From: Strigops habroptila
Taxonomy: Eukaryota > Chordata > Aves > Psittaciformes > Psittacidae
NCBI RefSeq assembly: GCF_004027225.2
Contig: NW_022651116.1
Location: 5,001 to 69,000 of the forward strand
DNA: 64,000 nt
Direction: 5' to 3'
Shown: positions 1 through 64,000 of the stretch, in pieces
How the letters are laid out: each line of letters opens with the position of its first letter
Position numbering within the stretch: position 1 is the first letter of the stretch
Notes under the pieces: model-generated
What the model was told of the DNA's origin: nothing
Database searches by the model: none
The model's input: the letters and a program-made list of their open reading frames with translations, nothing else
Program-made: the position numbers and the translations under genes

Positions 1-98
1 CCCGAAGCCCCCTAGATCCTTCTCCTGACCCATAGGGCTTGCTCCTGACCCCCGGGCTGGCTCCTGCTCCCCCTGGCTCCCCTTCTCCTGCTCCTCAC

Positions 99-2138
99 CG
101 CACGTTCTTGAGCATGAAGAGCACCTCGGAGGGCAGGTGGGAACTGCCCATGTCGAACTCGCTCAGGTCGGCCTCCAGCAGCACCGGCGACGGCTCCTTC
201 ATCTGCAGCTTCGGCAGCTCCTTCTGCATGTGCAGGAACCTTGGGGACAAGGAGGTGGCAGCAGCTCACTCTGTGTGTGTCCCCTCGTGTCCCCATCCCC
301 TGGCGCTGGTGGCTCCTCACTTCCTGGCCAGGTTGAACATCCTCAGCCTCCTCTTCATGCGCGGGCGCGAGGCGCTGGAGATGGTCGTGTCCATCAGGGA
401 CGACGTGGATTGGGACACCTGCGGTTGGGGACATGGAGGTGGCGCTCGATGGGGACACCATGAAGCCACCACCACCACCACCCCCCTCGTTGTCACCTTA
501 ATGTCACCTTGCGCATGATCTTGCGCCCGTAGAAGAGCATCTTGTCCCGCTTGCGGAAGCGGTACCTCGGGGACTCCTGCTCCAGGGCTCCTGGGGACAC
601 TGATGGGGACAAGTCAATGGGGACGGTGTCACTCCCCTGTCCCCAAGGCCACCATGGGGGGACACTGATGGGGACAGGTCAATGGGGATGCTGCCACCCC
701 CCATCCCCAAGGCCACCATGGGGGGGACACTGATGGGGACAGGTCAATGGAGATGCTGTCACCCCCCTTGTCCCCAAGGCCACCACAGGGGGACACTGAT
801 GGGGACAAGTCAATGGGGACGCTGTCACCCCCCTGTCCCCAAGGCCACCATGGGGGGACACTGATGGGGACAGGTCAATGGGGATGCTGTCACCCCCTTG
901 TCCCCAAGGCCACAATGGGGGGGACACTGATGGGGACAGGTCAATGGGGACACTGTCACCCCCCTGTCCCCAAGGCCACCATGGTGGGGACACTGATGGG
1001 GACACGTCAATGGGGACGCTGTCACCCCCCTGTCCCCAAGGCCACCATGAGGGGACACTGATGGGGACAGGTCAATGGGGACGGTGTCACCCCCTTGTCC
1101 CCAAGGCCACCATGAGGGGACACTGATGGGGACAGGTCAATGGGGACGTTGTCACCCCCCTGTCCCCAAGGCCACCATGAGGGGACACTGATGGGGACAG
1201 GTCAATGGGGACGGTGTCACCCCCCTGTCCCCAAGGCCACCATGAGGGGACACTGATGGGGACAGGTCAATGGGGACGGTGTCACCCCCCTGTCCCCAAG
1301 GCCACCATGAGGGGACACTGATGGGGACAGGTCAATGGGGACGGTGTCACCCCCCTGTCCCCAAGGCCACCATGGGGGGGACACTGATGGGGACAGGACA
1401 ATGGGGACGCTGTCACCCCCCTGTCTCCAAGGCCACCATGGGGGGACACTGATGGGAACAGGTCAATGGGGATGCTGTTACACCCCTGTCCCCAAGGGCA
1501 CCATGGGGGGGACATTGATGGGGACAGGTCAATGGGGACGCTGCCACCCCCATCCCCAAGGCCACCATGGGGGGGACACTGATGGGGACAGGTCAATGGG
1601 GACAGTGCCACCCCCCTGTCCCCAAGGCCACCGTGGGGGGGACACTCACTCTTCAGGCGCAGGCGGCGCAGCAGGACCACGGTGGCCACGGTGATGGCAG
1701 CGAAGAAGGTGAAGCCCAGGAAGGCCCCCAGCACCTGCAGAGGGACAGGGGGGTCCCCAAGGTGTCCCCAAGGGCGTGGGGACAAGTGGGGGGGTGACTG
1801 GTGGCACTGCCACCATGGTGACATGGAGCCATTGGGGGATAGGACACTGTCCTTTGGGGACATGGGGACACGTTTGGGGCTCTTCAAGGGGTGCTCAACA
1901 GCAGTAGGGACCTGCCACCATCCCTTGGGGACACGGTGGTGTCCCTTCCCTGGGTCCTCACCGTGGAGAGCTGCTCCTCAGTATAGAACAGGGACATCGC
2001 AGCCATCGCGGACTCGTCCTGCGGGGACATGGGGACACCCTGGTGACACCCCATGGGGGGTGATTGTCACCCCCCGTCCGTGGTGGGGACAGCTCCTACC
2101 TCCACCTCCTCCTGCGGCTCCGACTCGCTCTGCCCCAT
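99..2138 (-). CDS. PNPLA6: PNPLA6 (neuropathy target esterase), 5' coding exons, partial
   Basis: ER-anchored phospholipase/lysophospholipase of the NTE family; only the N-terminal part lies in the window. Coding exons on the minus strand, each with AG/GT borders: 2138-2100 (start, [13 protein letters not shown]), 2018-1962, 1734-1650, 590-508, 418-321, 239-99. Phases agree throughout. A membrane anchor is seen in the third exon ([20 protein letters not shown], then RRLRLK), followed by the conserved [19 protein letters not shown] block, [15 protein letters not shown], and [12 protein letters not shown] / [14 protein letters not shown], which leads into the first cyclic-nucleotide-binding-like domain beyond the left edge. 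The SQSTSSL and SRPRM segments fit PNPLA6 better than the paralogue PNPLA7. The catalytic patatin domain is outside the window. Directly downstream of MCOLN1 in the same direction, as in human. Start chosen because the upstream ATG at 3891 would be out of frame after splicing. Confidence 0.9.
597..1645. repeat. 64-bp minisatellite filling a PNPLA6 intron
   Basis: About 16 tandem copies of a 63-66-bp unit built on CACTGATGGGGACAGGTCAA, then GGGGACGGTGTCACCCCC and TGTCCCCAAGGCCACCAT. The array runs almost from splice site to splice site (exons end at 590 and 1650). No gene content of its own. Confidence 0.9.
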
Positions 2139-2429
2139 GGCCCCAACCTGCCAAAACAGCCCAAAGCCACCACGTTGGTGACACGGGGACACAGGGTGGC
2201 CACCGAGGGACGGTGACACCCAAGTGACATCCCCACATGGGTGAAACCCCACCGAGGGGTGGCTTTGGTTGGGGTTTGCTGTGTGATGGGTGCAATAGGG
2301 CCCCCCGAGGGGCTTGGTGACATCAAATGGCCAGGAGGGGACTTTAGTGTCCCCGGTTGGGGACTTCAGTGTCCCCTCCATGGTGGGGACAGGAAGAGGT
2401 GGCAAGAACACTGTGGCTCTGTGGAGGCC

Positions 2430-3300
2430 ACCAGCTGCTGTCACCCACCATGGTGTCACCCATCACTGTGTCAACCTGTCCCTGTCACCCATCACTGTGT
2501 CACCCTGTCCATGCCACCCATCACAGCGTCACCCATCACCGTGTCACCCTGTCCCTGTCACCCATCATGGTGTCACACTATCACCCATCACGGTGTCACC
2601 CATCACTGTGTCACCCTGCCCCTGCCACCCATCACAGTGTCCCCTGTCCCTGTCACCCATCGTGGTATCACACTATCACCCATCACGGTGTCACCCATCA
2701 CTGTGTCACCCTGTCCCTGTCACCCATCACTGTGTCACCCATCACCGTGTCACCCTGCCCCTGCCATCCATCACAGTGTCCCCTGTCCCTGTCACCCATT
2801 GTGGTGTCACACTATCACCCATCACGGTGTCACCCATCACGGTGTCACCCTGCCCCTGTCACCCATCATAGCGTCACCCATCATGGTGTCACCCTGCCCC
2901 TGTCACCTGTCATAGTGTCACCCTGTCCCTGTCACCCATCACAGTATCACCCATCACAGTGTCACCCTTTCAGTGTCACCCATCATGGTGTCACCCTGTC
3001 CCTGCCACCCATCACAGTATCACCCATCACAGTGTCACCCTGTCCCTGTCACTCATCACCGTGTCACCCTGTCCCTGCCACCCATCATGCTGTCACTCTG
3101 TCCCTGTCACCCATCACTGTGTCACCCATCACAGTGTCACCCTGTCCCTGTCACCCGTCATGGTGTCACCCTGTCCCTGCCACCCATCATAGTCTCACCC
3201 TGTCACTGTCACCCACCATGGTGTCACCCTGTCAGTGTCACCCATCATAGTCTCACCCTGTCACTGTCATCCATCACGGTGTCACCCATCACCACCCTTA
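2430..3300. repeat. Minisatellite (CACCCATCAC-GTGTCACCCTG) in PNPLA6 5' intron
   Basis: Irregular tandem array of 14- and 27-bp units such as GTGTCACCCATCAC and CCTGTCCCTGTCACCCATCA, occupying most of the intron between the non-coding first exon and the first coding exon of PNPLA6. Confidence 0.85.
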
Positions 3301-3840
3301 GGTAACAACAACACCCTATAGGTGCCAATTTACCCCCCACATTGCTTCCATTACCCCCCCCATAACCTTCCCCGCTGTTCTACCCCCCCCCCGGGGCAAT
3401 ATTAACACCCCCCCCTTAATACCCTCCCCCCAGCGCACACCCCCCCCCGGTAGTTTTACCCCCCCCATGGCTGCTATTGCCCCATCACCCCCATCTCCTT
3501 CTGCCCCCCTTTGCCCCCCATCCACGGCTATAACTGCCCCCCCCGGGGCTAATATTGCCCCCCCCCCCCCTTATTACCTTATCCCCAAGCTCTTATTGCC
3601 CCATCCAGGGCAATTGGGGGGATGCTGCCCCCCCCAATATTACCCCGCCGAACTAGTTCTGCCCCCCCCCCCATGTTATTGCCCCCTCCCCAGGCTCATA
3701 TTGCCCCCCCTGGGCCTGCATTGCCCCCCCCAAACGGCCCCCCGATGGGTCCTGCACCCCCCAACCCCCCCCGGACCCCCCACAAGGCCGGTTCTGCCCC
3801 CCCCGGATGTTAATGCCCCCCCCGGCCCCCCCCGGCCCTC
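3301..3840. repeat. C-rich low-complexity tract
   Basis: Runs of 6-10 C separated by short spacers (for example TATTGCCCCCCC), with no open gene structure. It lies in the PNPLA6 5' intron next to the first-exon donor; on the minus strand it is a G-run array able to form G-quadruplexes (inference). Confidence 0.7.
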
Positions 3841-3842
3841 AC

Positions 3843-4190
3843 CGGCCGCCGCCTCTCGCCCCGCTCCGGCCCCGGCGCTAACGGAGGTCATGCCCCCTTT
3901 AAAGCGGCCCCGCCCCTCGCTGTGACGTCATACGCAGCGCGGCGCGTCGATGCGGCGGCGCCATGATGGGAAGGTCGAAGAAGGGGACAGAGCGCGGTGA
4001 CTATGGAGGGCGCCATCTTGGGTGTGGCGCACAGGCGTGATGTCATCACAAGGGAAAGGCGCGGGCGGGGTATTGCTGCGGGGGGCGCCATCTTGGGTGT
4101 GGCGGGGAGGGGGTGATGTCATCAAAGGCAGACAGTGAGGGGGGCGTGGCGTGGTGCCGGCGCCATGTTGGGAGTGGCAAGGGGTTGGGA
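3843..4190 (-). promoter_or_regulatory. PNPLA6: PNPLA6 promoter and non-coding first exon
   Basis: A probable 5' UTR exon ends in a good donor at 3843/3842 (GGCCG|GTGAGGG) and can splice to the acceptor at 2147 that opens the first coding exon. Upstream lie a CRE (TGACGTCA near 3923), a GC box and three or four tandem copies of a module made of a YY1-like site (AAGATGGCGCC read on the minus strand, at about 4008-4020 and 4087-4100, weaker at about 3953 and 4160) plus an ATF/CRE-like TGATGTCATCA (about 4037 and 4112). The transcription start is not determined. Promoter role is inferred from motif content and position. Confidence 0.6.
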
Positions 4191-4338
4191 GGGGACACAC
4201 ACACAGCACCCATGGCCCCACTGCCCCCCTGTGACCCCCATGGGCACCCCAGGGTGCTGGCACCCAAACCCCCCTCCCACCCCCCAACACAGGGTCCCCA
4301 CAGCAGCACCCAGAGGCTCCACTCATCTCCCAGGGCGC

Positions 4339-4344
4339 TTTATT
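4339..4344 (-). terminator. MCOLN1: MCOLN1 polyadenylation signal
   Basis: AATAAA on the minus strand (TTTATT on the plus strand), about 0.9 kb past the MCOLN1 stop. I see no earlier canonical signal between the stop and this site, so the 3' UTR probably contains the 41-bp repeat array at 4485-5010. Confidence 0.65.
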
Positions 4345-4484
4345 CACCCACCACAGGGGCACCCATTGGGACCCCCCCATGGGGCACGACTCCTCCTGCC
4401 CCTGGGACAGCCGGCAAAGTCCAGGCTGAGCCCGGCCACAACTCAGTCCATGGATGAAAGAGGCCTTTGGGACCCAATCAAAGG

Positions 4485-5010
4485 GTCACAGAGCTCCAGG
4501 TTGCTCCCAAAAGCTCTTCCAAAGGAGTTCCAAGGCTCCAGGTTTCCCCCCAAAGCTCTTCCAAAGGAGTTCCAAGGCTCCAGGTTGCCTCCAAAAGCTC
4601 TTCCAAGGAGTTCCAAGGCTCCAGGTTGCCTCCAAAAGCTCTTCCAAAGGAGTTCCAAGGCTCCAGGTTGCCTCCAAAAGCTCTTCCAAGGAGTTCCAAG
4701 GCTCCAGGTTGCCCCCAAAAGCTCTTCCAAGGAGTTCCAAGGCTCCAGGTTGCTCCCAAAAGCTCTTCCAAGGAGTTCCAAGGCTCCAGGTTGCCTCCAA
4801 AAGCTCTTCCAAGGAGTTCCAAGGCTCCAAGTTGCCCCCAAAAGCTCTTCCAAAGGAGTTCCAAGGCTCCAGGCTGCTCGAAAAGCTTTTCCAAAGGAGT
4901 TCCAATGCTCCAGATTGCTCCCAAAAGCTCTTCCAAAGGAGTTCCAAGGCTCCAAGTTGCTCCCAAAAGCTCTTCCAAGGAGTTCCAAAGCTCCCAAACC
5001 CATCTCCAAA
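4485..5010. repeat. 41-bp minisatellite in MCOLN1 3' UTR
   Basis: About 13 tandem copies, 39-44 bp apart, of a unit with AAAAGCTCTTCCAAAGGAG followed by TTCCAAGGCTCCAGGTTG. It lies between the MCOLN1 stop codon (5250) and the poly(A) signal (4339), so it is probably transcribed into the mature message. Confidence 0.85.
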
Positions 5011-5249
5011 AGGTCCCGGGCCCCACATTGAGCCTCTATGGGGCTGCCCAGCACCCAGGCTTGGGAGCAGCTCCAAATCCATCAGGAATATCGGGGCCAC
5101 CAGCATCCATTCCGTGTCCCCCCGCCTCTGTCCCCTCTTTGGGGTGTTAAAAGCAGCTATAAAAGAACTTAAAAGCAGAGGGGGACAAAGGGACGTTGTC
5201 CCCAGGGTGTCCCCAAGCTGTCCCCATGGTGTCCCCAAGGGGTCCTGCC

Positions 5250-12895
<7,646 letters not shown>

Positions 12896-13090
12896 GACTC
12901 CGCCGCAGCGCGGCTTCAGCCGCCCGTCTCACGTGACCACGGCTCCGCCCGCCCGCCCCTTTGGCCGTAACCACGCCCCCTTGACGGTAACCCCGCCCCT
13001 TTGTTGGTGTAGCCACGCCCGCCCCCGAATGTGATTGGCCACCCATCGCCCAGCCCGCTGTGGCCACGCCCACCGGCTGGACGTGGCCAC
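12896..13090 (-). promoter_or_regulatory. MCOLN1: MCOLN1 CpG promoter with CLEAR/E-box site
   Basis: GC-rich upstream region with several CCACGCCC/CCGCCC boxes. CTCACGTGAC at 12928-12937 differs by one base from the palindromic CLEAR consensus GTCACGTGAC bound by TFEB/TFE3. It lies about 35 bp upstream of the ATG, the usual place for this site in lysosomal genes, and MCOLN1 is a known TFEB target in mammals. Regulatory function here is inferred. Confidence 0.65.
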
Positions 13091-13109
13091 GCCCACCCCT
13101 GCGCTGCCT

Positions 13110-13735
13110 GTGCCGGGCGTGATGTGGGGGGCACATACATGTACAGTGACATGGGACATGTGGGAACATATATATGTACAATGACATGGGACATGGGGGA
13201 CATACATGTAGGGTGACATGGGACATGTGGGGACACATATGTATGGTGACATGTCGTGGGGAAGACATACATGTACAGTGACATGGAACATGTGGGGACA
13301 CATACGTGTATGATGGCACAGGACATAGAGGAAGACATACATGTACGGTGACATGTGACATGGGGGACACATACATGTACAGTGACGTGGGGACATGTCT
13401 ATGGATGGTGATATGTGGTATGGGGTGACATGCCCACGAATGGCTACACGTGGCGTGGTGGGGCACGTCCATGTCAGGACAGGACATGTGTCATCGGGGG
13501 ACATGTCCATGGATGGTGACATGTGTCATGGGGGGGACACGTGCAGGGGTGTGAACATGACACATGTGGCATGGGGTCATGTGCATGTGGGGGACATGTC
13601 CATGGGTGGTGACATGTGTCATGGGGTGACACGTTCACGAATAGTGACATGTGTCATGGAGGGACATGTCCATGGATAGTCACACGTGGCATGTCCATGT
13701 ACAGCAACATACAGCATGGTGGGACATGCTCACGC
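13110..13735. repeat. Minisatellite between MCOLN1 promoter and CYP4F22 3' end
   Basis: Irregular units of 29-33 bp with ACATGGGACATGTGGGGACA and TACATGTACAGTGAC. It is the whole spacer between MCOLN1 and the upstream P450 gene. Confidence 0.85.
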
Positions 13736-13819
13736 CATGCAGTGACACATGATGGAGGAGGCCACATCCCCACCACCCATCCCCATCACACAGCACCACA
13801 CCATCCCCTCCACGGTACA

Positions 13820-13825
13820 TTTATT
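13820..13825 (-). terminator. CYP4F22: CYP4F22-like polyadenylation signal
   Basis: AATAAA on the minus strand, about 115 bp past the P450 stop codon at 13941. Confidence 0.75.
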
Positions 13826-13940
13826 CCCTTCTCCTCTCTGGGGTGTCCCAATGTCCCCAGGAGGTGTCTCCACGGTGTCCCCAGGAGGTGTCCCCATGGT
13901 GTCCCCAGGAGGTGTCCCCACGGTGTCCCCACGGTGTCCC

Positions 13941-16900
13941 TCAGGCCCCCTTGGGCAGCGGCTCCAGCAGCAGCCAGAGCCCGTCCTCGGTGCGCAGGAT
14001 GAGCTCGGGCTTGCGCCGCGGTGGCCGCGCCGGGTCCGGGCGGATGCGGAACCGAGCCAGCGTCAGGGCCACCACCACCTTCATCTCGGCCATGGCGAAG
14101 CTCTGCCCGATGCAGTTCCTGCCACCACGTCCCCTTCTGTCACCTCCATGGTGACAGCCGGGTGGTGGAACCTCCCCATGGGGATGGAGTTGTCCCCAGG
14201 ACACCCAAACTTGGCTCAATCACCCCTTCAGGCTATGGGGTGTCCCCACCACGGCTTACCTGGGGCCAGCAGAGAAGGGGATGAAGGCCAATGGGGGCCG
14301 TCCCTGGCTGTTCTCTGGGCTGAACCTCAATGGGTTGTAGACCTGGAGTGACATGGCCATGGGGACATGGTTGTCCATACCCATGGTGATGGGGACATCT
14401 CGCTGTCCCATGGTCATGCCACCAAGACCAAGTGGTTCTACCTGAGGGTCGGGCCACATTTCAGGGTTGTGATGGGTCCCGTAGATGCTCATCAAGCAGA
14501 TGACCCCTGGTGGGATGGCAAGGGCCACCTTAAGGACAAGGGGACAAGGAGGTGACACTGGGGACACCCAGGTTGAACCATACCCTTGGGGATGACCCGT
14601 CCATCACGCGTGGCGAGGTCCCGGCTGCAGCGGCGGGACACGGCGACCACCGGGGGATGCAGGCGGAGGCTCTCCTTGATGCACATGGTGGTGAAGGGCA
14701 GGTGGGACAGGTCGTCCCTGGGGGTAAGCGATGGTGGCACTGGTGTCCCCAAGCCCAGGTGGCCAAGGGGTGACACCGGGGACCTCTCACCATTCAATGT
14801 CCTCCACGTCCCGGCCCTTGAGGAGCTCCTGGACCTCCTGGCGGCAGCGGTCCTGGTGCTGCTGGTGGCAGGCCAGGTTGTAGAACAGCCATGACAAGCC
14901 GCTGGCTGTTGTATCATGGCCTGCAGGGACAAGGGGTGAGCTTGGGGACATGGGGGTCACCTCCTTCTGGTGGTGCCTGGTGGTGGCTCATCCTCACCTG
15001 CGAACATGAAGGTGTTGGCCTCAGCCGCAATGTCCTCGTCCGACAGCGTGTTCCCGTCCTCGTCCTGCCAAGGGTGAACATGGTGGTCAAGGGCCAACCA
15101 GTCTATGGGCAACGTGCCACATGGCCACCAGTGTTCCATGGCCACCATCATCCCCTTAGCCACCTCCACCTCCCTATGGCCACCAGCCTACAGCCAGGTC
15201 TGCCTATGGCCACCATCATTCCTTTGGCCACCACCAGGCCACTATGGCCATCATCCTGTGGCAAACCTTCCGTGGTCACCGCCATCCCCTTGGGCCACCA
15301 CCCTATGGCCATCCTTCAACATGGCCACCACCATCCCCTTGGCCACCTCCGCCTCCCTATGCTCAACACCTTATGGACAACCTTCTGTGGTTGCCACCAT
15401 CCCCTTGGCCACCACTACCCCCCCATGACCATCACCACCCCATGGCCAACCTTCCATGGCCACCATCATCCCCTTGGCCACCACCACACCCCTATGACCA
15501 CCATCCTATGGCCAACCTTCCATGACCACCACCATCCCTTTAGCCACCACAATGCCCTTGGTCACCTATGCCCTTGATCACAACCAGATCCTATGGCCAT
15601 CACCCTATGGCCATCACCCTATGGCCAACCTTCCCCATGGCTACCACCATCCCCTTGGCCACCACCCCACAATGGCCATCACCACCCCATGGCCAACCTT
15701 CTATGGCCACCACCATCCCCTTGGCCACCACCACCCCAAAATGGCCATCACCACCCCATGGCCAACCTTCTATGGCTGTCACCATCCCTTTGGCCTCCAC
15801 CATCACTCTATGGCCACCACTATCCCCTTGGCCACCACCACCCTACGATGGCCACCACCACGCTACAATGGCCACCACCACCCTATGGCCAACCTTCTAT
15901 GGCCACCACCATCCCTTTGGCCTCCACCATCACTCTATGGCCACCACCACCCCACAATGGCCACCATCATCCTACAATGGCCACCACCACCCTATGGCCA
16001 ACCTTCTATGGCCATCACCATCCCTTTGGCCTCCACCATCACTCTATGGCCACCACCACCCCACAATGGCCACCACCACCCCATGGCCAACCTCCCCTAC
16101 GGCCACCACCCCTTGGCCCACCTTAGCAAGCAGCAGCAGGTCGATGAAGTCCATGCGCTGGCCGCGGTGTTGGTCCATCCAGGCCTGGTGGCCCAGGCGT
16201 TGGAGAGCCTGGCGCCGGCGCTGCACCACGGCCGCGGTGAAGCCATGGACGGTGGCACAAGCCTGGGTGAAGCGGCGCCCGTCGCCCGAGAGCTGATAAA
16301 GCCACCAGAAGTAATGGAGAAGGCGCTGCTGGCGCTGCACCACCAGCCTGCTCAGCTCCAGGATGGCCTTGATGTACTCGCTGGGCTGCCTATGGGCCAA
16401 CAGGGACCATCAGGGGTGGTCAACAGGGGCCACCTCGATGGCCATGGGGAGCTGCAGCTTGTGGGGGACACCCAAAGGGGACTCAGAGAACTTGAGGTGA
16501 GGGAACAAGGGGGGACCCCAAAGGGACAGGTTGGGAGGGTGGGACCTTGATGGGTGCAAAGCCCATGGGACCATCAGGGATGACCAACAGGGGCCACCCC
16601 AATGGACATGGGGACCTTCAGCTTATGGGGGACATCTAATGGGACCCAGAGCCCTTGAGGTGAGGGCAAAGATGGAATAAGGGGGGACACCAAAGGGACA
16701 GAGTTGGGATGGTGGGACCTTGATGGGTGCAAAGCCCGTGGGACACTGGGAATGACCAACAGGGGTCACCCCAATGGGCATGGGGAGCTTCAATGGGGAC
16801 ATGGGGTGGCAGAAGGTCCCATGGCCATGGGGACATGTGGGACCAAGCTGGGGTGACACTTAAAGAGGACTCCATTGGGGACCAAACCAGGGCAGGGGGG

Positions 16901-19900
16901 ACCCCAGAAGGGACAAGGGGTGACCTTCATGGGTGCAAAGCCACCATGGGGGGACAGAGCTGGGGGAAGGGGTGTTCCCTGTGTGGGGACCATAAGAAGA
17001 GGGGACAGGGTGACACCCAAGGGTGACCCACAGGACACAGGGTGCCGCTCACTGCTGGCAGTGGCTCTCGTGGCTGAAGATGCATCTCTGGAGGGTGTCC
17101 AGGGTGAGGAGGCTCAGCTGGTCCAGCACCTCCAGCGCCACCGCAGCACCCGTGGGGCCCGCTGCTGCCCGCCACTTGGCCTGTGAAGGGATGGGTGCTG
17201 GGGGCAGCTATGGGTGCAAGGTGGGTGCTGGGTACAGGATGGGTCCTGGTGGCAGGATGGGTGCTGGATGCAGGGATGGGTCCCGGTTGCAGGATGGGTG
17301 CTGGGGGCAGGCAGTGGGTGCAGGCAGGGCTATGGGTGCAGGCAGGGCTCTAGGTACAGGTTAGGGTGCAGGCAGTAGGTGCAGGCACTGGCTGCAGGCA
17401 CTGGGTGCAGGCAGGGCTTTGGGTGCAGGCAGTGGGTGTAGGCAGGGTTGTGGGGGCAGGCGGGGGTTGCAGGCAGTGGGTGCAGGCAGTGGGTGCTGGC
17501 AGGGTTGTGGGTGCAGGCAGTGGGTGCAGACGGTGGGTGCAGGCAGGGGTGCAGGCAGGGTTGTGGGTGCAGGCAGTGGGTGCAGGCAGGGGGTGCAGGC
17601 AGGGTTGTGGGTGCAGGCAGTGGGTGCAGGCAGTGGGTGCTGGCAGGGTTGTGGGTGCAGGCAGGGGGTGCAGGCAGTGGGTGTAGGTAGGGTTGTGGGT
17701 GCAGGCGGGGGTTGCAGGCAGTGGGTGCAGGCAGTGGGTGCTGGCAGGGCTGTGGGTGCAGGTCTGGGTGCTCACGTGCATGACGTTGGTGCTCTGGTTG
17801 AAGATGCCCATGTAGGACTTGAGCAGGTCCCCATGGAAGGCGGGTGTCAGGAGGCGCCGGTGCTGCGCCCACTTGTGCCCATGGCTCAGCAGCAGCCCAT
17901 CCCCTGCATGGGGGCACCCATCTCCATCAATGGGGCACCCACGGGTGCTGCCTGCCCCAGCCCACCACCCCCGAGCACCCACTCACCCAGCCAGGGTTTG
18001 AGGAAGCCGTAGAAGAGCCGGTCCTTGGGGGCGATGGAGGCTGCAGGAGGGGAGCAGGGGTGAGGGTGGCATCACTGCAAGGAGGGTGCTGGGGTCCCTT
18101 GGGTGAGGGACCCTCTGTCTGCACCCATAAGCACCACAGGACAGGGGTTTGGGTGCAAGCAGGCCACCACCTTGGTGGTGACACCTTTGGGTGGCCATGG
18201 GGAGCCTCAAGATCAGGTTGGTGGCCACTATTGGGTGCTATAAGGGCTAGCCATGGTGACACCTTTGGGTGGCCATGGGGAGCCTCAAGAATAGGTTGGT
18301 GGCCACTATCAGGTGCTATAAGGGCTAGCCATGGTGACACCTTTGGGTGGCCACAGGGATCCCCAAGGACAGGTTGATGGCCACCATGGCATGGGCTAAC
18401 CCATGTCCCTGCCTTATGGGGCTAACCAAGGGTGACACCTTTGGGTGGCCTTGGGGACCCACAGGGACAGGTTGGTGGCCACTATTGGGTGCTATAAGCA
18501 CTAGCCATGGGTCACATCGTTGAGTGGCCTTGGGGACCCTGAGGGACAGGTTGGTGGCCACTATTGGGTGCTATAAGAGCTAGCCATGGTGATACCTTTA
18601 GCTGGCCCTGGGGACCTTCATGGGGACATGCTGGTGGCCACCATGGCATGGGCACTCACTGGGCCAACCAAGGGTGACCCCTGGGTGCCTCTGAAGCCCC
18701 TTGAGGTTGGCTTGGTGGCTACCACATGATGGGTGCATGGACACGGCCAGCCATGGGGACACCTCTGGGTGACCATGGGGTGCAGGCAGTGGGTGCAGGT
18801 CGGTATTGGGTGCCATGGGGATGGGTGCAGGTCAGTGTTGGGTGCCATGCAGACCCATGGCGCTGGTGCCCTACCTGTGGCCATGAGCACGGGGCGCAGC
18901 GTGTCGGGGTGGAAGAGCCTCAGGGCCGGCATCCAGGGCAGGAACCACCAGAGGCACCCGCGGCGGTACCGGGTCGCCAGCTCCTCCGCCTGCTCCAACC
19001 CCTCCTCCGTGACCTTGGCCTGCCCAGGGGACAAGGGACAGCCTTGGGGACACCCTTGTCCCGAGGGGCATGGCCAGCCTTGGGGACATGCTGGTCCCAT
19101 GGTCATGGCCAGCCTTGGGGACATGCTGGACCCACGGTCATGGCCAAACATGGGGACATGCTGGACCCATGGTCATGGCCAGCCTTGGGGACATGCTGCA
19201 CCCACGGTCATGGCTAGCCTTGGGGACATGCTGGACCCCATGGTCATGGCCAACCTTGATGACATGCTGGTCCCCAGCTCATGGGGATGGTTTCATCCTG
19301 GGGTCACAGATGGTCTTGGGGACACTCAAGCTCATGTGTCAACACTGTGGCCTTGTGTCCTCTCCAAAGTGCCACCACCCTGTGCCTGTCAACCCCACCA
19401 GTGCCATCACTCTGTCCCCACTGTGCGTCCCTCCCAGATGCCACCACCCTGTCCCCACTGTGTCCCCACTGTGTCTCTCCCAGATGCCACCACCCTGCCC
19501 TCACTGTCCCCCCAAGTGCCACCCTCCTGTTCCTGCCACCTCCACACCTCCACAGGAGTCACCACCCTGCCCTTACTGTCCCCCCCAGATGCCACCCCCC
19601 TGTCCCCCCTTGTCCCCCTCTTGTCCCCCCTTGCCCCCCTCTTGTCCTCCCCTCGTCACCCCCGTTACAGCCCGTTGTTCCTACTTGAGCCTCTGTTGTC
19701 CCCCGTTGCCGTCCCATTGTTGCCCCTTTCGTCCCCCCTTGTCCTTCTGTTGTCCTCCCATTGCTGCCCCTCTTGTCCCCCCACTTGTCCCCCCATTGCC
19801 ACCCCATTGTCCCCCCATTGTCCCTCCCTTGTCCCACTGTTGGCACCCTGTTGTTGCCCCTCTTGTCCTCCTTCATCCCCTCGTTGTCCCACCGTTGTCC

Positions 19901-21110
19901 CCCCGTTGCCCCTCTGTTGTCACCCCTTTTCCCCCTGTTGCCTCCCCGTTGTCCCCCCTTGAGCCCCCACTGTCCCCCTGTTGCCATCCTGTTGTCGCCC
20001 CTCTTGTCCCCCCTTGTTGTCCCATTGTCCCCCACGCTCGCCCCTCTTATCCCCCCCCTTGTCCCTCCTCGTCTCCCTTTTTGCCACTCCATCATCCCCC
20101 CCTTCTCCCTTCTTGTCCCCTTTTTGCCCCCTTGTTGTCCCCTTGTTGTCACCCCTCATTGTCCCCCCATTGTCCCCCTCTTGTCCCCCCTCTGTTGCCA
20201 CCCCACTGCCACCCCGTTGTCCCTCGTTGTCCCCGCCTTCTCCTCCCATTGTGTCCCTCTTGTCCCCTCTTGCTCCCCGTTGTTGCCCCTCATTGTCGCC
20301 CCTCTTGTTGTCCCATTGTCCCCCATGGTCACCCCTCTTATCTCCCCCTTTGTCCCCCCTCTTCTCCCCCGTTGCCACCCCATCATCCCCCCCTTCTCCC
20401 TTCTTGTCCCCTTTTTGCCCCCTCGTTGTCCCCTTGTTGTCACCCCCCGTTGTCCCCCCATTGTCCCCCTCTTGTCCCCCCTCTGTTGCCACCCCATTGC
20501 CACCCCGTTGTCCCTCGTTGTCCCCGCCTTCTCCTCCCGTTGTGTCCCTCTTGTCCCCTCTTGCTCCCCGTTGTTGCCCCTCGTTGTCGCCCCCTTTTCC
20601 CCCCTTGTTGTCCCATTGTCCCCCACGCTCGCCCCTCTTACCCCCCCCTTTGTCCCCCCTCGTCTCCATCGTTGCCACCCCATCATCCCCCCCTTCTCCC
20701 TTGTTGTCCCCTTTTTGCCCCCTCGTTGTCCCCTTGTTGTCACCTCTCGTTGTCCCCCCGTTGTCCCCCCATTGTACCCCTCTTGTCCCCCCTCCGTTGC
20801 CACCCCATTGCCACCCCGTTGTCCCTCGTTGTCCCCGCCTTCTCCTCCCGTTGTGTCCCTCTTGTCCCCTCTTGCTCCCCGTTGTCGCCCCTCGTTGTCG
20901 CCCCTGTTGGCGCCCGTGTCCCCCCCCGCCGCTCACCATGCCGGTGTGCCCCAGCACCCAGCTGCGCCAGGGCGGGCAGGGGAAGCGGCGCAGTTGGTGA
21001 CATGTGTCCCGGATGCTGCTGACAAGGACCAGCGTGTCCCAAAGCCACCGCAGCAGCAGCGCCAGCACCACTGAGCCCAGAGCCAGCACTCCCAGGGACC
21101 CCAGCGCCAT
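13941..21110 (-). CDS. CYP4F22: Cytochrome P450 4F22-like omega-hydroxylase, complete
   Basis: Microsomal P450; mammalian CYP4F22 omega-hydroxylates ultra-long-chain fatty acids for skin acylceramides. Twelve coding exons in consistent phase: 21110-20937, 19019-18875, 18040-17987, 17903-17776, 17180-17053, 16389-16122, 15064-14998, 14920-14791, 14717-14584, 14506-14442, 14342-14260, 14118-13941; 517 aa (human 531). N-terminal hydrophobic anchor ([17 protein letters not shown]); I-helix AGHDTTASG at about 321; ExxR as KESLR (E380, R383); haem loop PFSAGPRNCIG with Cys461; tail [13 protein letters not shown] and EPLP, which favours CYP4F22 among 4F members. Oddity: the I-helix Glu that covalently links haem in most CYP4 enzymes is Ala here (FMFAGHD). 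Start ATG has a strong Kozak context; an in-frame upstream ATG exists near 21200. Head-to-head with PGLYRP2, its near neighbour in human. Confidence 0.88.
15100..16115. repeat. Minisatellite in CYP4F22-like intron
   Basis: Tandem units of about 40-65 bp with GGCCACCACCATCCCCTTGG and CCCATGGCCAACCTTCTATG, between the exons ending at 16122 and starting at 15064. Confidence 0.9.
16400..17040. repeat. Loose 160-bp repeats in CYP4F22-like intron
   Basis: Three or four diverged units with GACCATCAGGGATGACCAAC, GGGGCCACCCCAATGG and GGGACCTTGATGGGTGCAAA, repeating about every 165-185 bp. This is the intron between exons 17180-17053 and 16389-16122. Confidence 0.65.
17200..17765. repeat. 11/22-bp minisatellite in CYP4F22-like intron
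   Basis: Repeats of GTGGGTGCAGGCA with variants such as GCAGGGTTGTGGGTGCAGG, filling the intron between exons 17903-17776 and 17180-17053. Confidence 0.9.
18165..18800. repeat. ~70-bp minisatellite in CYP4F22-like intron
   Basis: Units of about 70-80 bp containing GGTGACACCTTTGGGTGGCC, GACAGGTTGGTGGCCACTAT and GGGTGCTATAAGGGCTAGCC, more diverged toward 18800. Confidence 0.85.
19030..20930. repeat. Nested repeats in first CYP4F22-like intron, including ~300-bp higher-order repeat
   Basis: At 19030-19290 there is a ~31-bp unit (CTTGGGGACATGCTGGACCC). At 19320-19560 there are short CACCACCCTGTCCCCACTGT repeats. At 19580-20930 a TTGTCCCCC-type array is organised in its right part into units of about 292-300 bp: CATCATCCCCCCCTTCTCCC recurs near 20090, 20382 and 20682. 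Confidence 0.85.
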
Positions 21111-22235
21111 GGCTGCCGCCAGCACACGCCACCGACACGCCAGGACACGCCAGGAACACGCCAAAGGAAAAGCCAAGGGACAGGGCAAAGGCCACTGCAC
21201 CGCCTCGTCACGTGTCCCCAGTGCGGGATCACTGGGGGTGGCTCTGGTGTCACGTGTGTTATGGCAGCATCAGCCCTTCATACGTGTCCTGATGGCTTCA
21301 TGCCCTGACATGGGTGTTCTGGTGGCACCGTTCCCCCATGCATGGTGGCATCATGCCCTGACATGTCCTGGTGGCTTCATGCCCTGACATGTGTGTTCTG
21401 ATGGCATTGTTCCTTCATGTGTGTCCTGATGGCATTGTCCCCCCACGCATGGTGGCTTCAGGCTCTGACATGTGTCCTGGTGGCACACATACATACATGC
21501 ACATGCACACACATGCACACATATGCACACACGTTCTTTGTTTGCACATACTTGTGCACATATAAGAACACGCACACCCCATGCACACCCCCATGCACAC
21601 ACATGTATGTATGCACGCACTTTGTGCACTACATATGTCTACAACATATAGACAATCTCCCCATGCACACACACATACACATACATGTATGTACGTCCAT
21701 ACACTCCATGCACACACAATGCACACACATGTATGTATGGACACCCTGTGCACGCACCCCTTGAGCACACACATGTCTGTATACACACACGTGTAGAAGC
21801 ACTCCATGCACAAGCATGTGAACGCACACATGCACATCCCCCCTGCATACACATATGTGCATGCACACACCCCCCCACTTGTGCACACTCATGAAAACAC
21901 ATGTAGAAACACCCCATGCATGTGCGCACATACGTGTGCATATATGCAGACACACGCAGGCATGTGCACATACACACACCCCACTTTGTGTACATGAGCA
22001 CATATGTATGCACACATACATACACGCACACATGTGTAGCCCCTTCCTAGGCCCCTCCTACACATGTGCTCACCCCCCCACTCACCCACGCACACACGTG
22101 CTGTAGCGCTGCCCACGCAACACACACGTGTGTCAACCCCTGTCCCCGCCCCGTGTCCCCTCCCCGGTGCCATCGGTGGGGACAAAGTCCGGTGACATGG
22201 ACCCAGCAACACGGGACACACCCGGATCCGGCGGC
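21111..22235. repeat. CA-rich spacer between CYP4F22-like and PGLYRP2 (divergent promoters)
   Basis: About 1.1 kb separates the two divergent start codons. 21230-21490 has repeats of CTGACATGTGTCCTGGTGGC. 21490-22130 is dominated by ACACATGCACAC/CATGTATGTA, largely alternating purine-pyrimidine. CACGTG E-boxes occur near 21211 and 21251 on the P450 side. It must contain both promoters, but I cannot place a start site. Confidence 0.75.
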
Positions 22236-25200
22236 ATGTTCCTGCGGCTCCTCCTGGTGCTGAGCGTGTGCACCCGCCCCGGCACAGGTAGGGACACGCC
22301 TCGACATGCCACAACATGCTAAAGCACCCCACAACACGGTGAAATACGCCACAACACCCCACAACACGCCCCAGCATATCACAGTACGTCACAACACACC
22401 CCAGTGTGCAACCCACATGCTCTAACATGCCTCAACATGCCTCCACACGTGTGGCAACCGCAGCGGCCCCTTGTCAGGCTCCGGTTGCTTTGATTTGCCC
22501 TAATCCGGGGGATTCCAGCCCAAAGCTGTGCCCATGGGAGTGGGGAGGGGGGTGAGACGAACAGCGGTACTGGGTGATGGGTGCTAATGATGGATGCAGA
22601 AGCGGGGGGCTGGGTGCTTCTGTCCTGGTTTGGGGGGTTTTGGCTTGTTTTGGGGTGGTTTCACCCGGTTTTGGGGTGGTTTCACCCTGGTTTAGGTGCA
22701 TTCACCCTTTTCCTGGGTGCTTGCGCCCTCCTCTGGGCGCTTTCACCTTGTTTCGGGGTGTTTTCACCCTGGTTTGGGTGCTTTTGCCCCGTTTTGGAGG
22801 CATTTGTCCTTTTCTGGGTGCTCTCACCATGTTTTGGGTGCTTTTGCCTGGTTTTGGGGGTGTTTTCACCCTGTTTTAGTTGCATTCACCCTTTTCCTGG
22901 ATGCTTACACTGTCCTCTGGGTGCTTTCACCCTGTTTTGGGTACTTTCGCCCTGATTTGTGTACTTTTGCACTGATTTGGGTGCTTTTGCCCTGTTTTCG
23001 GCTGCTTTCACCCTGTTTTGGGTACTTTCGCCCTGATTTGGGTGCTTCTGCCCTGATTTGGGTACTTTTGTCCTGTTTTGGGGTGCTTTCGCCCTGTTTT
23101 GGGGTGATTTAGCCCTGGTTTAGGTGCATTCACCCTTTTCCTGGGTGATTGGCTCCCTCCTCTGGGCGCTTTCGCATTGCTCGGGGTGCATTCATCCTGA
23201 TTTGGGTGCTGTCACCCTGTTTTGGGTCCTTTCACCCTGTTTATGGTCCTTTCACCCTGTTTATGGTCCTTTCACCCTGTTTTGGGTGCATTTACCTTTT
23301 CCTAGGTACTTTCTCCCCTGTTTTGGGTGCTCTCACCTGGTTTGGATCCTTTCCCCCTGTTTTGGGTCCTTTCACCCTCTTTTGGGTCCTCTCAGTTCGG
23401 TTTGGGTCCATTCACCCTGTTTTGGAAGCTCTCATCCTGTTTTGGGTTCTTTCCCCCCTGTTTTGGGTCTTTTCCCCCTCTTTTGTGTCCAAATCCTCCC
23501 CACGATGCTCCATCCCTCCCTTCACCTATAGCCACCTCTTCACCCATGGGTGCTCCTCCCTGTCCCCTCTGCAGGTCTCCCACCACGCCACATGGACACC
23601 GTGGTGAAGATCATGGAAGCCCTTGAGTCCAGCAACCCCAACCTGACCATACCCGAGCTGGCGCGGGCGCTGGGTGCCTGCAGCACCCCGGGGTGCCGCG
23701 CAGTGCTGGGGGAGCCACCCCATGTCCCACCAGCCCCACCAGCACTCAGCCACGAGCAATGGGTGCTCCTCACCCAGCTCCTCCACCGTGACGCTGCGGT
23801 GCTGGCACCCGATGGCTCCACCGTGGCCTTGGGTCCCCTCCTCGCCGGCATTGAGGTTGGCCAAAAGAGGGTGTCGGGGTGGCCCTTCCCCACCTTCGAG
23901 CCACCCATTGACCCGCTTTACGCTGTCACCATCACCGAGGCCTTGGGGACATCGTTCCTCTTGGCTCGTGGTGGTGATGGAGCCACGCTGGGACCCGGAG
24001 GCTGTTGGGATGATGTGGATGACCCCCAAAACTACACCCTACTGGGACCCCCATCACCCATCCCTGATGCCGTCGCCAACGGGGCCATGGATGGGGTGCT
24101 GTTGGGTGCCCAAATGGCCCAAGCACCCATCCCCCTCACTGATCTCCTGCGGGGTTACTATGGGATGGGCAACACCACGGAGAAAGGGAGACCTCGCAGC
24201 AGCTACCGGCGGCGAGACTTTGGGGTGCTGATGGGGCCGGAGAAGCTGGAGCAGGAGGTGGAGGTGATGCTGAGGGTGCTGCGGGTGCTGCCACCCACAA
24301 GGGAGCTCCTGGAGGATGTGGGACCAGAGGAGCTGGTGGCCATCGCGCACCGGGCGGCGCGGGACTTCACCCAGCTCTACGTGGGTAGGGAGATGGTGAT
24401 GGGAGGTCTTTGCACCCCAATGGAGCTTTGGTGGGATGGGGGTCCCCAATGGCACCCTGGTGGAGGTGGCACTAAGGGGAGTGAAGCGCGGAGAGATGAG
24501 TGGTCACACATGGCCTGGGATGGTGGGACACCGCTGTGTGGCCCCTGGGTGGTGGTTCGTGGATGGTGGGATGCCACTGTGTCCCCTGGATGGGCATTAG
24601 TATGTCCTCTGGTCTGTCCCCTTGATGGACATCACCACGTCCTCTGGATGGACATTGGTGTATCCCATGGATAATGGGTCCCTGGGCACTGCTTTGCTCT
24701 CTGGATGGCCACCACCATGTCCTCTGGATGGACACAGATGTGTCCCCTGTATGGACACCACCGTGTTCCCTGGATGGCCACCAGAGTGTCCCTAGGATAA
24801 TGGGTCCCTGGATACTACTTTGTCCTCTGGATGGACACTGATGTGTCTCCTTGATAGCCAACACTGTGTTCTCTGGATGGACACCACCATGCCCCCTGGA
24901 TGGCCACCAGTGTGTCCCGAGGATAATGGGTCCCTGGGCACTGCTTTGTCCTCTGGATGGACACTGATGTGTCCCCTGGATGGCCACCAGCCAAGGGACC
25001 CCCTGAGCAGATGCTCCGTGTCCTTTAGATGAAGGGACCCCGGGAAGCCATTCCCATGTCCCAGGCCAAGGTGTCCCTCACTGGGCAGATGCTCCATGTC
25101 CCCAAGCCCCAGGGAGACGCTCCATGTCCCCATGTCCCTGAAGAGATGCTCCATGTCCCCAAGGAGATGCTCCATGTCCCCTTCCCTTGCAGAGTGCCCA

Positions 25201-25894
25201 CCCATCGTGCCCCGGTGCATGTGGGGTGCCCGTCCCTACCGGGGCACCCCCAAAGCCTTGACCTTGCCCTTGGAGTCGGTCTTCATCCACCACACGTTCA
25301 TCCCCAGCGCCCCGTGTCACAGCTTCCGCTCCTGCTCCCGCGCCATGCGCTCCATGCAGCGCTTCCACCAGGATGCACGTGGTTGGGATGACATCGGATA
25401 CAGGTGAGACCCCATCACCACCACCACCGTGGTCCCATCACCCATCTCCAAACACCTCATGATGCCCTATGGGTGCTTTGCAGCTTCGTGGTGGGCTCCG
25501 ATGGGTACCTGTACCAAGGCCGAGGGTGGCATTGGGTTGGTGCCCACACCAAAGGCTACAACAGCAAAGGATACGGTGTGGGGTATGTTGGAGACTTCTC
25601 AAGCACCTTACCCGACCCAGACACCATCGCCCTGGTGAGGGACCAGCTCCTGCCCTGTGCTGTGAGGACGGGGAGGCTCCACCATAACTACACCCTCCGT
25701 GGCCACCGGCAGATGGGTCACACCGACTGTCCTGGTAACTCCTTGTTCCGAGAGATTGGGACCTGGAGTGGCTTCAAGGTGAGCACCAGCCTTGGTGGCA
25801 TCTCCAGGGCTTGGAGGTTGGGGTGTGTGGTCCAGCATGAGGGTTGGATGCGGTTTGTGATGCTGATGGTGGCTTCTTCTCTCCTCTGCAGTGA
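22236..25894 (+). CDS. PGLYRP2: Peptidoglycan recognition protein 2 (N-acetylmuramoyl-L-alanine amidase)
   Basis: Secreted zinc amidase that cleaves the lactyl-amide bond between muramic acid and the stem peptide of peptidoglycan. Exons: 22236-22287 (signal peptide MFLRLLLVLSVCTRPG), 23575-24384, 25193-25403, 25484-25778, then a splice to 25892 where TGA is the first codon; about 456 aa (human 576). The long second exon encodes the family-specific N-terminal region. The C-terminal amidase-2/PGRP domain begins at CPPIVPRCMWGARPY; predicted zinc ligands are His in FIHHTF (about 320), His in GHRQMGHTDCPG (about 432) and Cys440. The Cys marks an enzymatically active PGRP rather than a binding-only one. 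Start is set at the ATG opening the signal peptide; in-frame ATGs also lie at 22197 and 22128. The mammalian C-terminal tail is absent. Confidence 0.88.
22580..23490. repeat. Minisatellite in PGLYRP2 intron 1
   Basis: Units of 21-24 bp such as TTTTGGGTGCTTTCACCCTG. The T- and G-rich strand is the coding strand. Confidence 0.9.
24570..25010. repeat. Minisatellite in PGLYRP2 intron 2
   Basis: Diverged units of about 30-40 bp with GTCCTCTGGATGGACACTGA and CCCCTGGATGGCCACCAG. Short CATGTCCC repeats continue to about 25180, close to the exon 3 acceptor. Confidence 0.85.
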
Positions 25895-25904
25895 GGATCA
25901 GCAC

Positions 25905-26250
25905 CGTGGGTCCTGGTCTGGTGGGTGCAGGTAAGGTTGGAGCATGGTCTAGATGGATGTTGGCCCGATGGGTGATGGTCTGGATGGACCCTGGTCCAAC
26001 AGATGTTGGTTTGATGGATGCCAGATTGAATGGACCTTGGTCTAGATGGACACCAGTGCCATGGACGCCAGCCTGGATGGACCTTGGTCCAGATGGACAC
26101 CAGTGCCATGGTTGAACCCTGGTCCAGACAGACTCTGACCTAATGGATGCCATCACAGATCAGCCCTGGTCTAGGTGGACACCAGCCTGATGGATGCCAG
26201 CACAGATGGACCCTGGCCCAGAGGAACCCCAGCCTTGAAGTCCACCATCC
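25905..26250. repeat. Diverged repeats in PGLYRP2 3' UTR
   Basis: Loose units built on GGTCCAGATGGACACCAGTG and CATGGATGCCAG between the stop codon and the poly(A) signal. Confidence 0.7.
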
Positions 26251-26329
26251 CAGATGGTTCCTGGCCTGGTCCCACCAGCCCAGCAGACCCTTCCCATGGC
26301 CACCAACCACCATGAATCCCCCCCTCCCC

Positions 26330-26335
26330 AATAAA
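26330..26335 (+). terminator. PGLYRP2: PGLYRP2 polyadenylation signal
   Basis: AATAAA about 440 bp after the PGLYRP2 stop codon, preceded by CCTCCCC. Confidence 0.8.
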
Positions 26336-26339
26336 GTCA

Positions 26340-27130
26340 GTGCCAGAACATCAGCTTTGGGTGGTCCCTGGAGAGAGAAACTGAGGTACAGGATGAGGGG
26401 TGCCCATGGGGTGATGGGAGAGGACTTAAGGACCGAGGTGCCTGGAACCTGCTAGGTGCTGGTGTGCCCCAAGCAGCACTATCACCTTGGCCCCTAAGGA
26501 GCCCCCCACCTCCATAACCCCCCTTTAAGATGGTCACCCATGTCCCCAGCTGCACCCCCACCAGAGCAGCACCCAGGAACACCCGTTCACTCTGAAGCCT
26601 AATGATGTGGAGCCACATGCATGGAGCCACATGGAGCCATTGAAGCCACATGCATGGAGCTGGCTCCCAGGGTACCCCAGACCCTGTTTGGGGTGACTTG
26701 GTGGGACTCAACCTTCTCGAGGTGGCCCAAGCCATGGCCAGGAGTGAGCTGGGAGGGAAGATCTCACCATCATCAGCATCATGATGGGGCAGAGGCGGAG
26801 GTGAGGGTGTGACTGAAACTCCTGCTTGGTCACATAGGGAAGCTATGACAGGAACTGGGTGCTGGAGGAGGCAGAGAAGAGCCGAGGTACTGCGAGGACA
26901 GGGAGGGACAAAAGGATGACAAGAGGGGGACATGGGGGGAGACACATGGGGGACATCAGGGGATACAGGGGGTGGCACCCCAGAGTGATGCTCCAACCTT
27001 GGGGGTGCATTTAGGATGCTGGGGAGGGAGGGAGGGAGAGAGGGATGGAGCAGCACCCTGAGGAGTGATGGGTGCTGCAGATGAGGGTGGTGGGTGCTGG
27101 AGGGTGATGCATGGTGGGGTGGGCACCCCA
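26340..27130. other. Intergenic, no gene recognised
   Basis: Mixed sequence with a short G/A-rich stretch near 27020-27050 and short imperfect repeats (GCATGGAGCCACAT near 26620-26660). I see no coding exon pair, RNA gene or mobile element. Confidence 0.5.
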
Positions 27131-29730
27131 AAAATGATGCTCTGCTCTGAATCAAACCTGAGGCTGAAAAGGACTATTTAGCATTTACTAGTGGGAGCTT
27201 TCCAAAGAAACACAGAGGGGAGTTAAATCAAAATAGTCCATTGGAAAACGCAGAGAAGCAGAGGAAAATTGCTGTTCTTCCTGGTTTACATGTAGGGAAA
27301 CTGAGGCACAGACCACTGAAATCATCCCAGAAAAGCTCTAAGGGGAGAGATGAGGAGTTTGAAAAAGACCCAGAGGAGGGCTTTACAAGGGCACAACCTG
27401 AATCTTCCTCTGATCTAAAGACCTCGTTTTGCCCGTGCGAGCAAGTGCTGGACTTTCGCACTCACCAGAGGCAGCACACAGACAGAGCTCTAGGTGGTTA
27501 AGCAAGGTCTGATTGCCATGGTGGTGGCACCATCGTGGAGCACACCCCGTGTAGGTGATGCCCAGCACCAGATTTCTATGCTGGGTCCTTGGCTGTGGGA
27601 GCAGAGGTTGGACATTTGCGCTCTGCGTTGGGTGCTTCAGGATACTCAAGAGCACTCAACACAAGGGCAGGATACAACCAGGGCTTTAGATGGCTGTTGT
27701 GGTTTAAGCTGGGGTGAACTGCCTTGTTGATGGCAGCGTTCCAGAGGTGTCCAGATGTAAGGATGAGCCAGCAGCAGCTTTCTGTACCGGCACCTCAGCC
27801 TTAGGAGCATGGGCTGGATGTTTGCACTCTACAAGCTCTGCTCCAGGACACCCAACTGTGTTTTATGGAGCAGTAGCACAGAGATGAAGTTTTAGGTGGC
27901 AAAGCATAGACAGATGTTGATGGAACTGATCAGGAGGTGTAGCTGATGTGCAACAACAACCAGGCATGCTTCTACATTCGCCAAGCTACCAACACCTGGA
28001 AAACAATTCCTGGTTCCACCTTCTTGTCACTGCTCTACTTGGGTTCTCCTAGCAGTAAATATTTGTGCTAATAATCCAGTACAGGAAAAAAAGCAATAAA
28101 AAATAACCTCAAAACTCTGTCTTCAGTGAAAAAAAACCCATGCGAGGCCCAACAATAAAAATCATAGAGTACCAAAAAACATCCTAGGAAACCTAAATGC
28201 CTTCTATAAATATAATACCATGTAAATTAAAGCCTTACAGAGATGCTTGTTAATATATACACGAGTAAAAGTTGCTATGTGCTGGAGCTCTGCACTCAAC
28301 TGATTACATCACAGTAAACTTCAAAAGACACCAGCACAAAATCCCACAAAGCTCAACAACTACAAAAACCCAAACAAACACCATAAAACCGACTCTGCTG
28401 AAAACCAAGAGACGAATGAGCTCAGTAGCAAAACATTGCTCCTTATGTACCCCAAGCACCACATACAACCCCTCCCTCAACGCCCTGGGGCATGGCTGGA
28501 GCGAAGCACCAGCTGGGATAAAAGAGGCAGGATGAGCAATAGGTTATTACCTTTTCTGTCTGATTTCTGTCTGATAGCACAGAAAGGGTCAAAGAGAGAA
28601 ATTGGCTCTTCAACAAAGCACCCAGGCCATCAGGGAAGAAAGGCATTGTGCAGATTGAGTTTGACATGGGAACATGAGGAGCGAGAGCAATGCCAGTGGC
28701 ACCCTTCTGGAGCTCACCATGTGCAGAAGAGGCTCAGCAGCATCTTTCTGTCCTGGTTTTTTTGCTGTGGGCACAAGTCCCCATGATCTCCCATTCTTTA
28801 CCCATGGAAGGACAAAGCAGAGATAAGAATCCATCGTGATCTGCGACGCAAGCTGTGTCTATCATGTGTGTCTGCGTGTTTCCTAATGTATGAGCTTTAA
28901 AGATGACACAATGAACTTGCCCAATCTCCCCTGTTTTCTTCTCTGAAATATTTAAAGACAAATACTCAACATAAGGTCTGTTGTGGAGCATGTTCTGCCT
29001 CTGCAAATCTGGGTTTTCTGTCCTACCCACCCCCCCATCTCCTTCTAGCAGAGCCCCCCCTTTTCTCATCGGGGTGCATGTACCTGTGTAAATGGCAGTT
29101 ATTAAAGTAATGAAGCAATCAGCTGCTCCTTGGGGCAGTTCTTACTTTTTGCGGGTTTCTTTTTCATTTGTTTCTTTGTTTTTGCTTTTTGGGGTGGAAT
29201 AAAAAGGGGAATGTGGGGAATCTGGTGTCATTTAGGGCACCCCAGTGCCACTGTATGGGGCGATGATTTGGCAGAGGAGCAAGTGAGTAGAGGGAGGGGG
29301 GTACCCTCCAAAGAAAGGGGAGTAACAGCTTGATTTGGGGCCGATTCCCCCAAAATGACCCTTCCGTGACGGGCTGTGCTTGGGGAGCTGGAGCCACTGT
29401 GGTGGCCCAAAAATACTCCATCCTGTGTCCAGAATTCCAATGGCAATGGGAATGTGCCACTGGGATGCTCGATGAGACACCAGCCTCGCGCCCATCATGA
29501 AGATGCTCCTTTGCTCCCGGAACTTCATCCCTTGGGAGAAGCGAAGCTGGTTTTGGGGAGGCCGCGGTGATACCGGGGTGTTGGTGCATTGTTGGGGCTG
29601 AATCCCAGCTGAATGCTGGGATTTTGGGCCTTGGAATGTTGGCACCATCACCGATGCGAGGGAGATGCAGCCACTGAAGGGCTGAAGCTGCCAGCACCAT
29701 CTGTTCCACCAATAAAAGTCTCTTGGCTGC
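27130..29730. other. AT-richer intergenic island of unknown nature
   Basis: Composition differs sharply from the rest of the window, with A-rich stretches (for example near 28085-28260) and no minisatellite of the usual G/C type. 27445-27990 holds three diverged tandem units: CTGGACTTTCGCACT at about 27448, TTGGACATTTGCGCT at about 27608 and TGGATGTTTGCACTC at about 27811, each followed by a TTTAGRTGG/CTAGGTGG motif. An AATAAA with downstream GT-rich sequence lies near 29711. Open frames here are short and show no family I know. It may be old mobile-element-derived or non-coding-transcript sequence; I cannot assign it. Confidence 0.45.
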
Positions 29731-29789
29731 TGGGGGTGACAGAGCCGGGGGGGGGGTGTCGGTACCCCGAGACCTCGGTGGCCACAGGC

Positions 29790-30300
29790 AAAATAGCTCT
29801 TAATGGTGTATTGGGCTCTGCTGGTCTATACTGGGCTTCAAGGGTCTATATTGGGCTGGATGGACCTATACTGAGCTGTACAGGTCTATACTAGGCTCTA
29901 GGGGTCTATATGGGGATGCACTGGTCTATACTGGGCTTCAAGGGTCTATATTGGGCTGGATGGACCTATACTGAGCTGTACAGGTCTATACCAGGCTCTA
30001 GGGGTCTATATTGGGCTGCACAGATCTATACTGGGCTGCATGGGTCTATACTAGGCTCTACTGGTCTATACTGGTCTTTACAGATTATACTGGGCTGTAG
30101 AGATCTGTACTGATCTGTAAGGGTCAATACTAGGCTGTGCAGGTCTATACTGGGCTGTACAGATCTACACTGGGCTGGGCTGTACTGGGCTGTACTGAGT
30201 TGTACTGGACTGTACTAAGCTGCATTGGGCTGTACTGGGCTATACTGGTCTACAAAGGACTGTATTGGACTGTGTGAGTCTATACTGGGCTGTACTGGGA
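29790..30300. repeat. ~20-bp minisatellite, GGTCTATACTGGGCT type
   Basis: About 25 copies of GGTCTATACTGGGCTGTAC and variants, in the PGLYRP2-ICAM5 intergenic region. Confidence 0.9.
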
Positions 30301-30720
30301 TATTCTGGGAGGCATGGGGGTATGGGCAAGGGATTGGAGTACAGACAGTGGATGGGGGTACAGGCAGCGGCTGGAGCCGGGATGGGGGGGACTGGGAATG
30401 GTGGGATGGAGCCGGGATTGGGGTGACAAGGGGGACACGCACATGGTGTCACCCCATTCCCGGGGCCTGATGCCAAGTGACGGGCAATGGTGTGAGCACG
30501 AGTGTGGCAGCGCCTGGTGCTCACTGGCACCGGCACGACATGGAACAACATGGAACAATATGGCACGACACGGAATGACATGGCACAACATGGCACAACA
30601 CGCCAGTGCAGGCAGGGTGGCAGTGTGGGCCCAGGTAAGGCTGGAGCATGGGATGGGGACAAGGACAAGGGGACCCCACCATGGTGACAGTGGTGACAGT
30701 GCTCAAGGTGTGTGAGTGCA
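30300..30720. other. Intergenic, nothing recognised
   Basis: Mixed G-rich sequence with a short ACATGGAACA/ACATGGCACA repeat cluster at about 30535-30605. No gene seen. Confidence 0.5.
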
Positions 30721-31560
30721 TGTAGGGGCACACGCAATGCGTGGCTGTATGCACATGGGACATGTATTTGCATGCAAATGCTATGTCTGGCTGCATGCAC
30801 GATACATGTACCTACATGCGCATGCAATACACACCTGCATGCATATGATACATGCACCTATATGCATGATACATGTATCTACATGCACTTTCAATACATA
30901 CCTGCATGCACATGATACATGCACGTACATGCATGATACATGCACCTACATGCGCATGATACATGTACCTGCATGCACATGATACATGTACCTACATGAG
31001 CATGCAATACACACCTACACGCACATGATACGCGTATCTACACGCACATGCAATACACACCTACACGCACATGATACATGTACCTGCTTGCACATGCAAT
31101 ACATAGCTGCATGCACATGATACATGTACCTACATGCACATGCAATACACACCTGCATGCACATGATACATGTATCTACATGCACATGCAATACACACCT
31201 ACATGCACATGATACATGTACCTACATGCACATGCAATACACACCTGCATGTACATGATACATGTATCTACGTGCACATGCTATACACACCTGCATGCAC
31301 ATGATACATGTACCTACATGTGCATGCAATACACACCTGTATGCGCATGATACATGTAAGTACTTGCACATGCAATACACACCTACATGCACATGATACA
31401 TGGACCTACATGCACACACAATGCCCGGCTGCAGGCATGTGATACATGCACACGTGATGCATGCTTGCATGTATGTGATATATAGACATGTTTCCATGCA
31501 GCATGCACACACAATACATGTGTCCATGTGCACACAACACACGTGTCCGTGTGCAGATAC
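30720..31560. repeat. ATGCACATGATACATGTAC minisatellite upstream of ICAM5
   Basis: Units of about 30 and 64 bp combining CATGCACATGATACATGTAC and CTACATGCACATGCAATACA plus CACCTG. Mostly alternating purine-pyrimidine and rich in self-complementary ACATGT/GTACAT, so prone to Z-DNA or cruciform structure (inference). Confidence 0.85.
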
Positions 31561-31671
31561 ACGCAATAAATGGAGTGGGATCGAGACCAAGCACCGGGGG
31601 GGGGGGCTCGGCTGGAGGCGGGAGGAGGAGCAGCCCCGGCGCCTCCGTGCGCGGTCGCAGAGACGCTGCCT

Positions 31672-31908
31672 TCATCCCCCTCCTCTTCTTCCCCATCCCA
31701 TCCTCCGCTTGATCTCCATCTTCCTCTTCATCCCCCTCCACCTCTTCATCCCCATCCTCTTCCACCCCCTTCTCCCCTTCCTTTTCCTCCCCCTCCTCCT
31801 CTTCCTTCCCCTCCTCCTTTTCCTCACCCTCCTCTCCATCTCCATCCTCCTCTTCCCCCCCACCCCTTCCTCCTCCTCTTCCTCCCCCTCTCTACATCCC
31901 CCCCCAGC
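31672..31908. repeat. Polypyrimidine (CT) tract just upstream of the ICAM5 start
   Basis: About 235 bp made almost wholly of C and T (CCTCCTCTTCCTTCCCCTCC type) ending about 13 bp before the ATG. It lies in the 5' UTR or core promoter; such mirror-like tracts can form triplex DNA (inference). Confidence 0.75.
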
Positions 31909-31920
31909 AGCCGGGACCCG

Positions 31921-34900
31921 ATGGGCCCCCCCGGCACGGCCGCGCTGCTGCTGCCCCCCCTCATCCTGGCACTCGCAGGTAGGGGGAACCCGGGGGGGGG
32001 GGTGGTGGGATGGACCTCGGGGACCCCAAATTCCAGGGACCCTTAATGTGTGTGTGGGGGAACCCCGAAGGCCCTTGAAGGGGGGGACACACACCACTGG
32101 GGACCCGGGCCCAGGACCTCCTAATTTTAGGGAGGGGGGGCGAACCCCCAAAGAGCCCAGACACTGGCCCCCATCATGATGGGGAGCGGGAAGGGGGGAT
32201 CCCCAACGCCAGGGACCCTTAACATTGGGGGGTGGACCCCCAGGAGACCCTATTTCTGTGGGGAGGGGGGACCAAGGACCCCTTAGTAGCATGTGCATGA
32301 AGATACATGTACCATGGGGGACACAGGGGGGGACCCCTAGGACCCCAGACACTGGGTGCCTGGTTTTGGGGGGCCCCCAGGGACCCTTAATGTTGGGGGG
32401 TACACTGGGTGCCTGTTGTTGGGGGGCCCCCAGGGACCCTTAATGTTGGGGGGTGAACCCCCAGGAGACCCTGTTTCGGGAGGGGGGGGCAAAGGACCCC
32501 AGGGAACTTTAGTGCTGGGGTGGACATGACCCCAGGACACCCTATTCTGGGGTGGGGGGCCCAAGGACCCTAGGGACCTTTAGCGCTGGCCACACGCACA
32601 CACACAGGGGGGACCCCCAGGACCCCAGCTGCCCCCAGTAGGGGTCCTATCAGGGTGCTCACCAGGGTGGGGGGGGTCTCACAACCGGAGTCCTCAGCCG
32701 GGGGGTGCCAGGGCTGAGCCGTCAGGGGGTGCCCCCTGGTGGGGGCTCTCGCAGGGGCCACCCGCGGCACGTTCACGGTGGGGGCCTGGCCGCGGGTGGC
32801 CGTGGTGCCCTTCGGGGGCTCGGTGGCCATCAACTGCAGCCGCAGCGCTTGCCCGGGGGGCAATGCCACGCTGGGGCTGGACACCCCCTTACCCGTGGCT
32901 CTGGGGGCCGGCGGGCGCCGATGGCAAAGCTTCCGGCTCCTCAACGTGTCCCAGTGGAGCCCCGGCGCCGCCACATGCTACGGGCGCTGCGGTGACACCC
33001 AAGTCAATGCCAGCGCCGGGATCCTTGTGTACCGTGAGTGCCAGGATGGGGGGAGTCCGGGTGGTGCTTAGAGGGGGGGGCTGTGGTTAATGGTTCGGTG
33101 TCACCACATCCCAGGGCTACCGGAGCGTGTGGTGCTGGAGCCGGTGCCGGCTGTGGCGGTGGGTGAGAGCCGGAACCTGACGTGCCACGTGCTGGAGGTG
33201 GCTCCGGTGGGGAACTTGACGGTGACATTGCGCCGAGGGGCCGAAACGCTACGGACGGCGAGTTTTGGTGCTGTGAATGGCAGCGCCAGCGTGGCTGTCA
33301 CCCATGTGCTGAGCGCCGGGCCCGGGGACCACGGGCAGGATGTCACCTGCCATGCTGAGCTGTCCCTGCGGCCACATGGGCCCCTCTTCGCCCGTGCTGC
33401 CGTCCCCGTCAGGCTCTCGGTGTTCGGTGAGTCCCGGTGCTGGTGCCCATGGAGCCGGCCAGGGGAAGGGGTTGGAGCAGCTCGGCACCACCATGGCCCT
33501 GTCCCCATCCCATCTCTTCCCAGTCCTCATCTGATCTCCATTCCAATCCCATTTCCATGTTGCTGTTCCCATCCCCATCTCAGTCCTCTTCCCTCTTGTA
33601 TCCCCATCCTCAGTCCTGTTCCCATCCTAGTCTCATCTCCATTTCCATCCTAATCCCATTCCAACCCTATTCCTGTCCCCAGTCCCCATCTTTGTGCCAT
33701 CCCAATCCCCACCCTAGTCCCCATCCCCTTCCCAATCCCATCCCAGTCCTGTTCCCATCCCCTTCCCAATCCCATCCTAGTTCAATTCCCATCACAGTCC
33801 CCATTCCCATCCACATCCCATCCTGTCCCCATCTCCATCGCAGTCTTGTTCCCATCTGCTTCCCAATCCCATCCCAGTCCTGTTCCCATCCCCATCGCAG
33901 TCTTGTTCCCATCCCCTTCCCAATCCCATCCCAGTCCTGTTCCCATCCCCTTCTCAATCCCATCCTAGTCCAATTCCCATCCCAGTCCCCATTCCCATCC
34001 CCATCCCATCCTGTCCTATCCCATCCCAGTCTCTCTGGGACTGCCCAGCTGAGCTCCACAACTCTAATCCCCTTCCCATTCCTGAATCCCTCCCTACCTT
34101 CACCCAGTGGCCGCGGCCATGCTGGGATCCCTCCCGGCAACTCCATGTCCTCACCGGTACCCGGTGAGGGTCCGGCCATTGGGATCCATGGTCCCGGTGA
34201 TGCCGCGTCCCCGCAGCTCTCCCGGAGCCGCCGCAGCTCCAGGCTCCATCCCACCTGGAGCTCGGCACCACCAGCACCGCCACCTGCCAGCTCACCGGTG
34301 CCTTCCCCGCCGGCGACGTCCGCTTCACCCTCATCCTGGCCGGGCAGAGCCTGAATTTCACCACAACGGTGGCTGGGGACACACTGACCAGTGTCACCAC
34401 ACTGTCACCCAGCACCGTGGGGCCACAGGAGCTGACCTGCACCGCCGCAGTGGCCACAGCCACACGGACAACACAGAGGCAGCTCCACGTCTACCGTAAG
34501 CACCGGGTGAGGGGGTAACAGGACCCCGTTCCAAAACCCCATTGGACCACCAGCACCTTTCCCGCAGGCTTCCCAGCACCCATCCTGGAGCTGAGCCCGG
34601 CGTCGGCTCCAGCGGGCAGCGAGGTGCTGGTGAGGTGCCACGTTGGTGCTGCTGAGCCCCCAGCACTGTGGCTGCAGCTCCGCGATGCCGACAGTGGGGT
34701 CCTGGCCGAGGGACCACATTCCCGGCTGGAGCTGCCGCTGGTGGCTCGCCGTGAGGATGATGGGCGGCGATTTGGGTGCCAGGCCAGCCTGGCTGTCGAT
34801 GACACCATGGTGACAAAGGACGTGGATGCCCAGCTCACTGTGCTCTGTGAGTGCTGCTCTGCCGATGGCTTCTCCCTGCGTTCCCGGTTGTCTTGACCTG

Positions 34901-37462
34901 GTCGGAGTCAATGGATTGGTCACCCAGCTGGAATTAACTCGGTTTAACAGCGTTTGAGCCAGGCTCAGTTTGATGCTGTTAGAGCCAGGCTCAGATTCCA
35001 GCCTCTCCCACCGCCACATCCCAACGTCTTTTCCAGACATGCCCGAGCTGGCAGCGAGTGACTGTCCCGGGAACCGGACATGGCTGCGGGGGACACGAGA
35101 AGCTCTTTCCTGCCACGCCACCGGCAACCCCGTGCCCACTGTAGTGTGCGGCCGGGACGGCGTCACTGTCAGCACCACGGTCCCGGAGCTGGTCACCCGC
35201 TCCAGAGCTGGCACCTACCTCTGCAATGCCACCAACAGCTTGGGGACACAGACCCAGCTCGTCACCGTCCGCGTGGAGTGTGAGTGGCGCCAGCACCCTG
35301 CGCCGCGGTGACACTGGCAGCACCGGCACTAACCAAGAGCCCTGTTTGTGTCCCCCCCACCCCAAGATGAGCCCACGCTGACGGAGAGGGGCTGCCCCGC
35401 GCACCGGATCTGGGTGGAAGGCGAGCGGCGGGAGCTGGCGTGTCGCGCCGATGGGGACCCGCCACCCAGCACCCGCTGCGCCCGCGACGGCGGCACCGCG
35501 GGCAGGTCAGGAACGCACCGGGCGGTTCACCGCGCCGACGCCGGGCGCTACGTCTGCCGGGCCACCAACAAGCACGGCACCGCGGTGCGCAGTGTGGTGG
35601 TGACCGTGGAGTGTGAGTGCCCGAGGGGACGGGAGCCGGTGGTGCCAGGGATGGGGAGGCTGAAGCCTTGGCTGGGGATGTGGCTATGCTGGGAATAGTG
35701 TTATCCCTGCACCCATCAACCATCACCCAGCCCCAGCACCCATCATCACCCAGTCCCATCATCCATCATCACCCAGTCCCATCATCCAGCACCCAGCCCC
35801 CATCATTACCCAGTCCCATCATCCGTCATCACCCAGTCTCATCATCCATCATCACCCAGTCCCATCAACCATCACCCAGCCCCAGCACCCATCATCGCCC
35901 AGTCCCATCATCCAGCACCCAGGCCCAGCACCCATCATCGCCCAGTCCCATCATCCATCATCACCCAGTCCCATCATCCAGCACCCAGCCCCAGCACCCA
36001 TCATCACCCAGTCCCATCATCCATCATCACCCAGTCCCATCATCCAGCACCCAGCCCCAGCACCCATCAGCACCCAGTCCCATCATCCATCATCACCCAG
36101 TCCCATCATCCAGCACCCAGCCCCAGCACCCATCAGCACCCAGTCCCATCATCCATCATCACCCGGTCCCATCATCCAGCACCCAGCCCCAGCACCCATC
36201 ATCACTCAGCACCCACCATCCATCATCACCCAGTCCCATCATCCAGCACCCAGCCCCAGCACCCATCATCACCCAGTCCCATCATCCATCAACACCCAGT
36301 CCCATCATCCAGCACCCAGCCCCAGCACCCATCATCACTCAGCACCCATCATCAGTCAGCACCCATCATCGCTCAGCACCCATCCCCTTGACCACCATGT
36401 CCCCGCAGATGAGCCAAGCATGGCCGAGCCCGGATGCCCGGCACAGCGGCTCTGGGTCGAGGGGATGCCGGCGGAGCTGGTCTGTGCCGCCACCGGCAAC
36501 CCCCGGCCCCGCGTCGCCTGTGCCAAGCTTGGGGACGGCCACCCCCCCGCGGCGATGAGTGCCAATGTCACCCGCGCCCACGCCGGCACCTACCAGTGCC
36601 AGGCCACCAACAGCCACGGCTCAGCCCTGCGCAACATCACCGTCGCCGTCGAGTGTGAGTTGAGGATGGGGTGACCCAGGGGGTGTCAGGGAGGGACCTG
36701 GGAATCCAGGAGGAGCCTGGGTGTCAGGAGGAGACCCGGGTGTCAAAGGGGGGACCTGGGTGTCGAGGAGGGGACCTGAGTGTCAGGAGGAGACCCGGGT
36801 GTCAGGAGGTTTGGGGTGGGGGGCAAAAAAGGGGCTTTTTGGGGGTGTTTTTCATCTCCGGAGCCATGCTTTGGGTGAGGGCCGGTGCCCCCCCCCCGGT
36901 GCAGACAGCCCGGCCACTGTCACCCTGCGTGTCCTGCCCTCGGCCACCGTCTCCCGCGGCACCAGCTTCAGCGTGGAATGTCGCGCCGAGGGGCTGCCCC
37001 CCCCCACGTACGGCTGGGTGCTGCCGCCCGCTCCCAACCTCCGCTTCGGTGCCGGTAACCGCAGCGTCGCCGTCGCCGGGGCCGCCGCCGCCAACAGGGG
37101 GCTTTATACCTGCACCGCAAGCAACCGGCACGGCTGGCGGGCCGGCAGCGTCCTGGTGCGGGTGGACGGTGAGCTGGGGGCTACGGGGAAACAAGGCGGG
37201 GGGGGCGCCGCCACCGCGGTGCCACCGACACTTTGCCGTCCCGTTAGAGAGCCGGTTGGTGCTGGCGGCGTCGCTGGGCTCGGTGGGCGCCGTTACCGCG
37301 GTGGGTTTGGCGGCTGCCGGGGGTTATTATCTCAAATCAACGGCGTGTAAGAAGGGGGAATACAACGTGCGGGACGCCGAGGGCTCGTCAGAAGCCGCCT
37401 GCCTGCACCGGCAGCGCCGCGGCCGCACCGAGGTCTACGGCATCCAGCTCACGCAGCCGTAA
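31921..37462 (+). CDS. ICAM5: ICAM5-like adhesion receptor (telencephalin), eight Ig domains
   Basis: Type I membrane immunoglobulin-superfamily receptor; mammalian ICAM5 is neuronal and binds LFA-1. Ten coding exons, phase 1 at every border: 31921-31978 (signal peptide), 32755-33033, 33115-33426, 34217-34495, 34568-34846, 35037-35279, 35367-35612, 36409-36654, 36905-37168, 37248-37462; 806 aa. Each middle exon is one Ig domain. D1 has the integrin motif region LDTPLP with an acidic residue where ICAM1 has its key Glu. D5-D7 share C-P-x(5)-W-x-E/R-G and GTYxCxATN-type signatures. The transmembrane segment lies in the last exon, followed by YYLKSTACKKGEYNV and ending YGIQLTQP, close to the ICAM5 tail and unlike ICAM1. 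Human ICAM5 has nine Ig domains; here only three of the middle type are present. Convergent with BEST2. Confidence 0.9.
31985..32740. repeat. Irregular G-rich repeats in ICAM5 intron 1
   Basis: Loose 30-50-bp repeats of CCCAGGGACCCTTAATGTTG and GGGGTGGACCCCCAGGAGAC types between exons 1 and 2. Confidence 0.75.
33510..34050. repeat. Minisatellite in ICAM5 intron 3
   Basis: Units of 17-36 bp such as CCCATCCCAGTCCTGTTCCC and ATCCCCTTCCCAATC. Confidence 0.9.
35700..36395. repeat. Minisatellite in ICAM5 intron 7
   Basis: Units of 16-40 bp with CATCACCCAGTCCCATCATC and CAGCACCCAGCCCCAGCACC. Confidence 0.9.
36660..36830. repeat. Short repeat cluster in ICAM5 intron 8
   Basis: Seven or so copies of GGAGACCCGGGTGTCAGGA and related 20-24-bp units. 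Confidence 0.75.
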
Positions 37463-37720
37463 CCGGGAACATCCATCCCCTACCCCGGCATTCCCAATGG
37501 GATGGGTCCCCCCGGCATTCCCAATGGGATGGATGCCCCCGGCATTCCCACTGAGATCGATTGCTGGGGGTCGCTTTGTGTGTCTGCCCGTCCCTGTCGT
37601 CGTCCCCGCCCCGTCGCACGGTTTGGGGCGGGTTTTGAAGCGTTTTGGTGCCTGGGGGTTGCTGGGGGGGGGGGCACCCAAGTCCCCTCCTGGCAATTCC
37701 CAGGGGATACAGCAATAGCC

Positions 37721-37726
37721 AATAAA
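37721..37726 (+). terminator. ICAM5: ICAM5 polyadenylation signal
   Basis: AATAAA about 260 bp after the ICAM5 stop (context GCCAATAAATAAG). A second plus-strand AATAAA at 38304-38309 could give a longer form reaching into the BEST2 3' end. Confidence 0.75.
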
Positions 37727-37729
37727 TAA

Positions 37730-38300
37730 GTCCATTGGAATGAGAGGGAGAAAGATGGTGATTCCGGCTTTGGGGGGGGCGAGCCTGTTCCAACCACCAC
37801 CTTCTTGGCCCCAAGCCCCATTCCATGTTCCAAACCATGGGGACCCCCATCCTGGCCAAGGAGCAAAGGCTTCGGGGGGGGGGGGGCACAGATACCCTAG
37901 GGGGGGCATGGGGACCCTTGGGGGACAGAGATACCGCGGGGGGGGGATGAAAATACCCCAGGAAAGGGTTGGTATTTTGAGGGGGGGCTGTAAATGGGGG
38001 GGTATTGGTGGAGTGAATGGAATTGAGGGGTTCGGGACGTGATGCTGGGGGTCCTATGGGCCCTGTGGGAGTTGGGACCCCCCATGGCCACCCCCCAACC
38101 GCTGATGGGGGTCTGGGGTCACCAACTGCTGACTTTGGGGAGGTTCCCCTTTGGGCTGCTCCCATTTTAGACACTACAGGCTTGGGGGGGGGGAGGGCAG
38201 ACCCTGCACCCCTCTTTGAGGGGGGGCTTTTAGCACTTCACGCTTTGTACCCCTTTTCTATGGGGCTGGGAGGGGGGGTCCTGTTGTGCCCCAAACCCCC
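37730..38300. other. Spacer between convergent ICAM5 and BEST2
   Basis: G-run-rich sequence (many runs of 6-11 G). No gene, RNA or mobile element seen. Confidence 0.6.
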
Positions 38301-38332
38301 TTCAATAAAGCCACAGGACTCAGAGCTGGGGG

Positions 38333-38338
38333 TTTATT
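38333..38338 (-). terminator. BEST2: BEST2 polyadenylation signal
   Basis: AATAAA on the minus strand, about 80 bp past the BEST2 stop codon at 38415. It lies only about 25 bp from the plus-strand AATAAA at 38304, so the two convergent genes end nearly back to back. Confidence 0.75.
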
Positions 38339-38414
38339 CCTGGCAGAGATTCTCAGGGGGCTCCTATAGGGCTGAGCCATGCTGAAGGGGTGTGTTTTGA
38401 GGTGTCCCCCCCCT

Positions 38415-41400
38415 TTAAACCATGTCATCAGCGCTGGGGTGCAGGAGCCAGCACTCGTGGGGGGCGCTGTCCCCTCCTGGGGTGTCCCTCAGGGTGGCTT
38501 TGTCCCCCCTTGGGCTGTCCCCATTCCCCAGCTGGCGCTCGGGGGTCTCCCCAATATCCTCCAGTGGCAGGAACTGCATCTCCTCCTTGGCCAACCTGCG
38601 GGACATCGAGGTCACCCCAAAACCACCCCAGAGTCACCCCTAGCACCCCACACACCCATCAGGGACACCCCCATTCCTTAGGAATGGCTTTTGAGGGTCC
38701 CCGGGAGCACTTTGGGGTCCCTGGTGGGAGTCGGGAGGTCTCGGGGGGGGGGGTTGGAGGACACTGGGGAGGTTTTGGGGTGGCTGAAGCCCCAGAGCCC
38801 CTCGTTTGGGGGGCGAAGGCTCTGGGGGGGGAGGTTGGGGGGGTCCCATCTGCACGTACGTGATGTCGCAGGCGGAGCCGCGGAAGGGCGGGTGGCGCAG
38901 CGGTGCGGCCGCGGCCGTGTACGGCACCCGCGGGCTGGCGGCGTCCCAGTACCGGTCCCGTTCCAGCGCCGGCACCTCCCCGTACAGCTCATCCACCGCC
39001 AGCATGGACACCTAAGGCACGGACCCGGGTCCCATCCTGACACCCGGGTCCTGTCCTGACACCCAGGTCCCCTCCTGGACACCCAGTTCCCAGTGGGAGC
39101 GGGATGGGGATACCTGGAAGTTGCGGTCAATGAGCATGTTGGTCTCGAAGTCATCGTCATCCTCCCCAAAGGGGTTGATGAGTTGCTCAGCCACCTGCAG
39201 CGAGGCCACCATGTCCCTTGAGGCCACTGCGTGTCACCCTGAGGCCACCGGGTGCCATCCCCCCCCCCCCAACCCCACCTTGAGCCACCCCACATAGAAG
39301 AAGAACTGGAGGAGGGTGAAGACGGGGACCCCCAGGTCCAGCTCGTGCCCTGCGTAGCCCTGGGCCGGGTCCAGAAACTGCCGCCCGATGAGGCACGTCA
39401 CGAAGAAGGTGTAGACGGCGATTGTCACCACCTGCAGCAGGGGACAGTCCCCTCTGTGTCCCCTCTGTGTCCCCTCCATGTCCCCTCCATGTCCCCTCAC
39501 GTCCTTCCATCCCTCCCTGTGACCCTCCATCCCATGCCCTTCCACCCTCATCCGTATCCCTCCAGGTCACCCCTGTTTTCCACCATCCTTGTCCCCCTAC
39601 ATCCCTGCCAGGTCCCCCCACATCCTTTCATGTCCCCTCACCCCTTTCCAGCACCCCCATGTCCCCTGGTCCGTGCCCCTCCATCCCTTTTGGGTCCTCT
39701 CCAAGGCCCCCCATCTCTGTCCATGTCTCCCCCGTGTCCCTTCACACCCAGGTCCCCATCCAGCCCCCCCCCCCTCCATGTCCCCATTGCTTCCCAGTGC
39801 CCACCTGGGTGTACACCAGTGGGACGCTGATCCAGTCATAGTGGAAGAGGAGGCTGCAGTGCCCACGGAAGCGGTTCAGCTCCTGCGGGGGGGGACACGG
39901 GAGGGGTTGGGGGTGACAGGGGATCGGGGGGGTCTGTGGAGGGGCTCAGGGGGTCCCTTGGGGCATGTTTGGGGGGGTGCTGGGAGAGGCTCAGGGCGTC
40001 CCTGGGTGGTGTCAGGGGGTCCCTGGGGTGTTCGTGGGTTCCCCGGGGGGTCTCAGAGGTGCCGGGGGGGGGGTCGGGGGGTGGAGGGGGGTGTCCCCCG
40101 GGGGGTGGCGGCTCCGGGGGTACCTCCATGAGGAGCTTGAGGGCGCTGTCATCGCGCACCCGCCCCTCGCGCCGCGCCTGCGCCGCCAGAGCCGCGAACC
40201 AGACGCAGGGGACCCAGAACTGGTTGTGGGGGGAGCGGAGCCCCTCGAGCCGCCGCCGCTCCCCCCGCGTCAGGAACCCTGCGGGACGGGACGTCAACCT
40301 CCGCCTCGTGACGTCACTCCCCGTCCCCGTGACGTCACCGTCCGCTCCCAGTGCTCCCAGTGTTCCCAACACCCTCTCCCAGTGTTCCCACTGTCCCCAG
40401 TGTCCGCAGCTCTCCCACTGGTCCCATCCCCTGGTGCCATCCCCCTCTCCCATCCCCCGTTGCCATCCCCCGGTGCCTTTTCCCGGTGCCATCCCCGGTG
40501 CCATCCCCCTACCCCATAACGTCGCTCCGCCCCATAACGTCCCCCCAGTGCCATCTCCCCGGTGCCATCCCCCTGTCCCATCCCCTGATGCCACCCCCCG
40601 CTGCCATCCCCCGGTGCCATCCCCCCGGTGCCATCCCCCGGTGCCATCCCCTGGTGCCATCCCCCGGTGCCATCCCCCGGTGCCCTTTCCCGGTGCCATC
40701 CTCCGGTGCCATCCCCCGGTGCCATCCCCCTGTCCCTTCCCCCGTTGCCATCCCCCGGTGCCTTTTCCCGGTGCCATCCCCGGTGCTGTCCCCCTACCCC
40801 ATAACGTCCGCCCAGGTGCCATCCCCCTCTCCCATCCCCCGTTGCCATCCCCCCGGTGCCATCCCCCGATGCCATCCCACTTTGCCATCCCCCGATGCCA
40901 CCCCCGGTGCCGTCCCCCTACCCCATAACGTCGCTCCTCCCCATAACGTCCCCCAGGTGCCATCCCCCCGGTGCCATCTCCCTGTCCCATCCCCTGATGC
41001 CATTCCCCGGTGCCACCTCCCGGTGCCACCCCCCCCGGTGCCATCCCCCTGCCCCATAGCGTCGTCGTCGTGGTCCCCCCCCCCCCCCGGGTAAGCCCAG
41101 GCGCGCACCCGCCTGCACGAGGTGGTCGGCGGTGGGGAAGCGCTTGCGCGCCGCCGAGCTGACGGCGCGCAGCACGAGCAGCGCCGCCAGGCTCCCGTAG
41201 CGCAGCAGCGTCCGGCGCAGCAGCCGCCCGCGCGCGTCCGCGCCGTGCACGCTCCCGGCCACCGCCAGCATCAGCCCGTCGGGCGCGGGCACGGCGCGGA
41301 ACTGCCCCCACCAGCGCTCCAGCACCAGCGCCACGTAGAAACCTGCGGCGGCAGCGCGGGGAGATGCGGGGGGGGGGGGGGGTAACGGGGGCACCGAGAA

Positions 41401-44400
41401 GGGGTGCGGGGAGCACTGGGAGCACTGGGAGCACTGGGACTGGGTGTTGGGGACACTGGGAAGGGGTGCTGGGAGCACTGGGAGGGGGTGCTGGGGACAC
41501 TGGGAGCACTGGGAGGGGGCGCTGGGGGCACTGGGAGCACTGGGAGGGGGTGCTGGGGACACTGGGAGGGCTGGGAGGGAGTGCTGGGGACGCTGGGAGG
41601 GAGTGCTGGGGACACTGGGAGCACTGGGAGGGGGTGCTGGGCCACTGGGAGCACTGGCAGGGAGTGCTGGGGACACTGGGAGCACTGGGAGGGGGTTCTG
41701 GCTGCACTGGGAGCACTGGGAGGGGGTGCTGGGGACACTGGGAGGGCTGGGAGGGAGTGCTGGGGACACTGGGAGCACTGGGAGGGGGTTCTGGGTGCAC
41801 TGGGAGCACTGGGAGGGGGTGCTGGGGACACTGGGAAGGCTGGGAGGGAGTGCTGGGGACACTGGGAGCACTGGGAGGGGGTGCTGGGGACACTGGGAGT
41901 GCTGTTGGGGACACTGGGAGCGCTGTTGGGGACACTGGGAGCACTGGGAGGGGGTTCTGGGTGCACTGGGAGGGCTGGGAGGGGGTGCTGGGGACACTGG
42001 GAGCACTGGGAGGGGGTGCTGGGGGCACTGGGAGTGCTGTTGGGGACACTGGGAGCGCTGTTGGGGACACTGGGAGCACTGGGAGGGGGTGCTGGGGGCA
42101 CTGGGAGCACTGGGAGGGGGTGCTGGGGACACTGGGAGCACTGGGAAGGGGTGCTGGGGACACTGGGAGGGCTGGGAGGGGGTGCTGGGGACAATGGGAG
42201 GGCTGGGAGGGGGTGCTGGGGACACTGGGAGCACAGGGAGGGGGTGCTGGGGACACTGGGAGCACTGGGAGGGGGTTCTGGGTGCACTGGGAGCACTGGG
42301 AGGGGGTGCTGGGGACACTGGGAGGGCTGGGAGGGGGCGCTGGGGACACTGGGAGCACTGGGAGGGGGTGCTGGGGACACTGGGAGGGCTAGGAAGGGGT
42401 GCTGGGGACGCTGGGAGGGCTGGGAGGGGGTGCTGGGGACACTGGGAGCACAGGGAGGGGGTTCTGGGTGCACTGGGAGCACTGGGAGGGGGTGCTGGGG
42501 ACACTGGGAAGGCTGGGAGGGGGTGCTGGGGACACTGGGAGCACTGTTGGGGACACTGGGGGCACAGGGAGTGGTTGCTGGGGACACTGGGAGCACTGGG
42601 AGGGGGCGCTGGGGCCACTGGGAGCACTGGGAGCTGTGCTGGCAACACTGGGAGAGCTGTTGGGGACACTGGGAGCGCTGTTGGGGACACTGGGGGCACA
42701 GCGAGGGGGGTCTGGGGACACTGGGAGTACTGGGAAGGGGCACTGGGGCCACTGGGAGGGGGCACTGAGGGCATTGGAAAGGGGTGCTGGGTGAAACTGG
42801 GGGCACTGGGAACACTGTGGGGACACTGGGGGCACAGGGAGGGGGGTCTGGGGACACTGGGAGCACTGGGAGCTGTGCTGGTGACACTGGGAGCGCTGTT
42901 GGGGACACTGGGGCCAGAGGGAGGGGGTTCTGGGAACACTGGGAGCACTGGGAGTGGTTGCTGGGGGCACTGGGAGCACTGGGAGCGCTGTTGGGGACAC
43001 TGGGAGCACTGGGAGGCGGTGCTGGGGACACCGGGAGCAGCGGGAGGGGGTGCTGGGGCCACTGGGAGCAGCACTGGGGGTGCTGGGGGCACTGGGAGGG
43101 GGTGCTGAGGACACTGGGAGCAGCACTGGGGGTGCTGAGGGCACTGGAAGGGGGTGCTGAGGGCAGTGGGAGGGGGTGCTGGGGGCACTGGGAGCAGCAC
43201 TGGGGGTGCTGGGGGCACTGGGAGGGGGTGCTGGGGGCACTGGGAGCAGCGCTGGGGGTGCTGGGGGCGCTGGGAGGGGGTGCTGGGGGCACTGGGAGGG
43301 GGTGCTGGGGGCACTGGGAGCAGCGCTGGGGGTGCTGGGGGGACTGGGAGGGGGTGCTGGGGGCACTGGGAGGGGGTGCTGGGGGCACTGGGGGCAGCAC
43401 TGGGGGTGCTGGGGGCACTGGGAGGGGGTGCTGGGGGCACTGGGAGCAGCGCTGGGGGTGCTGGGGGCACTGGGAGGGGGTGCTGGGGGCACTGGGGGCA
43501 GCACTGGGGGTGCTGGGGCACTGGGAGGGGGTGCTGGGGCACTGGGAGGGGGTGCTGGGGGCACTGGGGCAGCACTGGGGGTGCTGGGGCACTGGGAGGA
43601 GGTGCTGGGGGCACTGGGGGCAGCACTGGGGGTGCTGGGGCACTGGGAGGGGGTGCTGAGGACACTGGGAACAGCACTGGGGGTGCTGGGGGGACTGGGA
43701 GGGGGTGCTGGGGGCACTGGGAGGGGGTGCTGGGGGTGCTGGGGGCAGCACTGGGGGTGCTGGGGCACTGGGAGGGGGTGCTGGGGGCACTGGGAGGGGG
43801 TGCTGGGGGCACTGGGGGCAGCACTGGGGGTGCTGGGGGCACTGGGAGGGGGTGCTGGGGGCACTGGGAGCAGCGCTGGGGGTGCTGGGGGCACTGGGAG
43901 GGGGTGCTGGGGGCACTGGGAGGGGGTGCTGGGGGCACTGGGAGCAGCGCTGGGGGTGCTGGGGCACTGGGAGGGGGTGCTGGGGGTGCTGGGGGCAGCA
44001 CTGGGGGTGCTGGGGCACTGGGAGGGGGTGCTGGGGGCACTGGGAGGGGGTGCTGGGGGCACTGGGGGCAGCACTGGGGGTGCTGGGGGCACTGGGGGCA
44101 GCACTGGGGGTGCTGGGGGCACTGGGAGGGGGTGCTGGGGGCACTGGGGGCAGCACTGGGGGTGCTGGGGGCACTGGGAGGGGGTGCTGAGGACACTGGG
44201 AACAGCACTGGGGGTGCTGGGGGGACTGGGAGGGGGTGCTGGGGGCACTGGGAGCAGCGCTGGGGGTGCTGGGGGCACTGGGAGGGGGTGCTGGGGCACT
44301 GGGAGGGGGTGCTGGGGGCACTGGGGGCAGCACTGGGGGTGCTGGGGCACTGGGAGGGGGTGCTGGGGCCACCGGGAGCAGCACTGGGGGTGCTGGGGGC

Positions 44401-47092
44401 ACTGGGAGGAGGTGCTGGGGGCACTGGGAGGGGGTGCTGGGGCACTGGGAGGGGGTGCTGGGGCCACCGGGAGCAGCGCTGGGGGTGCTGGGGGGACTGG
44501 GAGGGGGTGCTGGGGGCACCGGGAGCAGCGCTGGGGGCGCTGGGGGCACTGGGAGGGGGTGCTGGGGGCACTGGGAGCAGCGCTGGGGGTGCTGGGGGCA
44601 CTGGGAGCAGCACTGGGGGTGCTGGGGGCACTGGGAGGGGGTGCTGGGGGCACTGGGAGCAGCGCTGGGGGTGCTGGGGGCACTGGGAGGGGGTGCTGGG
44701 GGCACTGGGGGCAGCACTGGGGGTGCTGGGGCACTGGGAGGGGGTGCTGGGGGCACTGGGGGCAGCACTGGGGGTGCTGGGGGCACTGGGAGGGGGTGCT
44801 GAGGACACTGGGAACAGCACTGGGGGTGCTGGGGCACTGGGAGGGGGTGCTGGGCGCACTGGGAGGGGGTGCTGGGGGCACTGGGAGCAGCGCTGGGGGT
44901 GCTGGGGGCACTGGGAGGGGGTGCTGGGGCACTGGGAGGGGGTGCTGGGGGCACTGGGGGCAGCACTGGGGGTGCTGGGGCACTGGGAGGGGGTGCTGGG
45001 GCCACCGGGAGCAGCACTGGGGGTGCTGGGGCACTGGGAGGGGGTGCTGGGGTCTCACCCAGCACGAAGGACACGGGGATGAGGTTGGCCGATTTGTCAC
45101 AGTAAAGCACGAGCTTCTCAAAGAGCCTCTTCTGCGCCTCCGACAGCAGGAACCTGGGACATGGGGGGGTCACCAGCGGCCCCCACCCCCGTGTGTCCCC
45201 CTGCACCCCGTGTGTCCCCATCCTGACCCACCCCAACGTGTCCCCATGCACCCCCCATCCTTCCCCCTGCACCCTGTGCGTCCCCATCACCTCATGGAGG
45301 TGTCCCTGTGCGCCCCATGTTCCCTGCACCCCCATGGACCCCCGTGTGTCCCCCTGCACCCAGTGTCCCCATATGTCCCCATTGCTACGCCTCTCATCTC
45401 CCGCTGCACCCGATGTCCCCCTGCACCCTGTGTCCCCATATGTCCCCATTGCTACGCCCCTCATCTCCCCCTGCACCCTATGTGCCCTTGCACCCTGTGT
45501 CCCCATATGTCCCCATTGCTACACCCCTCATCTGCCTCTGCACCTGATGTCCCCCTGCACCGTGTCCCCCATGTCCCCATTCCTATGCCCCTCATCTCCC
45601 CCTGCACCCCATATGTCCCCCTGCACCCCATATGTCCCCATTCCTATGCCCCCCATCTCCCCCTGCACCCTATGTCACCCTGCACCTCATATATCCCCCT
45701 GCACCCCATATGTCCCCATTCCTATGCCCCCCATCTCCTCCTGCACCCTATGTCCCCCTGCATGCTGTGTCCCCATATGTCCCCATTCCTATGCCCCCCA
45801 TCTCCCCCTGCACCCTATGTCCCCCTGCACGCTGTGCCCCCATATGTCCCCATTCCTATGCCCCCCATCTCCCCCCGCGCCCTATGTGCCCCTGCACCCT
45901 GTGTCCCCATATGTCCCCATTGCTACACCCCTCATCTGCCCCTCACCTGATGTCCCCCTGCACCCTGTGTCCCCCATGTCCCCATTCCTCTGCCCCTCAT
46001 CTCCCCCTGCACCCTGTGTCCCCATATATCCCCATTGCTACATCCCTCATCTCCCTCTGCACCCCATGTCCCCGTGCACCCTGTGCCCCATATGTCCCCA
46101 TTCCTCTGCCCCTCATCTCCCTGTGCACCCTATGTGCCCCTGAACCCTGTGTCCCCATATGTCCCCATTGCTATGCCCCTCATCTCCCCCTGCACCTGAT
46201 GTCCCCCTGCACCCTATGTCCCCATATGTCCCCCATCTCTCCCTGCACCCTGTGTCCCCCTGCACCCTGTGTCCCCATATGTCCCCATTCCTATGCCCCC
46301 AATCTCCTCCTGCACCCTATGTCCCCGGGCACCCAATGTCCCCATATGTCCCCATTCCTATGCCCCCAATCTCCTCCTGCACCCTATGTCCCCGGGCACC
46401 CTGTGTCCCCATATGTCCCCAGTCCTATGCCCCTCATCTCCCCCCACACCCTATGTGCCCCTGCACCGTGTCCCCATATGTCCCCCATCTCCCCCTGCAC
46501 CTGATGTCCCCCTGCACCCTGTGTCCCCATATGTCCCCATTCCTATGCCCCCCATCTCCCCCTGCACCCTATGTGCCCCTGCACCCTATGCCCCATATGT
46601 CCCCCATCTCTCCCTGCACCCTATGTCCCCCATCTCCCCCTGCACCCTGTGTCCCCCTGCACCCTGTGTCCCCCATATGTCCCCATTGCTATGCCCCTCA
46701 TCTCCCCCTGCACCCTATGTCCCCCTGTACCCCATATGTCCCCCTGCACCCCATATGTCCCCAGTCCTATGCCCCCCATCTCCCCCTGCACCCTGTGTCC
46801 CCCTGCACCGTGTCCCCGTATGTCCCCCATCTCCCCCTGCACCCTATGTCCCCCTGCACCCTGTGTCCCCGTGTGTCCCCCATCTCCCCCTGCACCCTGT
46901 GTCCCCCCACACCCCCGTGTCCCCCCACATGCATAGGCACCGGTAGGCCAGGCTGAGCCCCAGGTAGGCGGTGAGGAAGAGGAGCAGCTCCCGGTAGAGC
47001 AGTTTGTAGATGCTCCCGCGCCAGAGCAGCAGCAGCCGCGAGAAGCCCCCGAAGCGTGTGGTGGCCACGCGTGACGTGTATGTCACCGTCAT
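38415..47092 (-). CDS. BEST2: Bestrophin-2 Ca2+-activated chloride/bicarbonate channel, complete
   Basis: Plasma-membrane pentameric anion channel. Nine coding exons, phases consistent: 47092-46941, 45153-45059, 41342-41109, 40278-40124, 39882-39805, 39431-39279, 39194-39114, 39011-38860, 38595-38415; 426 aa (human 509, the difference lying in the C-terminal tail). Start [16 protein letters not shown] matches the family. Neck residues Ile76, Phe80 and Phe84 ([10 protein letters not shown]) are intact, as is the Ca2+ clasp GEDDDDFE with Glu300 and Asp301-304, at the same numbering as in human. FLDPAQGY and FTLLQFFFY are also present. BEST2 is preferred over other bestrophins because GET3, TRIR and TNPO2 follow, as in human. 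The region upstream of the start codon is an array of copies of the start itself (see 47061-47690). Large introns are filled with minisatellites. Confidence 0.92.
39435..39800. repeat. C-rich simple repeat in BEST2 intron
   Basis: Repeats of CCATGTCCCCT and ACATCCCTGCCAGGTCCCC type; low complexity. Confidence 0.65.
39895..40115. repeat. G-rich simple repeat in BEST2 intron
   Basis: Repeats of GTCCCTGGGGTG/TCAGGGGGTCCCTTGGGG between the exons ending at 40124 and starting at 39882. Confidence 0.6.
40330..41085. repeat. CCATCCCCCGGTG minisatellite in BEST2 intron
   Basis: Units of about 13-14 bp, CCATCCCCCGGTG, with inserts ACCCCATAACGTC at about 40509, 40796 and 40920, indicating a longer second-level repeat. 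Confidence 0.9.
41400..45055. repeat. 3.65-kb G-rich minisatellite in BEST2 intron
   Basis: Several hundred short units of GGGGGTGCTGGGG, ACACTGGGAGCACTGGGAG and, on the right, GGCAGCACTGGGGGTGCTGG, arranged in compound 30-78-bp units. It reaches to within a few bases of the donor at 45059. Because the units are often multiples of 3 and lack stops, long open frames run through it on both strands; these are artefacts of the repeat. Confidence 0.95.
45185..46930. repeat. Minisatellite in BEST2 intron 1
   Basis: Units of 20-70 bp with CCCCCTGCACCCTATGTCCC, CATATGTCCCCATTCCTATG and CCCCCCATCTCCCCCTGCA, filling the intron between coding exons 1 and 2. Confidence 0.92.
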
Positions 47093-47690
47093 GGCAGCCC
47101 TGGGGACACACGTGTGGCCACGCGTGACGTGTATGTCACCGTCATGGCAGCCCTGGGGACACACGTGTGGCCACGTGTGACGTGTATGTCACCATCATGG
47201 CAGCGCTGGGGACACATGTGGCCATGCATGACGTGTATGTCACCGTCACGGCAGCACTGGGGACATGTGTGGCCACGCGTGACGTGTATATCACCGTCAC
47301 GGCGGCCCTGGGGACACGCGTGGCCACGCGTGACGTGTATGTCACCGTCATGGCAGCCCTGGGGACACGTGTGTGGCCACGCGTGACGTGTATGTCACCA
47401 TCATGGCAGTGCTGGGGACACGTGTGTGGCCACGCGTGACGTGTATGTCACCGTCATGGCAGCGCTGGGGACATGTGTGGCCACGCGTGACGTGTATGTC
47501 ACCGTCATGGCAGCGCTGGGGACATGTGTGGCCACGCGTGACGTGTATGTCACCGTCATGGCAGCGCTGGGGACATGTGTGGCCACGCGTGACGTGTATG
47601 TCACCGTCATGGCAGCGCTGGGGACACGCGTGTGGCCATGTGTGACGCGTATGTCACCATCACGGCAGCCCTGGGGACACACGTGTGACA
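47061..47690 (-). repeat. BEST2: 12-copy tandem repeat of the BEST2 start-codon segment
   Basis: The unit is the genuine acceptor (CCCCAG), a 7-base leader, ATG and the codons for [11 protein letters not shown]. On the minus strand the start-codon positions are 47092 (the real one), 47145, 47198, 47249, 47300, 47351, 47404, 47457, 47508, 47559, 47610 and 47663. Nine keep ATG; 47249, 47300 and 47663 have GTG. Spacing is 53,53,51,51,51 twice and then 53, so there is a 259-bp five-unit higher-order repeat. Upstream copies carry acceptor-like AG and start codons but no downstream BEST2 frame; the frame in line with BEST2 is closed just upstream of 47164. Confidence 0.93.
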
Positions 47691-47841
47691 CCAGATCACA
47701 CCACAGGGACACCGAGGCACTTGGGGACACCAAAAGCGACACCAGCCCCCACCATGGGGACACCAAAGTGACACCCAGGGGCCACCAGCACCTTGGGGCC
47801 ACGCCGCAGCCCACCCCCAGCCCCCCGAGCCCCTCACTCAC

Positions 47842-47915
47842 CTCAGTAAGAGCTGCACCGGGGCGGCCGCCGCGGCTCTGCGGCCACCGGCCCCGTCCTG
47901 CGGCCTTAAATACCA
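47842..47915 (-). promoter_or_regulatory. BEST2: BEST2 promoter (TATA-like) and first exon donor
   Basis: TATTTAAG at 47905-47912 on the minus strand in a GC-rich setting, with a donor (ACTGAG|GTGAGTGAG) ending a short probable 5' UTR exon at 47842. About 30 bp below the TATA-like box gives a start near 47880. The exon would splice across the start-codon repeat array to 47099. Confidence 0.55.
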
Positions 47916-48300
47916 CCCCGGGGCCGGCCCTGCCCTGGGTGGGGGGGGACAGGGACACACGTGTCCCCAACGAGGGGGGGGTCCGGGTGCTTCTGTCCTG
48001 CCCTTGGGGCTGCCTTGAGCCCGGCCCCTTCCCCATAGGGGCGTGTTGGTGGCCGTGGGGAGCGGCCCTGGCTCCGTCCCCAAGTCCTTGTGCCAGCGGC
48101 GGGGTCACAGGGGACAGATCCCAGCAGGACACGGCGATGGGGGGAGCGCGGAGCCAGGGAGGGAGCTGGGGGGGGGGCATTAATCCACCCCAAACCCTAA
48201 TGAGGGTCCCCCACATCCCACCGGGCCCGGGGCCAACCGATGTTAACGTCACCCCCCCCCCCCAAAAAGCCACCCGAAAGCCGCTCCGCTGCTGCCGGAC
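47916..48300. other. Spacer between BEST2 promoter and GET3 3' end
   Basis: GC-rich single-copy sequence of about 400 bp. No coding or RNA feature seen. Confidence 0.5.
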
Positions 48301-48306
48301 TTTATT
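48301..48306 (-). terminator. GET3: GET3 polyadenylation signal
   Basis: AATAAA on the minus strand (TTTATTATTT on plus), about 135 bp past the GET3 stop at 48439. Confidence 0.8.
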
Positions 48307-48438
48307 ATTTACACAGGCCCGAGGGGGGGGGACGGGGCCTTTGTGGCCCCTTCCCCAACCCTAGGGACATATGGATGGGAGGGGGATAAATATGGGGTGC
48401 CCCCACCCCCCCCCCCCCCCCGGTACCCCCCAAGGGGG

Positions 48439-51400
48439 TTATTTGGGGCTGGGGGGCTGGTAGGGGTCCAGGAGGAGGCAGGAGAAGGTGTTGACTTTGT
48501 CGGCCCCTCGCACCTCATGGGGCAGCAGCGGCAGCTTCACGATGTGGAAGTCCTCGTAGAGGTCCTCCATCTGTGGGGAGGGATGGGATGGGGAACCCCC
48601 ATAGGACCCCCAAGGACCCCCCACAGCACGCCCCAACCCCAAATTCCACCCTCAAACCCCCCCCAAACCCCAAATTCCGCCCTCAAACCTCCCCCAAACC
48701 ACAAATTTCACCCTCAAATGCTCTTCCAAACCCCAAACTCCACCCTCAAACCCCAAATTTCACCCTCAAACCCTCTCCCAACCCCCAAATTCCATGCTCA
48801 ACCCCCCCAACCCCCAAATTCCAGCCTCAAACCCTCTCCCAACCCCCAAATTCCATGCTCAACCCCCCCAAACCCCAAATTCCACCCTCAAACCCTCCCC
48901 AAAACCCCAAATTCCATCTTCAAACCTCCCCCAAACCCCAAATTCCACCCTCAAACCTCCCCAAACCCCAAATTCCACCCTCAAACCTCCCCAAACCCCA
49001 AATTCCACCCTCAACCCCAAATTCCACCCTCAAACCTCCCCAAACCCCAAATTCCACCCTCAACCCCCCAAACCCCAAATTCCACTCTCAAACCCTCCCC
49101 CAAACCCTAAATTCCACACTCAAACCTCTCTCAACCCAAATTCCAACCTCAACCCCCCAACCCAAAACTCCACCCTCAAACCTCCCCCAAACCCCAAATT
49201 CCACCCTCAAACCTCCCCAAACCCCAAATTTCCACCCTCAAACCTCCCCCAAACCCCAAATTTCACCCTCAAACCTCCCCCAAACCCCAAATTCCACCTC
49301 AAACCTCCCCAAACCCCAAATTCCACCCTCAAACCTCTCCTAAACCCCAAATTCCACCCTCAACCTCCCCCAAACCCCAAATTCCACCCCAACCTCCCCA
49401 AACCCCAAATTCCACCTCAAGCCTCCCCAACCCCAAATTCACCCTCAAACCTCCCCAAACCCCAAATTCCACCCTCAAACCTCCCCCAAACCCCAAATTC
49501 CACCCTCAAACCTCCCCCAAACCCCAAATTCCACCCTCAAACCCTCCCCCAACCCCCAAATTCCACCCTCAAACCTCCCCCAACCCCAAATTCCACCCTC
49601 AAACCTCCCCCAAACTCCAAATTCCATCCTCAAACCCCAAATTCCATCCTCAAGCCCCTCCCAATCCCCAAATTCCACCCTCAAACCTCCCCCCAACCCC
49701 AAATTCCACCCTCAAACCACCCCCAAACCCCAAATTTCACCCTCAAACCCAAATTCCACCTTCAAACCCTCCCCAACCCCAAACTCACCCTCAAACCTCC
49801 CCCAACGCCCAAATTTCACCCTCAAACCCCAAATTCGACGCTCAAACCCTCCCCCAAACCCCAAATTCCACCCTCAAACCCCAAATTCCATGCTCAAACC
49901 CCCCAACCCAAATTCCACCCTCAAACCCCCTCCCAGACCCACACAACAGCTCCAAGTTCACCCGCGCTGCCCCAATCCCCTCCCATTCTCCCCCAAACCA
50001 CCCCCCCCTCTTGCCCTGTGGCCCCCCCCGGGCCGGGGGTACCTGGTCAAGGTACTTGGCCTGGATCTTGTGCCGGGCCTCGCACATCTTGCAGGGCCGC
50101 TGGGGGTCGGGGAACACGAGCTGGTTGACCACGATGTTGTGGGTGTCGATGCGGCACTTGGCCAGCTCCTGGATGAGCCGCTCGGTCTCGTAGAGCGACA
50201 GGAAACTCCGCGATGCACACGCAGATAAAGTCGTCTGCTCCTACCAAACCCCCCCCCCCCCCAAAAAAGCCACCCTCAGGGGGACACCTCCACATAGGTG
50301 ACAACCCCCCTCCGGTGGAGCATTCCCTGCAGGAATGCACCCGGACCCGCTTGGCAACATCCCCACCATCCCCACTCCCCTCTTTGGCATCCCAAGTCCT
50401 CTCGCACCGTCCTCACGGCCCCAAATTCCACCCCAAAACCCCCAAATTCCAGCCTCAACCCCCCCCCCCCCCAGTGTCCCTGCTTCCCTCTTTGGCTTCC
50501 CAGTGTCCCCATGTCCCTGTTGGTGGCCTTACAGGGTCCTTGAACTGCTCGCTGACGGAGCGGATAACGGGCAGCGTCTCCTCCAGCTTGGAGGCCAGTT
50601 GGTCGGCGTTCATGTCCCCCAAGCCCAACATGTTGCACATCTGAAAGACACGGTGGTGAAGCTCCAACCCCTCCAAAAGTGTCCCCCCGTCACCCCACAG
50701 CGTATGGGGGTATCCCCCCTCACCTGAGAGATGAAGGGGCTGATCTGGTTCTTGATCTGCATGAGGCGACCCAAGCCGCGCTCCACGATGGTGGGGAAGT
50801 TGAGGAGCCGCAGCGTGTGGCCGGTGGGCGCCGTGTCAAACACCACCACGGAGAAGTTCATCCCCTTCACCAACCTGTCCCAACACCATGGCAGGGAGGG
50901 GGACACAGTGGGGTCACAACCCCCCCTAAAATAGCTCTGTCCCAACATCCCCCCCAAACCAAACGCTCACCTCATCACCTCCGCGTAGCTCATGGCCTCG
51001 TCGATGCCGGGGAAGGCGCTCATGGCCTCCTGCATCATCTTCTTGCCCATGCTCAGCATGTTGTCCTCCTCAAAGAACTCATCAGGCAGCTCCGCCACCC
51101 CCAGGCTGGGGTCGATCTCCTGGGGATGAGTTGTGGGGGGGGTCAGAAGGGGGAATGTGGTGACGGAGCAGCACCGGGAGCACCGGGAATACCGCGCTCA
51201 CCATGGCAAAGAGGTTGTCGTAGCCCTTCACTTTGGTGGGGACCTTGGAGAACTTCTGGTCGAAGGCGTCGGAGATGTTGTGCGCGGGGTCGGTGGAGAT
51301 GATGAGGACGCTCTCGCGCACCTTGGAAAGCTGCACGGCCAGGCTGCAGCTGGGGGGACAGCGGGGACAGCCGGGGGGGTCCTACCCCCTCACACACACA

Positions 51401-53394
51401 CAAACACACGGGCTGGCCCCACGCTTCTCCCAAAGGGATCCAGCCCCGGCACTTCCACCCCAACATCTCCCTCCATGGAGGGACAATGCGGGGGGGGGGA
51501 TCCAGCCCGGTTCCCCCAGTTGAGGGGCTGAACCCCCCCAGCCTGTCCCGGTCCCCCCAGCCTGTCCTGATCCTGATCCCTACCCCCCCCCCAGCCCGTC
51601 CTGATCCTGACCCTCACCCCCCCAAGTCCGCCCCAGTGTCCCCCCCCAGCTTGTCCCAGTCCCCCCCCCCAGCCTGTCCTGATCCTGATCCTCGCCCCCT
51701 CAGCCCATCCCGGTCCCCCCCCAGCCCGTCCTGATCCCAATCCTCATCCCCCCCCCAGCCCATCCCGGTCCCCCCCCTCCCAGCCTGTCTTGATTCCAAT
51801 CCTCACCCCCCAGCCCATCCCGGTGTCCCCCCCCAGCCTGTCCCGGTCCCCCCCCCCCCGGCCTGTCCTGGTCCCAATCGTCATCCCCCCAGCCCATCCT
51901 GGCCCCCCCCCAGGCTGTCCTGATCACGATCCTCACCCCCCCAGCCCGTCCTCATCACGATCCTCATCCCCCCCAGCCCATCCCGGTGTCCCCCCCCCAG
52001 CCTGTCCTGATCCCCATCCTCACCCCTCCAGCCCGTCCCGGTGTCCCCCCCCAGCCTGTCCCGGTCCCCCCCCCCCCCGGCCTATCCTGGTCCCAATCGT
52101 CATCCCCCCAGCCCATCCTGGTCCACCCCCTAGCCCATCCTCATCACAATCCTCATCCTCCCCAGCCCATCCCGGTGTCCCCCCCCCAGCCTGTCCTGAT
52201 CCTGATCCTCACCCCCCCAGCCCATCCCGGTCCGTCCCCCCCCCCCGTCTTGATCCCAATCCCTACCCCCCCACCCCATCCCGGTGTACCCCCCCCCAGC
52301 CTGTCCTGATCCCGATCCTCATTCCCCCCCCAGCCCATCCCGGTCCCCCCCCGGCCTGTCTTGATCCCGATTCTCATCCCCCCAGCCCATCCCGGTGTCC
52401 CCCCCTCCAGCCCGTCCTGATCCCGATCCTCATTCCCCCCCCAGCCCGTCCCGATCCTGATCCTCACCCCCCAGCCCATCCCGGTGTGCCCCTGCCCAGC
52501 CTGTCTTGATCCCGATCCTCACCCCCCAACCCATCCCGGTGTCCCCCCCCAGCCTGTCCTGATTCTGGTCCTCCCCCACCCCAGCCCATCCCGGTCCCCC
52601 CCGGCCTGTCTTGATCCTGATTCTCATCCCCCCCCCCAGCCCATCGTGATTCCGATTCTCACCCCCCCAGCCCATCCCGGTGTCCCCCCCTCCAGCCTGT
52701 CTTGATCCCGATCCTCACCCCCTCAGCCCATCCCGGTGTGCCCCCCCCCAGCCCGTCCTGATCCCGATCCTCATTCCCCCCCAGCCCATCCCGGTCCCCC
52801 CCCAGCCCGTCCTGATCCCAATCCTCATCCCCCCCCCAGCCCATCCCGGTCCCCCCCCTCCCAGCCTTTCTTGATTCCAACCCTCACCCCCCCAGCCCGT
52901 CCCGGTGTCCCCCCCCCAGCCTGTCTTGATCCCGATCCTCACCCCTCCAGCCCGTCCCGGTGTCTCCCCCCAGCCTGTCCCGGTCCCCCCCCCCCGGCCT
53001 GTCTTGATCCCGATCCTCACCCCCCCAGCCCATCCCGGTGTCCCCCCCCCCAGCCCATCCTGATCCTGATCCTCACCCCCCAGCCCATCCTGGTGTCCCC
53101 CCCCAGCCTGTCCTAATCCTGATCCTCACCCCCCAGCCCATCCCGGTCCCGCCCCCCCAGCCTGTCTTGATCGCGATCTTCACCACCCCCCCCCTCAGCC
53201 CATCCCGGTTTCCCTCCTCCGGCGCCCGTCCCGGTGCCCCCCGCACCTGCAGGTGGTTTTGCCCACGCCGCCCTTTCCGCCCACGAAGATCCACTTGAGG
53301 CTCCGCTGCTCGATGACATTCGCCAGCGTCGGCTCCAGCGGCTCCACGTCGGGCGCGTCCTCGAACTCCTCCGCCTCCGGTCCCCACCCGCCTC

Positions 53395-53427
<33 letters not shown>

Positions 53428-53428
53428 T
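48439..53428 (-). CDS. GET3: GET3/ASNA1 (TRC40) tail-anchored-protein targeting ATPase
   Basis: Cytosolic homodimeric ATPase that carries tail-anchored proteins to the ER receptor WRB-CAML. Seven coding exons: 53428-53247, 51349-51202, 51119-50971, 50874-50724, 50640-50533, 50240-50043, 48570-48439; 355 aa (human 348), the extra length being an alanine run after Met1. Walker [11 protein letters not shown] at 50-59; switch motif [18 protein letters not shown]; zinc-binding CKMC at 296-299; C-terminal [12 protein letters not shown]. Oddity: exon 6 has the exact ancestral length (198 bp), but residues 251-258 read LSACASRS where the family has FICVCIAE, from a one-base loss followed by a one-base gain (near 50226 and 50203). 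This is either a base-call error pair or a real compensated frameshift. Head-to-head with TRIR. Confidence 0.93.
48610..49970. repeat. 28-bp minisatellite in GET3 last intron
   Basis: About 45 copies of CCCCAAATTCCACCCTCAAA followed by CCTCCCCCAAA, filling the intron between exons 50240-50043 and 48570-48439. Confidence 0.93.
50250..50530. other. GET3 intron 5, no special feature
   Basis: C-rich intron with a few CCCAAATTCCA units (about 50420-50460) like those of the next intron. Nothing else seen. Confidence 0.5.
51360..53220. repeat. Minisatellite in GET3 intron 1
   Basis: From about 51540, units of 30-60 bp: CAGCCTGTCCTGATCCCGAT, CCTCATCCCCCCCAGCCCAT and CCCGGTGTCCCCCCCC. C-rich on the plus strand, so G-rich in the GET3 transcript. 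Confidence 0.93.
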
Positions 53429-53648
53429 CTTCCCCCGCGCCGCCGCGCCGCCGGCCCTCCCGCGTTCTGATTGGCTGCCTCCCTTCCGCTCTGCCCCGCC
53501 CCTTCGCAACGGATTGGCTAGAGAGCACAAGGGGGCGGGGCAAAGCGGCTCGTTGCCCGGCAACGCCCGTACCGTCTCGGTGGCGTCATCCGGCGGCGCC
53601 GCGCGCTTCCCGGCGTGCCCCGCGGGCGCGGCGATCGCGGCGGACAAG
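53429..53648. promoter_or_regulatory. Bidirectional CpG promoter of GET3 and TRIR
   Basis: Only 220 bp separate the two start codons. The interval holds two ATTGG (inverted CCAAT) boxes at 53470-53474 and 53513-53517, GC boxes (CCCCGCCCC, GGGGGCGGGG) and dense CpG, with no TATA box. This is typical of a shared housekeeping promoter. ASNA1 and TRIR are also adjacent in human. Confidence 0.75.
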
Positions 53649-56600
53649 ATGGAGGCGCACGGTGAGGACGGGGAGGCCTCGGAGGCCCCGTCCCCGCCCC
53701 CGGGGCCTGGCGGCGGCGTCAACGTCTTCGCCAACGACGGCAGCTTCTTGGAGCTCTTCAAGCGCAAGATGGAAGCGGAGCGGGAACGGGAGGAGGCGGC
53801 GGCGGCGGCGGCAGCAGCAGCGGCGGAAACAGCCGGTGGCGCCGGGGCCCGCCCGTCCGCCGGTTCGAAGAGGAGCGGCGGCGCCCTCAGCTTCGTAAGG
53901 ACGCGGGACCCGCGGCCTCCTCCCGGGCCCACCCGCTCCTTGCGGCGGGTTCGCGGGGGTCCCTTCGGGCCGGCTCCGGGGGTGGCGGCGGCCGCTGCCC
54001 CCCCGCCAGCGGCTCCGTGCTGCGGGGGGGGGGGTGTCCCCAGACGCGAGTGCAGGCCCCGCTGTTACCGCCAGCGCCTCCCGGTGGGCACCTGCCTTCA
54101 GCGAGCCGGGGGGGGGCACGGCCCGGGGGCTCCCCGCTGCTTCCCGGCGCTGCTCGCTCCTTAGGGACGCGTCACCCCCCCCCACACCCCCGAAGCGGGC
54201 CACGGACGGGGGGGCCCCGCTGCGGACAGCCGGGCGGGCCCGTCCCTCCTGGCCCCGCCGCCGTGGGTACGGTGGCAGTTGTGTCCCTTCCCCCCTTAGG
54301 TGGGCAGGCGGCGAGGGGGGAACAAACTGGCCTTGAAGACGGGAGTGGTGGCCCAAGAAACAAAGGACGGACGAGGAGTGGGGGCCCGGGCTGGGGGGGG
54401 GCGCACACACACAGCTGGGCACTGGGAGGGGGTGCTGGGGCCACTGGGAGCACTGGGACAGGGTGTTGGGGACGCTGGGGCTGTTGCTGGGGACACTGGG
54501 AGCACTGGGACGGGGTGCTGGGGACACTGTGAGCATTGTGGGGGGGCTGGGGGCACTGGGACAGGGTGCTGGGGACACTGGGAGCACTGGGACAGGGTGC
54601 TGGGGACACTGGGAGCACTGGGACTGGTGTTGGGGACACTGGGAGCACTGGGATTGTAGTTGGGGACACTGGGGCTGTTGTTGGGGACACTGGGAGCACT
54701 GGGACTGGGTGTTGGAGACACTGGGAGCACTGGGACAGGGCACTGGGGGCACTGGGACGGGGTGTTGGGGACACTGGGGGCACTGGGACTGTTGTTGGGG
54801 ACACTGGGGGCACTGGGATTGTAGTTGGGGACACTGGGACAGGGCGTTGGGGACACTGGGAGCACTGGGATAAGGCGTTTGCGCCACTGGGAGCACTGGG
54901 ACAGGGCATTGTGGATACTGGGACTGGTGTTTGGGACACTGGGAGCACTGGGATTGTAGTTGGGGGCACTGGGACAGGGCATTGGGGACACTGGGAGCAC
55001 TGAGAGGGGGCACTGGGGACACTGGGAGCACTGGGACAAGGCGTTTGCGCCACTGGGAGCACTGGGACAGGGCATTGTGGATACTGGGACTGGTGTTGGG
55101 GCCACTGGGAGCACTGGGACAGAGCGTTGGGGACACTGGGAGCACTGGGACTGTTGCTGGGGACACTGGGAGTACTGGGACAAGGGTATTGGGGGCACTG
55201 GGGGCACTGGGACTGTTGTTGGGGACACTGGGAGGACATGCTGGGGAAAACTGGGGACACTGGGAGCAATGGGTCAGGGCGTTGGGGACACTGTGAGCAT
55301 TGGGAGGGGGCGCTGGGGGCACTGGGACAGGGTGTTGGGGACACTGGGAGCACTGGGACAGGGCACTGGGGACACTGGGGGCACTGAGGCTGGTGTTGGG
55401 GCCACTGAGAGCACTGGGACTGTTATTGTTGGGGACACTGGGAGCACTGGGATTGTAGTTGGGGGCACTGGGAGCTCTGGGACAGGGCATTGGGGACACT
55501 GGGGGCACTGGGACTGGTGTTGGGAACAGTGGGAGCACTGGGACTGTTATTGGGGGCACTGGGAGCACTGGGAGGGGGCACTGGGGCCACTGGGAGCACT
55601 GGGATTGTAGATGGGGGACACTGGCAGGGCATCCTGGGGAAAACTGGGGACGCTGGGAGCACTGGGACTGTAGTTGGGGACACTGGGAGCACTGGGACTG
55701 GGTGCTGAGGACACTGGGAGCACTGGGGACACTGGGAGCACTGGGACAGGGCGTTTGCGCCACTGGGAGCACTGGGACAGGGCGTTTGCGCCACTGGGAG
55801 CACTGGGACAGGGCATTGGGGACACTGGGAGCACTGGGACAGGGCGTTGGGGACACTGGGAGCACTGGGACTGGTCACTGGGGGACACTGGGAGCACTGG
55901 GACTAGTGTTGGGGACACTGGGAGCACTGGGACTAGTGTTGGGGGCACTGGGAGCACTGGGATTGTAGTTGGGGACACTGGGACTGTCGTTGGGGACACT
56001 GGGAGGACATGCTGGGGAAAACTGGGGACACTGGGAGCACTGGGACAGGGCGTTGGGGACACTGGGAGCACTGGGACAGGGCGCTGGGGACACTGGGAGC
56101 ACTGGGACAGGGCATTGGGGACACTGGGAGCACTGGGACAGGGTATTGGGGACACTGGGGGCACTGGGACGGGGTGCTCGGGACACTGGCATGGCGTGTT
56201 GGGGACACTGGGAGCACTGGGACAGGGCATTGGGGACACTGGGAGCACTGGGACTGTTATTGGGGACACTGGGAGCACTGGAACGGGGCGTTGGGGACAC
56301 TGGAACAGGGTCTTGGGGCCACTGGGAGCACTGGGACAGGGCATTGGGGACACTGGGAGCACTGGGACAGGGCGTTGGGGCCACTGGGAGCACTGGGAGG
56401 GGGTACTGGGGACACTGGGAGCACTGGGACTGGGCACTTGGGGACACTGGGAGCACTGGGACAGGGCGCTGGGGACACTGGGAGCACTGGGATTGTAGTT
56501 GGGGACACTGGGACTGTCATTGGGGACACTGGGAGGACATGCTGGGGAAAACTGGGGACACTGGGAGCACTGGGACTGTTATTGGGGACACTGGAAGCAC

Positions 56601-57010
56601 TGGGACAGGGCGTTGGGGACACTGGGAGCCCTGGGACTGTTATTGGGGACACTGGAAGCACTGGGACAGGGCATTGGGGACACTGGGAGCACTGGGAGGG
56701 GGCACTGGGGCCACTGGGAGCACTGGGACTGTCATTGAGGCCACCGGGAGCCCTGGGCCAGGGCACTGAGCACTTGGGCACCCCCAATGCCTATTGACAC
56801 CATTGGGCGCACTGGGCTGGGTGCAGGGGTGCCGGGGGGGGGGCTGTATTTTGAGGTACCCCTCAAGCACCCCCCCTTTTGACCCCCCCATGGGTGCTAT
56901 AGGTGCTGACGAGTAAGGGGGACGCGTGGGCCAAGTACATGGCCGAGGTGAAGAAGTACAAAGCGCATCAGTGCAGCGACGACGACAAAACGCGGCCCTT
57001 GGTCAAGTAG
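53649..57010 (+). CDS. TRIR: TRIR (C19orf43), telomerase RNA-interacting RNase
   Basis: Small nuclear protein reported in human as a telomerase-RNA-interacting exoribonuclease. Three coding exons: 53649-53894, 54300-54377, 56903-57010; 143 aa (human about 176). Exon 1 holds a Pro/Gly segment, [18 protein letters not shown], and an alanine-rich run. Exon 2 starts [16 protein letters not shown]. Exon 3 is the highly conserved tail [35 protein letters not shown]. Oddity: at the end of exon 2 the family has AKKQKTEDE, whereas this frame gives AQETKDGRG, the same length. An extra C in the GCC-AAG context shifts the frame, and the donor GT used is displaced (GGA|GTGGGG), so the reading frame is restored at exon 3. 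See findings. The last intron is a 2.3-kb minisatellite. Confidence 0.85.
54420..56780. repeat. G-rich minisatellite in TRIR intron 2
   Basis: Units of 15-33 bp: GGGGACACTGGGAGCACTGG with GACAGGGCGTT or GACTGTTATT. It shares the core CACTGGGAGCACTGGGA with the BEST2 array at 41400-45055, in the same strand orientation, but here the G-rich strand is the RNA-like strand. Confidence 0.93.
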
Positions 57011-57273
57011 CCCCCCCCCAGGCGTTGGAAACGCTCCTTTACAGGGGGGGGCCCGAAGCCTTTTGTAAGCTCCCCCCCCCCCCCCCCACATACACACCCC
57101 CCCCCCCACCCCGGTGCCACCGGAGCCGCCCCAATGGCAACCAGGACTTTGATGCCACCATGGACTGGCCCCGCCGCTGCTGCCCCCCCCCCCCCCGCTG
57201 CCCCCCCGGGGGGGGCTGGATTTGGGGTGGGAAAGGGGAGGATGGGGGGAGGGGGGGCGGCTGCTGCTGCAGC

Positions 57274-57279
57274 ATTAAA
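57274..57279 (+). terminator. TRIR: TRIR polyadenylation signal (ATTAAA)
   Basis: ATTAAA about 265 bp past the TRIR stop codon, after a CTG-rich stretch. Confidence 0.6.
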
Positions 57280-57344
57280 CACCTCAGAGATTTGGGAGCG
57301 GCGTGGAGAGATTTTGGGGGCGGTGAGAGGGGGGGTGCCCAGGT

Positions 57345-59275
57345 TTCTCATTCACTGCTATGGGGGGGGTTTGGGCTCCCCAGTCACTGTTATGGGGGGT
57401 TATGAGCTCCCCAGCCACTGCTATGGGGATTATGGGGCTCTCCAACCACTCTTATGGGGGGTTATGGGCTCCCCAGCCACTGCTATGGGGGTTATGGGGC
57501 TCCCCAGCCACTGCTATGGGGGTTATGGGGCTCCCCAGCCACTGCTATGGGGGGTTATGGGGCTCCCCAGCCACTGCTATGGGGGTTATGGGGCTCCCCA
57601 GCCACTGCTATGGGGGTTATGGGGCTCCCCAGCCACTGTTATGGGGTTATGGCTCCCCCTAAGCCATTGCCGATGGTGGTTATGGGTTCCCCAGTGACTG
57701 TTATGGGGGGTTATGGGGCTCCCCAGCCACTGCTATGGGGGTTATGGGCTCCCTAGCCATTGCGATGGGTGGTTATGGGTTCCCCAGTCACTGTTATGGG
57801 GGGTTATGGGGCTCCCCAGCCACTGCTATGGGGGTTTTAGGCTCCCCAACCACTGTTATGGGGGGTTGTGGGGCTCCCCAGCCACTGCTATGGGAGTTAT
57901 GGGGCTCCCCAGCCACTGCTATGGGGGTTATGGGCTCCCTAGCCATTGCGATGGGTGGTTATGGGTTCCCCAGTCACTGTTATGGGGGGTTATGGGGCTC
58001 CCCAGCCACTGCTATGGGGGTTTTAGGCTCCCCAACCACTGTTATGGGGGGTTGTGGGGCTCCCCAGCCACTGCTATGGGGATTATGGGCTCCCCAGCCA
58101 CTGCTGGGGGGGGTTATGGGCTCCTCAGTCACTGTTATGGGGCTCCCCAGTCACTGCTATGGGGGGTTTTAGGCTCCCCACCCACTGTTATGGGGGTTAT
58201 GGGGCTCCTCACCCACTGTTATGGGGGGTTATGGGCTCCTCAGTCACTGTTATGGGGCTCCCCAGTCACTGCTATGGGGGGTTATGGGGCTCCCCAACCA
58301 CTGTTATGGGGGTTGTGGGCTCCCCAGCCACTGCTATGGGGGGTTATGGGGCTCCCCAGTCGCTGTTATGGGGGGTTATGGGTTCCCCAGCCACTGCTGT
58401 GGGGGGTTATGGGGCTCCCCAGTCGCTGTTATGGGGGGTTATGGGCTCCCCAACCACTGCTATGGGGGGTTATGGGGCTCCCCAGCCACTGCTATGGGGG
58501 GTTTGGGCTCCCCAGCCACTGCTATGGGGGTTATGGGGCTCCCCAGTGACTGCTATGGGGGGTTATGGGGCTCCCCAGCCACTGCTATGGGGGTCTTGGG
58601 GCTCCCCAGTCACTGCTATGGGGGGTTATGGGGCTCCCCAGCCACTGCTATGGGGGTCTTGGGGCTCCCCAGCGACTGCTATGGGGGGTTATGGGTTCCC
58701 CAGCCACTGCTGTGGGGGGTTATGGGCTCCCCAACCACTGCTATGGGGGTTATGGGGCTCCCCAGCCACTGCTATGGGGGGTTTGGGCTCCCCAGCCACT
58801 GCTATGGGGGTTTGGGCTCCCCAACCACTGTTAGGGGGGGTTGTGGGGCTCCCCAGCCACTGCTATGGGGATTATGGGCTCCCCAGCCACTGCTGGGGGG
58901 GGTTATGGGCTCCTCAGTCAGTGTTATGGGGCTCCCCAGTCACTGTTATGGGGGGTTATGGGTTCCCCAGTCACTGCTATGGGGGGTTGTGGGCTCCCCA
59001 ACCACTGCTGTGGGGGGTTATGGGCTCCCCAACCACTGCTATGGGGGTTTATGGGTTCCCCAGTGACTGTTATGGGGGGTTTGGGCTCCCCAGCCACTGC
59101 TGGGGGGGTTATGGGGCTCCCCAGCCACTGTTATGAGGGTTATGGGCTCCCCAGTGACACTTATGGGGGGTTATGGGGCTCCCCAGCCACTGCTATGGGG
59201 GTTATGGGCTCCCCAGTGACTGCTATGGGGGGTTATGGGCTCCCCAGCCACTGCTATGGGGGGTTATGGGGGAAC
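57345..59275. repeat. 31-bp minisatellite between TRIR and TNPO2
   Basis: About 60 copies of GGGGTTATGGGGCTCCCCAG followed by CCACTGCTAT, with an inverted-repeat core GGGGCTCCCC. Longer blocks recur (57735-57900 and 57913-58075 are close copies). Confidence 0.93.
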
Positions 59276-59299
59276 AGAGCAGAGACCTCACCCCCGCCC

Positions 59300-59639
59300 C
59301 CCGCAGTGGTACGTCCCAGCCGCGGTGCACTCTGGGTACCACAGTTCAGCTCCGTCGTTGGCGGGAGCTCCTACTGCGCATGCTCGCTCCTGCCCACCCT
59401 TCCCCACGTGGCCCCGCCCCCGCGCCACGTGACGCGGCCCGTCCTTCCCGCGCGGGGCGGACGGTGGCCGCCGGGGGTCAGCGCCCGCGTGTCGCGCTCG
59501 GGCCCCGCCGGTGCTTCCCCCCCCCCCCCTTCCCCCGTTAACCTCCCCCCCCCCATCCCCGGTGTGTCCGGGATCCCCTTTCCCCCCACCTTCCACGTGC
59601 ACCGGGACCCCCCCTTTCCCTTCTCCAAGCCCGGAACAG
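59300..59639 (+). promoter_or_regulatory. TNPO2: TNPO2 CpG promoter and non-coding first exon
   Basis: CpG-dense segment with GC boxes and two CACGTG E-boxes (about 59405 and 59426). A donor (AACAG|GTACGGGG) at 59639/59640 ends a probable 5' UTR exon that would splice to the acceptor just before the ATG at 60560. The transcription start is not determined. Confidence 0.6.
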
Positions 59640-59689
59640 GTACGGGGCGGCGGGGAAGCGGCGCGGGGCCTGGCGGGACCGGGCTGGGG

Positions 59690-64000
<4,311 letters not shown>

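Follow-up and report, generated by a model that had tools for sequence, protein, structure and literature searches.

The start of BEST2 has been copied into a minisatellite. Twelve head-to-tail copies of 51 or 53 bp each lie on the minus strand at about 47055-47687 of the window (the whole 64,000-nucleotide stretch of DNA analyzed here, bases 5001-69000 of the 241,945-bp contig C88), and every one of them carries the splice acceptor, the leader, and the start-codon position of the first coding exon. We consider it highly probable that the array arose by exon stuttering of the BEST2 start exon and that its copies are mostly neutral passengers. Sequence stuttering has been described for chicken dot chromosomes; in the form termed exon stuttering, according to the main text of the report, a lateral part of an exon, including the donor or acceptor splice site next to it, is copied through the intron (Hron et al. 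2026, PMC12954441). The first-pass annotation of this DNA had known of no described case of the kind. That claim does not hold because the class itself, acceptor copying included, is already published there; the novelty, measured against that main text, is the start codon inside the copied exon edge.

The array and its host gene

Each unit consists of the acceptor CCCCAG, a 7-nt leader, the start-codon position, and nine further BEST2 codons, and in copies 1-11 it is closed by a short, intron-like tail that ends in TGT. The copies are numbered here from the promoter side (copy 1) to the true exon (copy 12), with minus-strand starts that run from 47676 to 47105. The spacing from start to start in this direction is 53,51,51,51,53,53,51,51,51,53,53, which read from the gene side is the repeating series 53,53,51,51,51 that had been claimed; the count of twelve copies, nine of them with an intact ATG (GTG in copies 1, 8, and 9), was confirmed as well. 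CCCCAG is invariant across 12/12 copies. The pattern used to search for copies demanded this motif; the copies abut without a gap, so no copy was missed for want of it. The coding sequence common to the repeat and the true exon amounts to 32 bp (47061-47092), that is, ten codons and 2 nt. The unit thus contains acceptor, leader, and coding start as had been stated but not the first eleven codons: codon 11 specifies Thr in repeat and true exon alike, but the codons differ. The exon-derived length is 39 bp per unit, with 11 extra copies and a total array length of 627 bp (Table 1).

Tandem Repeats Finder gave two descriptions of 47061-47687, a 51-bp unit in 12.1 copies (score 967) and a 259-bp unit in 2.4 copies (score 1072), the latter corresponding to the higher-order unit that had been proposed. 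A period of five is found in 4 of the 462 possible arrangements of these lengths and any period from two to five in 7 of them, and the length pattern is therefore unlikely to be random. The substitutions, on the other hand, show no blocks of five units, as copies 1-11 are no more alike at a lag of five (0.907) than as neighbors (0.910). A recent 259-bp higher-order unit was rejected on this ground, and what stands of the proposal is the length pattern.

Only copy 12, on the gene side, runs on into BEST2, in agreement with the first reading: the best PDB match of the exon leaving the array is Bestrophin-2 (E 1.2e-18, alignment from residue 1). The seven exons between 47092 and 39114, when joined, give one continuous open frame. 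Two further 3' exons (9 and 10), read separately and not joined, are likewise open, and the last of them ends in TAA. BEST2 looks like an intact bird chloride-channel gene. A TATTTAA-like box stands immediately upstream of the putative exon 1, and the donor that had been placed after 47842 is present (GAG/GTGAGT); the eleven decoy copies lie between this putative exon and exon 2. By eye, the exon 2 donor at 46941 (CCG/GTGCCT) looks weaker than the GTAAAC, GTACAC, and GTGAGC of three other bestrophin loci. In published work on the ion channels of the zebra finch, BEST2 was not found for that bird, and the gene is given there as seemingly complete in chicken and some songbirds (PMC6679542).

Table 1. 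Positions of the array, the BEST2 exons, and a candidate short direct repeat in the window
Feature	Position	Strand	Remarks
Tandem array, 12 copies of 51/53 bp	47061..47687	-	acceptor, leader, start, and ten codons per copy
Copy 12: true acceptor, leader, BEST2 ATG	47055..47105	-	exon begins 47099; ATG 47092-47090
Copies 1-11, decoy acceptors and starts, intron 1	47106..47676	-	ATG 8/11; GTG copies 1, 8, 9
Putative non-coding exon 1	47842..47885	-	read from sequence; 5' end approximate; donor GAG/GTGAGT
BEST2 exon 2, coding part, codons 1 to 51 (split)	46941..47092	-	donor CCG/GTGCCT
BEST2 exon 3	45059..45153	-
BEST2 exon 4	41109..41342	-
BEST2 exon 5	40124..40278	-
BEST2 exon 6	39805..39882	-
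BEST2 exon 7	39279..39431	-
BEST2 exon 8	39114..39194	-
BEST2 exon 9	38840..39011	-	open frame; 3' limit approximate; not joined to next exon
BEST2 last coding exon	38415..38595	-	TAA at 38417-38415
GTCACACGTG	47680..47689	-	9/10 identical to exon's GTCACGCGTG at 47075-47066

Genomic setting and origin

A search of the 1.149-Gb assembly with two units (the search skips very common words) returned 7 matches, all of them at the BEST2 locus. Three other bestrophin loci (L002, L003, and L004 on contigs C4, C3, and C8; 3.15 kb each compared) contained no extra copy above the match threshold of 42.1 bits within about 1.5 kb. Tandem repeats make up 0, 0, and 1.5% of these loci, respectively, as compared with 67% at BEST2, where 9 copies were counted. 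L002 is closest to bestrophin-1, and its exon agrees at all but 2 of 50 residues with a PDB bestrophin-1 that we take to be the chicken protein, which makes a bird other than chicken the likely source. At the place that corresponds to the BEST2 acceptor, an acceptor-like site was read 8 and 18 nt before the ATG in two of the three loci (L002 and L003), the third giving no clear reading.

The window has a GC content of 63% and consists of tandem repeats to 48%; the corresponding values for the contig are 63% and 47%, with 153 merged arrays of units of at least 24 bp. From this composition, the contig may belong to a dot chromosome. Among 10 ORFs chosen from 527 candidates in the window, 7 matched Pfam domains, namely, an ion-channel domain (below the curated cut-off), cytochrome P450 (twice), amidase, Ig, ArsA-type ATPase, and importin. 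When 10 BEST2 exons and 26 ORF chunks of the window, 36 in all, were tested for extra copies, BEST2 exon 2 was judged the sole clear case, with 9 of its 11 decoys above 42.1 bits. Seven other chunks, whose gene names are partly our assumption, also had matches above this threshold: two CYP chunks, one before the amidase exon, one GET3 chunk, and three Ig chunks. None was accepted as stuttering. On inspection only, the CYP, pre-amidase, and GET3 matches were judged to be intron or repeat sequence read through by the ORF and the three Ig matches to be related Ig domains. Several Ig-like ORF chunks, presumably ICAM-like, stand in a row on the plus strand at 32718-37220, of which 35333-35695 matched Ig domains.

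A scan of the whole contig for ATGs born within arrays gave 196 candidates, 84 of which have an ORF that exits into mostly non-repeat DNA. Among the latter, 26 are accompanied by an acceptor-like AG, and 6 of these are also coding-like in composition, with BEST2 ranking first. Because its coding-like composition is the strongest of the 84 contig candidates, the array-born ATG of BEST2 is not a chance occurrence. The second-ranked candidate (contig position 69238, minus strand) is presumably antisense to a TNPO2-like gene. Two further arrays were seen near open frames. A 16-copy, 65-bp array on the plus strand at 593-1646 has a Kozak-like GCCACCATGG in its unit, and the ORF that leaves it, to which no gene was assigned, is mildly coding-like in composition (0.22). 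A 43-bp array, L035 (C88, 230753-231055), lies near an ORF stretch reading YTLETAYGYRLDLGFLGYVEAIEKG, which we take to be KANK-like.

Taken from the sequence, the array is most likely a local minisatellite expansion, which splicing would remove together with intron 1. The initial duplication would have taken in the 5' end of exon 2 (acceptor, leader, start, and ten codons) along with a few intron bases. Expansion by slippage or by unequal exchange would have followed, in surroundings that are rich in GC and prone to repeats, presumably those of an avian dot chromosome. The 10-bp near repeat formed by GTCACACGTG and GTCACGCGTG could have seeded the first duplication, or it may be a worn edge of the array. 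Slippage driven by hairpins was considered and rejected: the folding of three single units, and of nearly three consecutive copies on either strand, was not clearly better than that of shuffled sequences (z from +0.49 to -1.57), 13 of 200 shuffles folding equally well in the best case, and we therefore claim no special structure. The source exon was kept intact at the gene-side edge, so that BEST2 would still be made from the last acceptor, while the eleven other copies would be removed with intron 1, mostly as neutral passengers and perhaps with some leaky splicing.

An expansion of one or a few copies by an error of long-read assembly was weighed as a rival explanation. Copies 2, 3, and 4 are indeed identical across their 51 bp, and the genome search found one BEST2 locus, with no second haplotype to compare. 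The remaining copies, however, are told apart by substitutions or by their length of 51 or 53 bp, and arrays abound on the contig, which makes an artifact scarcely credible.

Decoy acceptors, upstream reading frames, and possible function

Intron 1, as read from the sequence, contains 16 AG dinucleotides after the end of exon 1, of which 12 lie in the array, one per unit. On a weight matrix built from approximate vertebrate frequencies, copies 1 and 11 and the true copy 12 all score 2.01; copy 8 follows with 1.44 and copy 7 with 1.06, and 7 of the 11 decoys fall below 0; the eight other BEST2 acceptors range from -0.23 to 4.93. Since copies 1, 11, and 12 score equally, the sequence alone does not tell the true acceptor from those of copies 1 and 11; what probably marks it is that the remainder of the exon follows directly.

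The use of any decoy acceptor would, as computed, place between 1 and 19 upstream ATGs ahead of BEST2. After such splicing, the first ORF would span 6 to 69 codons. Its end would fall 49 to 514 nt short of the BEST2 ATG, except for copies 9 and 11, where ORF and ATG overlap by 4 nt; past the ATGA of BEST2, none of these 11 ORFs continues into the gene. Of the decoy starts, only that of copy 6 shares the phase of BEST2, and its frame closes after 18 codons. The stop-to-stop frame of BEST2 itself, which opens near 47188, holds no Met ahead of the true start. An N-terminally extended BEST2 was thereby ruled out for all 11 decoy start positions. The ORFs of copies 2-5 terminate at the ATG of copy 6, that of copy 6 at copy 7, those of copies 7-10 at copy 11, and that of copy 11 at BEST2 itself. 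This pattern arises from the ATGA (or GTGA) within the unit, combined with the frame shift that a 53-bp unit introduces; the stop-start overlap is a property of the unit and no evidence of design. The repeated 17-residue reading that had been predicted is intact only through copies 2-4 and is degenerate in copies 7-9.

These features are what a regulatory role would build on, which the first-pass annotation had suggested as a damping or tuning of BEST2 translation. In some transcripts, upstream acceptors would be joined to exon 1, part of the array would stay in the 5' leader, and the resulting upstream ORFs would lower the translation of BEST2 or trigger mRNA decay, in proportion to copy number. 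There are eleven extra acceptors with start positions, two of which tie with the true acceptor; all of the decoys would add ATGs before the gene, and their ORFs end on a stop overlapping the next start. Against this stand the low scores of the seven decoy acceptors below zero and of two more below the true site (9/11 in all, on the same approximate matrix) and the stop-start pattern, which follows from the unit itself. Moreover, the codons show no sign of constraint. Measured against the true copy, the 11 decoys carry 13 non-synonymous and 0 synonymous codon changes over the ten codons, which are few and not independent of each other, and 3 of the 13 are lost ATGs (3/11 decoys), whereas 9 of the 30 possible transitions over these codons would be silent. 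That all changes are non-synonymous speaks against selection for the encoded peptide, and no selection on decoy starts or peptides is apparent. The preservation of CCCCAG in every copy could hint at constraint. On present evidence, we regard a regulatory use of the decoys as unlikely, with a small chance of being right. The extended idea of a copy-number dial, in which, with an array of variable length, more copies in an individual would mean more frequent splicing to out-of-frame starts and less channel, so that stuttering would directly give rise to heritable expression variants, we rate as distinctly improbable.

A role in transcription has also been weighed, in which the CpG-rich repeat would extend a promoter CpG island into intron 1 and act as an enhancer or keep the promoter unmethylated; the unit includes what we take to be an ACGTCA-like half site. 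The array holds 59 CpGs at an observed/expected ratio of 0.963. The remainder of intron 1 has a ratio of 0.319, and three further large arrays in the window have 0.157, 0.094, and 0.111. Among the 90 contig arrays of at least 300 bp, the BEST2 array takes fourth place by CpG density and fifth place by observed/expected ratio. A fourth array (48631-49901), however, reaches 0.691, on only 4 CpGs, and the source exon is itself CpG-rich (0.821), so that the copies inherit their CpG content. A transcriptional role is very unlikely in our estimate. The CpG richness fits youth, lack of methylation, or inheritance from the CpG-rich exon; the retained CpG content may point to a young or hypomethylated array and not to an old passenger.

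The BEST2 array is a clean case in which exon stuttering has struck the start of translation while the gene retains an open frame, and the cost of the process in mis-splicing and upstream ORFs is therefore directly measurable. Should the decoys be used after all, the instability of dot chromosomes would be linked to a change in expression and perhaps to gene loss there.

Comparison with known systems

The multiplication of a splice site of the host gene by a minisatellite is reportedly found in the human interferon-induced transcript IFI6/6-16, which the BEST2 array resembles in this respect. In IFI6/6-16 the multiplied sites are said to be donors in a 12-nt unit, whereas in BEST2 they are acceptors together with start codons in a unit of 51 or 53 bp. 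The other intronic minisatellites of the window have a similar unit size and share the neighborhood of the BEST2 array but, unlike it, were judged to share no exon edge among the 36 exons or chunks tested. No account of a minisatellite made from a start codon was found in the open-licence PMC literature, covered mostly by titles and the beginnings of abstracts.

The closest counterpart is exon stuttering, for which the main text of Hron et al. counts 115 genes and 236 introns, 190 of these introns being located on dot chromosomes, and reports length variation in 183 of 192 such introns (PMC12954441). The exon part ranges there from 20 to 187 bp (median 36), the number of copies from 1 to 44 (median 4), and the span of the arrays from 112 to 23,555 bp; the exon share, the number of extra copies, and the span of the BEST2 array all lie within these ranges. 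As in the published cases, the unit includes the edge of the exon and the adjacent splice site, the copies stand in tandem and are confined to the adjacent intron (here an intron 1 predicted from sequence), the source exon is intact, the setting is GC-rich and repeat-rich, and related genes elsewhere are without the repeats (0/3 bestrophin loci with extra copies, within about 1.5 kb). The terms start codon, ATG, UTR, and BEST2 do not occur in the main text of that report, although BEST2 may be among the 115 genes of its Fig. S5. From exon stuttering as described in that text (PMC12954441), the BEST2 array differs in that the copied edge holds the translation start.
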